In this document: piece by piece, positions 1-64,000 of the stretch | Layout: each line of letters starts with the position of its first letter | Numbering within the stretch: position 1 is the first letter of the stretch | DNA from: Halopseudomonas pachastrellae | GTDB taxonomy: Bacteria; Pseudomonadota; Gammaproteobacteria; Pseudomonadales; Pseudomonadaceae | Length of the DNA: 64,000 nt | Assembly (NCBI RefSeq): GCF_900114765.1 | Contig: NZ_FOUD01000001.1 | Coordinates: 1 to 64,000 of the forward strand | Direction of reading: 5' to 3' | Translations under genes and position numbers: made by a program | The notes under the pieces: generated by a model | Databases searched by the model: none | Told to the model about the DNA's origin: nothing | What the model saw: the letters and a program-made list of their open reading frames with translations, nothing else

Positions 1-1
1 C

Positions 2-241
2 TACGGTCGTACTCGCATCTCACGAACAGGGTCAGCTCGATTGCGCAGTGCGCTCTACCTACCTGCTGTTGTAGCGATGACCTACAACCCAGCGATCAAG
101 GCGCAAGTCGAGCGTCTGAGGGCCAGGGGCAAAAAGGGTAAGCAGACCGTGTGCGCGGCCATGCGTAAGTTGCTGAGTATCGCCTATGGAGTACTCAAAT
201 CAGGTAAGCCCTTCGATCCCGCATTGGCCATTGCGCACTAA
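2..241 (+). mobile_element. IS110-family transposase, C-terminal fragment (cut by window edge)
   Basis: The frame is open from the first bases of the window to a TAA at 239-241, so only about the last 79 residues are visible. The text around RISRTGSARLRSALYLPA and the following MTYNPAIKAQVERLRARGK match the C-terminal half (Transposase_20 region) of IS110/IS1111-type transposases, which move circular intermediates and use a DEDD catalytic domain lying outside this window. The fragment ends with a normal stop about 200 bases before the next gene and shows no internal stop. Whether the full element is intact cannot be judged here. IS110 elements usually lack clear terminal inverted repeats, so the right end is not delimited. 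Confidence 0.8.
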
Positions 242-343
242 GTTCGAAGACGGTATCTACGCTTCTTTTTCCCGATAAATCTGCGCTACTCGCCCGCGTA
301 AACGGGACGAAACCCGGGTGTGCACTCCACCATGCGAGCACGT

Positions 344-400
344 TGATCGCTCCCACACGCTTCGCGTGGGAGCGCCTGACTGGACGCTCTGCGTCCGAGC
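344..400. repeat. REP-like doublet of two hairpins
   Basis: Two adjacent imperfect palindromes lie in the gap between the transposase fragment and the CoA-transferase gene. The first pairs CGCTCCCAC (348-356) with GTGGGAGCG (366-374) around a CTTCG-containing loop. The second pairs GGACGC (382-387) with GCGTCC (391-396). The layout, a GCTCCCAC hairpin followed by a GGACGCTCTGCGTCC hairpin, is that of a common Pseudomonas intergenic REP family. It may also help terminate transcription of either neighbour. The rest of the 242-450 gap shows no gene. Confidence 0.7.
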
Positions 401-450
401 ACGGCTGCTGCGCTGCGCGCGTTTGCCTGTGTCCCGCAAGCGATGCTTGC

Positions 451-1647
451 TTAGATTGCTCCCCGCGCACGCAGCTCGGCAATTTGCTGTTCGCTGTATC
501 CGAGCGTGCCAAGGATGGCATCGGTATGCTCACCCAGCGCTGGCCCGGTCCATTCGGCGCTGCCGGGGGTGTCGGAGAGCTTGGGTACGATGCCGGGCAT
601 TTTGAAGGATTTGCCATCGGGCAGGGTGGCGTTGAGGAACATCTCGCGGGCCAGGTACTGCGGGTCGGTGAACATGTCGGCGGCGGAGTAGATTTTGCTG
701 GCCGGGACTTCGGCCCGCTCCAAAACTTTTAACACCTCGTCCTGCGGATGGCTCGCTGCCCAGCGGTCGATTAATGCGTACAGCTCGTCGCGGCGGGTGT
801 CGCGGCCGGCGTTGTCCGCTAGCGCCGGGTCATCGGCCAGATCCTCGCGGCCAATGGCGCGCATAAAGCGCTGAAAAATGGCGTCGCCGTTGGCGCCGAT
901 CTGCACCGCTTTGCCGTCGCTGCAGGTGTGGATGGAGGAGGGGGTGATACCGGGCATGATGTTGCCGGTGCGCTCACGCACAAAGCCCATGACGTCGAAC
1001 TCCGGCACCATGCTTTCCATCATCGCGAACACCGCTTCGTAGAGCGCGACGTCGACAATCTGCCCCTTGCCCTGATTGACCTCGCGGTGCCGCAGGGCCA
1101 TGAGTGCGCCGATCACGCCCCAGAGCGCGGCAATGGAGTCGCCGATGGATATCCCGGTGCGCACGGGCGGGCGGTCTTCAAAGCCGGTGATATAGCGCAG
1201 CCCGCCCATGGATTCGCCTACGGCGCCAAAGCCCGGTTGATCCATCAGCGGCCCGGTTTGGCCAAAGCCGGACAGCCGCACCATTACCAGAGCCGGGTTG
1301 AGTGTGTGCAGGGTGTCCCAGTCCAGCCCCAGTTTTTCCAGTGTGCCGGGCCGGAAGTTTTCGATCAGGATGTCCGCCTCGCTGATCAGCTTCTTGAGAA
1401 TGGCAATGCCGTCGGCGTCTTTCAGATTCAACGTCAGCGACTGCTTGTTGCGCGCCTGCACAAACCACCACAGCGAGGTGCCTTCGTAAAGTTTGCGCCA
1501 TTTGCGCAGAGGGTCGCCGCCATTGGGTGATTCGACCTTGATTACTTCCGCACCAAACTCCGCACAAATACGAGCGGCAAAGGGGCCGGCGATCAGCGTG
1601 CCGAGTTCGATGACCTTGAGTCCGGCGAGGGGTTTGGCTGTGTCCAT
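451..1647 (-). CDS. Class III (CaiB/BaiF family) CoA-transferase
   Basis: This 398-residue protein would move CoA between organic acids by the family III mechanism, in the cytoplasm. The N-terminus (PLAGLKVIELGTLIAGPF) and the stretch AEFGAEVIKVESPNGGDPLR are the CoA-binding start typical of CaiB, formyl-CoA transferase and succinyl-CoA:mesaconate-type enzymes. The aspartate in SIGDSIAALWG lies where the catalytic Asp sits. The start at 1647 is chosen because GGAAG lies just upstream and the family begins shortly before PLAGLKV; an in-frame ATG at 1689 would add 14 residues. It stands alone on the minus strand, so the substrate cannot be inferred from context. The family call is firm; the acid substrate is unknown. 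Confidence 0.85.
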   Translation of the reverse strand: MDTAKPLAGLKVIELGTLIAGPFAARICAEFGAEVIKVESPNGGDPLRKWRKLYEGTSLWWFVQARNKQSLTLNLKDADGIAILKKLISEADILIENFRPGTLEKLGLDWDTLHTLNPALVMVRLSGFGQTGPLMDQPGFGAVGESMGGLRYITGFEDRPPVRTGISIGDSIAALWGVIGALMALRHREVNQGKGQIVDVALYEAVFAMMESMVPEFDVMGFVRERTGNIMPGITPSSIHTCSDGKAVQIGANGDAIFQRFMRAIGREDLADDPALADNAGRDTRRDELYALIDRWAASHPQDEVLKVLERAEVPASKIYSAADMFTDPQYLAREMFLNATLPDGKSFKMPGIVPKLSDTPGSAEWTGPALGEHTDAILGTLGYSEQQIAELRARGAI

Positions 1648-1731
1648 GGCGCTTCCGGCGGTGATGATTGGCTCGCCAGTGTAGGTCAAAGGTCTGCTGG
1701 GCGGAACGGCAGGGAGCTGATCGGTGCCTCC

Positions 1732-3048
1732 CTAATCCTTAATGGCATCGGCGAATTGCCCGATGGCATTCACCACGCGCTGCGCTTCCTCGCGAATCTC
1801 CAGCATGACTTCGCCTGCCCGGTTGGCGAGCTGCACACCTTGCTCTGATTTGCTGCGGCTGCCAGCCATGCCATCGACCGCGCGATGCGCCAGTTCCATA
1901 TTCTGGTGTACAACCTCGTTGATCTCGACCGTCGCCTGGCTGGTGCGGGCAGCCAGATTACGTACTTCGTCGGCAACAACGGCAAAGCCGCGCCCCTGGT
2001 CCCCTGCGCGGGCTGCTTCAATTGCGGCATTGAGGGCCAGCAGGTTGGTCTGATCGGCGATGCCTCGGATCACCTGGACGATGCTGTTGATACGGTCCGA
2101 TTGGGTGTTTAGCGCATTAATGTGCTCGGACACCGCGTCCAGCTCCCCAGCGATGGAACGTACAACTTCAACAGCTTGCTCGACTGTAGTTGCACCCGTA
2201 CGAGCGCTTTCGTCTGTTTCTTCGGCAATCTCGAAAGCCAGTTTGGCGGCGGCCGACTCGGCCTGCCTGCGCTCTACCTGGGCGGTGATGTCGCTGGCAA
2301 ACTTGACCACGCCATACAGCTTGCCCTGGCTGTCATAGAGCGGGTTGTAGGTGGCGCGTAGCCAGATGGTTTGGCCACTGCGATTGACGCGCTTGAACCT
2401 GTCGGAGAGGTATTCTCCCCGGTTAAGGCGCTCCCAGTCTTGCTGGTAACGCGGGCTGTTAGCGGTGCGTTCGTGACAGAAAATGCGGTGGTGCTTGCCT
2501 TTCACCTCATCCAGTCGATAGCCCATGGTCTGCAAAAAATTGTCGTTGGCGGTGACAATGTCGCCAGCCAGGGTGAATTCGATGACTGCCATGGAGCGAT
2601 TGATGGCATTGAGCAGACTCTGGTGCTGTTGCTCTGCCTCTACCTCACGGGTGATGTCGAAGGCCAGCTTGAGCACGCGAGCCACCGCCCCGGTCGCATC
2701 GGTCACGGGTATGTAGCTGGCTTCCATCCAGATCTTGCGGCCGCTTTTGTCGATCCGCGCGAAGCGGTCCGTGAATGACTCGCCACTGCTGAGCCGTTGC
2801 CAGAATCGGCGATAGTCGGCGCCTGCGGTCACCTCTGGGGTGCAGAACAGGCTGTGATGCTGACCACGCGCCTCGTCCAGGCTGTAGCCAACAACGTTGA
2901 GAAACGCCTGGTTGGCGTCGAGAATCTCACCATCTCGGGTGAACTCGATCCATGCAAGGTTTTGCCGGATGGCGTCGAGTATGCGAGATTGGCTGGCGGC
3001 TAATTGCTGGCTGTGTCGAAGCTCTGCTTTGATGCTGGATCCGAACAT
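1732..3048 (-). CDS. Soluble PAS-PAS methyl-accepting chemotaxis-type receptor, BdlA-like
   Basis: This 438-residue protein has two PAS domains in tandem (about 20-140 and 142-262, each ending in a FDITREVE or SDITAQVE hinge) and then a short MCP signalling domain (about 265-438). The signalling hairpin tip is clear ([22 protein letters not shown]), followed by [15 protein letters not shown]. No membrane segment or signal peptide is visible, so it should be cytoplasmic. That layout and length match BdlA of Pseudomonas aeruginosa, which links redox and c-di-GMP cues to biofilm dispersal; Aer2-like and other PAS-MCP receptors are alternatives. No che gene lies nearby. The tip shows it can contact CheA/CheW; the BdlA role is inference. 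Confidence 0.85.
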
Positions 3049-3215
3049 GGTGGTCTCGTGCTTGCGCTGGTGGAGGCATCAAGGATGCTTTCTTATAGGT
3101 ATGCATCGGCAGCTCAGGCGTCTACTTGAACCCATTTGCTGTCAGCTGGGTCAGTATTACGGTGCGGTCGCTGCTGTGGCCGTGCGTCGTTAAACCAACC
3201 GATATGGAGTGTTGC

Positions 3216-4133
3216 TTGGCTACCAGTTTGCTCGTTTTGCTTGATGATATTGCGTCAGTGCTTGATGACGTGTCGGTTATGACCAAGATTGCGGCGAAAA
3301 AGACCGCAGGGGTATTGGGGGACGATCTGGCGTTGAACGCCCAGCAGGTCACCGGGGTACGCGCTGAGCGCGAGCTGCCGGTGGTGTGGGCTGTCGCCAA
3401 GGGCTCGCTGCGCAACAAGCTGATTTTGGTGCCGGCGGCGCTGCTGATCAGCGCCATCGCGCCTTGGGCTATCACGCCGATACTGATGCTGGGCGGTGCC
3501 TTTCTCTGTTACGAAGGGGCCGAAAAGCTCGCGCACCGCTTTCTGCACGACGTTAAAGCCGAGCACCAGGAGACGGTAAAGGCGTTGAATGACAGCCAGA
3601 TCGATATGGTTGCGCGGGAGAAGCGCAAGATCGCCGGTGCTATCCGTACGGATCTTGTACTGTCGGCGGAAATTATTGCGATCACCCTGGGTACCGTCGC
3701 CGAGGCAGAGTTTCTCACCCGGGTGCTGGTGGTCAGCGGTATTGCGCTGGTGATGACCCTCGGTGTCTATGGGCTGGTGGCCGGCATCGTCAAACTGGAC
3801 GACGGCGGACTGGCGCTGACTCGACGTACAAGCGCCGCTGCTCAGGCTGCCGGGCGTGCCATTCTGGCAGGCGCACCCTTGTTGATGAAAACCCTCTCGG
3901 TGGTTGGCACTGCAGCCATGTTCATGGTGGGTGGCGGTATTCTCAGCCACGGCCTGGCGGTGGTGCATCACTGGATCGAGGCCAGTGCAGCTCAGGTCGA
4001 TACCTGGCCCTGGGTGGGGACGGTGCTGGGCGGCCTGACGCCAACCCTGCTGAATGCGCTGTTCGGCATTGTCGCCGGCGCGGTGATTCTGGGCGTGATT
4101 ACCCTGATTGGTCGTTTGCGCTCACGGGCCTGA
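3216..4133 (+). CDS. YedI/DUF808-family inner membrane protein
   Basis: The sequence [19 protein letters not shown], the following [22 protein letters not shown] and [17 protein letters not shown] match the DUF808 (E. coli YedI) family, membrane proteins of unknown function. Several hydrophobic segments follow (near [18 protein letters not shown], the middle [19 protein letters not shown] and the C-terminal [16 protein letters not shown]). The start is taken at TTG 3216: GGAG (3206-3209) lies six bases upstream and the resulting start, [11 protein letters not shown], aligns with YedI. In-frame ATGs at 3204 and 3126 would add residues the family lacks. The product is 305 residues. The 3049-3215 gap holds no other recognisable gene. 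Confidence 0.85.
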
Positions 4134-4147
4134 CGGTCAATCGTCGC

Positions 4148-5473
4148 TCAGTGCTTGGTCGACTGCAGCAACTGCGCCTGCGTGTGCAGGTCATCACCCA
4201 GCCGATACTGGTTGTTGCCGCTGCGCTTGGCGGCGTACATCGCCAGGTCGGCGGCGTGGATGAGCTTGTCCATGGTGACGGCATGGTCTGGGAACACCGC
4301 AACGCCCAGGCTCGCCCCGATATGGAACTCTCCCTCTTGCAGCAGCATCGGCGGTGTGAGGGCGGTGAATAGTTGCTCGCTGATGCGCTGAGCCTCGGCC
4401 TCCACTGCGTTGCTGCGTGGCAGCCCCTCAAAGAGCACGACAAACTCATCGCCGCCCAGTCGCGCCACCATGTCACTGTTGCGCACGGCGCTGCGCAGCC
4501 GCTTGGCTACCTCCATAAGGACGCTGTCACCGGTGGCGTGGCCGTACTGGTCGTTGATTGACTTGAAACGGTTGAGATCAATGAACACCAGCGCCAGGCG
4601 CTGGTCTTGCGTGCGGGCGCGAGGGATTGCTGCACCGAGCTGCTGTTCCAGCATCAGCCGGTTGGGCAGGCCGGTCAGCGGGTCGCGGTGGGCGAGCTTG
4701 CGCAGCTCGTTGGCCGAGCGCTTCTCGTTGGTGATATCGCGGACGATCCCCATCATTCTGACCGGCTCGCCTTGTTCGTTCTTGACCACGTTGCCGGTCT
4801 CTCTTACCCAGTGCACGCTGCCGTCGGGCCAGATGACGCGATATTCCTCGTCGTGGTTCTCGCCGGTCTCGATACAGCGCAGTTCGCCTTCAAGTACATG
4901 TTCGCGATCGTCGGGGTGAACGCTGTTGCAGAACAGGCTGTAGCTGGGTGTGATCTCGCCAGGCTTGTAACCGAACATGCCGTAAATCGCTTCGGACCAA
5001 TACAGCTGGTCGGTGCCGATATGCCAGTCCCAGGTGCCGATCTGCGCAAAGTACTGGCTGCGCTTGAAGCGCTCCATAGCCTCGGTGCTGGATTGCAGGT
5101 CGGTCTCCGGGTGCAGCAGGATGACCGTTTGACCGTTGATATCGGACAGGCGGGTGAGATCCTGCTGGCGCGGCCCATCCTCGGCAGCTAGAACCAACTC
5201 AATGCGTTCCATCGGGGCGGGCAGGCTGCGCAGGGACGGTAGCCAGTGGGCGAGTGGCAGGTGGCCGGGCAGATGCTGGCGGGGCTGGCCAAGCAGGCGG
5301 GCAGCAGCCGGGTTGTGCCAGACGATGCGCTGCTGGCGGTCAAGCAGCAGCAGACCGTTTGGGGATAGTTTTAGTAGTGCCTTGAAGGTGGCTGCCTGTC
5401 GCCTGCTGCGCCATACAGCGCCGCAGGCGAGCGACAGCGCTATCAGGAGTATGGCGGTAAGCAAGAGGGTCAT
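4148..5473 (-). CDS. PAS-GGDEF diguanylate cyclase
   Basis: This 441-residue protein has a hydrophobic N-terminal segment (residues 1-20), one degenerate PAS-like region (about 28-120), a PAS/PAC domain (about 140-255, with WDWHIGTDQLYWS and MMGIVRDIT) and a GGDEF domain (about 265-430). The signature GGDEF is intact at 340-344, and RNSD five residues before it forms a standard RxxD inhibitory site. It should therefore make c-di-GMP from two GTP and be subject to product inhibition. The single N-terminal segment suggests a membrane anchor with all domains in the cytoplasm. It converges on the yedI-like gene with a 14-base gap. The signal sensed by the PAS domains is unknown. Confidence 0.9.
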   Translation of the reverse strand: MTLLLTAILLIALSLACGAVWRSRRQAATFKALLKLSPNGLLLLDRQQRIVWHNPAAARLLGQPRQHLPGHLPLAHWLPSLRSLPAPMERIELVLAAEDGPRQQDLTRLSDINGQTVILLHPETDLQSSTEAMERFKRSQYFAQIGTWDWHIGTDQLYWSEAIYGMFGYKPGEITPSYSLFCNSVHPDDREHVLEGELRCIETGENHDEEYRVIWPDGSVHWVRETGNVVKNEQGEPVRMMGIVRDITNEKRSANELRKLAHRDPLTGLPNRLMLEQQLGAAIPRARTQDQRLALVFIDLNRFKSINDQYGHATGDSVLMEVAKRLRSAVRNSDMVARLGGDEFVVLFEGLPRSNAVEAEAQRISEQLFTALTPPMLLQEGEFHIGASLGVAVFPDHAVTMDKLIHAADLAMYAAKRSGNNQYRLGDDLHTQAQLLQSTKH

Positions 5474-5610
5474 TGGATCATCGTACGAGAACGCTTTATC
5501 GCAGTATAGCGCGCCTGAGGTGGCTAGTGGCTATCTGATGTTGCGGAATGAACCACCGGCGCGCAGGGCACTCACAAGCTAGTAAGCTTCCCCAGGAACA
5601 GGAGAGCGCC

Positions 5611-6108
5611 ATGGCGGACATGGAACAGGTGATGCGTATCGTCAGCAGTACGCTGGCCGACGAGTTTTCCGATCTGACTGACATTGAGCAGGGCACGCGC
5701 GTCACCCTGCGGCTGTTGCTGGCGGCGCTGCTGGGTGGCGTGCTGGGCCTGGAGCGCGAGCGCCAGGGCAAGGCTGCCGGTGTGCGTACCCACATGCTGG
5801 TATGCCTTGGCGCTGCGCTGTTTGTGCTGGTGCCGGATGTGGCCGGGGCGCTGGATGACGCCATGAGTCGGGTGATTCAGGGCGTGGTTGCCGGCGTTGG
5901 CTTTCTTGGGGCGGGCACTATTCTCAAGGGCGATGCCGCCAATCAGGTCAAAGGGCTGACCACTGCCGCCGGTATCTGGCTGACGGCGGCGATTGGCGTC
6001 ACCATTGGCCTGGGGCACCAGGCAACCGGGCTGCTCTGCGCGGCTCTGGCGCTGATTATTCTCCACTTGGTGCCGATGCTGTTCCGCTTTCCGCAATCCC
6101 CCTCCTGA
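5611..6108 (+). CDS. MgtC/SapB-family membrane protein
   Basis: This 165-residue protein carries the MgtC/SapB N-terminal membrane domain: RVTLRLLLAALLGGVLGLERE, then RTHMLVCLGAALFVLV, then the glycine-rich GVVAGVGFLGAGTILK and the helix GLTTAAGIWLTAAIGVTIGLG. It lacks the C-terminal ACT-like domain of longer MgtC proteins, so it resembles short YhiD-type members. MgtC proteins are linked to growth in low magnesium and to control of ATP synthase; which applies here cannot be told. The start at 5611 has AGGAG about seven bases upstream; an ATG at 5548 has no such support. It stands alone between the divergent cyclase gene and a 251-base gap. Confidence 0.88.
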   Translation: MADMEQVMRIVSSTLADEFSDLTDIEQGTRVTLRLLLAALLGGVLGLERERQGKAAGVRTHMLVCLGAALFVLVPDVAGALDDAMSRVIQGVVAGVGFLGAGTILKGDAANQVKGLTTAAGIWLTAAIGVTIGLGHQATGLLCAALALIILHLVPMLFRFPQSPS

Positions 6109-6309
6109 AAACGCCGAACTGTGCGCGAGTAGACTCTTCTTTGTCAGACGCGCCCATGGCTGCTGTAGTTAAATAGCTGGTGCACGGATCGCGCCTCTCT
6201 CGTGCTGCATGGAAGCGCCCTCCTTTTATTGATCCGTCCCTCTGGTAATGCCTGTTTGCGCCGGCTGTTTTGTCGATTCCGGTGCGGCCTCAATAGCGCT
6301 CTGAAAATC

Positions 6310-6342
6310 ATTACATGTAATTCATTGCTTTGTTACATGTGA
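6310..6342. promoter_or_regulatory. Paired TTACATGT sites, probable operator of the psp-flotillin cluster
   Basis: A perfect 12-base palindrome, ATTACATGTAAT (6310-6321), is followed by GTTACATGTGAT (6332-6343), so TTACATGT occurs twice 22 bases apart (6311 and 6333). That is close to two helical turns, so both sites face the same side of the DNA. They lie only 17-49 bases before the first codon of the cluster at 6360, where a bound protein could control transcription. No other sequence in the 6109-6359 gap stood out. The binder is inferred, not shown; the RHH-like N-terminus of the next gene is a candidate. Confidence 0.5.
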
Positions 6343-6359
6343 TGAACTAGTCTCGCTTC

Positions 6360-6980
6360 ATGGAAAAGAAATCATCTGCCTACTATCAACGACTTTATCG
6401 CCAGCGCTTGCGTGAGCAGGGGTTGGTCAAGAAGGAAGTCTGGATATTGCCCGAGCATGCCTCTGCGCTCATGGCAGTAGAACGAAAGCTGCGCCAGCCG
6501 ATGGCCCAGCTGGACGCAATGGAGAAGGAGATAGACATGAGCATGCAGCAGGTTTGGAGTGCCACGGCGTTGCATAAGGCCTTGGTTGGTACCGAGTTGT
6601 TTCAGGGCAAGCGCGCCAGTGTGGAGCTAATTGACGGCAGTGAAGCCAGCTTGCACGTCACCATGCACGAATACGGTGATTTGCCGCTGTTCATTGCCGT
6701 GTTTGGCGAGCAGATCATCGTTGAAGCCCTGTTGTGGCCGGTGAGTGACGTGCGTGATCTGACTAAGTTCAACGAAGAGGTGCTGCGCACCCACAAGCTC
6801 TTTCCGCTGTCGAGTATCGGCCTTGAGCGCCTGGCCGACGGCACCGATTGCTACACCATGTTTGGCGCCTTGAGTTCTGGCTCGGCCCTGTCTGACGTGG
6901 TGTTCGAGATCGAGCTGCTGGCCGATAACGTGATCAAGGCCACCGAGGCCTACGAGAATCATCTGGCGATGCCAGCCTGA
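6360..6980 (+). CDS. DUF2170 (YjfI-like) protein with RHH-like N-terminus
   Basis: This 206-residue protein opens with a basic segment, about 1-50 (YYQRLYRQRLREQGLVKKE), whose VKKEVWILPEHASALMAVERK looks like the strand plus first helix of a ribbon-helix-helix DNA-binding fold. Residues about 62-206 (MQQVWSATALHKAL to EAYENHLAMPA) match the DUF2170/YjfI family, small acidic proteins encoded next to PspA homologues and compared by some to secretion chaperones. The start ATG at 6360 has no clear Shine-Dalgarno sequence, so translation may be leaderless. It begins a six-gene run; 14 bases separate it from pspA. A role as chaperone, partner or autoregulator of the PspA-like protein is inference. 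Confidence 0.75.
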   Translation: MEKKSSAYYQRLYRQRLREQGLVKKEVWILPEHASALMAVERKLRQPMAQLDAMEKEIDMSMQQVWSATALHKALVGTELFQGKRASVELIDGSEASLHVTMHEYGDLPLFIAVFGEQIIVEALLWPVSDVRDLTKFNEEVLRTHKLFPLSSIGLERLADGTDCYTMFGALSSGSALSDVVFEIELLADNVIKATEAYENHLAMPA

Positions 6981-6994
6981 TAAGGAGAAAGCTG

Positions 6995-7690
6995 ATGAAC
7001 GTGTGGAGCAAATTGCTGACTGCAATGCGCGGTGGTGCCCATGAGGCGGGTGAGGCGCTGGTCGATAGCCAGGCGCTGCGTATCCTCGATCAGGAAATCC
7101 GCGACGCCGATGCCGAGTTGCACCGGTCCCGCGAGGCGCTGGCCAATATCATGGCCAAACAGAAGCTGGCAGCGGAAAAGCTGAGTAAAGTTTCGGCGCG
7201 CATCGCCGAGTACGAGCAGTACGCGCTGAAGGCGCTGGAGTCCGGTAACGAGACGCTGGCGCGCGAAGTTGCCGAGAAGATCGCGGGCCTGGAAAACGAG
7301 GCAAAGCTGGAGTCCGAACAGGCCGAGGCCTACGCCACCAGCGTGGCCAATCTGCGTCAGGCGGTGCAGCAGGCCGAAGGCAATATCAAGCGCTTGAAGC
7401 AACAGGTTGATGTGGTCAAGGCGACTGAAAGCGTGCAGAAGGCGCAGCTTGCGGTATCGCAGCGTTACGGCGGGTCTCAGGCCAAGATGCACACCGCGCT
7501 GGAATCGCTGGAGCGTATCAAGCAGAAGCAGGCCGAGCGTGGCGCGCGCATGGAGGCTGCAGCCGAGCTGGCGGTTGAGGGCAGCCCCGACCAGGCGCTT
7601 GAAGAGAAACTGCGGGCGGCGGGCATTACGCCGGCCTCCGGCAGCGCAGACAGTGTGCTTGAGCGTTTGAAGCAGCGCTCCGACAGCTAG
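6995..7690 (+). CDS. PspA/IM30-family membrane-remodelling protein
   Basis: This 231-residue protein is almost wholly predicted helix with long coiled-coil stretches (about 25-165), as in PspA, Vipp1/IM30 and their ESCRT-III relatives. The N-terminal WSKLLTAMRGGAHEAGEALVD is amphipathic, like the membrane-binding helix of the family, and LDQEIRDADAELHRSREAL, then KAKMHTALESLERIKQKQAE near the end, fit the family's helical pattern. Such proteins coat damaged inner membranes and limit proton leakage. AAGGAG lies just before the ATG. No pspB, pspC or pspF is present; its partners here are DUF2170, YqiJ, flotillin and an AAA ATPase, the E. coli YjfJ-type context rather than the classical psp operon. 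Confidence 0.88.
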   Translation: MNVWSKLLTAMRGGAHEAGEALVDSQALRILDQEIRDADAELHRSREALANIMAKQKLAAEKLSKVSARIAEYEQYALKALESGNETLAREVAEKIAGLENEAKLESEQAEAYATSVANLRQAVQQAEGNIKRLKQQVDVVKATESVQKAQLAVSQRYGGSQAKMHTALESLERIKQKQAERGARMEAAAELAVEGSPDQALEEKLRAAGITPASGSADSVLERLKQRSDS

Positions 7691-7721
7691 GTGCTGTGAG
7701 CGGTCAGGGAGGGGGATCGGG

Positions 7722-8363
7722 ATGGAGCTTTTCTTTCAGACGTCGCTGACGTTTCCGGTAGTGTTGTTCAGCTTCATGCTGTGCGTGGCCATGCTGTACT
7801 GGCTGACGGTGGCGCTGGGCGCAGTGGATGTTGACGTGCTGGACACCGGTGGTGACGGCGGCATGGACGATCCGTCCAATGCCGAAGGCCTCGGCGGCCT
7901 GCTGATGAAGTTGGGGCTGCATGACGTCCCGGTCACCCTGGTGCTGACGGTGCTGGTGTTCTTTGCCTGGCTGGCCAGTTACTTCACCCAGCTGTTGTTG
8001 CTGGGGTGGCTGCCGCTGGGCTTGCTGCGTTATCCCCTCGGATTGGTGGTCATCGTGCTGGCGCTGGTGGTGGCGGTGCCTGTCACCCGGCTGGTGGTGG
8101 CGCCATTACGGCCGTTGTTTCGCAAGGCGCTGGGCTCGACCACGCGCTCGTTGCTGGGGCAGGTGGTCGTGGTGCGCTCGCCGCTGGTCAGTGATCGACT
8201 GGGCGAGGCGGTGATGGAAGACGGCGGTGCGGGGCTGATCCTGCGTGTACGCGCGGACCCGGCGCTGGGGTTCAAGCGCGGCGACCGTCTGGTCCTGCTG
8301 GAATACCTGGAGGCAGAGCACGCCTATCGGGTTATCGGTGAAGACGAATTTAACGGGAAATAG
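7722..8363 (+). CDS. yqiJ: YqiJ-like membrane protein with C-terminal OB fold (NfeD-like)
   Basis: This 213-residue protein has a first membrane segment near residues 8-35 (VVLFSFMLCVAMLYWLTVAL) and a group of two or three more at about 68-125 (LVLTVLVFFAWLASYF to VVIVLALVVAVPV). The C-terminal 75 residues (LLGQVVVVRSPLVSDRLGEA, VRADPALGFKRGDRLVLLEY) form a small all-beta OB-like domain. That is the YqiJ layout, related to NfeD proteins that pair with flotillins. It sits 54 bases before the flotillin gene, the same pairing as yqiJ-yqiK of E. coli. A partner role in organising flotillin assemblies is expected from the family; it is not shown here. Confidence 0.85.
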   Translation: MELFFQTSLTFPVVLFSFMLCVAMLYWLTVALGAVDVDVLDTGGDGGMDDPSNAEGLGGLLMKLGLHDVPVTLVLTVLVFFAWLASYFTQLLLLGWLPLGLLRYPLGLVVIVLALVVAVPVTRLVVAPLRPLFRKALGSTTRSLLGQVVVVRSPLVSDRLGEAVMEDGGAGLILRVRADPALGFKRGDRLVLLEYLEAEHAYRVIGEDEFNGK

Positions 8364-8417
8364 TGCGAGGCGGCACTGTTCCGGTGCTGTGTCGCGCTGC
8401 AAAGGAGTTTGAGCGTA

Positions 8418-10466
8418 ATGAGTATGTCCATGGTAATGCCCTTCCTGATCGGGGTTGGTATTGTCTTTCTGCTGATCGTCGGTTTTTTTGTCCTTTTCAA
8501 TGCGTTCTACATCAAGGTGCCCCAGGGCACGGCGTTGATCGTGAACGACATGAGCTCTACCCCCAAGGTGCACTTCACCGGGGCGCTGGTTTATCCGGTG
8601 ATCTACAAGAAAGAGTTCATGAAAATCTCCCTGCTGACGCTCGAAGTGGATCGGCGCGGCAAGGACGGGCTTATCTGTCAGGACAATCTGCGTGCTGACA
8701 TTACGGTCGCCTTCTACCTGCGGGTAAACGAGACCCAGCAGGACGTACTCAAGGTGGCCAAGGCGATCGGGGTGGATCGCGCCTCTGATCGCACTGCGGT
8801 CAATGAGTTGTTCAACGCCAAATTCTCAGAGGCGCTGAAAACGGTCGGTAAAAAATTCGAGTTTGTCAGCCTGTTTGAAGAGCGCCAGAACTTCCGTGAC
8901 CGCATCATCGAGGTCATCGGCAACGACCTCAACGGCTATGTGCTTGAAGACGTTGCGATTGACTACCTTGAGCAAACACCACGCACCTCGCTCGACCCCA
9001 CCAACATTCTTGATTCCCAGGGTATTCGCAAGATTACCGAGCTGACCGCGACCCAGAACGTGATCACCAACGAGCTGGAGCGTAACGAAGAGCTCGCGAT
9101 CATGAAGAAGAACGTCGAGACCCGCGAAGCGACGCTGGCACTGGAGCGCCAACAGGCGGATGCCGAGGCGCGCCAGGAGCGTGAAATCGAAACTATCCGG
9201 GCGCGTGAACAGGCCGAAACCGTCAAGGTGCAGGAAGAGGAGCGCCTCAAGGCCGAACAGGCGCGTATTCAGACTCAGCAGGATCTGGACATTCGCAGCG
9301 AGAACCACCACCGCGAAGTCGAGGTGGCTCAGCAGAATCGTCAGCGCGCTGTGGTGATTGAGGTCGAGAAGGTCACCCGGGCGCGTGATCTGGAAGTGGT
9401 TGCCCGTGAGCGTGAAGTCGAGCTGCAGCGCATCGAGAAAGAGAAGGCGCTGGAGGAAGAGCGCAAGAATATTGCCGGCGTGATTCGTGAGCGTGTTGCG
9501 GTCGAGAAAACCGTGGCGCAGGAAGAAGAGCGCATCAAGGAAGTACGCGAAGTCGCCGAGGCCGATCGCCAGAAGCAGGTTCAGGTGCTCAATGCACAGG
9601 CTGAGGCCGAACAGGAACTGGTAAGGCAGGTCAAGCAGGCCGAGGCCGATGAAACCAAGTCTCGCCACAAGGCGGTCGAGATGAACAATCTGGCCCAGGC
9701 CGAGCTGGAAGCGGCTGCCAAGCAGTCCGAGGCGGCCAAGAAGCGCGCCGAAGGTACGCAGGCAGAAGCTGCGGCCAATGGTCTGGCTGCGGCCCGTGTG
9801 CGCGAAGTTACCGCTGCAGCCAAAGAGAAGGAAGGTCTGGCCGAGGCGCGTATTCAGTCCGAGCAATTGATTGCTCAGGCCAAGGGCGAGCAGGAGCAGG
9901 GGCTGGCGCAGGCGCGGGTGATCGAGGCGCAGGCGGCTGCCAAGGAGAAAGAAGGCCTGGCAGAAGCCAAGGTGCTGGAAGAAAAACTCACCGCCCAAGC
10001 GCGCGGCGAAGAGCAGCTTGGTGTGGCCAAGGCGCGTGCTGCCAAGGATCAGGGACTGGTCGAGGCCGAAGTATTGCTGGAGCGTCTCAACGCCGAAGCC
10101 GAAGGTCTGGGCAAAAAGTTCTCCGCACTCGATGCACTCAGCGCCGATGCTCGTCAGCACGAAGAATTCCGCATGCAGCTTGAGAAGAGCTTCGAAGAAG
10201 CCATGGCCGCCATCGCCGCCAACAAGGACATTGCGCGGGATCAGGCAGAGGTGCTGTCGACAGCACTCGGCAAGGCCAATATCGAGATCGTGGGCGGGGA
10301 GGGTGACTTCTTCAACTCCTTTGCCAAGTCGCTGTCGGTTGGCAAGGCCATTGAAGGTGTGGTCGGCAAGAGCCCGGTGGTGCAGGACGTGCTGCAACGG
10401 CTGCTGGCCGGCCGCGGCAACAGCGATATGCCGAACGTGGCCAACAAGGGCAGCGCAGACGCCTGA
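8418..10466 (+). CDS. yqiK: Flotillin-like YqiK, SPFH-domain membrane scaffold
   Basis: This 682-residue protein has an N-terminal membrane segment (about 8-30, IGVGIVFLLIVGFFVLFNAF), an SPFH/band-7 domain (about 33-200, with VPQGTALIVND and FYLRVNETQQDVLKV) and a very long charged coiled coil (about 200-590). It then has a C-terminal flotillin region ending near ANKDIARDQAEVLSTALGKA. Flotillins form large rings that order membrane patches. AAAGGAG at 8401-8407 supports ATG 8418 with ten bases spacing; an in-frame TTG at 8409 is too close to it. Inside the coiled coil a 40-residue unit is repeated (AAAKEKEGLAEA at 9813 and 9933 in DNA). It lies between yqiJ and the giant ATPase gene. Confidence 0.88.
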   Translation: MSMSMVMPFLIGVGIVFLLIVGFFVLFNAFYIKVPQGTALIVNDMSSTPKVHFTGALVYPVIYKKEFMKISLLTLEVDRRGKDGLICQDNLRADITVAFYLRVNETQQDVLKVAKAIGVDRASDRTAVNELFNAKFSEALKTVGKKFEFVSLFEERQNFRDRIIEVIGNDLNGYVLEDVAIDYLEQTPRTSLDPTNILDSQGIRKITELTATQNVITNELERNEELAIMKKNVETREATLALERQQADAEARQEREIETIRAREQAETVKVQEEERLKAEQARIQTQQDLDIRSENHHREVEVAQQNRQRAVVIEVEKVTRARDLEVVAREREVELQRIEKEKALEEERKNIAGVIRERVAVEKTVAQEEERIKEVREVAEADRQKQVQVLNAQAEAEQELVRQVKQAEADETKSRHKAVEMNNLAQAELEAAAKQSEAAKKRAEGTQAEAAANGLAAARVREVTAAAKEKEGLAEARIQSEQLIAQAKGEQEQGLAQARVIEAQAAAKEKEGLAEAKVLEEKLTAQARGEEQLGVAKARAAKDQGLVEAEVLLERLNAEAEGLGKKFSALDALSADARQHEEFRMQLEKSFEEAMAAIAANKDIARDQAEVLSTALGKANIEIVGGEGDFFNSFAKSLSVGKAIEGVVGKSPVVQDVLQRLLAGRGNSDMPNVANKGSADA

Positions 10467-10482
10467 TACACCTTACCGCTTG

Positions 10483-10505
10483 ACGCCCCGGCACGGCCGG
10501 GGCGT
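10483..10505 (+). terminator. Strong GC hairpin between yqiK and the ATPase gene
   Basis: A perfect ten-base stem, ACGCCCCGGC (10483-10492) with GCCGGGGCGT (10496-10505) around an ACG loop, lies in the 62-base gap after the flotillin stop. No T-run follows, so it may be an attenuator or an RNA-stability hairpin rather than a full terminator. It could lower expression of the downstream ATPase relative to the upstream membrane proteins. Confidence 0.6.
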
Positions 10506-10528
10506 TGCATTGCTAAGCCAATTCGGGA

Positions 10529-13500
10529 ATGACGAGGATGTCAGAGTCAGCAGGCGAAGATCAGGCACAGGGCCTGGTTGATCGGGCTGTAGCTGAAGGT
10601 GGTGCCTACGAGGTACTGCACAAGCGGCTGCTGGAGCAGGGCCGGCAACTGGCCGGTCTGGCCGAGGCGCTGAATGCCCAGCGGCAGCAGGAATTCGGCA
10701 GTCAGCCGATCGAGGTGATTGGTCGCACGCGCGTGCGCACCGAGAACAACTGCATCGCACGCGATATCGCCCAGGTCGGCGGGCTGATGCTGTTCGGCTA
10801 CAACGTGTTTATCGGGCTCAAGCAGGAAACCCGAGTACAGGACGTTTTCTCCCTTTATCGGCTAGTGCAGCAGGATGGCGAATACGACGCCCAGCCTGTT
10901 GATCCGGCTGGCAGCTTTCTGGCCGAGGCCAGCTTCGTCAACGACTTTGACGAGCTTTATCGTTACTACAAGAACACGCGGCTGCTGCAACTGAGCGTGC
11001 GCGAAGGCAAGCTGCTCGCGGCCTTTCAGATTGGCGAGCGGATCAGCGATGTGCGGGTCTTCCGCTGGTCGGTGTCCGCTGACGGCAGTCAGGTGCGCTA
11101 CATCGATAATCGCGGTGAGCGCGATATCCAGTTGCCGCGGCCCTTTGATTTCGAGTGGACTGCTGCCGGCCGTGACGCTGTGGTGCAGGGCCGGCACTCG
11201 CATTTCAATATTCTCGATACCCTGTTTGTCGATACCCTGGGTGGTGATCTGACCGTTAAGGTGGAGAACAACACCGAGGACGGCCTGGGTATCTACCGCG
11301 AGCCGGTCGCCGACAAGACCCAGTCGCTTAATGATGTACAGATTGAGTACGCCCACCTGGGCTCGCTGATTCTGCTGAAGGTGCTGCCGTACCGCGAGGA
11401 GCAGTGGCGGTATCTGGTATTCAATACCCTGACGCGCAAGGTGCAGCGCATCGATGCGATTGGACAGGCCTGCGTGCAGTTGCCGGAAGATCACGGCATC
11501 ATTTTCCCTGGCGGCTGCTATCTGCAAAGTGGCGAGTACCGCACCTTTGATCAGCCCATGGACGGCATGCGCTTCAAGCGCTCTGTCCGCTCGCCCAACG
11601 GCGAGGATGTGCAGTACGTTTTCTATCACCCGGAGCAGGGCCGTTCGGCGCTATTTACCTACAACCTGATCAGTCGTGAATTGCAGAGCCCGCAATTTGG
11701 CCACGGGCATGCGCGGCTGGCTGATGGGCGCATGGTGATCTTTTCTGCCGAAGGCGATGAGCCGACGCGCATTCACCCGATGCAGGTCTGGCAGACGCCT
11801 TTTTATACCGACGAGCACGCCGCCGCTCAGCCGCTACGCGGCGGTTTCTTTGGACGCATAGGTAACGCCGAGCTGGTGCGCGGTGTTTCTGACCTGCTGA
11901 ACCTGGCGCGTGAGATCGACAGCAATGAGGTCTCATTGCAGCGTTACGCGCTGTTGTGCCAGGAAACCCAACGCCTGTTCGATGCCTATTATTGGCTCAG
12001 TGATGAGGCCTGTGGCGGCGTTGCTCCTTTGCTGCGGCAGATATCCTCCAGCGCGGCCATGGTGCTGGACGAGTTTGAGAAGGTCGAGAGCATTCGGCAG
12101 CAATCAGCACGGGCCATGACGGAGGCGCAGACGCGTCAGCAGGAGCTGATGTCAGGCCTGTCGGTGCAAGAGTTTACTGATGTTCAGGCTTACGTTGATG
12201 CCCTGGGGGCGCTCAACGCCCAACGCGGCAAGCTGCTTACCATTCGCGAGTACCGCCACATCAATGTCGAGCAGATCGACGAGATGGAAGCGCAGCTGCT
12301 GGCCGAGCACGAGCGGCTGGCAGCTGAGGTGTCCAGTTTTCTCGCCGGCGAGCAGGCGCTGGCGCCCTATCACCATCAGCTGCAGGAGCTGGATGCGAGC
12401 GCCGAGCAGGCTGAAACGGTCACCCAGCTGGCTGAACCGCTGGAGCAACTGACCGCGATGGCGGCGGGGCTGGACATGCTGTCCGAGCTGATGGCGTCGC
12501 TGCGCATTGATGACGCTACCCAGCGCACCCGCGTGGTTGAGGCCATCTCCGAGCTGTATGCCAAGCTCAACCAGTCTAAGGCGCGGGCCGAGTTGCGGCG
12601 CAAGTCGCTGGGCTCGGCCGAGCAGGTCGCGCAATTCGGCGCCCAGTTCAAGCTGTTCAGCCAGGCCATTACCAACGCATTGGCGCTGGCGCAGGATCCG
12701 GAGAGCTGCGATGAGCAGCTGTCGCGCCTGCTGGTGCAGCTCGAAGAGCTGGAAAGCCAGTTTGGCGGGCACGAGGCGTTTCTCAGTGACATCCTCGATA
12801 AGCGCGAAGAGTTGCTTGAGACCTTTGAAGCCCATCGCCAGCGCTTGCTGGATGAGCGCCAGCGCCGTGCCCAGGGGCTGCAGGACGCGGCGGTACGCAT
12901 CATCGACAGCTTGCCACGGCGCACCGGTCGGCTGACCGAGCCGGATTTGCTGAACGCCTTTTTTGCCACCGACCCGCTGATTCTCAAGCTGCGTGAACTG
13001 ATCGAACGGCTGCGCGCGCTGCACGACAACGTCAAGGCTGATGACATTGAGGCGCGGCTCAAGGGCGCGCGGGATCAGGCAGTGCGTGGTCTGCGCGACA
13101 AGCGTGAACTGTTCGAAGGTGGCGGCAATGTCATCCGGTTGGGGCCGCGTCACCGCTTCAGCGTCAATGCCCAGGAACTCGACCTGACCCTGCTGCCCCG
13201 TGGTGACTCGCTGAGCTTGCACCTGACGGGCACCGACTATTTTGAACCCTTGGTCAACGACGAGCTGGACGCCCTGCGTGACTACTGGGATGGCGGCCTG
13301 CTGTCCGAGTCGCCGCAGCTCTATCGCGCCGAGTACCTCGCCGGTGAGGTTATCGCGCTGGCCCAGCGGGCAGAGGCGGGCTTGAGCATGGAGCTGCTGC
13401 ATCAGCAGTTGCTTGAGCCGGAGCAACTGGTGCGCACGCTGCGCGAGATCGCGACGCCGCGCTATCGCGAGGGTTACGAGAAGGGTATTCACGATCACGA

Positions 13501-15754
13501 CGCGGCGCTGATTCTGGCGCAGCTGTTGCCACTGCTCGCCAGTGCCGGCCTGCTACGGTTTGATCCGCAGGCACGGGCGCTGGCAATGCTGTTCTGGGGG
13601 CAGAGTGCCGATACGCAGGCGGTGTCCGGTTGGGCTGAACGGGCTGCCGCCGTGTTGCAGATTCAGCAGCTGTTCGGGCGTGCCGATGCGCTGCTGCAAC
13701 TGCAGGGTGAGGTGCAGTCCCGTCTTGTTGATTGGCTGCAAGAGCGATTGATCGAGGCCGACAGCAGGACGCTGGAAGCCGCAGCGGCCTGGTTGGTCGA
13801 GTGGCTGGCCGAGCCGCAGCCGGTCTGGCAGGTCAGCCGTTATGCCCAGCAACTGTGTGTCGGGCTGCAGGAGCATCTGGCGCCACTCGGTCTGTGGGAC
13901 AGCTGCATGCAGTCGGTTGAGCGGCTTGCCGGGGCGCCGGGGCAGCAGTGGCAATTCTTGCAGCACTGGTTTAGCGGTCTGTGCGAGCAGGAGGCCTTTG
14001 CTCCGCTGCGTCGATACGTGCCCGAGGCGGTTGCCTTGTGTCTGCTGCAGCCGCAGGTTCCGGTGACCGTTGTCGAGGTTGATCTGCGCTTTGCGGTGTC
14101 CGGCCTGCTGGGGCAGCACCCACGCGTGCAGGACGGCGCGCTGACGCTGGCGGTGGACGAGTTCTTCAGCCGCTTGCGTCAGCACCGGCAGGATTTTCAG
14201 CCGGGGCTGGAGCGCTATCAGCAGTTGCGCCAGCAGTTGCTCGATGAGCAGCGCAAGACGTTGCGTCTGGCTGAGTTCAAGCCGCGCCCGCTCACCTCCT
14301 TTGTGCGTAACCGCCTGATCAACGATGTGTATCTGGGCGTTATCGGCGACAACCTGGCCAAGCAGATGGGTACCGTGGGTGAGGGGCGGCGTTCGGACCT
14401 GAACGGTCTGCTGATGCTGATTTCCCCGCCCGGTTACGGCAAAACCACCCTGATGGAATATGTGGCGCACGCGCTGGGCCTGGTGTTCATGAAGATCAAC
14501 GGGCCGGCGCTGGGGCACGAGGTGCGCTCGCTGGATCCGGCGCAGGCACCGGATGCGACCGCGGCGCAGGAGCTGGTCAAGCTCAATCTGGCGCTGGAGA
14601 TGGGCAACAATGTCATGCTGTATGTCGATGACATCCAGCACACCCATCCGGAGTTTCTGCAGAAATTCATCTCGCTGTGCGACGGCACCCGCCGCATTGA
14701 AGGCGTCTGGAAGGGGCGCACGCGCACTTATGACATGCGCGGTCGCAAGTTTGCCGTTGTCATGGCCGGTAACCCCTACACCGAGTCCGGTGAGGTGTTC
14801 CGCATTCCGGACATGCTGGCCAACCGTGCCGACATTTATAACCTCGGCGACACCTTGGCGGGCATGAACGATGTGTTCGCGCTGAGCTACATCGAAAACA
14901 GTCTGACTTCAAACGCTGTGCTTGCGCCCCTGGCTGGTCGCGACCTGAATGATCTGTACCGGTTGGTGGCCAAGGCCGAAGGCAAGCCATTCTCTGCCAA
15001 TGAACTGAGTTACGACTACAGCGCGGCCGAGATCAACGACATGGTTGCCACCCTGCAGCGCATGATGCAGTTGCGTGACGTGGTGCTGCGGGTCAACCAG
15101 CAGTACATCGCCAGCGCCGCGCAGGATGATCGCTATCGCACCGAGCCGCCGTTCAAGTTGCAGGGCAGTTATCGCAACATGAACAAGCTGGCGGAGAAGG
15201 TGTCGGCCGTCATGAACGAGCAGGAGTTGCAGCAACTGGTCGATGATCACTACCAGGGCGAGTCGCAGCTGCTGACCACCGGAGCCGAGGAAAACCTGCT
15301 CAAGCTGGCCGAGTTGCGCGGCACGCTGAATGCAGAACGTGCCCAGCGCTGGGAGCAGATTAAGGCGGACTTTCTACGCAATCGCGCCATGGGCGGTGAT
15401 GACGCGGATGTGGGCAAGCGCGTGGTCGGTCAGCTCAACGATCTGGTGCAGAGCGTGCGCGCCTTGGCCGGTTCTGGCCAGCCGGAGGTGGCTGTGCCCT
15501 GGGATGAGCTGCTCGCCGCGTTGCAGTCACTGCACAAGCTGAGCCCCAAGGTGCGTGTCGTGATGCCGCCCCAGCAGTTGATTCAACAGATGCTCGACGG
15601 GCTGTCGGACAGCATGCGCGCAACCGTAACGCCGCTGGCCGATGTAATGGACCGTCAGGTCGTGGCCGGGCGGGAAGCACAGACCCGGCTGCTCGACATT
15701 GTGCGGCAACTGAAGGTCGTGACCCTAGATGACCAGGATGACAGCAAGCCATGA
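10529..15754 (+). CDS. Giant coiled-coil AAA ATPase (annotated in databases as DNA repair ATPase type)
   Basis: This 1741-residue protein has an N-terminal part, about 1-450, of beta-rich sequence without a domain I can name. A helical coiled-coil part follows, about 480-870, and further helical sequence runs to about 1260. An AAA module lies near 1290-1450. Walker A is ISPPGYGKTT (Lys1305) and Walker B is LYVDDIQ (Asp1367, Asp1368); VVMAGNPYTESGEVFR supplies the sensor-1 asparagine region. Homologues are often labelled DNA repair ATPase, but no nuclease or DNA-binding domain is evident. Its place after PspA and flotillin genes suggests a membrane or chaperone task. Start 10529 or the in-frame ATG 10538 are both possible. 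The stop overlaps the next start (ATGA). Confidence 0.8.
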   Translation: MTRMSESAGEDQAQGLVDRAVAEGGAYEVLHKRLLEQGRQLAGLAEALNAQRQQEFGSQPIEVIGRTRVRTENNCIARDIAQVGGLMLFGYNVFIGLKQETRVQDVFSLYRLVQQDGEYDAQPVDPAGSFLAEASFVNDFDELYRYYKNTRLLQLSVREGKLLAAFQIGERISDVRVFRWSVSADGSQVRYIDNRGERDIQLPRPFDFEWTAAGRDAVVQGRHSHFNILDTLFVDTLGGDLTVKVENNTEDGLGIYREPVADKTQSLNDVQIEYAHLGSLILLKVLPYREEQWRYLVFNTLTRKVQRIDAIGQACVQLPEDHGIIFPGGCYLQSGEYRTFDQPMDGMRFKRSVRSPNGEDVQYVFYHPEQGRSALFTYNLISRELQSPQFGHGHARLADGRMVIFSAEGDEPTRIHPMQVWQTPFYTDEHAAAQPLRGGFFGRIGNAELVRGVSDLLNLAREIDSNEVSLQRYALLCQETQRLFDAYYWLSDEACGGVAPLLRQISSSAAMVLDEFEKVESIRQQSARAMTEAQTRQQELMSGLSVQEFTDVQAYVDALGALNAQRGKLLTIREYRHINVEQIDEMEAQLLAEHERLAAEVSSFLAGEQALAPYHHQLQELDASAEQAETVTQLAEPLEQLTAMAAGLDMLSELMASLRIDDATQRTRVVEAISELYAKLNQSKARAELRRKSLGSAEQVAQFGAQFKLFSQAITNALALAQDPESCDEQLSRLLVQLEELESQFGGHEAFLSDILDKREELLETFEAHRQRLLDERQRRAQGLQDAAVRIIDSLPRRTGRLTEPDLLNAFFATDPLILKLRELIERLRALHDNVKADDIEARLKGARDQAVRGLRDKRELFEGGGNVIRLGPRHRFSVNAQELDLTLLPRGDSLSLHLTGTDYFEPLVNDELDALRDYWDGGLLSESPQLYRAEYLAGEVIALAQRAEAGLSMELLHQQLLEPEQLVRTLREIATPRYREGYEKGIHDHDAALILAQLLPLLASAGLLRFDPQARALAMLFWGQSADTQAVSGWAERAAAVLQIQQLFGRADALLQLQGEVQSRLVDWLQERLIEADSRTLEAAAAWLVEWLAEPQPVWQVSRYAQQLCVGLQEHLAPLGLWDSCMQSVERLAGAPGQQWQFLQHWFSGLCEQEAFAPLRRYVPEAVALCLLQPQVPVTVVEVDLRFAVSGLLGQHPRVQDGALTLAVDEFFSRLRQHRQDFQPGLERYQQLRQQLLDEQRKTLRLAEFKPRPLTSFVRNRLINDVYLGVIGDNLAKQMGTVGEGRRSDLNGLLMLISPPGYGKTTLMEYVAHALGLVFMKINGPALGHEVRSLDPAQAPDATAAQELVKLNLALEMGNNVMLYVDDIQHTHPEFLQKFISLCDGTRRIEGVWKGRTRTYDMRGRKFAVVMAGNPYTESGEVFRIPDMLANRADIYNLGDTLAGMNDVFALSYIENSLTSNAVLAPLAGRDLNDLYRLVAKAEGKPFSANELSYDYSAAEINDMVATLQRMMQLRDVVLRVNQQYIASAAQDDRYRTEPPFKLQGSYRNMNKLAEKVSAVMNEQELQQLVDDHYQGESQLLTTGAEENLLKLAELRGTLNAERAQRWEQIKADFLRNRAMGGDDADVGKRVVGQLNDLVQSVRALAGSGQPEVAVPWDELLAALQSLHKLSPKVRVVMPPQQLIQQMLDGLSDSMRATVTPLADVMDRQVVAGREAQTRLLDIVRQLKVVTLDDQDDSKP

Positions 15755-16437
15755 TGGACTTTCAACAACTTGACCAGGTGCTGCGCGACAGCGTGGCCGA
15801 TTTGCGTCTGAGCAACGACGAGCGGGTTGAGCTGCGTGAGCTGGGTGGTGGGCTTGAGCCTGACCGCATCCGCTTTTTGCGAAATCGCGCCTTTGCACTG
15901 GTGCGTGAGCTTGCGGCAGAGCCGGAGAACGTCATGCCGGCGCTGAAATGGCTTGAGCAGGTGGTGAAGACGCTGGATGCCTCGCAGGTCAACGATGTGC
16001 AGGTGGCCAGCGCCCACTTCAGCCCGGGCGAGAGCTGCCGGCGACGGATTCTGGACTTGTGCAATCAGGTGCGTGACAGCCTGAGTATCTGTGTCTTTAC
16101 CATTTCCGATGACCGTCTCAGCCGCGCGGTGCTGGCCTGCCATCAGCGCGGGGTCAAGGTGCGGATCATCAGCGACCATGAGAAGCAGCACGACATGGGC
16201 AGCGATATCGCCATGCTGCGTGATGAGGGCATTCCCCTGCGGGTCGATCCCGGTCCGTATCATATGCACCACAAGTTCGCCCTGTTTGATGATCGGGTTC
16301 TGCTTAACGGCAGCTTCAATTGGACGCGCAGCGCCAGTGATTACAATCAGGAGAATCTGTTGGTGATCGACCATGCGCCGCTGGTTGCCGACTACGTACG
16401 CGAGTTCGAAGACCTCTGGCAGCGTTTCGCGGTGTGA
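15751..16437 (+). CDS. Phospholipase-D-like protein with one HKD motif
   Basis: This 228-residue cytoplasmic protein has a helical N-terminal region (about 1-85) and one PLD-type domain (about 88-225). The catalytic motif is MHHKFALFDDRVLLNGSFNW: His173, Lys175 and Asp180 in HxK(x)4D, then the GSFNW element. One HKD per chain implies dimerisation to build the active site, as in mitoPLD/Zucchini and small bacterial Nuc-type enzymes. Members cut phospholipids or nucleic acids, and some act only as scaffolds. ATG 15751 overlaps the ATPase stop by four bases, so the two are translationally coupled; ATG 15754 is an alternative. The likely substrate, cardiolipin or nucleic acid, cannot be told from sequence. 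Confidence 0.82.
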   Translation: MMDFQQLDQVLRDSVADLRLSNDERVELRELGGGLEPDRIRFLRNRAFALVRELAAEPENVMPALKWLEQVVKTLDASQVNDVQVASAHFSPGESCRRRILDLCNQVRDSLSICVFTISDDRLSRAVLACHQRGVKVRIISDHEKQHDMGSDIAMLRDEGIPLRVDPGPYHMHHKFALFDDRVLLNGSFNWTRSASDYNQENLLVIDHAPLVADYVREFEDLWQRFAV

Positions 16438-16501
16438 CCGGTTCTGCGTCGATGCGGTGGATGCGTTACACTGCCGCCCGGCTTCCCACAGGACTTTTCT
16501 C

Positions 16502-17041
16502 ATGGCACTGCAGGCAACTCCCTATAAGGTTCAGCTGAACATTACCGATACCGATCTGGGTGTGTATGAGACGGTACGCATGACCGTTGCCCGCCATCCG
16601 TCGGAGACCGAGGAGCGGCTGGCGGTACGCTTGCTGGCCTATGCGCTGTGGTATCAGGAGCGCCTGGCATTTGGCCGCGGGCTCTCGGATGTCGATGAGC
16701 CTGCGTTGTGGCTCAAGACCCTGGATGACCGCGTCGAGCACTGGATCGAGGTCGGTCAGCCGGATGCCGAGCGTATGACTTGGTGCTCGCGTCGCGCCCA
16801 GAAAGTGTCCGTGCTGGTGTACGGCAGTACCCGGGTCTGGCAGAACAAGCAACTGTCAGCAGCCGCAACTCTGAGCAACCTGAATGTGGCGGCGCTTGCT
16901 GAAGAGCCGTTGCAGGCGCTCGCGACTGATCTGCCGCGCAGCATCGATTGGGGCGTGATGATCAGCGACGGCGTGCTTTATGTCAGTGACGGTGATCAGC
17001 AGCACGAGCTGACCCTGGAGTGGCTGCAGGGGCAGCGCTGA
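16502..17041 (+). CDS. yaeQ: YaeQ family protein
   Basis: This 179-residue protein (MALQATPYKVQLNITDTD, with RMTVARHPSETEERLAVRLLAYALWY) matches YaeQ, a conserved proteobacterial protein with a PD-(D/E)XK nuclease-like fold and no firmly known job. YaeQ homologues were reported to relieve loss of RfaH in enteric bacteria. AGGA lies eight bases before ATG 16502; the upstream in-frame start at 16373 would run back into the PLD-like gene. It is 64 bases after that gene, and its TGA overlaps the recJ start by one base (TGATG), so the two are probably co-transcribed. Confidence 0.87.
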   Translation: MALQATPYKVQLNITDTDLGVYETVRMTVARHPSETEERLAVRLLAYALWYQERLAFGRGLSDVDEPALWLKTLDDRVEHWIEVGQPDAERMTWCSRRAQKVSVLVYGSTRVWQNKQLSAAATLSNLNVAALAEEPLQALATDLPRSIDWGVMISDGVLYVSDGDQQHELTLEWLQGQR

Positions 17042-18762
17042 TGCGCATCGAAACCCGCCCGTTGCCTGAGGTGTTGCCGGCGCTCGGGGAGCTGCCGCCA
17101 CTGCTCAGTCGGCTTTACGCCGCCCGTGGTGTGCTCAGTGAGGCCGAGCTGGATCGCCGCTTGCAGGCATTGCTGCCCTACATTGGGCTGCGCGGCATTG
17201 CGCAGGCGGTTGCGGTGCTGGAATCAGCGCTGCGCGAGCGGCGCTCGATACTGATCGTGGGCGACTTTGATGCCGATGGCGCCACCGCCAGCAGCGTTGC
17301 CGTGCTGGCCCTGCGACAGCTGGGGGCGGCGCAGGTGGATTACCTGGTACCCAACCGTTTTGAGTACGGCTACGGGCTGACGCCAGAGATTGTCGAGGTA
17401 GCGCTGACCCGTCGCCCGGACGTGCTGGTGACCGTGGATAACGGCATCTCCAGTATTGAAGGCGTAGCGGCGGCCAGGGCTGCCGGCCTGCAGGTGGTGG
17501 TTACCGACCACCATTTGCCGGGTGCGCAACTCCCCGAGGCCAACGCCATCGTCAACCCCAGCCAGCCGGGCTGCGATTTTCCAAGCAAGGCGATGGCGGG
17601 CGTGGGGGTCATTTTCTACGTCATGCTGGCGCTGCGAGCAGCGCTGCGTGAGAGCGGCTGGTTTGCCGAAACCGGCCGGGCCGAACCCAATTTGGCCGAG
17701 TTGCTGGATCTGGTGGCGTTGGGCACCGTGGCCGACGTGGTGCCGCTGGATGCCAACAATCGCATTATGGTGCACCAGGGGCTGGCGCGTATTCGGGCAG
17801 GCCGCTGCCGTCCCGGTATTCGTGCGCTGCTTGAGGTTGCCGGCAGACCGCGCGAGCGTCTGGTGTCAACCGATCTGGGCTTTATTGTTGGTCCGCGTCT
17901 GAACGCGGCGGGGCGCCTGGACGATATCAGCCTGGGTATCGAGTGCCTGTTGACCGAGGACGAGGGGCTGGCGCTGGATATGGCGCGTGAGCTGGATGGC
18001 CTGAATCGCGACCGCAAGGCCATCGAGCGCGATATGCAGCAGCAGGCGCTGAAAACCCTGGAGGCCATGCAGCTCGACGAGCAGGACCTGCCCTTTGGTC
18101 TGTGCCTGTTCGATGCCGAGTGGCACCAGGGCGTTATCGGCATTCTCGCTTCGCGCCTGAAGGATCGCTTTCACCGCCCGGTGATTGCCTTTGCCGATGC
18201 CGGAGAGGGCATGATAAAGGGCTCGGCCCGCTCGATACCGGGCCTGCATATCCGGGACGCGCTGGACGCCGTTGCGGCCCAGCACCCGGAGCTGATCAGC
18301 AAGTTCGGCGGCCACGCCATGGCGGCGGGCATGTCTCTGCGCGAGACGGATTTTCCGGCCTTTGCCGCGGCTTTCGATGCCGAGGTGCGGCGTCAGCTGC
18401 AACCGGCAGACCTGACCGGGCGGTTGTTGTCGGACGGGCAGCTTGAGGTTGCCGAGCTGTCCCTGGATATGGCGGCATCGCTGCGCGAAGCCGGCCCCTG
18501 GGGGCAGCACTTCCCAGAGCCGTTGTTCCATGGCGAGTTTGAGCTGGTGCAGCAACGGCTGGTGGGTGAGCGCCACCTGAAGATGCTGCTGCGCGCCGCT
18601 GGCAGCCCCGAGGTGTACGATGCCATTGCCTTCAATATCGATCCGCAGCTCTGGCCGGACCCGAGCGTGCGCCACGTGCTTTTGGCCTATACGCTGGATA
18701 TCAACGAGTTCCGTGGCCGCCGCAGTCTGCAGCTGATGGTACGGCACCTGGAGCGCGGTTGA
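17041..18762 (+). CDS. recJ: Single-stranded-DNA exonuclease RecJ
   Basis: RecJ is a 5'-3' exonuclease on single-stranded DNA used in recombination (RecF pathway), mismatch repair and base-excision repair. The 573-residue product is of normal length. Motif I is VGDFDADGATA, the DHH motif is VVTDHHLPG, the later LDLVALGTVADVVPLD supplies another metal ligand, and the DHHA1 domain carries SKFGGHAMAAGMSL. A C-terminal OB-like region follows. ATG 17041 overlaps the yaeQ stop by one base; an earlier in-frame start at 17020 would lengthen the overlap. The 212-base gap after it holds no gene, only a short palindrome (GTTGTACAAC, 18830-18839). Confidence 0.96.
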   Translation: MRIETRPLPEVLPALGELPPLLSRLYAARGVLSEAELDRRLQALLPYIGLRGIAQAVAVLESALRERRSILIVGDFDADGATASSVAVLALRQLGAAQVDYLVPNRFEYGYGLTPEIVEVALTRRPDVLVTVDNGISSIEGVAAARAAGLQVVVTDHHLPGAQLPEANAIVNPSQPGCDFPSKAMAGVGVIFYVMLALRAALRESGWFAETGRAEPNLAELLDLVALGTVADVVPLDANNRIMVHQGLARIRAGRCRPGIRALLEVAGRPRERLVSTDLGFIVGPRLNAAGRLDDISLGIECLLTEDEGLALDMARELDGLNRDRKAIERDMQQQALKTLEAMQLDEQDLPFGLCLFDAEWHQGVIGILASRLKDRFHRPVIAFADAGEGMIKGSARSIPGLHIRDALDAVAAQHPELISKFGGHAMAAGMSLRETDFPAFAAAFDAEVRRQLQPADLTGRLLSDGQLEVAELSLDMAASLREAGPWGQHFPEPLFHGEFELVQQRLVGERHLKMLLRAAGSPEVYDAIAFNIDPQLWPDPSVRHVLLAYTLDINEFRGRRSLQLMVRHLERG

Positions 18763-18974
18763 GCGCCTGAGGCTCCCCCTGCCGGCTAGCCCAGTACCAG
18801 GCCGAGCGCCATCAAACCGCAATGCGGCCGTTGTACAACTCAGGGGCACTTCGTTAGCCCATTCGGGTGGCGGGGATTGACCTTGATGGCACTTTGGTTT
18901 CTGATGCCTGATACAAGAATGTAGATTGAATCACATTTGGGCCGGCACTGTTCGGCCTGTCTGGGGGGCTGGCA

Positions 18975-21245
18975 GTGCCGGATTTAAAACAGCAGTTGCT
19001 CAATATGCAGCGTCAGCTTGGACTGAACCCGAACGAGGTGCGTGAGCGCCTGCGCTTGCTGTTGATTGGTGAACCGGAGTTTGCCTGTCTGGCTGCTCAT
19101 TTGCCGACGCTGGATCGGTTGCACGCCGATTGCATCGACGCGCTATTTGTTCATTTGAGCCACTTTGAGGGCAGCGCTGCGGTGCTCGCCGAGCCTGGCC
19201 GGATGCAGCGCCTCAAGGGCCAGCAGCAGGCCTATTTTCGACAATTGCTGCGCGGCCCCTACGATATGCAGTACGTGCGCCTGCGGGTGCTGGTCGGCCT
19301 GACCCACGAGCGTCTCGGCGTTGATCTGAAATGGTATCTGTCGGCCTTTCACTTCTATCTCGACTTCATGCACAAGGCGATTGGCCGGCACTGGCATGCC
19401 GAGCCCAAGTTGGCCGAACAGCTTTACGGCTGCCTGCTCAAGGCGGCGTTCTTCGATATCACCCTGACCGCCGATACCTATATCGCCGCCGACAAGCAGG
19501 CCCTGCAGGCGAGCGAGGATCGCTATGCCCGCGCAGTGCGTGGTGCCAACGACGGTTTGTGGGAGTGGCATGTAGAGGAAGATAGCCTGCATCTGTCCGA
19601 GCGCTGGCTGGCCATGCTTGGCCTGGATGCTGCTCGCGCCCCTCGCACCCTGGATGACTGGGCTGCCTTGATTCCTGAGAGTCAGCGCGGCCGCTTTATG
19701 GCGGCGGTGCAGGCGCACCTGGAAGGACGGCAGCCGTTTCTGCATTACGAGTGCGAGCTGCGCGACAGCTGGGGTCGTCTGATCTGGGTGATGATTCGCG
19801 CGGTGATGGCGACGGACCTGAATGGTGAGCATCTGCTCGCCGGTTCGCTGACCGATATCAGCCAGCGCAAGCAGACCGAAGAGGCGCTGGCGCATCAGGC
19901 GCTGCATGATGCGCTGACCGGCTTACCGAACCGTCAACAGGTTGGCGAGCTACTCGGTCAGGCGCTGCAGCGGCAGGCCAAACCCGGGGCGCGGCATGCT
20001 GCGGTACTGTTTATCGATCTGGATCGCTTCAAGCTGATCAACGAAAGCCTCGGACATCAGATCGGGGATCAGGTGCTGATTCAGGTCGCCAAGCGTATCG
20101 AGCGCTGCCTGCGGCCCGGCGACCATCTGGGGCGCTTTGGTGGCGATGAGTTTGTCGTGCTGCTGGACGATATGGCCAAGCCGCTGGATGCCGAGCTGGT
20201 CAGCAAGCGCATAATGCACGCCTTGCAATACCCCATCATTGCAGGGTCGCGCCGGCTTGCCGTCAGCGTCAGTATTGGCGTGGCGCCGCTGACCGGGCGC
20301 GGTAACGAGCAGGACGCCCTGCGCGAGGCTGACCTGGCGCTGTACCGGGCCAAGGCCTTCGGCAAGGGCCAGCTGGCGCTCTACAACGAGAGCTTGCAAG
20401 AAGAGGCGACCCAGCGGCTGAACCTGGAAAATGCCCTGAGCGAAGCCCTGTCGCGTGACCAGTTTGAGCTTTACTACCAGCCCATCGTCCAGGTGTCTGC
20501 CGGGCGTGCGCAGGTGGTGGGCGTGGAGGCTCTGCTGCGTTGGTGGCAGGGAGAGCGCCTGGTGCCGCCGGATCAGTTCATTCCGGTGCTGGAGGAGTCC
20601 GGAGAAATCGTCGCTGTCGGTGAATGGGTGCTCCGCCAGGCTTGCACGCAAGTGCATCAGTGGCACCAGCAGGGGCTGGCGGGGCTGCGCTGCTCGGTCA
20701 ATCTGTCCAGTCGGCAGTTGCAGGAGCCCGGCTTTGCCGAGCGGGTGGCGCTGATCCTCAAGGAGACTGCGCTACCAGCCGCCAGCCTGGTGCTGGAGAT
20801 CACTGAAAGTCTGCTGATGCGCGATGGGCCGGAAACCCTGGCCACGCTGCGTGAGCTGGAGAGCATGGGGGTGCGGATTGCGCTGGATGACTTCGGTACT
20901 GGGTTTTCCTCTCTGGGGTACCTGCATCGCTATCCGCTGCACATCATCAAGGTCGACAAGAGCTTTATCACCAAAGCGCCCACTGACGAACGCCTGAAAG
21001 CCATCAGTCGGGCGATTATCGGCCTGGGCCGTGGGCTGGACATGGACGTGATCGCCGAAGGTATCGAAACCCTGGAGCAGATGGACTTTCTGCATAACGA
21101 GGGCTGCCAGTTTGTGCAGGGTTACTGGTTCAGCCGGCCTCAGTCGGCGCTGGCCATCCATCCGGTATTGCAGCGCCTCTCGGCCACTGAAGAGCTTGAA
21201 GAGGGCGAGCAGGAGGCGGTGCAGGCGCCTGCTATAGTGCAGTAA
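18975..21245 (+). CDS. Globin-coupled sensor with PAS, GGDEF and EAL domains
   Basis: This 756-residue protein starts with a sensor-globin domain (about 15-165). VGLTHERLGVDLKWYL places the proximal haem-ligating histidine at His111, as in DosC-type sensors. A PAS domain follows (about 180-300, ending LAGSLTDISQR). The GGDEF domain has an intact GGDEF at about 389-393 and an RPGD inhibitory site five residues earlier. The EAL domain has EAL at 518-520, ITESLL, DDFGTGFSSLGYLH and KVDKSFI. Both catalytic motif sets look complete, so it could make and cleave c-di-GMP under control of oxygen or another haem ligand. The start is GTG 18975 after a G-rich site. No membrane segment is seen. Confidence 0.92.
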   Translation: MPDLKQQLLNMQRQLGLNPNEVRERLRLLLIGEPEFACLAAHLPTLDRLHADCIDALFVHLSHFEGSAAVLAEPGRMQRLKGQQQAYFRQLLRGPYDMQYVRLRVLVGLTHERLGVDLKWYLSAFHFYLDFMHKAIGRHWHAEPKLAEQLYGCLLKAAFFDITLTADTYIAADKQALQASEDRYARAVRGANDGLWEWHVEEDSLHLSERWLAMLGLDAARAPRTLDDWAALIPESQRGRFMAAVQAHLEGRQPFLHYECELRDSWGRLIWVMIRAVMATDLNGEHLLAGSLTDISQRKQTEEALAHQALHDALTGLPNRQQVGELLGQALQRQAKPGARHAAVLFIDLDRFKLINESLGHQIGDQVLIQVAKRIERCLRPGDHLGRFGGDEFVVLLDDMAKPLDAELVSKRIMHALQYPIIAGSRRLAVSVSIGVAPLTGRGNEQDALREADLALYRAKAFGKGQLALYNESLQEEATQRLNLENALSEALSRDQFELYYQPIVQVSAGRAQVVGVEALLRWWQGERLVPPDQFIPVLEESGEIVAVGEWVLRQACTQVHQWHQQGLAGLRCSVNLSSRQLQEPGFAERVALILKETALPAASLVLEITESLLMRDGPETLATLRELESMGVRIALDDFGTGFSSLGYLHRYPLHIIKVDKSFITKAPTDERLKAISRAIIGLGRGLDMDVIAEGIETLEQMDFLHNEGCQFVQGYWFSRPQSALAIHPVLQRLSATEELEEGEQEAVQAPAIVQ

Positions 21246-21269
21246 AAGATGCACTGGGGGCACTGAGTG

Positions 21270-21695
21270 ATGACAGTCATGCGACATGCAGCGCAGGCCT
21301 TTGCCGCGGGATTTTTGGCGGTTTTCTGTTTTCATCAGCCGGCGCTCGGGCTGCTGCACTCGGCCGGTATTGTGCCTTTCCCTCCGTTCTCCCTGAGCCC
21401 TACCGAACCCCTTGGTGTGCCGGCGGTGCTGTCGTCCGCCTTCTGGGGTGGCGTTTGGGGGCTGGTGCTGGTGGTCGCGCTGTCACGCATGGGCAAGCAG
21501 TGGCTGTGGCTGAAGGCGGCGCTGTTCGGCGGCGTAGCGCTGACGCTGGTGGCCTTGCTGGTGGTTTTTCCGCTCAAGGGTTACGGGCTCGACTGGCAGC
21601 AGTTTGTACCGCGTTTTGTCATTGGTTTTGTGCTCAATGCGCTCTGGGGCGTGGGCGCGCTGGTGTTTCTGCGCGCCTTTGCCAGTCGCGCCTGA
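21270..21695 (+). CDS. Small four-helix membrane protein of unknown function
   Basis: The 141-residue product has hydrophobic segments near residues 8-30 (AFAAGFLAVFCFHQPALGLL), 50-70 (VPAVLSSAFWGGVWGLVLVVA), 80-102 (LKAALFGGVALTLVALLVVF) and 115-137 (RFVIGFVLNALWGVGALVFL). I do not recognise a named family. A GTG at 21267 directly before the ATG could also be used; a G-run at about 21255-21259 would serve either. It lies 24 bases after the globin sensor stop and may be co-transcribed with it. Confidence 0.7.
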   Translation: MTVMRHAAQAFAAGFLAVFCFHQPALGLLHSAGIVPFPPFSLSPTEPLGVPAVLSSAFWGGVWGLVLVVALSRMGKQWLWLKAALFGGVALTLVALLVVFPLKGYGLDWQQFVPRFVIGFVLNALWGVGALVFLRAFASRA

Positions 21696-21770
21696 GCCTG
21701 CGGCGCGGCTCTGCACTCAGCGCCCGATTTCCGCTACAATGGCGGCTTTTGTCTGCCGGGGTCCGTCACC

Positions 21771-22866
21771 ATGGAAATCAATCCGATTCTGAACACTATC
21801 AAAGATCTGCGCAGCCGCTCTGAAACCATCAGGGGGTATCTTTGACTACGATCACAAACGTGATCGTCTGACCGAAGTAGAGCGCGAGCTGGAAGACCCC
21901 AGCGTCTGGAATGAACCCGAGCGTGCCCAGAACCTGGGACGCGAGCGTGCCCAGCTGGCCGAGATTGTCGGCACCCTGGATGAAATGAGCGGCGGCCTCG
22001 CTGACGCCAGCGAGCTGCTCGAAATGGCTGCCGAAGAGGGTGATCAGGGCGCGGTAGATGATGTGGTAGCCGAGCTGCAGCGCCTGCAAGAGGCGCTTGA
22101 GAAGCTCGAGTTCCGCCGCATGTTCAGCGGCGATATGGACGCCAACAACTGCTATCTGGACATTCAGGCCGGCTCCGGTGGTACCGAAGCCCAGGACTGG
22201 GCCAACATTTTGCTGCGCATGTACCTGCGCTGGGCGGACCAGCACGGCTTTGATGCGGAGATTGTCGAACTGTCCGAGGGGGAAGTCGCCGGTATCAAGA
22301 GTGCGACCGTGCACATTCGCGGCGAATACGCCTTTGGCTGGCTGCGCACCGAAATTGGCGTACACCGTCTGGTGCGCAAGAGCCCGTTTGACTCCGGCAA
22401 CCGCCGTCACACCTCGTTCTCGGCGGTGTTTGCCTCCCCCGAGATTGACGACGATATTGAAATTGATATCAACCCGGCAGACTTGCGTATCGACACCTAT
22501 CGTTCATCGGGTGCCGGTGGTCAGCACGTTAACACCACCGACTCGGCGGTACGGATTACCCACATTCCGACCAACACTGTGGTCAGTTGCCAGAACCAGC
22601 GCTCGCAGCACGCCAACAAGGACCACGCCATGAAGATGTTGCGTGCCAAGTTGTACGAGCTGGAAATGATGAAGCGCACCGAGGCCGCTCAGGCGCTGGA
22701 AGACACCAAGTCCGATATCGGCTGGGGGCACCAGATTCGCTCCTACGTGCTCGACCAGTCGCGCATCAAGGATTTGCGCACTGGCATTGAGAACAGCAAC
22801 TGCAACGCGGTACTGGACGGCGACCTCGACGAGTTCATCGAGGCCAGCCTGAAGAAGGGGCTCTAA
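21771..22866 (+). CDS. prfB: Peptide chain release factor 2, made by programmed +1 frameshift
   Basis: RF2 reads UGA and UAA stops and triggers peptide release. The first 24 codons run from ATG 21771 to an in-frame TGA at 21843-21845; the rest is in the +1 frame (21844-22866), giving 364 residues, the usual length. The shift site is textbook: AGGGGG (21831-21836), three bases, CTT, then TGAC. Low RF2 leaves the ribosome paused at TGA and it slips, so the gene regulates itself. The body has the stop-reading SPF motif ([11 protein letters not shown]) and the catalytic GGQ ([12 protein letters not shown]). A TACAAT element at 21735-21740 may be the promoter -10. lysS follows after 79 bases, as in many proteobacteria. 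Confidence 0.97.
21831..21846 (+). promoter_or_regulatory. RF2 programmed frameshift site
   Basis: The internal Shine-Dalgarno-like AGGGGG (21831-21836), the spacer TAT, the slippery CTT (21840-21842) and the stop TGA with a following C (21843-21846) form the conserved recoding signal. The C after TGA makes a weak terminator, which favours slippage. Frame counting on both sides confirms the +1 shift. Confidence 0.96.
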
Positions 22867-22945
22867 ACCAGCCGCCGCAAGAGACACTGCCATGGCCCGC
22901 GTTGCGGGCCGGCAACCGAATTGATTTTTTCCGGGATTCACCGAC

Positions 22946-24451
22946 ATGACCGACCAGCCACAAGACCTGCAAGCCCAACATGAGGAAGAAAACCAGCTGA
23001 TCGCCCAGCGCAAGGCCAAACTGGCCACCGCGCGCGAGCAGGGCATCGCCTTCCCCAACGACTTCCGCCGCGACAGCCTGTGCGCTGACCTGCAAAAGGC
23101 GTATGAGGGCAAGAGCAAGGAAGAGCTGGAAGCAGCGGCCATTCCGGTCAAGATTGCCGGTCGTATCATGCTCAACCGCGGTGCCTTTATGGTGCTGCAG
23201 GACACCTCCGGCCGCTTGCAGGTTTACGTTGACCGCAAGGGCCTGCCGGCCGAGACGCTGGAAGCGATCAAGACCTGGGACCTGGGTGACATCATCGCCG
23301 CTGAAGGCACGCTGGCGCGTTCGGGCAAGGGCGATCTTTATGTACACATGAAAAACGTACGCCTGCTGACCAAGTCGCTGCGTCCGCTGCCAGACAAGCA
23401 TCATGGCCTGACCGACACCGAGCAGCGCTACCGTCAGCGCTATGTTGACCTGATCGTTAATGAAGAAGCGCGCCACACTTTCCGTGTGCGCTCGCAGGTG
23501 ATCGCCCACATTCGCCGCTTCCTTAACGAACGCGGCTTCCTGGAAGTCGAAACGCCGATGCTGCAGACCATCCCGGGCGGTGCGGCGGCCAAGCCGTTTG
23601 AAACCCATCATAACGCGCTGGATATGGCGATGTTCCTGCGTATCGCGCCGGAGCTGTATCTCAAGCGCCTGGTCGTCGGCGGTTTTGAGAAGGTGTTCGA
23701 GATCAACCGCAACTTCCGTAACGAAGGTGTCTCGACGCGCCACAACCCCGAATTCACCATGTTGGAGTTCTATCAGGCCTACGCGGACTACAACGACAAC
23801 ATGGACCTGACCGAAGAGCTGTTCCGCGAGCTCGCACAGGCGGTACTCGGCACCACCGACGTGCCCTACGGCGACAAGGTATTCCATTTTGGCGAGCCCT
23901 TCGTTCGTCTGTCGGTCTACGACTCCATCCTCAAGTACAACCCGGACATCACCGAAGCCGACCTCAACGATGTCGAGAAGGCACGCGTCATCGCCAAGAA
24001 AGCCGGCGCCAAGGTGCTGGGTCACGAGGGGCTGGGCAAACTGCAGGTGATGATTTTCGAAGAGCTGGTCGAGAGTAAGCTGGAGCAGCCGCACTTCATT
24101 ACCGAGTATCCGTTTGAAGTGTCTCCGCTGGCGCGTCGTAACGATCAGAACCCGAACGTGACTGATCGCTTTGAGCTGTTCATCGGTGGCCGTGAGATCG
24201 CCAATGCCTACTCGGAGCTTAACGATGCCGAAGATCAAGCCGAGCGCTTCCTGGCTCAGGTAGCGGAGAAGGACGCCGGTGACGACGAAGCCATGCACTA
24301 CGATGCCGACTTTGTTCGTGCGCTGGAGTACGGCATGCCGCCGACCGCAGGGGAAGGCATCGGTATCGACCGCCTGGTGATGCTGCTGACCAACTCGCCG
24401 TCGATTCGCGATGTGATTTTGTTCCCGCACATGCGGCCAGAAACGGCGTAA
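22946..24451 (+). CDS. lysS: Lysyl-tRNA synthetase, class II
   Basis: This 501-residue cytoplasmic enzyme charges tRNA-Lys with lysine using ATP. The N-terminal anticodon-binding OB domain spans about 60-150 ([19 protein letters not shown]). The class II core carries motif 1 ([23 protein letters not shown]), motif 2 ([23 protein letters not shown]) and motif 3 near the end ([22 protein letters not shown]). Length and all three motifs are normal. It lies downstream of prfB, separated by a short GGCCCGC/GCGGGCC hairpin (22894-22910) too weak to be called a terminator. Confidence 0.97.
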
Positions 24452-24458
24452 GCCGTTT
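24441..24458 (+). terminator. Hairpin overlapping the lysS stop codon
   Basis: AAACGGC (24441-24447) pairs with GCCGTTT (24452-24458) around GTAA, so the lysS TAA lies in the loop. The stem is seven bases and no long T-run follows. It may act as a short terminator or 3'-end stabiliser together with the repeats that follow. Confidence 0.4.
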
Positions 24459-24459
24459 C

Positions 24460-24596
24460 AGCTGCAAGCCGCAAGCTACAAGCGGCAAGCAGTGCGAGTT
24501 GTATCAGGGCTATGATGATTATCGGCTGGTTCGTGTAACCTGCGAGAGTACGGACTGTATGGACAGCTTATAGCGTGCGGCTTGAAGCTTGCAGCT
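24460..24596. repeat. Inverted AGCTGCAAGC repeats flanking a gene-free spacer
   Basis: The left arm starts AGCTGCAAGCCGCAAGCTAC at 24460, with internal CAAGC repetition. The right arm at 24569-24596 ends GCTTGCAGCT, so the outer ten bases are inverted copies; further in, both arms carry degenerate CAAGC/GCTTG units. The spacer has no reading frame of note. Repeats of the AGCTGCAAGCTTCAAGC kind are frequent between Pseudomonas genes and behave like REP/REPIN elements. The right arm abuts the start region of the next gene, so it could fold with the left arm in the leader RNA. Confidence 0.5.
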
Positions 24597-24617
24597 GCGA
24601 CCCAAGGGAGCTACCCC

Positions 24618-25898
24618 GTGAAACAGAGTGAGCAGTATCAGCTGGTCATCCGCAGTCTGTCCGACCGCATTGTCGAGGCGCAGGCGCCGATTCGGGTGCT
24701 GGATGCTATCAAGTGGGACGATGGTATTCGCGATGCGTTTTTCAAAAAGCGCTGCAAGGCGCTGCCGGAGGTGACGGCGGATTACTACGCTCAGCGCCCG
24801 CTGAGCTTTGATCCGGCCGAACGGCGGCAGATTTTTCAGGATATCGAGCGCGACATCACTCGCCAGCTGGGGAGTTTCAACCCGGTTGGACAGATTATGC
24901 GGCGCATGTGTCGCGAGTACCGCATGGTTATCCGCATGCTGGAGGCGCGTGGCACCCAGGATTTTGGCCTGATCTCGCAAGAGCTCTACGGCGCGGCCTC
25001 TGATGCTTTTCACGCGGGTGATCCGACCCTGACCGACCTGGGTATCACGCTGAGCGAGTCGCTGAAGAATATTGCGCGTACTGACCTGGCCCGAGAGCCC
25101 AAGACCATTGCTGCGCCAGAAGCAGTCGAGATTCTCCAGGCGCGCATGAATGAGGCGTTTCCGGATGACCAGGCGGTGCGGGTATTCGAGTCCGACGGTA
25201 TTGTTGCTGATGCCGCTGCTGGCGCGGATTACATCAAGATCCGCACTGATGCGCTGTTCAATCAACGGGATCTGAATATTCTTGCCGTGCACGAGGGTAT
25301 GGTGCACGTGGCGACCAGTCTGAACGGCCAGCATCAGCCGATCTGCACCTTCCTGGCCAAGGGGCCGCCGTCTTCTACGGTCACCCAGGAAGGGCTGGCG
25401 ATCCTGATGGAGGTGCTGACCTTCAACTCCTATCCGGCGCGCCTGCGCAAGCTGACCGATCGCACTCGGGCGATTCAGATTGCCGAGACCGGGGGCAACT
25501 TCCTGGATGTCTTCCAGTTTTACCGGGATGAAGGCTACTCGCGCGACGACGGCTACAACAATGCCAGCCGCGTATTCCGTGGCTCCTCCAGCGAAGGGCT
25601 GCCGTTTACCAAGGATCTGGTTTACCTGAAGGGGTTTATCCTCACCTACAACTACATTCAGCTGGCGGTGCGTAAAGGCAAGCTGCAGCAAATTCCGCTG
25701 CTGTTTTGTGGCAAGACCACGCTGGAAGACATGCGCACCCTGGGGCAGCTGGTGGAAGAGGGGCTGGTGGTGCCGCCGCGCTATCTGCCGGCGCCCTTTG
25801 CTGATCTCAACGCCCTGAGTGCCTGGATGTGTTTCTCGGGCTTTCTCAACAACCTGAGTCTGGAGCGGGTCGAAGCCGACTACGCCAATATTCTGTAA
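24618..25898 (+). CDS. QEGLA-motif protein (DUF1704, TIGR02421 type)
   Basis: This 426-residue protein carries the family-defining TVTQEGLAILMEVL and a metalloprotease-like VHEGMVHVATS at about 222-232, spaced H-E-x-x-x-H like zinc sites of the KIAA0895/tubulin-carboxypeptidase (MATCAP) group. The family has been described as modulating flavohaemoglobin expression, but its biochemistry in bacteria is unsettled. No signal peptide or membrane segment is seen. The start is GTG 24618, seven bases after AAGGGAG; an in-frame start at 24582 falls inside the repeat arm. A small membrane protein gene and ung follow closely, suggesting one transcript. Confidence 0.85.
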   Translation: MKQSEQYQLVIRSLSDRIVEAQAPIRVLDAIKWDDGIRDAFFKKRCKALPEVTADYYAQRPLSFDPAERRQIFQDIERDITRQLGSFNPVGQIMRRMCREYRMVIRMLEARGTQDFGLISQELYGAASDAFHAGDPTLTDLGITLSESLKNIARTDLAREPKTIAAPEAVEILQARMNEAFPDDQAVRVFESDGIVADAAAGADYIKIRTDALFNQRDLNILAVHEGMVHVATSLNGQHQPICTFLAKGPPSSTVTQEGLAILMEVLTFNSYPARLRKLTDRTRAIQIAETGGNFLDVFQFYRDEGYSRDDGYNNASRVFRGSSSEGLPFTKDLVYLKGFILTYNYIQLAVRKGKLQQIPLLFCGKTTLEDMRTLGQLVEEGLVVPPRYLPAPFADLNALSAWMCFSGFLNNLSLERVEADYANIL

Positions 25899-25910
25899 GC
25901 GGAGTTACTG

Positions 25911-26243
25911 ATGTCGCAAGCGCAGGAAATCAACAAGCTACCCCTTATCCTCACCGCCATCGTCACTGTGGTGCTGACCGTTGCGGTGCTGCACCTGTAT
26001 GGCTATCTCAATTTCGTTAATCCCGAGAAGGGCCTCGAGCTGGCTGACTACCGCGTGGTAACGGTGGGCTCTGAGGAGGCGGGTAATCTGCGTAGCAATC
26101 CGGCCAAGCACGAGGCTGAGTGTGTGGATGGCATTCTGGTGCTGCACGCTAGCCACATGAATGGCCTGTCCGGCGTGCTGCGTGATAATCGCGACCGGGT
26201 GGTGCGGTGCGTCAATCAGGTGGTTCCGGCGCTGGAGGAATAA
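25911..26243 (+). CDS. Small single-pass membrane protein, unknown function
   Basis: This 110-residue protein has one clear hydrophobic helix at about 11-31 (LILTAIVTVVLTVAVLHLYGYL) and then a soluble part of about 75 residues with two cysteines, in AECVDGIL and VVRCVNQ, that could form a disulfide if the domain is periplasmic. I do not recognise a named family. It starts 12 bases after the QEGLA gene, with a GGAG site, and ends three bases before ung, so it is part of the same transcript. Confidence 0.75.
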   Translation: MSQAQEINKLPLILTAIVTVVLTVAVLHLYGYLNFVNPEKGLELADYRVVTVGSEEAGNLRSNPAKHEAECVDGILVLHASHMNGLSGVLRDNRDRVVRCVNQVVPALEE

Positions 26244-26246
26244 GTA

Positions 26247-26942
26247 GTGGGTGAGCGGCCAATTCAACTGGACGATAGCTGGCTGGGCGAGCTGCAGGGC
26301 GAGTTTGAACAGCCGTACATGCAGCAGCTGCGCAGCTTCTTGCAGCAGGAGAAGGCTGCCGGCAAGACAATCTTTCCGCCAGGGCCGCAGGTCTTCAACG
26401 CGCTTAACTCTACGGCGCTGGACCAGGTCCGCGTGGTAATCATCGGTCAGGACCCCTATCACGGCCCGGGGCAGGCCCACGGGCTGAGCTTCTCGGTGCC
26501 GCCCGGTGTGCGCACGCCGCCATCGCTGCAGAATATCTTCAAGGAAATTCATCGCGATTTGGGGTTCCCCATTCCGCCCCATGGCTGCTTGCAGTCCTGG
26601 GCGGAGCAGGGCGTTCTGCTGCTCAATGCGGTGCTGACGGTTGAGCAGGCGCAGGCCGGGTCGCACGCCAAGCGTGGCTGGGAGCGTTTTACCTCCAAGG
26701 TGATAGAGATAATCAACGCGCGCCGCGAGCACTGTGTGTTCCTGCTGTGGGGCAGCTACGCCCAGCGCAAGGGTGAGCAGATTGACCGGCAGCGCCACTG
26801 CGTGCTGACCTCGGTACACCCCTCGCCGCTATCGGCGCACCGCGGGTTCATCGGCAACGGTCATTTCTCTGCCGCCAACCGTTACCTGGTTGAGCACGGC
26901 CTTACCCCTATCGACTGGAGTTTGCCGGCGCTACCCGCCTGA
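26247..26942 (+). CDS. ung: Uracil-DNA glycosylase
   Basis: Ung removes uracil from DNA to start base-excision repair. The 231-residue product has the catalytic water-activating loop [10 protein letters not shown] with Asp69, the uracil-binding NAVLTV segment, and [11 protein letters not shown] with His191. All residues needed are present and the length is normal. The start is GTG 26247, preceded by GGAGGAATAA, which also holds the upstream gene's stop; the two genes are translationally close. Confidence 0.96.
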
Positions 26943-27000
26943 CCCCTCAGCAGGTTTTGTGCTAAAACGGAACCAGATACCGAGCAAGCTGGAGGCCGTT

Positions 27001-27816
27001 ATGGAGCATGCACTGCAACCCTATACCGCACTGGTTCCGCGCACAGATAAGCTGGTGGTTCAAAAAGCCGGGCATACGGCGCTGGTCACCATCGACAACC
27101 CGCCCGCCAATACCTGGGACTCGGACATGCTGCATGGCTTGCCCGAGTTGCTGGCCCATCTCAATGCCGACCCCGATATCTACGCGTTAGTGCTGACTGG
27201 TCGTGGCGAGCGCTTCTTTTCCGCAGGTGCCGATCTAAAGATGTTTGCCGACGGCGATGCGGCGCGGGCGCGCGAGATGGCGCGCCTGTTCGGGGCTGCT
27301 TTTGAGGCCCTTCGCGACTTTGCCGGGGTGAGCATTGCCGCCATCAATGGTTATGCCATGGGTGGCGGTCTGGAGTGCGCACTGGCCTGCGATATTCGTA
27401 TTGCCGAGCGGCAGGCTCAGCTGGCCTTGCCAGAGGCCGGTGTCGGCTTGCTGCCTTGCGCCGGTGGCACGCAGGCGCTGGCTTGGTTGGTCGGCGAAGG
27501 TTGGGCCAAGCGAATGATTCTGTGCGGTGAGCGGATTGATGGCGTGCGAGCAGAACGCATTGGTCTGGTCCAGGATTGCGTGGAACAGGGCCATGCGGTC
27601 GGCGTGGCGTTGCAGCTGGCGGCGCAGGTCGCACGGCAAAGCCCGGTGGCGGTGCGCTATTGCAAGGAGCTGATTCAGGGCGCGCGCACTCAGCCAGTCA
27701 ATAGCTTGCTTGCCGCCGAGCGCGAGCGCTTCGTCGACCTGTTCGAGCTGGAGGATACCCTGGAAGGGGTGAATGCGTTTCTGGAGAAGAGACCGCCGCA
27801 GTGGACGCGGCGGTGA
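27001..27816 (+). CDS. Enoyl-CoA hydratase/isomerase (crotonase) family protein
   Basis: This 271-residue protein belongs to the crotonase superfamily: TALVTIDNPPANTWDSDM, GRGERFFSAGADLKMFADGD (first oxyanion-hole segment) and INGYAMGGGLECALACDIRIA (second). The residue pair of typical hydratases (two glutamates) is partly kept: LPEAGVGLLPCAGGT has the first, whereas the second position region reads LACDIRIAERQAQLALPE. It could be a hydratase, an isomerase or another acyl-CoA enzyme. ATG 27001 has GGAGG seven bases upstream. It stands alone between ung and the convergent HDOD gene; no other beta-oxidation gene is near. Confidence 0.85.
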   Translation: MEHALQPYTALVPRTDKLVVQKAGHTALVTIDNPPANTWDSDMLHGLPELLAHLNADPDIYALVLTGRGERFFSAGADLKMFADGDAARAREMARLFGAAFEALRDFAGVSIAAINGYAMGGGLECALACDIRIAERQAQLALPEAGVGLLPCAGGTQALAWLVGEGWAKRMILCGERIDGVRAERIGLVQDCVEQGHAVGVALQLAAQVARQSPVAVRYCKELIQGARTQPVNSLLAAERERFVDLFELEDTLEGVNAFLEKRPPQWTRR

Positions 27817-27829
27817 TAGGCTTTTTGCG

Positions 27830-28663
27830 TTAGGCCAGCAACTGCATGGCGGCTTCCATCTCGGCAGACAGGTCTTCGTCTTCCTGTTCATCCGCCGGGT
27901 TCAAGCCAAGCTTGGCAAAGGCGCTGATGCCGCTCCAGTCCATTTGCGCGTACGGGTGCTGGGTGCCTGACAGTGACTGCAGCATGGCAACCTGCACAAT
28001 ATCGGCGTAGTCAACGCTGGCCGAGTTGCGCTGAAAATCCAGATGCTGGGACGGTACGTGGCGCAGAGGTTCGGGGAAGTCCCACGCCTGCAGAATGCGG
28101 TCACCCAGTAGTGGGTGAATGCGGTCGATGACCAGATTCAGGCTGATGGAATCACGCAGCAGTTGGCTGTTTTCCTCGGCATAGCTAAGAATCGGCAGTA
28201 CGCCAATCTGATGCACCAGGCCAGCCAGCGTCGCCTGGTCGGGCTTGAGCTTGGTGTAGTGGCGGCACAGGACATGACTGATCCCGGCAACTTCGGTGCT
28301 GCGGGTCCAGACTTCGCGCATCTTGCGGTCAATGACGTCAGAGGTCGCCTGGAACATTTGCGACATCGCCAGGCCGGTTGCCAGGTTGGCGGTGTAGGCG
28401 ATACCCATGCGGTTGACGGCCATCGACAGGTCGGTGATTTCTTGCCGGCTGCGCAGTAGCGGACTGTTGACCACCTTGATCAGGCGTGCGCTCAGGGCGG
28501 CGTCGTTGCTTATCTCGCGCACCAGGTCAGGAATGCTGACGTCCGGATCTTCGGCGGCTTCGCGCACGCGCAGGGCCACTTCCGGCAGGGTGGGGAGAAC
28601 CAGTTGATCCTTCTCGATGGCTTGCAGCAGCTCATCATGGACACGTTGGGCGAGGTCAGTCAT
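27830..28663 (-). CDS. HDOD-domain signalling protein
   Basis: The 277-residue protein contains an HDOD domain (about 15-215: LPTLPEVALRVREAAEDPDVS, DLVREISNDAALSARLIKVVNSP, AGLVHQIGVLPIL). HDOD is a relative of HD phosphohydrolases without full catalytic residues, used for protein-protein signalling and often tied to c-di-GMP or motility control. The HD-type pair is replaced by HQIG here, consistent with an inactive site. The acidic C-terminal tail (ADEQEDEDLSAEMEAAMQ) is unusual. It lies 21 bases after ygfZ on the same strand and is probably co-transcribed with it. Confidence 0.88.
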   Translation of the reverse strand: MTDLAQRVHDELLQAIEKDQLVLPTLPEVALRVREAAEDPDVSIPDLVREISNDAALSARLIKVVNSPLLRSRQEITDLSMAVNRMGIAYTANLATGLAMSQMFQATSDVIDRKMREVWTRSTEVAGISHVLCRHYTKLKPDQATLAGLVHQIGVLPILSYAEENSQLLRDSISLNLVIDRIHPLLGDRILQAWDFPEPLRHVPSQHLDFQRNSASVDYADIVQVAMLQSLSGTQHPYAQMDWSGISAFAKLGLNPADEQEDEDLSAEMEAAMQLLA

Positions 28664-28684
28664 GTCTTGTCCCTTGTCGTTCTG

Positions 28685-29686
28685 TTATTCGGCTTCGGCG
28701 GCGGCCAAGGTCTGCTCGTAGGGCAGTTCGCTTAATGTAAGCAGCGGGCCGTCGGTTGCGCCCAGACTCAATGTTTCCAATTGTGCCGCATCCTTCTGCA
28801 AAACAGCCAGCAATTCCACGGCCTTGTGGCCGCGTGCGGCGATGACTACCTCGCCAACGGCCTTGCCGCTGTCGCGGTCAACTACCTCTGTACCGGGTTT
28901 GGGCGGTGCATCGCCCGCCATCAGCAGTCGATACATACGGCGCTTGAGTTTGCCCAGATACTGCATGCGCGCAACGATTTCCTGGCCGGTGTAGCAGCCT
29001 TTGCGAAAGCTCACACCGCCCAGGTGCTGCAGGTTGAGCATCTGGGGAATGAAGGTTTCCAGCGTTGGCCCGGTCACCTGGCCGATGCCGCTCTGAATCT
29101 GTCGCAGTTGCCACTGGTTGGCGCTGACCAGTGAGGCGTGATCGGTCAGCGTCTGCAGCAGTGCTTCGGCTTCGGCAATCGGCGTCCAGATGGCGTAGGC
29201 CGCGCCCGGCAGGCGCAGGGCAATGCTGTCGCCCGCGCGGCTGACGCCGTTGTCCTCGGCGGGTGGCTGGAAGCCGGCCGCAGTCAGTGCCTGCTCGGCT
29301 TGCTCGCCCCACAGGCCAAAGCCCGCCCAGTTGTCGCTTTGATCGGCCAGTTGGCATTGGCGGTAGAGGGCGGCGTACTTGCCCAGGTCGGCCAATTGCG
29401 GGGCGACCAGTTCGCGCGCCAGGCTCAGCAGCATGCCGTCGGCTGTGCGCCAGATGCGAAAGCTCGACTGCATGCGCCCCTTGGGGTTGCAGCGTGCGCC
29501 CAGGCTGCTGTGCGCCTGGTCCAGCTCACGCAGGTCGCAGGTAACTTGCCCCTGGAGGAATTTGTCGGCGTCACCGCCGGTCACACTGATCAGGCCCTGA
29601 TGCTCGAGCAGACTGAGGCCTGTGGCGAAGTCGCTGCTGTCGCTCGCCTCGGCAAAGTGGTTGGCAAGCTCGGCGTGTAAGGTCAT
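28685..29686 (-). CDS. ygfZ: Folate-binding YgfZ, iron-sulfur cluster repair protein
   Basis: YgfZ is a GcvT-like tetrahydrofolate-binding protein needed for activity of some iron-sulfur enzymes such as MiaB, especially in oxidative stress. The 333-residue product has the diagnostic KGCYTGQEIVARMQYLGKLKRR with the essential cysteine. Folate-binding GcvT segments are spread through the chain (LISVTGGDADKFLQGQVTCD near 32). The gene is divergent from sdhE, with 138 bases between. Its length and motif are normal. Confidence 0.93.
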   Translation of the reverse strand: MTLHAELANHFAEASDSSDFATGLSLLEHQGLISVTGGDADKFLQGQVTCDLRELDQAHSSLGARCNPKGRMQSSFRIWRTADGMLLSLARELVAPQLADLGKYAALYRQCQLADQSDNWAGFGLWGEQAEQALTAAGFQPPAEDNGVSRAGDSIALRLPGAAYAIWTPIAEAEALLQTLTDHASLVSANQWQLRQIQSGIGQVTGPTLETFIPQMLNLQHLGGVSFRKGCYTGQEIVARMQYLGKLKRRMYRLLMAGDAPPKPGTEVVDRDSGKAVGEVVIAARGHKAVELLAVLQKDAAQLETLSLGATDGPLLTLSELPYEQTLAAAEAE

Positions 29687-29773
29687 ACCGTCGTTGTTCC
29701 CTTGGTGTGTGGTGGTACATCATAGGGCGCAGGGCGGGTGCTTGTCAGGCGCCGCTTGCTGCTATCTTGTCGT

Positions 29774-29779
29774 TATAAT
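29774..29779 (+). promoter_or_regulatory. Candidate -10 of the sdhE promoter
   Basis: A perfect TATAAT lies 45 bases before the sdhE start in the ygfZ-sdhE divergent gap. No good -35 hexamer is found at 16-18 bases, so the promoter may be weak or helped by an activator. The GAGAAT and GCAAT text just after it is AT-rich compared with surroundings. Confidence 0.4.
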
Positions 29780-29824
29780 GAGAATTGCAATGCGCAGTTC
29801 AATTCTCAGCTTGTGGAGTTGCCG

Positions 29825-30079
29825 ATGTCGGCCGATATAGAAATGAAACGTTTGTTCTGGCACAGCCGTCGCGGCATGCTGGAGCTTGATGTGCTGCTGG
29901 TGCCTTTTCTGCAGGAGGCATACCCGACGCTGGATGCAGCCGACCAGGCCCGTTACCGTCAACTGCTTGAGTGTGAAGATCAGGATATGTTCGGCTGGTT
30001 TATGCAGCGTGGTGAGCCTGATGACCCGGATCTGCGCCGTATCGTGAGGATGATTCTGGACCGTGTACAGCCAAACTGA
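29825..30079 (+). CDS. sdhE: SdhE, FAD assembly factor for succinate dehydrogenase
   Basis: This 84-residue protein matches SdhE/YgfY ([21 protein letters not shown]), with the conserved RRGMLELD signature that promotes covalent FAD attachment to SdhA and FrdA. GGAG lies seven bases before ATG 29825; an upstream in-frame start at 29738 is unsupported. The ygfX gene overlaps its last 17 bases, the usual sdhE-ygfX pairing, once described as a CptB-CptA antitoxin-toxin pair acting on the cytoskeleton; the FAD role is the better supported one. Confidence 0.94.
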
Positions 30080-30515
30080 ATATCTGTTGCTCCAACGCCA
30101 GCCGTCGCGCTGGATGGCGCTGGTGTTGCTGTTGAGCAGCCTGCTGGCCTGCCTGGGCGTTTTCAACAGCGCCCTGTCGCTCTGGCCCAGCCTGCTGTGC
30201 GTTGGCCTGGTGCTGCTGTACGGTGGCTGGGTCTGGCCGCGGCAGGTCAGTCTGCGCCACCCGCATTCGGTGACCGGGCTGCGGTTTGACAGTGAAGGCT
30301 GGCATATCCTGCGCCGCGACGGCTCCGAGGTGGCGGCGCGGCTACTGGCCGATACCTACGTCAGCGCCATGCTGACGGTTGTGCGTCTGCGCGAGCAGGG
30401 GCGCTGGTGCCCTGTGTCGGTGGTGCTGCCGGCGGACGCAGCCTCCGAGGAGAGCCTGCGCCGATTGCGGTTACGGCTGCGCTTCAGTCGCCAGCGCTGG
30501 GTGGCGGCAGAATAG
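30063..30515 (+). CDS. ygfX: YgfX (CptA-like) inner membrane protein
   Basis: This 150-residue protein has two adjacent membrane helices (about 17-37, [18 protein letters not shown], and 40-60, [17 protein letters not shown]) and a soluble C-terminal part with basic residues. It is encoded directly with sdhE, as in E. coli, where it was reported to bind cytoskeletal proteins MreB and FtsZ. The start is GTG 30063 inside sdhE. Its 3' end overlaps the 3' end of nadB on the other strand by 32 bases. Confidence 0.8.
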
Positions 30516-32097
30516 TATCCAGTGCCTCTTCCAGCTGCGCCGGATAGTCCAGGGTGTAATGCAGGCCGCGGCTTTCGTTGCGCTGCATGGCTGAGCGGAT
30601 AATCAGGTCGGCAACCACCGCAAGGTTACGCAGCTCCAGCAGGTCACGGCTGACCCGATAGTTGCTGTAGAACTCGTGGATTTCTGCCAGCAACAAGTCC
30701 ACCCGGTGCTTGGCCCGCTGCAGGCGCTTGGATGTGCGCACAATGCCCACGTAGTCCCACATGAAGCGCCGCAGCTCATCCCAGTTGTGCGAAATGATCA
30801 CGTCCTCGTCCGAGTCGGTTACCTGGCTCTCGTCCCAGTTTGGCAGCGCGGTCGGCATCTCGGTGCTGGCCAGGCGCTCAAGGATGTCACGGCTCGCGGC
30901 GCGGCCATAGACAATACACTCAAGCAGCGAGTTGCTGGCCATGCGGTTGGCGCCGTGCAGTCCGGTGAAACTGGTCTCGCCAATGGCGTAGAGCTGCTCC
31001 AGGTCGGTGCGCCCGCTGCTGTCCACCATCACGCCGCCGCAGGTGTAGTGGGCTGCCGGGACCACGGGGATGGGCTCGCGGGTGATGTCGATGCCAAATG
31101 CCAGGCAGCGTTCGTGCACGGTTGGAAAGTGGCTGCGAATGAACTCGGCTGGCTTGTGGGTGATGTCCAGATAAACACAGTCCAGACCCAGGCGTTTCAT
31201 TTCATGGTCGATGGCGCGGGCGACGATGTCGCGCGGTGCCAGTTCGGCGCGCTCGTCAAAGCGCGGCATGAAGCGTTCACCGTTGGGCAGGCGCAGCAGG
31301 GCGCCTTCGCCGCGTAGCGCTTCGGTAATCAGAAAGCTCTTTGCCTTGGGGTGGTACAGGCAGGTGGGGTGGAACTGGTTGAATTCCATGTTGGCGACAC
31401 GGCAGCCCGCGCGCCAGGCCATGGCAATGCCGTCGCCGGAGGCGCTGTCCGGGTTGCTGGTGTATAGATACACCTTGCTCGCGCCGCCGGTGGCCAGCAC
31501 GGTAAAGCGCGCGGCGACGGTTTCAACGTGCCCGCTTGAGCGGTTGAGTACATAGGCGCCCAGACACAGGTTGCCGTCGCGACCGAGTTTCTTGCTGGTG
31601 ATCAGGTCAACGGCCACGCGGTTGTCCAGCAACTCAATGTTGCTGTGCTCTTCGGCCCGTTTCAGCAGGGTATTGAAGATGGCCGCGCCGGTAGCGTCGG
31701 CGGCGTGAATGATGCGTCGGTGGCTGTGGCCACCCTCGCGCGTGAGGTGAAAGTCGTCGGCCTCGCTGCCGTCTTCGCGTCGCTCGCGGGTAAAGGGCAC
31801 GCCTTGCTCCACCAGCCAGCCGATGGCATCCCGGCTGTCTCCGACAATCTGACGTACCGCATCTTCGTGGCACAGGCCGCCGCCGGCGATCAGGGTGTCC
31901 TGGACATGGGCATCTACGGTGTCGGCATCGTCGAGCACTGCCGCTACACCACCCTGGGCCCAGAAGGTAGAGCCTTCGGAAAGCTGGCCCTTGCTCAGTA
32001 CGGCCACCCGCAAATCGCTGGCCAGGTGCAGGGCGAGGGTCAGGCCGGCAGCGCCGCTGCCGATGACCAGTACGTCGTATTGGCGTTGTTGCGTCAT
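30484..32097 (-). CDS. nadB: L-aspartate oxidase
   Basis: NadB is the FAD enzyme that turns L-aspartate into iminoaspartate, the first step of NAD synthesis, working with NadA. The 537-residue product has the dinucleotide fold [18 protein letters not shown], then [22 protein letters not shown]-type text ([14 protein letters not shown]), [13 protein letters not shown] and the cap region typical of the succinate dehydrogenase flavoprotein family. ATG 32097 gives the usual N-terminus ([11 protein letters not shown]); the in-frame start at 32145 adds 16 residues. A -10 TATACT on the minus strand (32264-32269) with TTGTGC (32285-32290) could be its promoter. Confidence 0.95.
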
Positions 32098-32263
32098 ATC
32101 TTCATTCAACTGCAGGGTGATCTGAATGCCCAGGGGAGCGCTCACGCGTGCATCTTTGGCGTTGTATGTACGACCGATGGCGTTGCTGGGGGCGGTCGCC
32201 TGCGGCTGGCTGCTTCGGCCTTTTGTTGGTGCAGGGGCGGATGGAATTAGTCAGCACTTCCCT

Positions 32264-32290
32264 AGTATATAGAAGCCCGCTGCCGCACAA
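32264..32290 (-). promoter_or_regulatory. Candidate nadB promoter
   Basis: On the minus strand TTGTGC (32290-32285) and TATACT (32269-32264) stand 15 bases apart, about 165 bases before the nadB start. The spacing is short and the leader long, so this is tentative. Confidence 0.35.
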
Positions 32291-32361
32291 TACTGCCACC
32301 CATGGGTGAGTGCGCCTGTGCCCACCTGCTGGCAGGATGCTGGCAATATGCACTCATGGGG

Positions 32362-32389
32362 GAACTTTTTGCCGACAGCGACGTTCCTA
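32362..32389 (+). promoter_or_regulatory. Sigma-E (AlgU)-type promoter 1 of algU
   Basis: GAACTT (32362-32367) is followed after 17 bases by TCCTA (32385-32389), close to the consensus GAACTT-N16-TCTGA used by AlgU/RpoE. It lies about 90 bases before the algU start. The -10 match is partial, so this one is weaker than the second site. Confidence 0.55.
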
Positions 32390-32411
32390 CTGCTGTACCT
32401 GAGTGAGGGGA

Positions 32412-32438
32412 GAACTTTTGGTTACATCCTGTGTCTAC
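32412..32438 (+). promoter_or_regulatory. Sigma-E (AlgU)-type promoter 2 of algU
   Basis: GAACTT (32412-32417), a 16-base spacer and TCTAC (32434-32438) match the RpoE-family consensus well. It is about 40 bases before the algU start. With the first site it implies positive autoregulation of the algU-muc operon, as known in Pseudomonas aeruginosa. These sites fill much of the 382-base nadB-algU gap; the rest shows no gene. Confidence 0.75.
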
Positions 32439-32479
32439 GATAACAAGTCCGGTCGCGGGCCCTGCAGAGTGAATTCGCC

Positions 32480-33055
32480 ATGACAGGGCAGAGTGACCAG
32501 CAACTGGTTGAACGAGTTCAGAAAGGGGACAAGCGCGCCTTTGATCTGTTGGTACTCAAGTATCAGCACAAGATCCTCGCGCTGGTGACGCGCTTCGTGC
32601 ACGACAGTCATGAAGCGCAGGATGTGGCCCAGGAGGCTTTCATCAAGGCGTACCGCGCGCTGGCCAACTTTCGTGGTGACAGTGCGTTTTATACATGGCT
32701 GTACCGCATCGCGATTAACACCGCGAAGAATTATCTGGTCGCCCGCAACCGTCGGCCGCCGGATTCGGACATCGCCGCTGATGAGGCTGAGTATTACGAG
32801 GGTGACAGCATCCTCAAGGATATTCATTCCCCTGAACGCGAGATGTTGCGCGACGAAATCGAGCAGGTAGTGAACAAAACCCTCGAACAGTTGCCTGATG
32901 ATTTAAGAACAGCGTTAACCCTGCGTGAGTTTGAAGGGTTGAGCTACGAAGACATTGCCAACGTGATGGATTGTCCGGTCGGGACAGTTCGCTCCCGGAT
33001 CTTCCGGGCTCGTGAGGCAATAGATAAAGCCCTGAAACCGCTACTCGAAGCGTGA
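32480..33055 (+). CDS. algU: RNA polymerase sigma factor AlgU (RpoE/sigma-22)
   Basis: This 191-residue ECF sigma factor controls envelope stress and exopolysaccharide genes. Region 2 is FDLLVLKYQHKILALVTRFVHD with FIKAYRALANFRGDSAFYTW for -10 recognition. Region 4 ends in LREFEGLSYEDIANVMDCPVG and TVRSRIFRAREAIDKAL, which binds the -35. Both sets match AlgU closely. It heads algU-mucABCD and is held inactive by MucA at the membrane. Two sigma-E-type promoters lie just upstream. Only a weak ribosome site (GAG) precedes ATG 32480. Confidence 0.97.
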   Translation: MTGQSDQQLVERVQKGDKRAFDLLVLKYQHKILALVTRFVHDSHEAQDVAQEAFIKAYRALANFRGDSAFYTWLYRIAINTAKNYLVARNRRPPDSDIAADEAEYYEGDSILKDIHSPEREMLRDEIEQVVNKTLEQLPDDLRTALTLREFEGLSYEDIANVMDCPVGTVRSRIFRAREAIDKALKPLLEA

Positions 33056-33110
33056 TCGGCAACAGGGTGCAACGCAGTGAGCCCTATGGGCCAACAGCAG
33101 AGGTAAAGCA

Positions 33111-33743
33111 ATGAGAAACGAAGTCTTGCAGGAGTCTCTTTCCGCTCTCATGGACAACGAGGCTGATGAACTGGAAGTGCGCCGTGTTCTCCAGGCAGCT
33201 GATCAGGATCCGGCACTGCGTAGTACCTGGGCGCGCTACCAGATGGCACGCTCGGTGATGCACAAGGAGCCCTGGCAGGGTTCAGTCGACCTGTCCGCGG
33301 GTATTGCTGCCGCGCTGCAGGACGAGCCGGCGCTGCAAATGGAGCCCGAGCAGGCTGCGCCTGCTGCCGCTCAAGGCTCTGTGTTGTGGCGTAACTTCGG
33401 CCGGATGGCCGTGGCCGCGTCGGTCACACTGGCTGTTCTGGTCGGCGTACGCATGGTCAACCAGGGCGATGCACCGACTCAGCCGATGACAGCAGCGAAC
33501 AGCCCGGCGCCGTCCATGCTCCAGGCCAACCCGGCTGCTCGCACTGGTGCCGTACTTGCAGGTTACTCGCAAAACGGTGCTGCCGTGACGGCTGCCGAGC
33601 CGCTGGCGCCGGCCCAAGCGCCGTCGGCGTGGCATGAGCAGCGCATCAGCCGCTACCTGCGTGAGCACGCAGAGGCGGGTGCCCAGTCCAACACGCCCCA
33701 GCTGGTGCCTTATGCCCGCGCGGCGAGCATGGAAGGTCGCTAG
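33111..33743 (+). CDS. mucA: Anti-sigma factor MucA
   Basis: The 210-residue MucA/RseA protein holds AlgU at the inner face of the membrane. The N-terminal sigma-binding part is MRNEVLQESLSALMDNEADELE and onward to about residue 80; a single membrane segment (about 103-121, MAVAASVTLAVLVGVRMV) leads to a periplasmic tail of about 90 residues that MucB binds. The frame is intact, with no truncation like those of mucoid cystic-fibrosis strains. It begins 55 bases after algU and shares one base with the mucB start. Confidence 0.93.
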   Translation: MRNEVLQESLSALMDNEADELEVRRVLQAADQDPALRSTWARYQMARSVMHKEPWQGSVDLSAGIAAALQDEPALQMEPEQAAPAAAQGSVLWRNFGRMAVAASVTLAVLVGVRMVNQGDAPTQPMTAANSPAPSMLQANPAARTGAVLAGYSQNGAAVTAAEPLAPAQAPSAWHEQRISRYLREHAEAGAQSNTPQLVPYARAASMEGR

Positions 33744-34699
33744 TGGTGAAGTGGTCGCTTTGCCTTGCCTCTGCCGCGGTGCTGATGTCAGCGCCGCTGG
33801 CCCAGGCGAAAGATGCGGGACAATGGCTGCGCGGCATGGCCGATGCAGTGGATCAACAGAGTTACAGCGGAGCGTTCGTTTACGAGCGCTCCGGCAGTTT
33901 CAGCACCCACCATATCTGGCATCGCGCCGATGAAGACGGCGTTACCGAGCGCCTGCTCCGGGCTGACGGTGATCCGCAGGAGTGGCTACGGCGTGATGGC
34001 CGGCTGCAATGTGCTACCTCCTTCGCTAACGTGTCCGACTGGCACGCAACTGCCCCCCAACAGATCGATCCCGCCCGTCTTGAGCGTTGGTACGCTTTCG
34101 AGGTGCTGGGTGGTACGCGCGTCGCGGATCGCCAGGCAACGGTGGTGGCGCTCAAGCCGAGAGATCCGTTCCGTTACGCCTATGAGCTGTATCTGGACGA
34201 AGACACCGGCTTGTTGCTCAAGTCCTTGCTGATCAACGAGCGCAATGCCTTGCTGGAACGCTTCCAGTTTGTTGACGTGGATTTCACCGAGCTGAGTGAC
34301 GCGTCGCTGGAAGCTGGTTCGCGCTGCCTCTCGCTGGAAGCGGCAGAGCCCGAAAAGTTGGTCGACGACTCTGGCTGGCTGCCAGGCTGGCTGCCGCCGG
34401 GCTACAGCGCCGGTGAATCCATGGTTCGCGCGCTCTCCGCTGGTGAGCCCCCGGTCATGACCCAGGTCTACAGCGATGGTCTGGCGCGCTTTACCGTATT
34501 TGTCGAGCCGCTGGGCGAGGAACGTCTGGCCGATAACCTGGCTGCTCAGCTGGGGCCGACGGTGGCCATCAGTCGTCGGCTGCAGGTGGAAGGGCAGGAC
34601 TATCTGGCGACCATCGTCGGTGAAATTCCGCCAGCGACGGCCGAGCGTATTGCTGCCTCCTTCCCGCATGCCGCCGTGGCAGTAGAGGCCACGCCGTGA
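33743..34699 (+). CDS. mucB: Periplasmic regulator MucB
   Basis: MucB/RseB binds the periplasmic tail of MucA and shields it from AlgW cleavage until lipid or outer-membrane signals arrive. The 318-residue product opens with a signal peptide (about 1-22, ending SAPLAQAKDA) and shows the two RseB lobes: LRGMADAVDQQSYSGAFVYER in the LolA-like N-terminal domain and DSGWLPGWLPPGYSAGES opening the smaller C-terminal domain. GTG 33743 overlaps the mucA stop by one base; the next codon, GTG 33746, could also serve. Confidence 0.93.
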   Translation: MVKWSLCLASAAVLMSAPLAQAKDAGQWLRGMADAVDQQSYSGAFVYERSGSFSTHHIWHRADEDGVTERLLRADGDPQEWLRRDGRLQCATSFANVSDWHATAPQQIDPARLERWYAFEVLGGTRVADRQATVVALKPRDPFRYAYELYLDEDTGLLLKSLLINERNALLERFQFVDVDFTELSDASLEAGSRCLSLEAAEPEKLVDDSGWLPGWLPPGYSAGESMVRALSAGEPPVMTQVYSDGLARFTVFVEPLGEERLADNLAAQLGPTVAISRRLQVEGQDYLATIVGEIPPATAERIAASFPHAAVAVEATP

Positions 34700-35157
34700 T
34701 TGAAGAGCGCGGGCGTGTGCTGAGTGTGGAGCCCGGTGCTGTTTGGGTTGAAACCGTGCGCAGCAGTACCTGTGGCAACTGTGCCGCCAAGGCAGGTTGC
34801 GGCCAGGAGCTGCTGCAGCGGTTGGGTAGCGGCGGTAGCCGCGGTTTTGTGCGAGCCCTGACCGATCGCCAATGGCAGGTGGGGGATGAGGTGGTTATCG
34901 GTGTGCCCGAGGACGCGCTGGTGCGCGGTGCCTTGTGGGTATACATGATGCCCTTGCTGGCCCTGTTTGTTGTCGCCTTGTCGGCGCAGGCGCTGGGTGG
35001 AAGTGAGCCGCAGGTCATTCTGGCTGCGCTGGCTGGCCTGGCGTTTGGTTTTGTTCTGGTTCGCTGGCACGCCCTGCGGGCTAGTCGTGATCCGCGGTTG
35101 ACGCCTCAGGTCATGGGGGCCGCCGGGTTCTCCGGGGTGCCGCTGACGAACCTGTGA
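34696..35157 (+). CDS. mucC: RseC/MucC family membrane protein
   Basis: This 153-residue protein has a cysteine cluster near the start (SSTCGNCAAKAGCGQELL, four cysteines), a soluble beta-rich part, then two membrane helices (about 78-98, LWVYMMPLLALFVVALSAQAL, and 103-122, VILAALAGLAFGFVLVRW). That is the SoxR-reducing RseC/MucC layout. In enteric bacteria RseC works with the Rsx/Rnf complex to reset SoxR; in Pseudomonas MucC modulates AlgU output. GTG 34696 overlaps the mucB stop (GTGA), so translation is coupled. Confidence 0.92.
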   Translation: MIEERGRVLSVEPGAVWVETVRSSTCGNCAAKAGCGQELLQRLGSGGSRGFVRALTDRQWQVGDEVVIGVPEDALVRGALWVYMMPLLALFVVALSAQALGGSEPQVILAALAGLAFGFVLVRWHALRASRDPRLTPQVMGAAGFSGVPLTNL

Positions 35158-35197
35158 TGTGGGTTGTTGCTAGAAACAAGTGAGGAGTGTGCGACGT

Positions 35198-36616
35198 ATG
35201 ATGTCGTTGAGACGTTGGGCCCTGGTGGCCACAAGTATTCTGGTGATGGGGTGGCAGTCGCTGGCGCTGGCGGCGGACTTGCCGGACTTTACCGAGCTGG
35301 TCGAAGAGGCCTCGCCGGCCATCGTAAACATCAGCACACGCCAGAAAGCAGCCAGCCAGAATGTAGTTCAGGGTATGCCCGACCTCGAAGGCATGCCGCC
35401 GCTGTTTCGCGAGTTTTTTGAGCGCAGCTTCCCGCAAGGCCCTTCCCAGCGTGAGCGCGAGGCGCCCCAGTCCCTCGGTTCCGGTTTTATCATCTCCCAT
35501 GACGGCTATGTGCTGACCAACAACCATGTGGTGGCCGATGCTGACGAAATCTTTGTACGTCTGTCTGATCGCCGTGAGCTCCAGGCCGAACTAGTTGGCG
35601 CTGATCCGCGCTCTGACCTGGCGCTGCTGAAGATCGACGCCGGCGACGACCTGCCGGTAGTCAAGATTGGCAAATCAGCTGATCTCAAGCCGGGCGAGTG
35701 GGTGCTGGCCATCGGTTCGCCCTTCGGTTTCGACTATTCGGTGACGGCGGGTATCGTCAGCGCCAAGGGCCGCAGTCTGCCGAACGAGAACTACGTGCCG
35801 TTCATTCAGACCGATGTGGCGATCAACCCGGGTAACTCCGGCGGCCCGCTGTTCAACCTGGATGGCGAGGTTGTGGGCATCAACTCGCAGATCTTTACCC
35901 GCTCGGGTGGCTTTATGGGCCTGTCGTTTGCCATTCCGATGGACGTGGCGATGGATGTGGTCGAGCAGATCAAGGACAGCGGCAGCGTGCAGCGCGGCTG
36001 GCTGGGTGTGGTGATCCAAGAGGTCAACAAGGATCTGGCTGAGTCGTTTGACCTGCCCAAACCTGCCGGTGCGCTGGTGGCTCAGATTATGCCGGGCGGC
36101 CCGGCAGACAAGGGTGGCCTTAAGGTTGGTGACGTTATTCTTGAGTTTAACGGTCACGAGGTAGTGCGCTCATCCGATCTGCCCCACGCTGTTGGGCGTG
36201 TCCGCCCCGGTGCCGAGGCATCGCTGGTGGTGATGCGTGATAAGGAGCGCAAGACCCTGCGCATGGAAGTGGGTGCGCTGCCGGATGACGATAACGTTGC
36301 CGCGCTGACCGATGATGCGCCAGCCCAGGCGACCTCTTCCAACCGTCTGGGAGTGACTGTTGTCGAGCTGACTGACGAGCAGAAGAAGAACCTGGATATT
36401 CACTCCGGTGTGGTGGTGCGCGAAGTAATGCGCGGGCCGGGTGCCATGGTTGGTCTGCGTCCGGGCGACATCATCACCAATCTGGACAACCAGTCGGTGG
36501 ATTCGGTCGAGACCTTCACCGAGATTGCTGGCGAGCTGCCAGACAACCGCTCCATCTCGATGCGCGTGATTCGTCAGGGTCGCGCCAGCTATATTACCTT
36601 CCGTCTGGCGGAGTGA
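35198..36616 (+). CDS. mucD: Periplasmic serine protease MucD (DegP/HtrA family)
   Basis: The 472-residue HtrA-type protease and chaperone removes misfolded envelope proteins and keeps AlgU signalling low. A signal peptide ends near SLALAADLPDF. The catalytic triad is His110 (NNHVVADADE), Asp140 (RSDLALLKI) and Ser214 (NPGNSGGPLFN). Two PDZ domains follow (about 255-350, with GWLGVVIQEVNKDLAES, and 375-465, ending SMRVIRQGRASYITFRL). GAGGAG before ATG 35198 supports that start; ATG 35201 and an upstream GTG 35180 are alternatives. It closes the algU-muc operon, 40 bases after mucC. Confidence 0.95.
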   Translation: MMSLRRWALVATSILVMGWQSLALAADLPDFTELVEEASPAIVNISTRQKAASQNVVQGMPDLEGMPPLFREFFERSFPQGPSQREREAPQSLGSGFIISHDGYVLTNNHVVADADEIFVRLSDRRELQAELVGADPRSDLALLKIDAGDDLPVVKIGKSADLKPGEWVLAIGSPFGFDYSVTAGIVSAKGRSLPNENYVPFIQTDVAINPGNSGGPLFNLDGEVVGINSQIFTRSGGFMGLSFAIPMDVAMDVVEQIKDSGSVQRGWLGVVIQEVNKDLAESFDLPKPAGALVAQIMPGGPADKGGLKVGDVILEFNGHEVVRSSDLPHAVGRVRPGAEASLVVMRDKERKTLRMEVGALPDDDNVAALTDDAPAQATSSNRLGVTVVELTDEQKKNLDIHSGVVVREVMRGPGAMVGLRPGDIITNLDNQSVDSVETFTEIAGELPDNRSISMRVIRQGRASYITFRLAE

Positions 36617-36625
36617 TCCGCCCCT

Positions 36626-36688
36626 GGGGCCGGTTATCGGTGGTAGCAACCTCCCGATGACCGGCCCCGGCGGCGATAGCGACATCGC
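36626..36688 (+). terminator. Two hairpins between mucD and lepA
   Basis: The first pairs 15 bases, GGGGCCGGTTATCGG (36626-36640) with CCGATGACCGGCCCC (36654-36668), with one G-T wobble and a 13-base loop. A second short one (GGCGAT with ATCGCC, about 36672-36689) follows. No clear T-run comes after, so termination may be partial. They lie between the stress operon and the lepA-lepB run and could separate the two expression units. Confidence 0.55.
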
Positions 36689-36774
36689 CGCTAATCAGGT
36701 ACACTCGCCGGCTGTTTTGGGGACTCTTCCCCGTCATCGCCATGTCTGGCAACCCTGTCTGGATGATCCGCGCT

Positions 36775-38574
36775 GTGAGTGACCTGAGCCTGATTCGCAA
36801 CTTTTCCATCATCGCCCATATCGACCACGGCAAGTCGACGCTGGCTGATCGCTTTATTCAGCTGTGCGGCGCCCTGAGCGAACGCGAGATGGAAGCGCAG
36901 GTGCTGGACTCGATGGATCTCGAGCGTGAGCGCGGGATCACCATCAAGGCGCACAGCGTGACGCTGTATTACCCCGCCAAAGACGGCAAAACCTATCAGC
37001 TCAACTTTATCGATACGCCCGGCCACGTTGACTTTCACTACGAAGTCAGCCGCTCGCTGGCAGCCTGCGAAGGCGCGCTGCTGGTGGTAGACGCCGCTCA
37101 GGGCGTTGAGGCGCAGTCGGTAGCCAACTGCTACACGGCGATTGAGCAGGGCCTGGAGGTCATGCCGGTCCTCAACAAGATCGATCTGCCGCAGGCAGAA
37201 CCCGAGCGGGTCAAGGGTGAGATCGAGAGCGTCATCGGTATCGATGCAACTGACGCCGTCGCCTGTTCGGCCAAGAGCGGTATTGGTGTTGAAGACGTGC
37301 TTGAGGCGCTGATCAAGACCATTCCGGCTCCCGAAGGTGAGATCGAAGCGCCTTTGCAGGCACTGATCATTGATTCCTGGTTCGACAACTACCTGGGTGT
37401 GGTGTCGCTGGTGCGGGTCAAGCATGGCCGTATCAAGAAGGGCGACAAGGTGCTGGTCAAATCGACCGGCAAGTTCCACCAGGTCGACAGCGTGGGCGTT
37501 TTCAGCCCCAAGCACACCGAGACCGCCGATCTCAAGGCCGGCGAGGTGGGCTTCATCATTGCCGGTATCAAGGACATTCACGGCGCGCCGGTGGGCGACA
37601 CCCTGACCCTGTCCGCAACCCCGGATGTCGCACCGCTGCCCGGCTTCCAGAAGGTCAAGCCGCAGGTCTATGCCGGCTTGTTCCCGGTCAGCTCTGATGA
37701 CTTTGAAGATTTTCGCGAGGCGCTGCAGAAGCTGACCCTCAATGACGCGGCGCTGCAGTTCGAGCCGGAGAGCTCCGAAGCGCTTGGCTTTGGTTTCCGC
37801 ATCGGCTTCCTCGGCATGCTGCACATGGAGATCATCCAGGAGCGTCTGGAGCGCGAGTACGATCTGGATCTGATTACCACGGCGCCCACCGTAGTGTTTG
37901 AGGTGGTCAAGAAGGGGGGCGATATCATCTATGTCGACAACCCCTCTTTGCTGCCCGACCCGTCCGTGATTGAAGAGATGCGCGAGCCGATTGTGCGTGC
38001 CAACATTCTGGTGCCGCAGGATCATCTGGGTAGCGTGATTACCCTCTGTATCGAGAAGCGCGGCGTTCAGCATGACATGGTTTTTCTCGGTACCCAGGTT
38101 CAGGTTACCTACGACCTGCCGATGAACGAGGTGGTACTCGACTTCTTCGACCGGTTAAAGTCGGTCAGCCGCGGTTATGCCTCGCTGGATTACAGCTTTG
38201 ATCGCTTCCAGGCCGCCAAGCTGGTGCGTCTGGATATCCTGATCAACAGTGAGAAGGTAGATGCGCTGGCGCTGATCGTGCACCGTGACAATGCTGCCTA
38301 TAAGGGCCGTCAGCTGGTCGAGAAGATGAAGGACCTGATTCCCCGGCAAATGTTTGACGTTGCCATTCAGGCCGCTATCGGTGGGCAAATTGTGGCGCGT
38401 TCTACGGTCAAGGCGCTGCGCAAGAACGTATTGGCCAAGTGTTATGGTGGCGACGCCAGCCGGAAGAAGAAGCTGCTCGAGAAGCAGAAGGCCGGTAAGA
38501 AACGTATGAAACAGGTGGGTAGCGTAGAAATACCGCAGGACGCATTCCTTGCGGTACTCAAAGTCGACAACTAG
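36775..38574 (+). CDS. lepA: Translation elongation factor 4 (LepA)
   Basis: EF4/LepA is a ribosome-associated GTPase that supports initiation and subunit assembly. The 599-residue product equals the E. coli length if GTG 36775 is used ([19 protein letters not shown]); an ATG at 36742 would add 11 residues and has no better site. G1 is [15 protein letters not shown]2 is in [11 protein letters not shown]3 is DTPGHVDF, G4 is NKIDLPQA. The C-terminal LepA domain ([17 protein letters not shown]-type ending) is intact. lepB follows after 18 bases. Confidence 0.97.
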
Positions 38575-38592
38575 AGACGGTAAGCTCGGACG

Positions 38593-39474
38593 ATGATGCA
38601 TCTCAACTTTCCGCTGGTGCTGGTGATTGCTGTTGCTGTCAGCGGTTTTCTGGCGTTGCTGGACCGCGTGGTGCTGGCACCGCGTCGTCGCAAGGCTGTT
38701 GCCAGCTACGAAGCCCAGGTTGACGTAGCGGACCCGCAGACCATCGAGCGGCTCGAGAAGGAGCCCTTGCTGGTCGAGTATGGCAAGTCGTTCTTTCCGG
38801 TCTTGGCCGTTGTGCTGGTGCTGCGCTCCTTTCTGGTCGAGCCCTTTCAGATTCCGTCCGGTTCCATGAAGCCCACCCTGGAGGTGGGTGATTTCATTCT
38901 GGTGAACAAGTTTGCGTACGGTATTCGCCTGCCGGTGATCGACACCAAGGTAATCCCGATCGGTGACCCGCAGCGTGGCGACGTTATGGTCTTCCGTTAC
39001 CCGAACAACCCGTCGATCAACTACATCAAGCGCGTTGTTGGCTTGCCCGGCGACCACATCCGCTATGCTGGAAAGCAGCTGTATGTGAACGGCCAGAAGG
39101 TCGAGCATGAATTGGTCGAGATTGTGCCGGACGATGAAGTGCCCGCAGGTCACCCGCTGCAAAACCTGGCCAACGCGGCAGTCTATCGTGAGCAGTTGGG
39201 TGAGGTAACGCACCTGATCAGGCAGAAGCAGTTGTCGCAGACACCCAAGCCAAACGAGTGGGTGGTGCCGCAGGGCCACTATTTCATGATGGGGGACAAT
39301 CGCGACAACTCGAACGACAGCCGTTTCTGGCATTCAGCCGAGATGCCGCAAGAGTTGTGGGGAATGGTTCCGGACAACTATATTGTAGGCAAGGCCTTCG
39401 CAGTGTGGATGCACTGGCCTGAGCCGAAGCTGAGTAATTTGCCAAGCTTCTCGAGCGTCGCCCTGATTCACTGA
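38593..39474 (+). CDS. lepB: Signal peptidase I
   Basis: LepB cuts signal peptides from exported proteins at the periplasmic face. The 293-residue protein has an N-terminal membrane segment (about 3-22, LNFPLVLVIAVAVSGFLALL) and a second one (about 63-80, FFPVLAVVLVLRSFLVEPF). The catalytic Ser91 lies in IPSGSMKPTLEVGDF and the general-base Lys146 in NYIKRVVGLPGDHI; MGDNRDNSNDSRFW is the conserved box E. ATG 38596 is an alternative start. It is 18 bases from lepA and 46 from the next gene. Confidence 0.95.
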   Translation: MMHLNFPLVLVIAVAVSGFLALLDRVVLAPRRRKAVASYEAQVDVADPQTIERLEKEPLLVEYGKSFFPVLAVVLVLRSFLVEPFQIPSGSMKPTLEVGDFILVNKFAYGIRLPVIDTKVIPIGDPQRGDVMVFRYPNNPSINYIKRVVGLPGDHIRYAGKQLYVNGQKVEHELVEIVPDDEVPAGHPLQNLANAAVYREQLGEVTHLIRQKQLSQTPKPNEWVVPQGHYFMMGDNRDNSNDSRFWHSAEMPQELWGMVPDNYIVGKAFAVWMHWPEPKLSNLPSFSSVALIH

Positions 39475-39520
39475 GGGTGGCAGGCAGTACATAGCATCAA
39501 CAACGGACTACGAGGTTATT

Positions 39521-39898
39521 ATGCGCCACTCCCAGAAAGGGGCTTCCTTCTTCGGCTGGCTTGCGGTTATCGCCCTGCTTGTATTCGGCATGGTCATTGC
39601 GATGAAGCTGGTACCCATCTACATGGACCACTACTCGCTGCGCAACATCATCACCACGGTCAATGAAGACCCGAACGTGAAGGTGAACTCCCTGCGCGAC
39701 CTCAACAGTTACATCGAGAAGGGCATGCAGCTCAACAGCATCCGCGACATCAAGGCCAAGGATGCCATCACCACGACCCAGAGCGGGCAGAATGCCTACA
39801 CTGTGGTGCTCAAGTACGAAGTGCGCGCGCCACTCCTCAACACGGTGGACCTGCTGGTGCACTTTGACGAAACCTTTATTGTCAGACCTCTCAAGTGA
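39521..39898 (+). CDS. DUF4845 family membrane-anchored protein
   Basis: This 125-residue protein has one N-terminal membrane helix (about 10-27, [20 protein letters not shown]), then a soluble part ([21 protein letters not shown]) ending [21 protein letters not shown]4845 proteins sit between lepB and rnc throughout Pseudomonas and have no known job. GAGG precedes ATG 39521. Its TGA overlaps the rnc start (GTGA), tying it into the lepB-rnc-era transcript. Confidence 0.88.
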
Positions 39899-40584
39899 GC
39901 AACAAGCTAGACCGACTCGAACGTAAGATTGGCTATACATTCAAGGACCAGGAGCTGCTGCTGCTGGCCTTGACCCACCGCAGTCTGGGTGGGCGCAACA
40001 ATGAGCGCCTGGAATTTCTGGGCGACTCGATCCTCAATTTCGTCGCCGCCGAAATGCTTTTCCAACACTTCCCCCAGGCCCGCGAAGGGCAGCTGTCGCG
40101 CCTGCGTGCGCGTCTGGTCAAGGGTGTGACCCTGGCCGAGCTGGCCAAGGGGTTTGAGTTGGGCGAATACCTGCGCCTCGGTTCGGGCGAGCTGAAAAGT
40201 GGCGGCTTTCGCCGTGAATCGATTCTGGCTGATGCCACCGAGGCGATTATCGGCGCTATCTATCTGGACAGCGGGCTGGAGGTGGTGCGCGAGCGCATCC
40301 TGCACTGGCTGACTGGCCACATTGCCGACCTGACGCTGGTCGACAACAACAAAGATCCAAAAACCCGACTGCAGGAGTTTCTGCAGTCGCGCCAGGCTGA
40401 CCTGCCGCGCTACGAAGTGATCGAGAGCAGCGGGGAGGCGCATTGTCGTACTTTCAAGGTAAATTGTCAGATAGCCCTGCTGGCCGAGCCGACCTACGGC
40501 GTTGGCAACAGTCGGCGTCTGGCGGAACAGCAGGCAGCGCAGCATGCGCTGGTTGCTCTGGGCGTGGAGCGAGCCGATGACTGA
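39895..40584 (+). CDS. rnc: Ribonuclease III
   Basis: RNase III cuts double-stranded RNA, including rRNA precursors. The 229-residue product has the catalytic signature [15 protein letters not shown] and the downstream metal site in [16 protein letters not shown]. The C-terminal double-stranded RNA-binding domain (about 155-225) ends [21 protein letters not shown] 39895 overlaps the DUF4845 stop. The era start lies eight bases before its own end, the standard rnc-era coupling. Confidence 0.97.
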
Positions 40585-41479
40585 TGCTATTTCCCGTTGC
40601 GGCTACGTTGCTATCGTTGGCCGCCCGAATGTCGGCAAGTCGACCTTGCTGAACCATATTCTTGGCCAGAAGCTGGCCATTACCTCGCGCAAGCCGCAAA
40701 CGACCCGCCACACCTTGCTCGGTATCAAAACCGAGGGTGAGGTGCAGGCGATCTACGTTGATACGCCCGGCTTGCACAAGGAAAACGAAAAAGCGCTCAA
40801 CCGCTTCATGAACAAAAGTGCCAGCCAGGCACTGCGCGATGTCGACGTCGTGCTGTTTGTGGTCGACCGTCTGCGTTGGACTGATGAAGACCAGATGGTG
40901 CTTGAGCGCGTGCAGTATGTCAGCTGCCCGGTACTGATCGTGGTCAACAAGCTTGACCGTATGGAAGACAAGAACGAATTGCTGCCGCACCTGGAGTGGC
41001 TGACCCAGCAACTGCCCAATGCCGAGGTGGTGCCGGTGTCCGCACTGCAGGGGCGTAATATCGACCGCCTGGAGTCGCTGATTGCCGAGCGCCTGCCGGA
41101 AAGCGAGCACTTCTACCCCGAAGACCAACTGACCGACAAGAGCTCGCGCTTTCTGGCTGCCGAGCTGGTGCGCGAGAAGGTCATGCGCCAACTCGGCGCC
41201 GAGATTCCGTACCAGGTAACGGTCGAGATCGAAGAGTTCAAACAGGAAGGGCGTGTCCTGCATATCCATGCGTTGATTCTGGTCGAGCGCGACGGACAGA
41301 AGAAGATTGTCATCGGTGACGGCGGCGAGCGTCTGAAAAAGATCGGCCAGGAAGCGCGGCTGGACATGCAGAAGCTGTTTGGCAGCAAGATCATGCTCAA
41401 CCTCTGGGTCAAGGTACGTCGTGGCTGGTCTGATGACGAGCGTGCGCTGGGCTCGCTGGGCTACCGCTTCGACGACTGA
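40577..41479 (+). CDS. era: GTPase Era, 16S rRNA maturation factor
   Basis: Era binds the 3' end of 16S rRNA and helps assemble the 30S subunit. The 300-residue product has G1 [10 protein letters not shown]2 with [10 protein letters not shown]3 DTPGLHK and G4 VNKLDRME, then a C-terminal KH domain (about 200-300) holding [22 protein letters not shown] 40577 overlaps the rnc stop by eight bases; the in-frame ORF start at 40502 lies deeper in rnc and is not used by the family. recO follows after five bases. Confidence 0.97.
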
Positions 41480-41484
41480 CGCCA

Positions 41485-42192
41485 ATGTCTGAACCGTTGC
41501 AGCCCGCCTACGTGTTGCACAGTCGGCCCTACCGCGACACCAGCGCCCTGGTCGATCTGCTCAGTCTGCGTGACGGGCTGCAGCGGGTGGTCTGGCGCGG
41601 CGCCCGGGGAAAAGGGCGGGGCACACGCCCGCAGCCCTTTGTGCCCCTGCTGGTAAGCTGGTACGGGCGGGGCGAGCTGAAGACCCTGCAGCAGGCCGAG
41701 GTGGCGGGCAGCCACGCACGCTTGCAGGGTGACGCTCTGTTCAGTGGTCTCTATCTCAACGAATTGCTGGTACGTCTGCTGTCGCCAGGTGACGCGCAGA
41801 CGTTGCTGTTTGCCGCCTATCAACAGGCGCTGGAGCAGTTGGCTGCGCCATTCGACAGCGTCGAGCCGGTGCTGCGCAGTTTTGAATGGCAGTTGTTGCA
41901 GCTGCTGGGCTACGGTTTCAGTTTGACGGAAGACGCCTGGCAACAGCCCCTGCTGGCGCACGGCAGCTACGCCTGGAGCGCCGATCAGGGGCTGTACTCT
42001 GTCCCAGCGGGCAATAATGGCGCCTTGCCCGGGGCGGGGCTGCTGGCCATGGCCAGCGCCGATTGGCAGCAGCCCGATGCGCTGCCCACCGCCAAGCGCC
42101 TGATGCGTCAGGCCCTGGCGGTGCACCTTGGAGGCAAGCCGCTGGTCAGCCGGCAGTTGTTTGCGGCGGCGCGGGGCGCCGGCCAATCCTGA
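41485..42192 (+). CDS. recO: DNA repair protein RecO
   Basis: RecO works with RecF and RecR to load RecA on gapped DNA. The 235-residue protein has the N-terminal OB fold ([33 protein letters not shown]) and a helical remainder with [16 protein letters not shown]. The zinc-binding cysteines of some bacterial RecO are absent, as is usual for gammaproteobacteria. It lies between era and pdxJ, the conserved rnc-era-recO-pdxJ order. Confidence 0.93.
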
Positions 42193-42241
42193 ATCTTTTT
42201 GCGGCGCCAGGGCGCCGCTGTTACCAAAGGGAGAATCGTGC

Positions 42242-42982
42242 ATGAGTCAGTCAGACCGGGTGCTGTTGGGTGTCAATATCGACCACGTGGCGACCTTGCG
42301 CCAGGCGCGTGGCACGCGCTATCCCGATCCTGTGCAGGCCGCTATTGAGGCCGAGCAGGCCGGCGCCGATGGCATTACCGTGCACCTGCGTGAGGATCGC
42401 CGCCATATTCGGGAGCGCGATGTGCGCCTGCTGGCCCAGGTGCTGCAGACCCGCATGAACTTTGAAATGGCGGTCACCGATGAGATGGTCGCCTTTGCCG
42501 AAGAGATTCGTCCGGCGCATGTGTGCCTGGTGCCGGAGCGCCGCGAGGAGTTGACCACCGAGGGCGGCCTGGACGTTTGCGGCAACGAGGCGCGGGTGCA
42601 CGCAGCCATTGAGCGTCTGGCCGCTGCTGGGTGCGAAGTGTCGCTGTTTATCGACCCGGATGCGCGCCAGATCGAGGCTGCCAAGCGCCTTGGTGCGCCG
42701 GTGATCGAGTTGCACACCGGGCACTATGCGGACACCGAGGGAGCAGAGCAGCAGAAGGCGCTGTCGCGTATTCGTGAGTCGGTGAACTACGCCCGCAAGC
42801 TGGGCCTAGTGGTTAATGCCGGGCACGGGTTGCACTACCACAACGTGCAGGACATTGCGGCCATCCCCGGCATCAACGAGCTGAATATCGGCCACGCGAT
42901 CATTGCTCGCGCACTGTTTTCCGGCCTGGCCGGCGCGGTGCGCGACATGCGTCAGCTGATTCTGGAGTCGGCGCGCCAATGA
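42242..42982 (+). CDS. pdxJ: Pyridoxine 5'-phosphate synthase
   Basis: PdxJ joins 1-amino-3-oxoacetone-phosphate and deoxyxylulose-phosphate into pyridoxine 5'-phosphate, the ring-closing step of vitamin B6 synthesis. The 246-residue TIM-barrel has [35 protein letters not shown]-type text ([16 protein letters not shown]), [17 protein letters not shown] and [14 protein letters not shown] 42242 follows AAGGGAG. acpS overlaps its stop by four bases. Confidence 0.97.
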
Positions 42983-43359
42983 TTCGCGGCATCGGCACCG
43001 ACCTGGTACTGGTCAGCCGTATTGAAGCGGTGCTGACGCGCCAGGGTGAGCGCTTTGCCAGGCGGATTCTGACCGCCGACGAGTTTGAGCGCTTTGCCGC
43101 CCACGGACGGCCTGCGCGCTATCTGGCCAAGCGCTTTGCCGCCAAAGAGGCGATTCTAAAGGCGCTTGGTACCGGGTTGGCTGGTGGCCTGTCATGGCAA
43201 CATATGCAGATTGATCGTGATGAGCTGGGCGCTCCGCAGGTCGTGCTCAGCGGTGTCGCCGCCGACAAGCTGGCGGCTGGTGGTGGCGGGCGCATGCTGT
43301 TGTCGTTGAGCGACGAGCGCGAGCAGGCGCTCGCGTTCGCTGTCTGGTCACTGGACTGA
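42979..43359 (+). CDS. acpS: Holo-acyl-carrier-protein synthase
   Basis: AcpS transfers phosphopantetheine from CoA to acyl carrier protein. The 126-residue product has the two family motifs, [13 protein letters not shown] (metal-binding Asp) and [14 protein letters not shown] (catalytic Glu-Lys). ATG 42979 overlaps pdxJ by four bases (ATGA). Its last 12 bases overlap the 3' end of gacS on the other strand. Confidence 0.96.
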
Positions 43360-46134
43360 GACGCTCTCCTGCAGTTGCTCCATGGCGACAAACAGCTGCT
43401 GAATCTCGGTATCCGCCGGGGCGTTCTGCTTGAGCCGGGTTTCTGCCTGCAGGCAGCGCCGGCGCAATTCGGGTACGCCGCAGTAGCGCGTCGCGCCGTG
43501 CAGGCGATGGACGCTCTCCAGTAGTCTTTGCTGGTCACCGGCGTTAAGGCTTTCTTCAATTGCCTGCCGATCGGCGGGCAGGTTCTGCAACAGCATATCC
43601 AGCATGTCCTGGGCCAGATCGGCTTTACCAGCGGCCAGGCGCAAGCCTTCCTCATGGTCGAGCACCGGGTTGCTGGGCGGGTTTGTCGGCGGGGCGCTGG
43701 CTGGCGCCGGTGCAAGCTCGGCGTCGAGATCCTGCCCGGTCCACTTGCGGATACTCTCGCGCAGCTGTTCAGGGCTGATGGGTTTGCTCAGGTAGTCGTT
43801 CATGCCGCACTTGAGCAGCTTGCGCCGTTCCTCGGCCAGGGCGTGGGCGGTCAGCGCAACAATGGGTGTGGCGGGCTGGTCACTCAGCTCCTCCTGCAGA
43901 CGAATTTCTTCGGTCGTCTGCCGCCCGTCCATGCCGGGCATCTGCACGTCCATGAAAATCAGATCAAAACGTTGCTCGGCCAGTACCGCCAGCGCCGCCT
44001 CGCCGCTGTCCACTGCGCGCACGCGGGTACCCATCTCCTGCAGAAAGGTTTCAACCAGCTTGAGATTGGCCGGGTTGTCGTCGACACAGAGGATGGTCAC
44101 GCTGTCCGGGTTGGCACGCCGCTCCTGTTCCGCGTCGTCGGCAGGCAGGTCGGGCAGCGCGGCGGGCCTGGGCTGCAGCAGTTGGCCGGTGGCGCGGAAC
44201 AGCTTGCGCATGCTCAGTGGGCGCGAGAGCACTGCGCAGCGCCCGTCCGGCAGCTGATCGAGTTGCGGCGGCTGCGCGACCGCGTTGACCAGCAAAATAC
44301 TGGCGCAGCCATGCCCGGCCCAGCGCTGCACGTGTTGCAGGCTGTCGGTCAGGCGATGCTCGTCGCTTTCACTGCTGACCAGTGCCACTTGAGGTGCGCT
44401 GGGTCCGCCGTCCAGCACCGCTTCGTTGAGGCTGACCAGGGTGCTGAAAATGCGCGTTTGCAGGCCCAGATCCTCCAGTGCATGCAGCAGCGCCTGGCGG
44501 CTTAGCGGGTTGGGTTCAAACACGCCGGCGTACAAGCCTTCGAACGGGCGGCTGGGCAGGTCGTCGTCGGCCTGGCTGGACTTGTTCAGGCTGGCGGTAA
44601 ACCAGAATTCGGAACCGGATCCGGGGGTGCTGTGCAGGTGGATCTCGCCATGCATCTGCTCAACCAGGCGTTTGGTGATAACCAGGCCAAGGCCGGTGCC
44701 GCCGGTCTGGCGGGTCGGGGAGTTGTCGACCTGGCTGAAGGCGCGGAACAGCGACTTTTGCTGCGCTTCGGTCAGGCCCACGCCGGTGTCGGTAACGCTG
44801 ATGCGCAGTACCGCGCTGCTGTCGTTGTCTTCCTCCAGCATGACCCGCAGGCACACCGAGCCGTCATGGGTGAACTTGATGGCGTTGCTCAGCAGGTTGG
44901 ATAGCACCTGCTTGAGGCGCAGGGCATCGCCACTCAGGCCGAGCGGCACGTCGCGGTAGATCAGGCTGACCAGCTCAACCTGTTTCTGGTGCGCTGACGG
45001 TGCCAGCATGGTCAGGGTTTCCTCGACCAGATCGCGCAGGTTGAACGGCAGGTTGTCGAGCACCAGCTTGCCGGCTTCGATCTTCGAAAAGTCGAGAATC
45101 TCGTTGATGATGTCCTGCAGGCTCTTGGCCGATTTGCTGATGGTGTCCAGATACTCGATCTGGCGCGGGGTCATTTCGGTGCGCTGCAGCAGGTTGCTGA
45201 AGCCAAGGATACCGTTGAGCGGTGTGCGCAGCTCATGACTCATATTGGCGAGAAACTCGGACTTGATGCGGCTGGCCTCCTGGGCAGCCTTGCGCGCCAT
45301 GTCCAGCTCGATGTTCTGTACTTCAATGGTTTCCAGCGTCTGGCGCAGGTCTTCGGTGGCCTGTTCGACGTTTTGCTGCAGCTCGCCCTGGGCGCTTTGC
45401 AGTGCCTGGGTCATGGTGTTGACACCCTCGGCCAGATCGTCGAGTTCGCGTGCGCGCTGACGCGGCAGGCGCACGTCCAGCTGGCCCTTACTGATGCGGG
45501 CAATCGCCTGGTTGATTTCGACCACCGGGTCGATGATGTGGCGCCCCATGGTGCTGACCATCAGGCCGGTGATCAGCAGGCCGAGCAGTATCAGTACCAG
45601 CGTCGTCAGCAGCGTCTGATAGCTGCGCAACTGGGTATTGCCGTGGCTCAGCTCTACCTCAAGCCAGCCAATCAGCGCGTCGGCCTCCAGGTCACTGCGC
45701 TCGGCCGCGCTGAGCAGCTCGGGGCTGGCCTGCAGCGGCAGGATAAAACGGGTGCTGCGCTCACCGGTGCGCACTTGCAGGCCGGTGCCGGCGGCCAGGG
45801 GGCTTTCCGGCAGGGCGCGATTGGCCGCGAGCATCTGCGGGCCGCTGTGTTCCAGCGGCTGATTATCGGCGTCGTACAGGGTGACCGCGCGGACATCCTG
45901 GTAATTCAGGGTGTTGGCCAAGGTGGTGCGCATGCGCTGGGGTTGCCGGGCCAGCAGGGCCTCGGTGGCGGGGCGTTGCAGATGCTCGGCGGTGAGCTGG
46001 CCGCGTTCAAGCAGTTGCTTTTGCAGATCACCCAGGTGTTGCCAGCTGAAGTAGACGCCCACTGCGGCGGCCAGTATCCCGGCCGGGATCAGGGTCATCA
46101 GCAGGAGTCGGGCCTTGATACCAATGTCGTTCAT
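43348..46134 (-). CDS. gacS: Hybrid sensor kinase GacS (BarA-like)
   Basis: GacS feeds the GacA response regulator and, through small RNAs, RsmA control of biofilm and secondary metabolism. The 928-residue protein has two membrane segments (about 10-30 and 165-185, LLTTLVLILLGLLITGLMVS) around a periplasmic domain, then HAMP. The HisKA domain has His300 (ANMSHELRTPLNG), followed by HATPase motifs (DTGVGLT, TGGTGLGLVI). The receiver has Asp729 (DLIFMDVQMPGMDG) and the Hpt domain His879 (HRLHGATRYCG). The start is chosen at 46134 (MNDIGIKARLLL), matching GacS; the frame is open to 46206. The cognate gacA is not in the window. Confidence 0.95.
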   Translation of the reverse strand: MNDIGIKARLLLMTLIPAGILAAAVGVYFSWQHLGDLQKQLLERGQLTAEHLQRPATEALLARQPQRMRTTLANTLNYQDVRAVTLYDADNQPLEHSGPQMLAANRALPESPLAAGTGLQVRTGERSTRFILPLQASPELLSAAERSDLEADALIGWLEVELSHGNTQLRSYQTLLTTLVLILLGLLITGLMVSTMGRHIIDPVVEINQAIARISKGQLDVRLPRQRARELDDLAEGVNTMTQALQSAQGELQQNVEQATEDLRQTLETIEVQNIELDMARKAAQEASRIKSEFLANMSHELRTPLNGILGFSNLLQRTEMTPRQIEYLDTISKSAKSLQDIINEILDFSKIEAGKLVLDNLPFNLRDLVEETLTMLAPSAHQKQVELVSLIYRDVPLGLSGDALRLKQVLSNLLSNAIKFTHDGSVCLRVMLEEDNDSSAVLRISVTDTGVGLTEAQQKSLFRAFSQVDNSPTRQTGGTGLGLVITKRLVEQMHGEIHLHSTPGSGSEFWFTASLNKSSQADDDLPSRPFEGLYAGVFEPNPLSRQALLHALEDLGLQTRIFSTLVSLNEAVLDGGPSAPQVALVSSESDEHRLTDSLQHVQRWAGHGCASILLVNAVAQPPQLDQLPDGRCAVLSRPLSMRKLFRATGQLLQPRPAALPDLPADDAEQERRANPDSVTILCVDDNPANLKLVETFLQEMGTRVRAVDSGEAALAVLAEQRFDLIFMDVQMPGMDGRQTTEEIRLQEELSDQPATPIVALTAHALAEERRKLLKCGMNDYLSKPISPEQLRESIRKWTGQDLDAELAPAPASAPPTNPPSNPVLDHEEGLRLAAGKADLAQDMLDMLLQNLPADRQAIEESLNAGDQQRLLESVHRLHGATRYCGVPELRRRCLQAETRLKQNAPADTEIQQLFVAMEQLQESVSVQ

Positions 46135-46298
46135 GTAAATGTGTTCCCGTTTCCTCGTCAGCCGTGCATTCAGGGGCGGCGCGAAATACGCACTTGGGTG
46201 GGCCAAATTACGTCGTTGTCGGTATCATAGGCGGCTTGAGCAAAAAGCACAGCCTTGCCGACCCTCCTGGCGACGGACAAGGCCGCTACGGTGACTCC

Positions 46299-47201
46299 AT
46301 GACGCAGCATTACCCCACCATCGCCGATTGCATCGGCAACACCCCTCTGGTCAGGCTGCAGCGCCTGCCGGGCCAGACCAGCAACACCATTCTGGTCAAG
46401 CTGGAGGGCAATAATCCGGCCGGTTCAGTGAAGGACCGCCCGGCGCTGTCGATGATCGAGCGTGCCGAGGCGCGTGGCGATATCCAGCCCGGCGATACGC
46501 TGATCGAGGCGACCTCCGGCAATACCGGCATCGCGCTGGCCATGGCTGCGGCCATTAAAGGCTATCGCATGGTACTGATCATGCCGGACAACATGAGCGC
46601 CGAGCGCAAGGCGGCGATGACCGCCTACGGCGCAGAGCTGATCGAAGTGACCCAGGCCCAGGGTATGGAGGGCGCGCGTGACCTGGCCCTGCGCATGCAG
46701 GCCGAAGGGCGGGGCAAGGTGCTTGATCAGTTTGGCAACCAGGACAACCCCGAGGCGCACTACCGTGGCACCGGCCCCGAGATCTGGCGTGATACCAGCG
46801 GTACGGTGACGCACTTTGTCAGCTCGATGGGCACCACGGGAACCATCATGGGCACCTCCCGCTACCTCAAGGAACAGAACCCGGCCATTCAGATCGTCGG
46901 TCTGCAGCCGATCGAAGGCGCGGCCATTCCCGGTATCCGCCGCTGGCCCAAGGAATATCTGCCCACCATCTTTGATGACACCCGGGTTGATCTGGTGATC
47001 GACATGGGCCAGCAGGAAGCCGAAGTCACCATGCGCCGGCTGGCCCGCGAAGAAGGCATCTTCTGCGGCGTCTCTTCCGGCGGTGCGGTGGCAGCGGCGC
47101 TGCGTCTGAGCGCGGAGGTAGAAAACGCGGTGATTGTTGCCATCATCTGTGATCGCGGCGACCGCTACCTGTCCACCGGCGTTTACGACGGACCGGCATG
47201 A
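46299..47201 (+). CDS. cysM: Cysteine synthase B
   Basis: CysM makes cysteine from O-acetylserine and sulfide, or S-sulfocysteine from thiosulfate, with PLP. The 300-residue product has the PLP lysine in NPAGSVKDRPALSMIE, the substrate loop TSGNTGIALAMAAA, the VSSMGTTGTIMGTSRYL phosphate-binding loop and GVSSGGAVAAAL near the end. The short length and RRWPKEYLP insertion fit the B-type. ATG 46299 gives the family start; a -10-like TATCAT is at 46223-46228. Its stop overlaps the rlmD start (ATGA). It is divergent from gacS, with a 164-base gap. Confidence 0.95.
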   Translation: MTQHYPTIADCIGNTPLVRLQRLPGQTSNTILVKLEGNNPAGSVKDRPALSMIERAEARGDIQPGDTLIEATSGNTGIALAMAAAIKGYRMVLIMPDNMSAERKAAMTAYGAELIEVTQAQGMEGARDLALRMQAEGRGKVLDQFGNQDNPEAHYRGTGPEIWRDTSGTVTHFVSSMGTTGTIMGTSRYLKEQNPAIQIVGLQPIEGAAIPGIRRWPKEYLPTIFDDTRVDLVIDMGQQEAEVTMRRLAREEGIFCGVSSGGAVAAALRLSAEVENAVIVAIICDRGDRYLSTGVYDGPA

Positions 47202-48541
47202 AACGCGGGCGCGGACGTGCGCGTGCGGCGCCGGCGGCTGATGCTCCGGCCGCCATCGGCCAGCGTATCGAGCTGCAACTGGAGCGCCTGACCCACGACG
47301 GTCGGGGTATTGGCCGCTGGCGTGGGCGCACCGTCTTTGTTGAGGGCGGGCTGCCCGGCGAACAGGTGCAGGCACGGGTATTGCGGGCGCGCAGCAAGCT
47401 GATCGAGACGCGGCTGGAAAGCCTGCAGCAAGTTAGTGAACTGCGCCAGCCGCTGCGCTGTGTGCACGCCGATTTGTGCGGTGGTTGCAGCCTGCAACAC
47501 ATGGCGCGCGAACAACAGCTGGAGATCAAGCAGCAGGCCTTGGCGCAGCAATTGCAACACTTTGCCCAGGTTGAACCGCAGCAATGGGCGCCGGCGCTGG
47601 AAGGGCCTGCTTACGGCTACCGCCAGCGCACGCGGGTTGCGCTGCGCTGGGATCGCGGGCGCCGGGAACTGGATGTCGGCTTTCGTCAGCGTGCCAGCAG
47701 TGAGCTGGTCAATGTCGAGCAATGCCCCGTCCTGGTGCCTGAGCTGGAGCATGTGCTTACCCGCCTGCCGGCGCTGCTGCGCAGCCTGGATGGCGCAGAC
47801 GCGCTGGGCCACGTTGAGTTGATTGGTGCCGAACATCCGGCGCTGGTGCTGCGTCACCTGAGGCCCTTGAGCGAAGCCGATAGCAACCGCCTGCAGGCCT
47901 TTGCTGCCGAGTGTGAGCTGGGTTTGTGGCTGCAGGGCGAGGAGGCCAATGCGCTGGCGGTGAATGGTGCGCTTGAGCCGGCCTATCGTCTGACCGATCA
48001 GCAACTGGAGCTGGGGTTTGCGCCCGGAGACTTTACCCAGGTCAATCCGCAAATGAACCAGGCGATGGTCAATCAGGCGCTGGACTGGTTAGCGCCGGCA
48101 TCTGGTGAGGCGGTGCTGGATCTGTTTTGCGGTGTCGGCAACTTTGCCCTGGCGCTGGCGCGTGCCGGGGCTAAGGTGACGGGGATCGAAGGTAGTGCGG
48201 AAATGGTGGCCCGGGCCACAGACAATGCCCGGAAAAACGACCTCGATGAGGTGCACTTTTTGGCAGCCGACTTGTCGAAGCCCCTTGAAGTGCCGCCGGG
48301 GTCACCACAGTACACGGCAGCGTTGCTTGATCCGCCGCGTGACGGCGCCGGGCAAATGGTAGTCGATCTGGCCGCCCTGGCGGTCGAGCGGATTCTTTAC
48401 ATTTCCTGCAACCCGGCAACGCTGGCGCGCGATGCAGGCATTCTGGCAGGCAAGGGCTACACCCTGGTTCGGGCGGGCATCATGGATATGTTCCCCCAGA
48501 CCGCCCATGTCGAGGCCATGGCACTGTTCCGGAGGCAATAG
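47198..48541 (+). CDS. rlmD: 23S rRNA (uracil-1939-C5)-methyltransferase
   Basis: RlmD (RumA) methylates U1939 of 23S rRNA using SAM and carries an iron-sulfur cluster. The 447-residue product has an N-terminal TRAM domain (about 20-80, LERLTHDGRGIGRWRGRTVF), the cluster cysteines CVHADLCGGCSLQHM plus EQCPVL, the SAM site DLFCGVGNFALALA and the catalytic cysteine in LYISCNPATLARD. It overlaps cysM by four bases; relA starts 25 bases on. Confidence 0.95.
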   Translation: MKRGRGRARAAPAADAPAAIGQRIELQLERLTHDGRGIGRWRGRTVFVEGGLPGEQVQARVLRARSKLIETRLESLQQVSELRQPLRCVHADLCGGCSLQHMAREQQLEIKQQALAQQLQHFAQVEPQQWAPALEGPAYGYRQRTRVALRWDRGRRELDVGFRQRASSELVNVEQCPVLVPELEHVLTRLPALLRSLDGADALGHVELIGAEHPALVLRHLRPLSEADSNRLQAFAAECELGLWLQGEEANALAVNGALEPAYRLTDQQLELGFAPGDFTQVNPQMNQAMVNQALDWLAPASGEAVLDLFCGVGNFALALARAGAKVTGIEGSAEMVARATDNARKNDLDEVHFLAADLSKPLEVPPGSPQYTAALLDPPRDGAGQMVVDLAALAVERILYISCNPATLARDAGILAGKGYTLVRAGIMDMFPQTAHVEAMALFRRQ

Positions 48542-48566
48542 ATCGCCGCCGGGCGAGGACAAGAAG

Positions 48567-50816
48567 ATGGTACAGGTCAGAGCAGCACACCCGACCAATC
48601 AGGACGGCAGCGTCAATATCGACGCCTGGATCGCACGTATCGGAGAGCGCACGCAGCTTGTCGATCCGCAGATTCTGCATGAGGCATGTGAGTGGGCTCA
48701 GGAGCTGGAGCAGGCCGCGATTGATGCGGAGAACATCTGGGCCGACGGTGCGAGCAGTTACCGCACCGGCCTGGAGATGGCCGAGATCCTGGCCGACCTC
48801 AAACTGGATCAGGACTCACTGGTTGCTGCGGTGGTTTATCGTGCGGTGCGTGAGCGCAAGACCGATCTGACCGAGGTGGAACACCGCTTTGGCCCGACCG
48901 TCACCCACCTGGTGGATGGCGTACAACGCATGGCCGCCATCAGCGTGTCGCAGAACCCGGGTAATACCGCGAGCTTCAGTCCGCAGGCGCAGGTCGAGAA
49001 TCTGCGCAAGATGCTGGTCACGCTGGTGGATGACGTGCGCGTCGCGTTGATCAAGCTGGCCGAGCGCACCTGCGCTATCCGGGCGGTCAAGGACGCGCCG
49101 GAGGAGAAGCGTTATCGCGTTGCTCGCGAGGTGTTCGATATCTACGCGCCGCTGGCCCACCGGTTGGGCATCGGCCACATCAAGTGGGAGCTGGAAGACC
49201 TCTCCTTCCGCTACCTGGAGCCGACCCAGTACAAGCAGATCGCCAAACTTCTGGACGAGCGTCGTCTCGATCGCCAGCAGTACATCGATGCGGTGATGGC
49301 CCAGCTGCGTGAGTCGCTGGAGGAGGCGTCCATCCACGCCGACATCACTGGCCGGGCAAAACATATCTATTCCATCTGGCGCAAGATGCAGCGCAAGGGC
49401 ATCGATTTCAGTCAGGTCTATGACGTGCGCGCGGTGCGGATTCTGGTGCCGCAGGTGCGCGACTGCTACACGGCGCTTGGCGTCGTGCACAGCCTGTGGC
49501 GTCACATTCCCAACGAGTTTGACGATTATGTCGCCAACCCGAAGGAAAATGGCTACCGCTCGCTGCACACCGCAGTAATCGGCCCCGAGGGCAAGGTGCT
49601 CGAGGTGCAGATCCGTACCCAGGGCATGCACGAAGAGGCTGAACTGGGTGTCTGTGCGCACTGGCGCTACAAGGGCACGGACCTGGACAGCAATTCCAAT
49701 GCCTACGAAGACAAGATTGCCTGGCTGCGTCAGGTACTTGAGTGGCATGAGGAAATGGGTGATATCGGCGGTCTGGCCGAGCAGCTGCGGGTCGACTTTG
49801 AGCCCGACCGTATCTACCTGTTTACCCCCGACGGTCACGTGCTGGATATGGCCAAGGGCGCTACGCCGCTGGACTTTGCCTACCGCGTGCATACCGAAAT
49901 TGGTCACAGCTGCCGGGGCGCCAAGGTCAATGGGCGTATTGTGCCGCTGAACTACGTGCTGCAGACCGGTGAACAGGTCGAGATCATCACGGGCAAGCAG
50001 AGCGGCCCGAGCCGCGACTGGCTCAACCCCAACCTCGGCTACCTGAATACGTCCCGGGCTCGGGCCAAGGTGCAGCACTGGTTCAAGGAGCAGGCGCGCG
50101 AGCAGAATGCCCAGGCCGGCAAGCTGATGGTCGAGCGCGAACTGACCCGCATGGCACTCAACGGTACCGACTACGCCCAGTTGATTGATCGCCTTGGCCT
50201 GAAGAGCCAGGAGGACCTGTTTGTCGCAGTAGGCTCTGGCGACCTGCGTCTGGCCCACGTGGTCAATGTGGCGCAGCAGCTCATCGAGCCTGATCGCCAC
50301 AGCGAGCAGCTGGAGCTCATCCCTAAAAAGCCCAGTCGCAATGTCGGCCGCCGAGGGGATGTCTACATCCAGGGCGTCGGCAACCTGATGACGCAGCTGG
50401 CTGGTTGCTGTCAGCCGGTGCCGGGTGATCCGATCATCGGCTACATCACCCTGGGTCGCGGTGTCACCGTACACCGCGCCGATTGTGCCAACGCCATGCA
50501 GCTGCAGGATCGCGACTCTGAGCGCCTGATCGAGGTCAGCTGGGGCGGTGCGCCGGTGCAGACTTACCCGGTGGAGATCTACATCAAGGCCTATGACCGC
50601 TCCGGTCTGTTGCGCGATGTCTCGCAACTGCTGGCCAATGAGAAGATCAACGTACTGGAGGTCAGTACGCGGACCAACAAGGATGACAATTACGCGGCCA
50701 TGCTGCTGACCATCGAGATCCCCAATCTCGGCATGCTCAGCCGTTTGCTCACGCGCATCAGTCAGCTGCCAAACGTGATCGAGGCGCGGCGCAACCGTCA
50801 GGAAAACCGCGCATGA
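48567..50816 (+). CDS. relA: GTP pyrophosphokinase RelA
   Basis: RelA makes (p)ppGpp on stalled ribosomes. The 749-residue product has a degenerate HD hydrolase region (no HD pair; RTGLEMAEILADLKLD reads where it should be), a synthetase domain with YDVRAVRILVPQ and the EFDD motif typical of RelA rather than SpoT, a TGS domain (DRIYLFTPDGHVLDMAKGAT), the conserved-cysteine/zinc-finger region (QLAGCCQPVPGDPIIGY with CANAMQ) and a C-terminal ACT domain. Hydrolase loss and EFDD mark it as RelA. The start is ATG 48567 after GAGG; mazG overlaps its stop by four bases. Confidence 0.97.
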   Translation: MVQVRAAHPTNQDGSVNIDAWIARIGERTQLVDPQILHEACEWAQELEQAAIDAENIWADGASSYRTGLEMAEILADLKLDQDSLVAAVVYRAVRERKTDLTEVEHRFGPTVTHLVDGVQRMAAISVSQNPGNTASFSPQAQVENLRKMLVTLVDDVRVALIKLAERTCAIRAVKDAPEEKRYRVAREVFDIYAPLAHRLGIGHIKWELEDLSFRYLEPTQYKQIAKLLDERRLDRQQYIDAVMAQLRESLEEASIHADITGRAKHIYSIWRKMQRKGIDFSQVYDVRAVRILVPQVRDCYTALGVVHSLWRHIPNEFDDYVANPKENGYRSLHTAVIGPEGKVLEVQIRTQGMHEEAELGVCAHWRYKGTDLDSNSNAYEDKIAWLRQVLEWHEEMGDIGGLAEQLRVDFEPDRIYLFTPDGHVLDMAKGATPLDFAYRVHTEIGHSCRGAKVNGRIVPLNYVLQTGEQVEIITGKQSGPSRDWLNPNLGYLNTSRARAKVQHWFKEQAREQNAQAGKLMVERELTRMALNGTDYAQLIDRLGLKSQEDLFVAVGSGDLRLAHVVNVAQQLIEPDRHSEQLELIPKKPSRNVGRRGDVYIQGVGNLMTQLAGCCQPVPGDPIIGYITLGRGVTVHRADCANAMQLQDRDSERLIEVSWGGAPVQTYPVEIYIKAYDRSGLLRDVSQLLANEKINVLEVSTRTNKDDNYAAMLLTIEIPNLGMLSRLLTRISQLPNVIEARRNRQENRA

Positions 50817-51631
50817 GTTACCAGTTGGACGACCTCCTGTATCTGATGCAGCGCCTGCGTGACCCGCAGCATGGGTGCCCCTGGGATCTGCAGCAGGATT
50901 ACGCCAGCATCGTGCCACACACGCTGGAAGAGGCCTACGAGGTGGCAGACGCCATCGAGCAGGGCGACTTTGAGCAACTGCGTGGCGAGTTGGGTGATCT
51001 GCTGTTTCAGGTCGTCTATTACGCCCAGCTGGCGGGCGAGGAAAGCCGCTTTGGCTGGCCCGAGGTGGTGGACGGCATCACCCGCAAGCTGGTGCGCCGC
51101 CACCCGCACGTGTTTCCCGATGGCAACCTGCGCACACCGCCGGGCAGTCAGACTCTGGCGCCGGATCAGGTCAAGCGCCGTTGGGAGCAGATCAAGGCCG
51201 AGGAACGGGCAGAGAAAGCCGCGCAGCCCGAGCAGCTGTCGTTGCTGGATGATGTGCCGGGGGCATTGCCGGCGCTGAGTCGCGCGCAAAAACTGCAGAA
51301 GCGCGCGTCGTCCGCCGGTTTTGACTGGCCAGACGCGGCCCCGGTGGTCGACAAGATCAGCGAAGAGCTGGATGAAGTACGCGAGGCGCTGGCTGCGGGC
51401 GATAGCGCCGCCGTCGCCGAGGAAATGGGTGACCTGTTGTTCTGCGTGGTCAACCTGGCCCGTCACCTTGGCGTAGACGCCGAAAACGCCTTGCGTCAGG
51501 GCAATGCCAAATTCGAGCGGCGTTTCCGCTTTATCGAAGCGCAGTTAGGAGAGCAGGGCGCGACCGTTTCCGAGCGCGCCCTGGATGAACTCGACGCCCT
51601 GTGGGACAAGGCCAAGCAGCAAGGCCTGTAA
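50813..51631 (+). CDS. mazG: Nucleoside triphosphate pyrophosphohydrolase MazG
   Basis: MazG hydrolyses (d)NTPs to monophosphates; its activity also lowers ppGpp in enteric bacteria. The 272-residue product has two MazG repeats: the first begins LMQRLRDPQHGCPWDLQQD with EEAYEVADAIEQGD, the second has DKISEELDEVREAL and EEMGDLLFCVVNLARHLG, with the metal-binding EExxE pattern in both. It is coupled to relA (ATGA) and ends at a hairpin (51631-51652) shared with the convergent next gene. Confidence 0.95.
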   Translation: MSYQLDDLLYLMQRLRDPQHGCPWDLQQDYASIVPHTLEEAYEVADAIEQGDFEQLRGELGDLLFQVVYYAQLAGEESRFGWPEVVDGITRKLVRRHPHVFPDGNLRTPPGSQTLAPDQVKRRWEQIKAEERAEKAAQPEQLSLLDDVPGALPALSRAQKLQKRASSAGFDWPDAAPVVDKISEELDEVREALAAGDSAAVAEEMGDLLFCVVNLARHLGVDAENALRQGNAKFERRFRFIEAQLGEQGATVSERALDELDALWDKAKQQGL

Positions 51632-51652
51632 GGGCGCGGCATCCCGCGCCCT
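51631..51652. terminator. Bidirectional hairpin between mazG and the next gene
   Basis: AGGGCGCGG (51631-51639) and CCGCGCCCT (51644-51652) form a perfect nine-base stem around CATC, starting at the last base of the mazG stop codon. The genes converge here, so it can serve both. There is no long T-run. Confidence 0.6.
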
Positions 51653-51662
51653 GATGACTCGC

Positions 51663-52007
51663 TCAGTGCTGGGTTTCTTGCTGACGCTCGACCAGCTCCT
51701 GCAGGTGCTTGCGGCTCAGCTCCAGATAGCGCGGGGTGGGGCCTTCGTCCTTGTACAGAGGGTCGCCCATCTCATCTACCGCAATCACTTCTTTGCCGGC
51801 GCGGTAAGGCAGGCTGGCTTCCAGCTCCTCAAGGGCGGCGCCCAGCAGGTCGGTGATGATGTCTTCAATCTGGCGTTTGGGATACATCTCGTGCAGCGCT
51901 TCGAGGCGGGCTGCATCTTCGAGGGTCAGATGTACGGCATAGCTGTCGCGGGTTACGCGGCCCTTGGCGGTCCTTTCCCAGGCTTGGGTGAGTTCACGGA
52001 TCTTCAT
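51663..52007 (-). CDS. Small RHH-like protein of unknown function
   Basis: This 114-residue protein ([20 protein letters not shown]) contains a stretch, about 21-60, that fits a ribbon-helix-helix fold: a short strand ([10 protein letters not shown]), helix [11 protein letters not shown] and helix [17 protein letters not shown]. The C-terminal third is acidic and then alkaline. Homologues are found next to mazG or ppc in Pseudomonas with varied labels, none secure. ATG 52007 has GGGGG six bases upstream; an in-frame start at 52118 would add an unlikely Cys-rich extension. It converges on mazG and is divergent from ppc. Confidence 0.7.
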
Positions 52008-52150
52008 GGTTCCCCCTTCTGTTTCGTTCTGTCGCTCGTGGCGACACCCCCAGCATAGACCATATGCGGGGGTGTACAGGTCTTGAGACCCCTTGTCAGC
52101 GGCAAGGTTGCATCGCATGCTGGGCGTCCCGTTTGCCTGGAGACAGAGTC

Positions 52151-54790
52151 ATGACCGATATTGATGCCCGTTTGCGTGAAGACGTCCATAACCTCGGTAC
52201 CCTGCTGGGGCAGACCATTCAGGCCCATCTGGGGGACGACTTTCTGCAACGCATCGAGCGTATTCGCCTGGGCGCCAAAAAGGGTCGCAAGGCCGATCAG
52301 GCGGCCAATGAAGCGCTGCTGGGCGCCCTGCAGGACTTGCCTGACAGCCAGCTGTTGCCGGTGTGTCGGGCGTTCAACCAGTTTCTCAACCTGGCCAATA
52401 TTGCCGAGCAGCATCACCGTATCCGCCGGCGCCGGGCCGACGAGCCCCAGGCCTTTGAGTTGCGCTGCGTCAACGAGCTGCTGCAGCGCCTGAAGGCGGA
52501 GAATTTCAGCGCTGATGCCATCGTCCAGCAAGTGAATGGGCTGGATATCGAGCTGGTGCTTACCGCTCACCCCACCGAAGTAACCCGCCGTACGCTGATC
52601 CAGAAGTACGATGCCATCGCTGATGCGCTGGCGCGTGGCGATCATGACGATCTGACCGCTACCGAGCGCGAAGAGGTCCGTCAGGATCTGGCCCGCCTGA
52701 TCAGCGAGGCCTGGCATACCGATGAGATTCGCCGCAGCCGGCCCACGCCGGTCGATGAGGCCAAGTGGGGCTTTGCCGTGATCGAACACTCGCTGTGGCA
52801 GGCGTTGCCGCAGTTTCTGCGTCGTCTGGACGCCGATGTACATGGCGCCACCGGCCAGCATCTGGATTTGCGCGCCGCACCGGTGCGCATCGCCTCCTGG
52901 ATGGGGGGCGACCGCGATGGCAACCCTAACGTCACCGCGCCCATCACCCGCGAAGTGCTGCTGCTGGGGCGCTGGATGGCGGCTGACCTGTACCTGCGCG
53001 ATATCGAGGCACTGGCCAACCAGCTGTCCATGCACGCGGCCAGCGACGAGCTGCTGGCCGCAGCCGGTAACGTCGATGAGCCGTATCGGGCCGTGCTCAA
53101 GCAGCTGCGTACCCGGCTGCAGGCGACCCGCGACTGGGCTGAACAGTCGCTGACCGCTCACGTGGCGATGCCTGCCGAGGTGCTGCGCGAGCTGGATGAC
53201 CTGCGTGGGCCGCTGGAGCTGTGCTACCAGTCGTTGCTTGCCTTTGGCCTCAAGCGCATTGCCAATGGCCCCTTGCTCGACACCCTGCGCCGGGTCAACG
53301 CCTTTGGTTTGGGGCTGGTGCGTCTGGACATTCGCCAGGATGCGGCGCGCCACGCGCAGGTATTCAGCGAGCTGACCGAGTACCTGCAGCTGGGCAACTA
53401 TGCAGAGTGGGATGAAGACGCCCGTTGCCGCTTCCTGCTGGACGAGCTGCACAGCCGTCGCCCGCTGCTGCCGCCGGACTGGCAGCCATCGGCCGATGTC
53501 GCGGAAGTGCTGGCGACCTGTCGGGTCGTGGCCAGCCAGCCGCAGGAGCTGCTCGGCTCCTACGTGATTTCCATGGCCTCGCATCCCTCCGATGTGCTGG
53601 CGGTCAAGCTGCTGCTGAAAGAGACCGGCGTCAGCTGGCCGATGCGTGTGGCGCCGCTGTTCGAGACCCTGAGTGACCTGGATCATGCTGCCGATGCCAT
53701 CGATCGCCTGCTGTCGCTGGAGCAGTACCGCGCGCTGGTGGGCGACGAGCAGGAGGTCATGATCGGCTATTCCGACTCCGCCAAAGACGCCGGCACGCTG
53801 GCGGCAGGCTGGGCGCAGTACCGCGCGCAGGAAGCGCTGGTGGGTGTATGCCAGGGGCACGGTGTGCACCTGCGCCTGTTCCACGGGCGCGGAGGTACCG
53901 TCGGCCGCGGTGGCGCGCCAGCGCATATGGCGATTCTCTCGCAGCCGCCGGGGTCGGTGCGCGGTCAACTGCGGGTCACCGAGCAGGGCGAGATGATTCG
54001 CTTCAAGTTTGGCCTGCCCGGCATCGCCGTGCAGAGCATGCTGCTTTATACCAGCGCGGTACTGGAGGCCAGCCTGCTGCCGCCACCAGCACCCGAGCCG
54101 GCCTGGCGTGAGCTGATGCAGCAATTGGCTGATCGCTCGGTTGAGGTGTACCGCGGTGTGGTGCGCGGCGAGCCACAGTTTGTCGAGTACTTCCGTCAGG
54201 CCACCCCTGAGCAGGAGTTGGGCCGCCTGCCGCTGGGTAGCAGGCCGGCCAAGCGTCGCAGCCAAGGCGGGATCGAGAGCCTGCGTGCTATCCCCTGGAT
54301 CTTTGCCTGGACCCAGACGCGGCTCATGCTGCCGGCCTGGCTGGGCGCCGGGCAGGCCCTGCGCGAGGCGCTGGATGCCGGCAAACAGGCCCAGCTCAGG
54401 CAGATGATGGAGGCATGGCCCTTCTTTCTGGCGCGTGTGGAGATGCTGGAGATGGTGCTGTCCAAGGCGGATGTGGATATCGCCCGCTTTTATGAGCAGC
54501 GGCTGGCCAGTGCGGATCTGTGGCCCTTGGGTGAACGCCTGCGTGCGGCGCTGGCGCAGGCCACGGCTGTGGTGCTGCAGCTGCGTGACAGCGAGACCCT
54601 GCTGGCGCATAACCCGGCATTGGGCGAGTCGGTAGCGGTGCGCAACCCCTACACCGACCCGCTGCATGTGCTACAGGCCGAGTTGATGAAGCGTACCCGC
54701 GCCCAGGGCGAGAGCGTTGATCCCGACCTGGAAAGGGCGCTGATGGTGACGATGGCTGGCATCGCGGCGGGTATGCGCAACACCGGCTGA
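52151..54790 (+). CDS. ppc: Phosphoenolpyruvate carboxylase
   Basis: Ppc makes oxaloacetate from PEP and bicarbonate, refilling the TCA cycle. The 879-residue product has the catalytic [13 protein letters not shown], the metal-binding [12 protein letters not shown], the substrate loop [14 protein letters not shown] and the [14 protein letters not shown] region. ATG 52151 gives the family N-terminus ([19 protein letters not shown]). It reads away from the small RHH-like gene. The 213-base gap to adk holds only a short palindrome, GACCGGCCGGTC (54789-54800). Confidence 0.97.
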
Positions 54791-54961
54791 CCGGCCGGTC
54801 GTCAAGTCTCCGCGAGGCGTGTTTGCCTGCGACAATGGTCCGTCTTGTGCATGGCCGCGTGGGCGTGTATGTTGGACGCCCTTTGCGAGCCAGCACGCTC
54901 TGGACGCACCGTATTTTCAGCATTCGCGCTCGCCGCGAGTGCCTGGCAGGTCGCTGGTTGA

Positions 54962-55651
<690 letters not shown>

Positions 55652-55671
55652 GTCCGTCTCGCTGGACCAAC

Positions 55672-55711
55672 AGACCCGTGCTGACTTCGGTCGCACGGGT
55701 CTTTGCATTTT
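55672..55711 (+). terminator. Rho-independent terminator after adk
   Basis: AGACCCGTGC (55672-55681) pairs with GCACGGGTCT (55693-55702), and the inner GAC-TTCG-GTC extends it with a stable tetraloop. A T-rich run (TTGCATTTTT) follows directly. It ends the adk transcript 21 bases after the stop and is the clearest terminator in the window. Confidence 0.85.
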
Positions 55712-55747
55712 TGTACAATGCCCGCCCCCTGAATTCAGAATCCGACC

Positions 55748-56422
55748 ATGACCACACTGCTTGCTCTGGATACCGCCACCGAGTGCTGTTCTGCCGCCTT
55801 GCTGCACGACGGCAGCGTCACCGCGCGCAGCGAAGTGATTCCGCGTCAGCATGCCCAGCGCCTGCTGCCGATGATCGAGGAGCTGCTTGGCGAGCGTCAG
55901 CTGCGCCTGCAGGATGTTGACGCTCTGGTATTTGGTCGTGGCCCCGGCGCCTTTACCGGCGTGCGCATTGCCACCGGCATGGTGCAGGGGCTGGCGTTTG
56001 CCGCCGACAAGCCGGTGGTCGCGGTATCCAACCTGGCGGCGCTGGCTCAGCGGGCCTGGCGCGAGCACGGTGCAGAGACCGTGGCCGCCGCCATTGATGC
56101 ACGCATGGATGAAGTCTATTGGGGTCTCTACGGCCTGCAGGACGGCGTTATGCAGTTGCTGGATGATGAGCGGGTGTGTGCGCCCGAAGCGGTCAGCCTG
56201 CCGGCGGGTGTTGGCAGCGTGGCCGGTGCCGGTACCGGTTGGCAGTATGCCGAGCGTCTGGCGGTGACCGCAACGCAGAGCTGGCCGCAGATGCTGCCCG
56301 ATGCCAGCGATTTGATCACCCTGGCCTTGCCCCGCTGGCAGGCCGGTGAGGTGGTTGACGCGGCCGATGCGCAGCCGGTCTACCTGCGCGACAAAGTTGC
56401 CACGCCCAAGGGGCAGGCGTAA
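55748..56422 (+). CDS. tsaB: TsaB, tRNA threonylcarbamoyladenosine factor
   Basis: TsaB (YeaZ) forms a complex with TsaD and TsaE that adds threonylcarbamoyl to A37 of ANN-decoding tRNAs. The 224-residue product has the ASKHA-type start LLALDTATECCSAAL and the family region VDALVFGRGPGAFTGVRIATG. A TACAAT at 55714-55719 may be its -10. It is a scaffold; the catalytic TsaD is not in this window. A small gene follows after 30 bases. Confidence 0.93.
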   Translation: MTTLLALDTATECCSAALLHDGSVTARSEVIPRQHAQRLLPMIEELLGERQLRLQDVDALVFGRGPGAFTGVRIATGMVQGLAFAADKPVVAVSNLAALAQRAWREHGAETVAAAIDARMDEVYWGLYGLQDGVMQLLDDERVCAPEAVSLPAGVGSVAGAGTGWQYAERLAVTATQSWPQMLPDASDLITLALPRWQAGEVVDAADAQPVYLRDKVATPKGQA

Positions 56423-56452
56423 GCTGGCGCCATTGTCTGAGGAGTACATTCG

Positions 56453-56767
56453 GTGCGTCTGGACGGTTTTAATCCTTATTCATCGCTGCCCGAGCGCAGC
56501 AGTCGAGCGGTTGCCAATACCTCTGGCAACAGCGCGCCTGCGTCTGTGCCGGGCAACGAGCAGGCCGGGGTTGCCGCCAATCGTCTGCCGTCAGCGCAGG
56601 TGGTCCCCTCGTCGGCACCCACTGCCGAATATATCCCCGCGCGCCGTGAGTCCTATGAGCCGGTTTATGGTCGGGCCAACCAGGCGCTGGCCAGTTACCA
56701 GAATACGGCCAACATGGCTGCCGACTCGGCGGTCGATACCCTGGCCGGCATCGACGTCTACGCCTGA
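56453..56767 (+). CDS. Conserved small protein of unknown function
   Basis: This 104-residue protein (MRLDGFNPYSSLPERSSRAV) is rich in Ala, Ser and Pro in its middle and has a helical end (QALASYQNTANMAADSAVDTLAGI). No membrane helix, signal peptide or catalytic motif is visible. Similar proteins sit beside tsaB in Pseudomonas. The start is GTG 56453, six to ten bases after GAGGAG. It ends four bases before the next gene, so the two are probably co-expressed. Confidence 0.7.
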   Translation: MRLDGFNPYSSLPERSSRAVANTSGNSAPASVPGNEQAGVAANRLPSAQVVPSSAPTAEYIPARRESYEPVYGRANQALASYQNTANMAADSAVDTLAGIDVYA

Positions 56768-56771
56768 TGTT

Positions 56772-57659
56772 GTGACAGCGTTACCCCTGCGTTTTATCAC
56801 CGGCTGCCCATTGTGGTCTGAGCCCGCCTGGGGTGGTCAGCTGTACACCCGTGGCAGCGACGCCGATGCGCGACTGGCGCAGTACAGCCGTGTGTTTGGC
56901 GCGGTCGAGGGCAATACCACCTTTTACTCCCTGCCCAGTGCTGCGCGGGTTGCCCGTTGGGCTGAGCTGCTGAGTGAGGACTTCCACTTCTGCGCCAAGC
57001 TACCCCGTGAGGTCAGCCATGGCGGGCGTCTGGACGCCAGTCATCCGGCACTGAAGGAATTCTTCAGCCGCATGGCGCCGCTGGAGCAACGCCTGGGGCC
57101 GATCTGGCTGCAGTTGCCCGAGCGTGTAGCGCCTGATGCGCTGGGCATGCTGGCTGACTTTCTGGCTGGCCTGCCCGCCGACTATCAGTATGCGGTTGAA
57201 GTGCGTCATCCCGGGTTCTTCCGCAAGGACGACGCTGAACGGCAACTCAACCGCCTGCTGCACGGGCGTGGTGTCGAGCGCATCAGCTTTGACAGCCGTG
57301 CGCTGTTCGCCAGCACCGCTACCGACGCCTCAACGCTAGAAGCCAAGCAGCGCAAGCCGCGTTTGCCGGTGCATGCCATCGCCCTGTCGCAGCGGCCCAG
57401 CGTGCGCTTTATCGGCGGCATGGATCGGGACGCCAATTGGCAGGCGCTGGCGCCCTGGCTCGACAAGTGCGCCCAGTGGTTGCAGGCTGGCTATCAACCG
57501 ATGCTGTTCATGCACACCCCGGATAACCAGATGGCGCCCCAACTGGCCCGAGACTTTTATCATGCCCTGCGTGAGCGGGTGCCGGCGCTGGTGCCCATGC
57601 CGGCGTGGCCCGGCGAGCGCGAGGCTGCGCAGACGCCGCAGCAGGCGGGTCTGTTTTGA
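56772..57659 (+). CDS. DUF72 family protein
   Basis: The 295-residue product belongs to the DUF72 (YecE) family, TIM-barrel-like proteins of unknown function: [19 protein letters not shown] at the start, [28 protein letters not shown] and [16 protein letters not shown]. These match the family core. The start is taken as GTG 56772 just after the preceding gene's TGA, since the longer open frame would overlap tsaB. It leads directly into rsmJ. Confidence 0.82.
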
Positions 57660-57675
57660 TGCCACAGGAATATCC

Positions 57676-58464
57676 ATGAGCGAACACGCCCCCCTGTCAC
57701 TGGCCGTCACCTGGTCCGACCCGCAATGGCAAGCCAGCGCCGAGGCGCTGGCCGAACGCCTGCAACTGCCGGTGCTGGCCGAATCGGCAGCTGATGTGGC
57801 GCTGCTGCTTGAGCTGGGTGCGGCCGGGCTGGCCCTGCGCAGCACTGAAGCCGGCGCACCGGGTGCGGTCCGGGTGGACTTTGTTGGCGGCGCGCTGGCG
57901 CATCGTCGCCAGTTTGGCGGCGGGGCGGGGCAGATGGTCGCGCGGGCGGTGGGTATTCGCGGTAGCGTCAGGCCCAGCGTGCTGGATGCCACCGCAGGTC
58001 TGGGACGCGACGCCTTTGTGATCGCCGCGCTGGGCTGCGAAGTGACGCTGCTGGAGCGCAAGCCAGTGATAGCGGCGCTGCTGGAAGACGGCTTGCAAAG
58101 AGCCCGGGCCGCTGGTGGTGAAGTGGCTGAGATCGCCGCGCGCATGCAGTTGCTGCACTGCGATGCGATTGCCGCCATGGGCGACTGGCAATTGCCAACG
58201 CCCCAGGTCATTCACCTGGACCCGATGTTTCCGCACCGGGACAAGTCCGCGTTGGTGAAAAAAGAGATGCGCCTGTTCCGGCCGCTGGCCGGTGATGACG
58301 ATGACGCGCCCGAGCTGCTGGCGGCGGCGCTGCAGCTGGCCAGTCACCGGGTGGCGGTCAAGCGCCCGCGCAAGGCACCGGCGATTGCCGGCCAGCGGCC
58401 CAGCGCCGAGCTGGCCGGCCAGTCCAGCCGCTACGATATCTACGGCAAGAAGAAGCTGGACTGA
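57676..58464 (+). CDS. rsmJ: 16S rRNA (guanine-1516-N2)-methyltransferase
   Basis: RsmJ methylates G1516 of 16S rRNA with SAM. The 262-residue product has the Rossmann motifs [19 protein letters not shown] and [18 protein letters not shown], the catalytic region [16 protein letters not shown] and KRPRKAPAI, matching YhiQ. ATG 57676 follows CAGGAA. It converges with plsB across 28 bases. Confidence 0.93.
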
Positions 58465-58492
58465 ATGCCGACGGTTCCGGGGGAGTCCAGGA

Positions 58493-60970
58493 CTATTGGG
58501 CTGTAGCCGGGCTGTCCGCCGCTTCTGCGCTGCGCGCCACCTGCCGAATTGACAGGCGCACCTCGGCGCTGAGCACCCGCTTGGCGGTGTTTTCGGCAAT
58601 GTCTTCCAGCCCGGCGGCATAGTGCAGACGACCCTCATCGTCAGCTCGCAGTACCTGCTCATCGGTCAGTCGCTGGATGAATTGGCGGAACAGTGTCTTA
58701 TCGAAGAACTCCGGCGCGTTCAGGCCATGCAGAATCGACAGGCGCTGCGCCATGATGGTACAGCGTGCTTCCAGCTGTTCGGCGGTCTGGCTGCCGTTGG
58801 GGTAGTTCAGCAGCAGTGCCGAAGCCATGTAGAAACGCTCCAGAATCTGGATGATGCTGCGTGACAGCAGGCTGAGCATGACAAACTCGGCCGAACTCAG
58901 GTCCGGGCGGTGAATCTGCCCGTCGGCCTCGCGCAGCAACTGCTGCTCGACCAGACTGTCGATCCACTGCTGGATAACCGCTGGCAGCTCGTCTTCACGC
59001 CACTGCAGGAACAACTCGCCCTGCAGATACGGATAGATGCCCATGACCAGCCGCTCTATCTGGTCGCGCTTGATGCGCGGGTTGTTCTGGAACAGGCAGG
59101 CGATCAACGCCGGCAGCACCACCAGGTGCAGCACATTGTTGCGGTAGTAGGTCATCAATACCGCCTGGGGCTCGTCCAGGCGCATGATTTCGCCCAGGGC
59201 ATCGGACTGGCGCCCAATCATCTGCATCGCCTCGACGTGTTCGATCATCGCCTGGCCGTCGAGATTCGTCAGGGTCACGCCCGGGCTGTAGGGGACTGTT
59301 TCCAGTAGCGCCTTGTAGCGGTCCAGTGCCCGTGCCAGAGATGTTTCGTCCAGCGCCAGGCGGGCGGTGGACAGCATCACTAGGGCGACCAGGTTGACCG
59401 GGTTGACGTCGGCGGCGGCGCTGATGCCGCTGGTCAGCTCGCGTGCCAGGGTATTGGTGGTTTCGTTCAGCCAGCTTGGACGGTAGTCGGGGGCCAGTGT
59501 CTGCTGTCGCCAGCCCGGCTGTTCGCGGTCGAGGAAGTCGGCCAGCGCCAGCGGCTCGCCAAAGTTGACCGCGACCTGGCCAAAGCGCAGCTTGAGCGCC
59601 GAAAGCACCCGAAACAGGTCAAACACTGACTCTTTTTTCTTTGCCTGCCCGCGCAGCTCGCCCAGGTAGGTGCGACCTTCGAGCACCCGCTCATAACCGA
59701 TATAGACCGGCACGAACACGATAGGGCGACGCGAGGAGCGCAGGAAGCTGCGCAGGGTGATCGCCAGCATGCCGGTCTTGGGGCTGAGCATGCGGCCGGT
59801 TCGTGAGCGGCCGCCCTCAATGAAGTATTCGACGGGAAAGCCGCGGCTGAACAGGGTGTGCAGATACTCGTTGAAAACAGCGGTGTAGAGCTGGTTGCCC
59901 TTGAAGCTGCGGCGCATGAAAAAAGCCCCGCCGCGACGCAGGATACCGCCGATGACCGGCATGTTGAGGTTGATGCCGGCAGCGATATGCGGGGGCGTCA
60001 TGCTGTTGCGAAACAGCAGGTAGGACAGCAGCAGGTAGTCGATATGGCTGCGGTGGCAGGGCACGTAGATGATTTCGTTGCCGCGGGCGATGTCCTGGAT
60101 GCGCTTGAGGTTGTTGACCCGTATGCCGTCATACAGTTTGTTCCAGAACCAGCTGAGCACTACCTCAAGGAAACGAATGATGGTGTAGGTGAAGTCCGAG
60201 GCAATCTCATTAGCGTACCGCGCGGCAATGGCCTGGGCCTTGCTCTCGTCGATGCCTTTTTCGCTGGCCTCACGTGCAATGGCGGCGCGCACCAGCGGGG
60301 CGTGCAGCAAGCCCTTGAGCAGGGTACGTCTGTGCACCAGCTCCGGCCCGACCACTGCGGCGCGCTGCTGGCGGAAGTGCACACGCAGCACGCGGTTGAC
60401 GCGACGTAGGCGACGCTCGGGATCAAGGGCTGGTGGAATAAGCTCCGGCAATGCGACCCGTGGGCCAAAGTGCACGCGCACCTTGCGCCCATGCAGCATG
60501 ATCGCCAGCAGCTTGCGCAGGCGCCCGCCCACCCAGTTCCAGGCAAACAGCAACTTGATGGCCGATGACTCGCTGTCTGGTGACTGTCCCCAGAACACTG
60601 TGATAGGGATCAGCTGCACGCTGTCGGGGTGCTCCAGCACCTTACCCAGCCGCGGCGACTGGCCACGCGGATCGGGTCGCCCGACCCAGGAGCGCTCGCG
60701 ACTGAGAAAAATAAAAGCGTCACGCTCATCCAGCGGCGGCAAAGGTGCCCGTACCGGGCGCGGTAGGCCAGCCCGCACGCATTCGCGATCGGCCACGATC
60801 AGGTCTGTCAGCGAGCGGTAGGGCAATACATAGATGACGGGCTGCTGCGGGTCGATTGCCAGCTCCTCGTTGCTGTCACCAATGCGGCTGGAACGCGCCC
60901 AGAGATACAGCAGTCTGCGGGCCAGACCAAAGCGCAATCGACCAAACAGGGAAGCATAGGAAGTGGACAT
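58493..60970 (-). CDS. plsB: Glycerol-3-phosphate acyltransferase PlsB
   Basis: PlsB makes lysophosphatidic acid from acyl-CoA or acyl-ACP and glycerol-3-phosphate, the first step of phospholipid synthesis, at the inner membrane. The 825-residue product has the HX4D box [13 protein letters not shown] with His306 and Asp311, the same numbers as in E. coli, then [14 protein letters not shown] and [19 protein letters not shown]. The start at 60970 ([12 protein letters not shown]) fits the family; the frame is open to 61003. It is divergent from the ABC transporter operon. Confidence 0.95.
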
Positions 60971-61276
60971 GGGACTCTCGAACTGGGCAGTGATGCCGGC
61001 CAAAGGCGCGACGCGAAGAATGCTGTGGATTCTAGCAGCTCCGGCGTTCGCCGGGCACGGGCGTCGCCAGCTGTTTACGGCCCTTGAAATGCAGGGGTGG
61101 GATTCATATAGTCACTGGCTCGTGCGCGACCGCCTCGGCCGACTGGCCGGGCATTTATCCGCCGACTGTGAACCAGCTCACGCTTGGGCTGTCGTAGTCC
61201 GGCATGGATGTTTGCGAGGTAACCGCTGGATGCCGGGGAGCGCACGAATGACCATTCTGGGGGAACAATAAAAGGC
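60971..61276. other. Intergenic region plsB / ABC operon
   Basis: This 306-base divergent gap must hold both promoters, but no convincing -35/-10 pair was seen. A small inverted repeat (CCGGCAT at 61199-61205 with ATGCCGG at 61230-61236) lies 40-80 bases before the ABC gene. An open frame here (60963-61271) has no recognisable product and no ribosome site. Confidence 0.5.
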
Positions 61277-62206
61277 ATGATAAGCATAAACAGCCTGACC
61301 AAACGCTTCGGCGATCACACCGCCGTCGACAATCTGTCGTTTGACGTCAAGCCGGGCGAAGTGCTCGGTTTTCTCGGGCCCAACGGGGCCGGCAAATCCA
61401 CCACCATGAAAATGCTGACGGGCTTTCTGACACCCGATGGCGGTTCTGCCTCGGTCTGCGGCTTTGATATTCAGCGCCAGACCCTGCAAGCCCAGCAGAA
61501 GATGGGCTATCTGCCCGAAGGGGCGCCTTGCTATGGCGACATGCGCGTCAGGGGCTTTCTTGAATTTATTGCCGATGTGCGTGGCCTGCGTGGTGCCGAG
61601 CGCAAGCGTCACGTGGATCGGGCGGTCGAGCAGGTTGAGCTGCAGGGCGTACTCGGCCAGCGCATCGAGACCTTGTCCAAGGGCTTCAAACGCCGTGTTG
61701 GTCTGGCCCAGGCCATCCTGCACGATCCTCAGGTATTGATTCTGGATGAGCCAACCGACGGTCTGGACCCAAACCAGAAGCACCACGTCCGCCGTCTGAT
61801 TCAGCAACTGGCTGAAGGCAGCAACAAGATGGTGGTGGTCTCCACCCATATCCTGGAAGAAGTCAGCGCGGTTTGCTCGCGCGCCGTGATCATCGGTCGC
61901 GGGCGTCTGCTGGCCGATGGCACGCCGGATGAGCTGGAGGCGCGCTCGCGCTATCACCAGGCGGTCACTTTGTCGCTGGGGCAGGCGGTGTCCACCGCGC
62001 CGCTGGAGAGCCTGCCGGGCGTGCTGGCGGTTGAGTCGCAGCGTGACGGTCAGCTGCTGACCGTGCTCGCCAAACCGGGCGAGGTGATCTTCCCGGCGGT
62101 AGGGCAGGTGGCCCGTGAACAGCAGTGGCAGGTCAATGAGTTGTCGGTGGAACGCGGTCGCCTGGATGAGGTTTTCCGTACCCTGACCTCCGGGGAGGCG
62201 GCATGA
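61277..62206 (+). CDS. Gld-type ABC transporter, ATP-binding subunit
   Basis: This 309-residue ATPase has Walker A GPNGAGKSTTMKML, signature LSKGFKRRVGLAQAI, Walker B VLILDEPTDGLDP and the switch histidine in VVSTHILEEV. The C-terminal 85 residues form a small accessory region. It resembles GldA, first named for gliding in Bacteroidetes, but the three-gene set is common in non-gliding proteobacteria with unknown substrate. The permease gene overlaps its stop by four bases (62203-62206). Confidence 0.88.
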   Translation: MISINSLTKRFGDHTAVDNLSFDVKPGEVLGFLGPNGAGKSTTMKMLTGFLTPDGGSASVCGFDIQRQTLQAQQKMGYLPEGAPCYGDMRVRGFLEFIADVRGLRGAERKRHVDRAVEQVELQGVLGQRIETLSKGFKRRVGLAQAILHDPQVLILDEPTDGLDPNQKHHVRRLIQQLAEGSNKMVVVSTHILEEVSAVCSRAVIIGRGRLLADGTPDELEARSRYHQAVTLSLGQAVSTAPLESLPGVLAVESQRDGQLLTVLAKPGEVIFPAVGQVAREQQWQVNELSVERGRLDEVFRTLTSGEAA

Positions 62207-62937
62207 ACAATCTGGGTGTGATCTTCAAGCGTGAGCTGGGCGGCTACTTTGCAACGCCGCTGGCTTACATCTTCATCGTGATCTTTCTGGTGCTGGCCTC
62301 GGTCTTTACCTTTTATTTGGGCGCCTTCTACGAGGCCGGTCAAGCCGATCTGAATGCCTTCTTCAACTTCCATCCCTGGCTGTATCTGTTCCTGATCCCT
62401 GCAGTTGCCATGCGCCTGTGGGCAGAGGAGCGCAAGTCCGGCACTATCGAGTTGCTGATGACCCTGCCGGTGTCCCGCGGCGCCATGGTACTGGGCAAGT
62501 TTCTCGCCGCCTGGGTATTCGTGGGCATTGCCCTGTTGCTGACCTTCCCGATGGTGCTGACGGTCAACTATCTCGGTAACCCGGACAACGGCGCGATCAT
62601 CACCGGGTACATCGGCAGCTGGCTGCTGGCGGGTGGTTATCTGGCGATTGGCTCGTGCATGTCGGCGCTGACCAAGAACCAGGTGATTGCCTTTATTGTC
62701 AGCGTGGTCGCCTGCTTCGTCTTTATCGTCAGCGGCGTGTCCATGGTGCAGAATCTGTTTAGCGGCTGGGCTCCCCAGTGGGTGCTGGACACCATTGCCT
62801 CATTCAGCTTCCTGATTCGCTTCGATGCCATCAGCAAGGGCGTGCTGGATCTGCGTGACTTGCTGTATTTCTTCTCGCTGATGGCCGTCTGGCTGTTTGC
62901 CACGGCGATTGTCATCGACCTGAAAAAGGCCGATTGA
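62203..62937 (+). CDS. Gld-type ABC transporter, permease subunit
   Basis: The 244-residue ABC-2 membrane protein has about six hydrophobic segments, among them LAYIFIVIFLVLASVFTFYL near 20-40, VFVGIALLLTFPMVLTVNYL, SVVACFVFIVSGVSMV and LYFFSLMAVWLFATAIVI at the end, with the ABC-2 motif RLWAEERKSGTIELLMTLPVS. It is GldF-like and should form the channel with the ATPase encoded just before. It is followed after 16 bases by the auxiliary subunit. Confidence 0.88.
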   Translation: MNNLGVIFKRELGGYFATPLAYIFIVIFLVLASVFTFYLGAFYEAGQADLNAFFNFHPWLYLFLIPAVAMRLWAEERKSGTIELLMTLPVSRGAMVLGKFLAAWVFVGIALLLTFPMVLTVNYLGNPDNGAIITGYIGSWLLAGGYLAIGSCMSALTKNQVIAFIVSVVACFVFIVSGVSMVQNLFSGWAPQWVLDTIASFSFLIRFDAISKGVLDLRDLLYFFSLMAVWLFATAIVIDLKKAD

Positions 62938-62953
62938 GGCAAAGGAGCTTGAG

Positions 62954-64000
62954 ATGAAACGTATTATGTATTCTGGTGCCGGCCTGCTGGTACTGCTGCT
63001 GGCCTTCTTTGCCTTCAACATGGCCACCGGGGTGTTGCTGCCCGGTGCCCGCCTGGATCTGACCGAACAGAAGCTGTACACCCTGTCGGACGGTACCCGG
63101 GAGATTCTGCAAGAGCTGGAAGAGCCGATTGATCTGTATTTCTTCTTCTCCGAGGGCGCCAGCAAGGATCTGGTGGTGCTGCGCAACTACCAGCGCCGCG
63201 TGGCGGAAATGCTCAAGGAGTACGAGCGCCGCGCCGACGGCATGATCCGCCTGCACATTATCGACCCTGAACCCTTCTCCGAAGCGGAGGATCGCGCAGC
63301 CGAGTTTGGCCTGCAGGCCATTCCGCTGAGCGAGAGCGGTGATTCGCTGTACTTTGGTCTGGCCGGCACCAACGAGCTGGCCCAGCGCGAGATCATCCCG
63401 TTCTTCGCACTCGAGCAGGAGAACATGCTCGAGTACGAGCTGAGCCGTCTGGTCAGCACGCTGGCCAAGCCCGACAAGCCGCAGGTCGGCCTGATCAGCG
63501 GCTTGCCGGTAGACGGTGGCATGAATCCCTACTCGCAGCAGCCACAGGCCCCTTGGGTCGCGCTGGAGCAGATGCGTCAGGTGTTTGAAGTCAAAACCCT
63601 GGCCGAGGATGTGGACGCCATTCCCGAGGATATTCAGGTCCTGCTGCTGATTCACCCCAAAGCGCTCAGCGAGGCTGCGCTCTACGCGGTCGATCAGTTC
63701 GTCCTGCGTGGCGGCAAGCTGCTGGCCTTTGTTGACCCGTTCGCCGAGGCCGATCAGGGCATGGAAGCGATGATCGAAGGCATGGCTGACGGCAAGGCGT
63801 CGGATCTGGGCCCGCTGCTACAGGCCTGGGGCGTTGCCTATAACCCGGAGCGGGTGGTGGTGGATGCGCGTCAGGGCATGGCCGTTGGCCGTGGTCAGGG
63901 CCAGCGTCCGGCGCGCCACATCGGCTGGCTCGAGGTTGAGCCCGCGCAGATCAATCGCGAAGACACCATCACCGCACCGCTGCAGCTGCTGACCGTGGCC
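62954..64000 (+). CDS. Gld-type ABC transporter, auxiliary (GldG-like) protein, cut by window edge
   Basis: The frame is open from ATG 62954, preceded by AAAGGAG, to the last base, so 349 residues are visible and the C-terminus is missing. A membrane helix lies at about 5-27 (MYSGAGLLVLLLAFFAFNMATG); a large extracytoplasmic region follows with LDLTEQKLYTLSDGTREIL and LYFFFSEGASKDLVVLRNYQRR, as in GldG/DUF7088-type auxiliary proteins. The DQFVLRGGKLLAFVDPF segment is also family-like. It completes the three-gene set started at 61277. Confidence 0.85.
   Translation, partial: MKRIMYSGAGLLVLLLAFFAFNMATGVLLPGARLDLTEQKLYTLSDGTREILQELEEPIDLYFFFSEGASKDLVVLRNYQRRVAEMLKEYERRADGMIRLHIIDPEPFSEAEDRAAEFGLQAIPLSESGDSLYFGLAGTNELAQREIIPFFALEQENMLEYELSRLVSTLAKPDKPQVGLISGLPVDGGMNPYSQQPQAPWVALEQMRQVFEVKTLAEDVDAIPEDIQVLLLIHPKALSEAALYAVDQFVLRGGKLLAFVDPFAEADQGMEAMIEGMADGKASDLGPLLQAWGVAYNPERVVVDARQGMAVGRGQGQRPARHIGWLEVEPAQINREDTITAPLQLLTVA

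Follow-up and report, generated by a model that had tools for sequence, protein, structure and literature searches.

A candidate BacA repressor and paired operator-like palindromes at the head of the bacABCDEF operon of Halopseudomonas pachastrellae

Six open reading frames lie on the forward strand at 6360-16437 of the window analysed here, a stretch of 64,000 nucleotides of Halopseudomonas pachastrellae DNA (Table 1). The cluster is the bacABCDEF operon known from Pseudomonas aeruginosa, with the same six genes by family and order in the available text of the two reports on it (PMC2587700, PMC10948618). The sequence of the locus offers a concrete candidate circuit for switching this operon on. 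The gene set is already known; control by a BacA repressor was not found in print.

Table 1. Coordinates of genes and predicted control features of the bac locus in the window
Feature	Position	Strand	Description
bacA	6360..6980	+	206 aa; predicted repressor domain (about residues 1-47) and DUF2170/CesT-like domain (residues 66-202)
bacB	6995..7690	+	231 aa; PspA/IM30 protein; PspA_IM30 E 7.1e-54
bacC	7722..8363	+	213 aa; YqiJ-like membrane protein; YqiJ_N E 0.048, below curated cut-off
bacD	8409..10466	+	685 aa; flotillin-like protein; Band_7, below curated cut-off
bacE	10529..15754	+	1741 aa; DUF3686 (41-488), DUF7902 (609-693), AAA module (match 1295-1418)
bacF	15751..16437	+	228 aa; single-HKD protein, kin to mitochondrial cardiolipin hydrolase; PLDc_2 E 2.4e-28
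Operator-like palindrome O1	6311..6320	+	TTACATGTAA; upstream of bacA; by position and conservation
Operator-like palindrome O2	6333..6342	+	TTACATGTGA; inside predicted promoter spacer
Predicted sigma70-type promoter	6325..6353	+	TTGCTT (6325-6330), 17-base spacer, TAGTCT (6348-6353); read by eye
BacA N-terminal repressor-like domain	6360..6500	+	absent from solved chain 8q8o
Internal Shine-Dalgarno-like stretch and in-frame ATG	6519..6539	+	ATG at codon 60 (6537-6539); predicted start of a DUF2170-only product

The bac operon and its distribution

The reading frames confirm the six same-strand genes of the preliminary description and its four-base overlap of bacE and bacF (15751-15754). The recJ/yaeQ neighbourhood that it named is right for this window, the cluster being followed by a YaeQ gene whose end is at 17041 and by RecJ at 17020-18762. 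BacA matched Pfam DUF2170 (E 1.1e-52) and scored above the cut-off of the NCBIfam model 'biofilm formation regulator BacA' (349.7 vs 300 bits); similarly, BacB cleared that of PspA_IM30 (183.2 vs 33.9 bits). Full-length BacD (685 aa) had no Pfam match, and its Band_7 match (E 5.2e-4, 20.5 bits vs a cut-off of 23.6) appeared only when residues 1-264 were scanned alone. The cluster had also been called functionally undescribed, which does not stand, as biofilm, swarming and rhamnolipid phenotypes have been reported for bac mutants.

Conservation was followed in a set of 81 loci, consisting of the window and 80 relatives found via the ATPase (the best 80 of 435); these are partly close kin, so the counts are not independent. 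Gene order in this set (window plus best 80 of 435) was ABCDEF in 44 loci, ABCDE in 17, CDE in 15, CDEF in three, BCDE in one and DEF in one, the last on a short contig. A bacD relative was present in 81/81 and a bacC relative in 80/81, the exception lying on a short contig, while bacF, counted by single-sequence search, adjoined the ATPase gene in 48 of the 81. In a wider phylum sample of 398 genomes, all eight with the ATPase gene carried it together with flotillin and YqiJ-like genes. PspA was encoded within the ATPase operon in three of these eight, and in the other five a DUF2170 gene and a PspA match shared one short stretch elsewhere in the genome. The DUF2170-PspA pair thus accompanied the ATPase in 8/8 genomes, with DUF2170 present in 50/398, for which C(50,8)/C(398,8) is 3.7e-8 if kinship is disregarded. 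The bacF gene adjoined the ATPase gene in two of the eight, where two loci lie on contigs ending just behind the ATPase, and one further genome has a bacF-type gene elsewhere; the HKD gene is an accessory of the operon.

The suggestion that the cluster may be conserved is therefore borne out, and in P. aeruginosa PA14 a single six-gene bac transcript has been reported by RT-PCR, along with a structure of the DUF2170 part (PMC10948618, available text). Operons of CesT/Tir-PspA, band-7/flotillin, AAA and YqiJ genes described by Ravi and colleagues are of the same type; the available text draws an analogy to ESCRT, mentions shorter versions that lack PspA, and places an HKD gene 'in some Proteobacteria' (PMC11237479). 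The view that the six genes form one membrane-repair machine is partly supported. It agrees with the conserved unit and with the ESCRT-like role proposed in the available part of PMC11237479, but PspA belongs to the ATPase operon in three of the eight phylum-sample genomes. The result that would have spoken against the view, ATPase and HKD genes found mostly without the PspA and flotillin genes, was not seen for the ATPase, which in the phylum sample keeps company with the flotillin and YqiJ-like genes in 8/8 genomes. No megablast match of the whole cluster, as a sign of mobile origin, was found in 72,556 plasmid records.

BacE, BacF and the membrane machinery

The bac operon would be a Psp-type membrane-maintenance system, in which BacB may form the PspA coat, BacD a flotillin scaffold and BacC its YqiJ-like membrane partner. 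Further parts would be the AAA ATPase BacE and, in some lineages, BacF, a MitoPLD-like HKD enzyme. The P-loop, the Walker-B-like stretch, NPYTES and RADIYNL of BacE are unchanged in 81/81 loci (window plus best 80 of 435), the sole variation in the BacE stretches of that set being V/L/I at 1366 and I/V at 1436. A Pfam scan of BacE at E <=0.1 returned DUF3686 (2.7e-200), DUF7902 (1.5e-29), AAA_5 (5.9e-7), AAA, AAA_22 and RuvB_N, and no MIT domain. The model of residues 1181-1665 is too poor to name an AAA clade (pLDDT 66.8), and the best fold matches of the C-terminal part (MCM, HslU, NorQ, ClpB and RuvB) all had E >1e-3.

BacE could take PspA polymers apart in the way Vps4 does with ESCRT-III, with BacF acting on cardiolipin at sites of damage. 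This possibility is a doubtful one. Conservation of the operon across the 81 loci (window plus best 80 of 435), the constancy of the nucleotide-binding stretches, the kinship of BacF and the DUF2170-PspA pair in every ATPase genome of the phylum sample agree with it; the scarcity of PspA in the ATPase operon and of bacF beside the ATPase gene, and a best AAA match to AAA_5 with a poor model and no fold match reaching E 0.001, speak against it. Vps4 is an AAA protein with the MIT domain that the BacE scan lacked. Almost as probable as its opposite is that BacE, as a chaperone-type ATPase, builds or dismantles a scaffold of flotillin and the YqiJ-like protein, which PspA would join as a client. 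The most constant core is C, D and E (8/8 in the phylum sample, 80/81 in the closer set of the window and best 80 of 435), these three occur without A, B and F in 15 of the 81 loci of that closer set, and AAA_5 is the dynein/MoxR-like group, all of which favours this reading, although gene order cannot name the substrate of BacE.

Among proteins of solved structure, BacF comes closest to mitochondrial cardiolipin hydrolases (E 1.4e-31), with the HKD core aligned over residues 91-226 and a single HKD motif, aligned hhkfalfdd, in a MitoPLD-like core. The idea that BacF acts on cardiolipin gains support from this kinship; the mitochondrial family is also credited with nuclease activity. MitoPLD/Zucchini proteins share the HKD core with BacF and have an N-terminal membrane anchor and zinc-binding residues. 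The first 100 residues of BacF had no Pfam match.

Other proposals for these proteins were set aside. A tie between the BacE tail (1647-1741) and bacF was rejected, since three bacF loci (L047, L051 and L059) lack the tail and 16 of the 33 bacF-less loci have it (window plus best 80 of 435), four of the 16 (L086, L088, L093 and L095) being on contigs that end <2 kb behind bacE. Pfam titles DUF3686 'ATPase involved in DNA repair'; no evidence for such a role was found, and no mention of DUF3686 was met with in the papers searched. A search for a defence role with PADLOC gave partial matches only, the best being of BacF to the MkoC (2.5e-8) and DrmC models, and those of BacB were of coiled-coil type. 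In the available part of one report, the sole mention of the P. aeruginosa flotillin PA3729 is in lists of pulled-down proteins, with 1.28- and 1.30-fold enrichment over control (PMC8926400).

Palindromes, promoter and N-terminal domain at bacA

Two operator-like palindromes, O1 and O2, precede bacA, with the consensus TYACATGTRA and a spacing that is usually 22-24 bp. Conservation was scored in 59 loci, which are the 61 bacA loci of the window and best 80 of 435 minus L039 and L045, in which the anchor string failed. Within 120 bases upstream of bacA, at least one site (<=1 mismatch) was present in 58/59 loci vs 6/11,419 control windows, and at least two in 50/59 vs 0/11,419. Single sites in the window were not above chance (two with <=1 mismatch, against a shuffle mean of 3.13), and the weight of the evidence for O1 and O2 lies in position and conservation. 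Of the two loci left out of the counts, L039 carries a pair of ACATGT cores (-47 and -25), while L045 has no such core and instead two TCACGCGTGA sites, perfect palindromes of altered sequence.

The exact O1-O2 tandem is unique in this genome, where its palindromic sites make it appear on both strands. Among 37 genus genomes it was found in seven, all among the eight with the ATPase gene, and in 0/29 without it; the genus genome G411 has the operon and a single site. Across the family there were 37 exact tandems, in 33/248 genomes (the seven genus genomes included), of which 33 immediately precede a DUF2170 gene that is followed by PspA (28 of 30 at first, five more later); the other four, away from bacA, all belong to one AT-rich genus. 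A backwards control pattern gave 0 in both the genus and the family searches. Judged from these searches, the palindromes show conservation and, in the genomes covered, hardly occur away from bacA-type genes. Three Pseudomonas plasmids further carry a BacA-type gene and PspA before a different, yjf-like cassette, each BacA-type gene having one exact palindrome and two one-mismatch relatives upstream, although in pQBR103 three sites (<=1 mismatch) are not rare by count alone (22/200 shuffles).

It is unlikely that the palindromes bind another regulator instead of BacA. That alternative is favoured by L045, in which most of the BacA N-terminal domain is lost and yet two perfect palindromes are kept, which counts against BacA as the binder. 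However, the tandem is absent from all 29 genus genomes without the ATPase gene, 33 of the 37 family tandems precede bacA-type genes, and the palindromes precede the fused gene even with a different cassette behind it. The number of sites also follows the form of the BacA domain, with at least two in 49/51 loci of the KKE form vs 1/8 of the KKD/KRE form (mostly one lineage). The palindromes at the predicted bacA promoter agree with a feature of ribbon-helix-helix repressors, palindromic sites at their own promoter. Against BacA as the binder also counts a phylum-sample gene, L168, with a clear relative of the domain (E 8e-11) and no such site.

In the predicted sigma70-type promoter, the start of transcription is predicted at about 6360, the A of the bacA ATG. 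The hexamers in the window are weak (3/6 each), and a mechanical search there chose another pair, farther upstream, with an equal score. A column profile over 54 of the 59 loci placed TA 15 bases after the start of the site in 37/54, and TTG-N16-18-TA was found in 42/59 loci vs 201/2950 controls, the core lying within the spacer in 35 of the 42. A putative sigma54 site has been proposed for the P. aeruginosa bac genes, whose available reports also argue that the CesT-like fold includes post-transcriptional regulators (PMC2587700, PMC10948618). A sigma54 promoter might drive the operon and BacA act indirectly or post-transcriptionally, as suggested for P. aeruginosa, but this is improbable: a sigma54 consensus pattern (<=3 mismatches) occurred within 200 bases upstream in 2/59 loci, and the sigma70-like arrangement is the commoner one before bacA.

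The N-terminal part of BacA lies outside the solved chain 8q8o, which aligns to residues 64-203 only. It evolves as coding sequence, judged from 422, 179 and 942 differences from the window at codon positions 1, 2 and 3 (codons 2-47; 45 of 58 other loci, selected at >=25/47 identities). Among 25 members, 23 matched the NCBIfam model UrfF, 'plasmid repression protein F', at E <=0.1 (best 3.5e-6), 17 matched Pfam MazE-like at E <=1 (best 0.0015) and five a PHROG 'transcriptional regulator' at E <=0.1 (best 0.0052). The window protein itself stayed below the cut-offs, with 19 of 100 bits for UrfF and 12.9 of 22 for MazE-like, two families that we assume to be ribbon-helix-helix. Its AlphaFold model has helices at 6-19 and 31-45 and no strand at 23-30, with lower confidence over residues 1-50 (block means 60-82); a lone-chain model may miss a strand whose pairing takes place between subunits. 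Among solved structures, a profile search with the N-terminal part gave no credible relative, and Pfam scans of the N-terminal stretches of five other DUF2170 proteins yielded no useful match.

From a start within bacA, a shorter second product is probably made as well. A Shine-Dalgarno of <=-6 kcal/mol was found at the full-length start in 2/59 loci and at the internal start in 49/59, vs 330/2360 controls; the internal energy is the best among all candidate linker starts, controls were chosen identically, and 2/59 loci without a start codon in the linker were scored as misses. The predicted internal start lies near the first residue of the solved form. The bacE start in the window also lacks a Shine-Dalgarno (0.7 kcal/mol), so a weak one is not special to bacA.

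A candidate circuit for bac control

On the sequence evidence, it is likely that BacA represses its own operon, that its chaperone half reads PspA and that two products are made from bacA; our confidence is slightly reduced by the bacE start and by L168, with the predicted BacA-BacB complex weighing on the other side. BacA would combine two functions in a single-chain repressor. Through its N-terminal domain it would bind the two palindromes, one beside the -35 box and one in the promoter spacer, and block transcription of the whole operon, bacA included. The CesT-like C-terminal half would bind a partner, most likely BacB. Membrane damage would alter the state or amount of PspA, upon which BacA would leave the operators and the operon would be made, while the C-terminal half alone, from the internal ribosome site, may serve as a PspA chaperone or as a tuner of the repressor. 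We infer that the sites are bound by BacA itself, that the signal is PspA and that bacA yields both products.

Published data bear on this circuit. In P. aeruginosa without BacA, BacB to BacF rise 6.1- to 13.5-fold, and unpublished results on a BacA-BacB interaction are mentioned (PMC10948618, available text); for the complex, an AlphaFold2 probability of 0.981 is given in the available part of PMC13092808. In place of the sigma54 promoter of the P. aeruginosa reports, the N-terminal domain, the palindromes and a second start are put forward here, and neither these features nor autorepression were mentioned in the available text of PMC10948618. Similarly, the available text of PMC11237479 notes a separate RHH gene in another operon type and no fused repressor domain, operator or autoregulation.

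Among known systems, PspF-PspABC of Escherichia coli likewise joins a PspA coat protein to a PspA partner that controls transcription. There PspA restrains an activator (PMC2587700, available text), whereas the proposal for bac is a repressor with a chaperone-like domain fused to it; BacB reached 18.9 of the 242.95 bits required by the PspA equivalog TIGR02977. In operons of the yjfI-yjfJ type a DUF2170 gene is followed by a PspA gene, as here, but the N-terminal domain is absent from 44 of the 50 DUF2170 genes inspected beyond the window; among these 44 phylum-sample genes neither an exact site nor two sites (<=1 mismatch) were found. The three plasmid operons join the fused BacA form to a yjf-like cassette. 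It is an even question whether a fusion made from a leaderless start, with a free chaperone from an internal start, is a distinct form of PspA-system control, a module set on different PspA cassettes in which PspA lifts repression. The cassettes meant are the flotillin/AAA operons and the yjf-like operon on plasmids.

If the proposed BacA circuit is true, it would account for the higher BacB to BacF levels published for the bacA mutant. It would also mean that a repressor linked to a chaperone can govern a PspA system, as against the PspA-bound activator of E. coli, and would provide a short DNA marker for such operons.

The bac operon and its constant core

The six genes had been described preliminarily as lying on one strand, with a four-base overlap between the ATPase and HKD genes, and a similar run had been placed near recJ and yaeQ in Pseudomonas aeruginosa. 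The shared strand and the overlap are borne out in the window, and so is this neighbourhood, with YaeQ and RecJ genes downstream of the cluster. BacA is a DUF2170 protein and BacB a PspA/IM30 protein; a YqiJ-like membrane protein and a flotillin-like one come next. BacE, of 1741 residues, combines DUF3686 and DUF7902 with an AAA module, and BacF is a single-HKD protein. The YqiJ and band-7 assignments are matches below the curated cut-offs. The source genome comprises 3.93 Mb in 55 contigs, and the nearest named locus found, that of Pseudomonas abyssi, shows 97% identity in the best-matching ATPase segment.

This cluster is the already known bac operon. The name was given in 2008 to a four-gene cluster around PA3731 (PMC2587700) and was extended in 2024, via RT-PCR in PA14, to six genes, bacA-bacF (PMC10948618). 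An account of this operon type by Ravi et al. (2024) mentions that some Proteobacteria have the HKD gene, and suggests an ESCRT-like analogy (PMC11237479). Thus, the central idea of the preliminary description, a possible ESCRT-like membrane-repair machine, is already in print.

Co-occurrence of all six families had been suggested as a check. DUF3686 was present in 8 genomes of an evenly drawn phylum sample of 398, and the expected association held for the ATPase with the YqiJ-like and flotillin genes, which adjoin it in 8/8. It was less constant for the remaining families: the DUF2170-PspA pair is inside the ATPase operon in three (the window's genome, G190 and G196), while the other five (G195, G007, G140, G154 and G050) carry a DUF2170 gene and a PspA match in one short stretch elsewhere. 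The HKD gene adjoins the ATPase gene in two of the eight and is on another contig in G154; the contigs of G195 and G140 end just 3' of the ATPase. Within the genus, the ATPase occurs in 8/37 genomes. Among 81 loci (the window and the best 80 of 435 relatives by ATPase), lettering the genes A-F, the arrangements were ABCDEF (44), ABCDE (17), CDE (15), CDEF (3), BCDE (1) and DEF (1). The most constant core is flotillin, YqiJ-like protein and ATPase, with DUF2170 and PspA as frequent partners and the HKD gene as an accessory. Rhomboid genes occupy the bacE-bacF gap in five loci, three by Pfam (see table) and L029 and L035 by eye; a TelA gene similar to that tabulated was seen by eye in another Lysobacter locus, L090.

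The P-loop, Walker-B-like, NPYTES and RADIYNL stretches of BacE are constant in 81/81 loci, except for V/L/I at 1366 and I/V at 1436. Given this constancy, BacE is likely an active ATPase. Pfam prefers AAA_5 as the candidate clade of its AAA module, matches to solved structures in sequence searches are confined to the P-loop surroundings and the predicted model is of poor quality. Among solved structures, BacF is nearest to mitochondrial cardiolipin hydrolase (E 1.4e-31), and a bacterial endonuclease (1byr) ranks behind it (3.3e-15).

Coordinates of features in the window, its genome and loci (L) of relatives
Feature	Location	Strand	Setting or basis
bac cluster, six genes	window 6360-16437	+	reading frames
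MgtC-family gene	window 5548-6108	+	just 5' of operon
Second, more distant PspA family gene (L251)	G000 (window's genome), C9:25228-25899		outside operon
Two identical TCACGCGTGA palindromes, 24 bases apart	L045:5701-5734		usual place of TYACATGTRA pair, upstream of bacA
Rhomboid-family gene	L018:15217-15771		bacE-bacF gap; Pfam; not present in window
Rhomboid-family gene	L026:15241-15786		bacE-bacF gap; Pfam; not present in window
Rhomboid-family gene	L047:14955-15527		bacE-bacF gap; Pfam; not present in window
TelA (toxic anion resistance) gene	L061:16065-17162 (Lysobacter)		bacE-bacF gap; Pfam
Extra gene, ~202 residues	L249:12811-13575 (one AT-rich genus)		between YqiJ-like and flotillin genes
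Tandem palindrome	L240, site 3288		directly before lemA-like gene
Tandem palindrome	L248, site 3360		directly before lemA-like gene

The N-terminal part of BacA

Nine positions within BacA residues 1-47 are invariant in 36 sequences. This part matched UrfF, 'plasmid repression protein F', in 23/25 members (E up to 0.1), MazE-like proteins in 17/25 (E up to 1) and a PHROG 'transcriptional regulator' in 5/25, and appears, weakly but repeatedly, to resemble small repressor families, a shared fold being putative. Codon-position differences of 422, 179 and 942 (positions 1, 2 and 3) show that this part has evolved as a protein-coding region. The structure of the DUF2170 part has been solved (PMC10948618), and this chain, 8q8o, aligns to residues 64-203 and lacks the N-terminal part. 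The size of 16 kDa stated for PA3732 (PMC2587700) suggests annotation from an internal start. No description of either the BacA repressor-like domain or the operators was found in the open literature searched, which included passages from PMC10948618, PMC11237479 and PMC13092808. DUF2170 proteins of other lineages (L163-L167 and L194) begin with short extensions of other kinds, which by eye resemble small DNA-binding domains; Pfam recognized none of those scanned.

An in-frame start just before the DUF2170 domain has a strong Shine-Dalgarno sequence in 49 of 59 bacA loci, compared with 330/2360 control windows selected in the same way, and by alignment 8q8o begins one or two residues from it. 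The full-length ATG lacks a strong one, reaching -6 kcal/mol or below in 2/59 (+0.4 in the window); for comparison, 29/41 bacB starts reach this threshold. From these signals we infer two bacA products, a repressor-chaperone and the chaperone alone. The predicted transcription start coincides with the full-length ATG. However, a missing Shine-Dalgarno sequence does not prove a leaderless message, because the bacE start in the window also lacks one.

Palindromes upstream of bacA and putative autoregulation

Two TYACATGTRA palindromes, usually spaced 22-24 bases apart, lie 5' of bacA. Allowing one mismatch, at least one occurs within 120 bases upstream in 58/59 loci and at least two in 50/59. 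These loci also supplied 11,419 control windows, six of which had one and none two. The exact tandem was found in 7/37 genus genomes, all among the eight with the ATPase gene, and in 33/248 family genomes (those seven included), giving 37 sites. Of these, 33 directly precede a DUF2170 gene followed by PspA. The other four are all in one AT-rich genus, where two precede a lemA-like and then a membrane peptidase-like gene (named from their translations), a possible second target.

Among 50 DUF2170 genes outside the window in the phylum sample, 44 lack the N-terminal domain and none of these has an exact site; nor do three with a marginal match. Three match the domain clearly, and two of these have the pair. 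The third, L168, has PspA nearby and no TYACATGTRA upstream, and its sites, if any, must differ from this motif. In L045 the domain is truncated, yet two perfect palindromes, altered alike relative to TYACATGTRA, are present, and genome G411 has the operon with a single site. L168, L045 and G411 do not agree with the proposed pairing of BacA with two palindromes. Where the domain is of the KKD or KRE form, 1/8 loci have two sites, versus 49/51 for the KKE form; this test is weak, as the former are mostly of one lineage. Plasmids pQBR103, pPma4326F and pPlaYM7902A (the last examined with shorter flanks) carry a BacA-type gene and PspA, then DUF2491 and DUF350 genes, the first two additionally with DUF1190 and glutathionylspermidine synthase family genes; each has one exact and two one-mismatch palindromes upstream. 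By these comparisons, the palindromes accompany BacA rather than the downstream cassette.

In many loci the second palindrome falls within the spacer of a predicted sigma70-like promoter, a classical place for a repressor. A sigma54 promoter has been proposed for bac of P. aeruginosa; conservation in the loci compared here does not support it, with a site in 2/59.

BacA may be proposed to block its own promoter through the palindromes; in a bacA transposon mutant, BacB to BacF rose 6.1- to 13.5-fold (PMC10948618). Its CesT-like half would bind a partner, for which BacB is the best candidate because a BacA-BacB complex is predicted with an AlphaFold2 probability of 0.981 (PMC13092808) and unpublished evidence of a strong interaction is mentioned (PMC10948618). 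If the direction of the switch, which is a guess, is as drawn here, membrane damage would change PspA and lead to the release of BacA.
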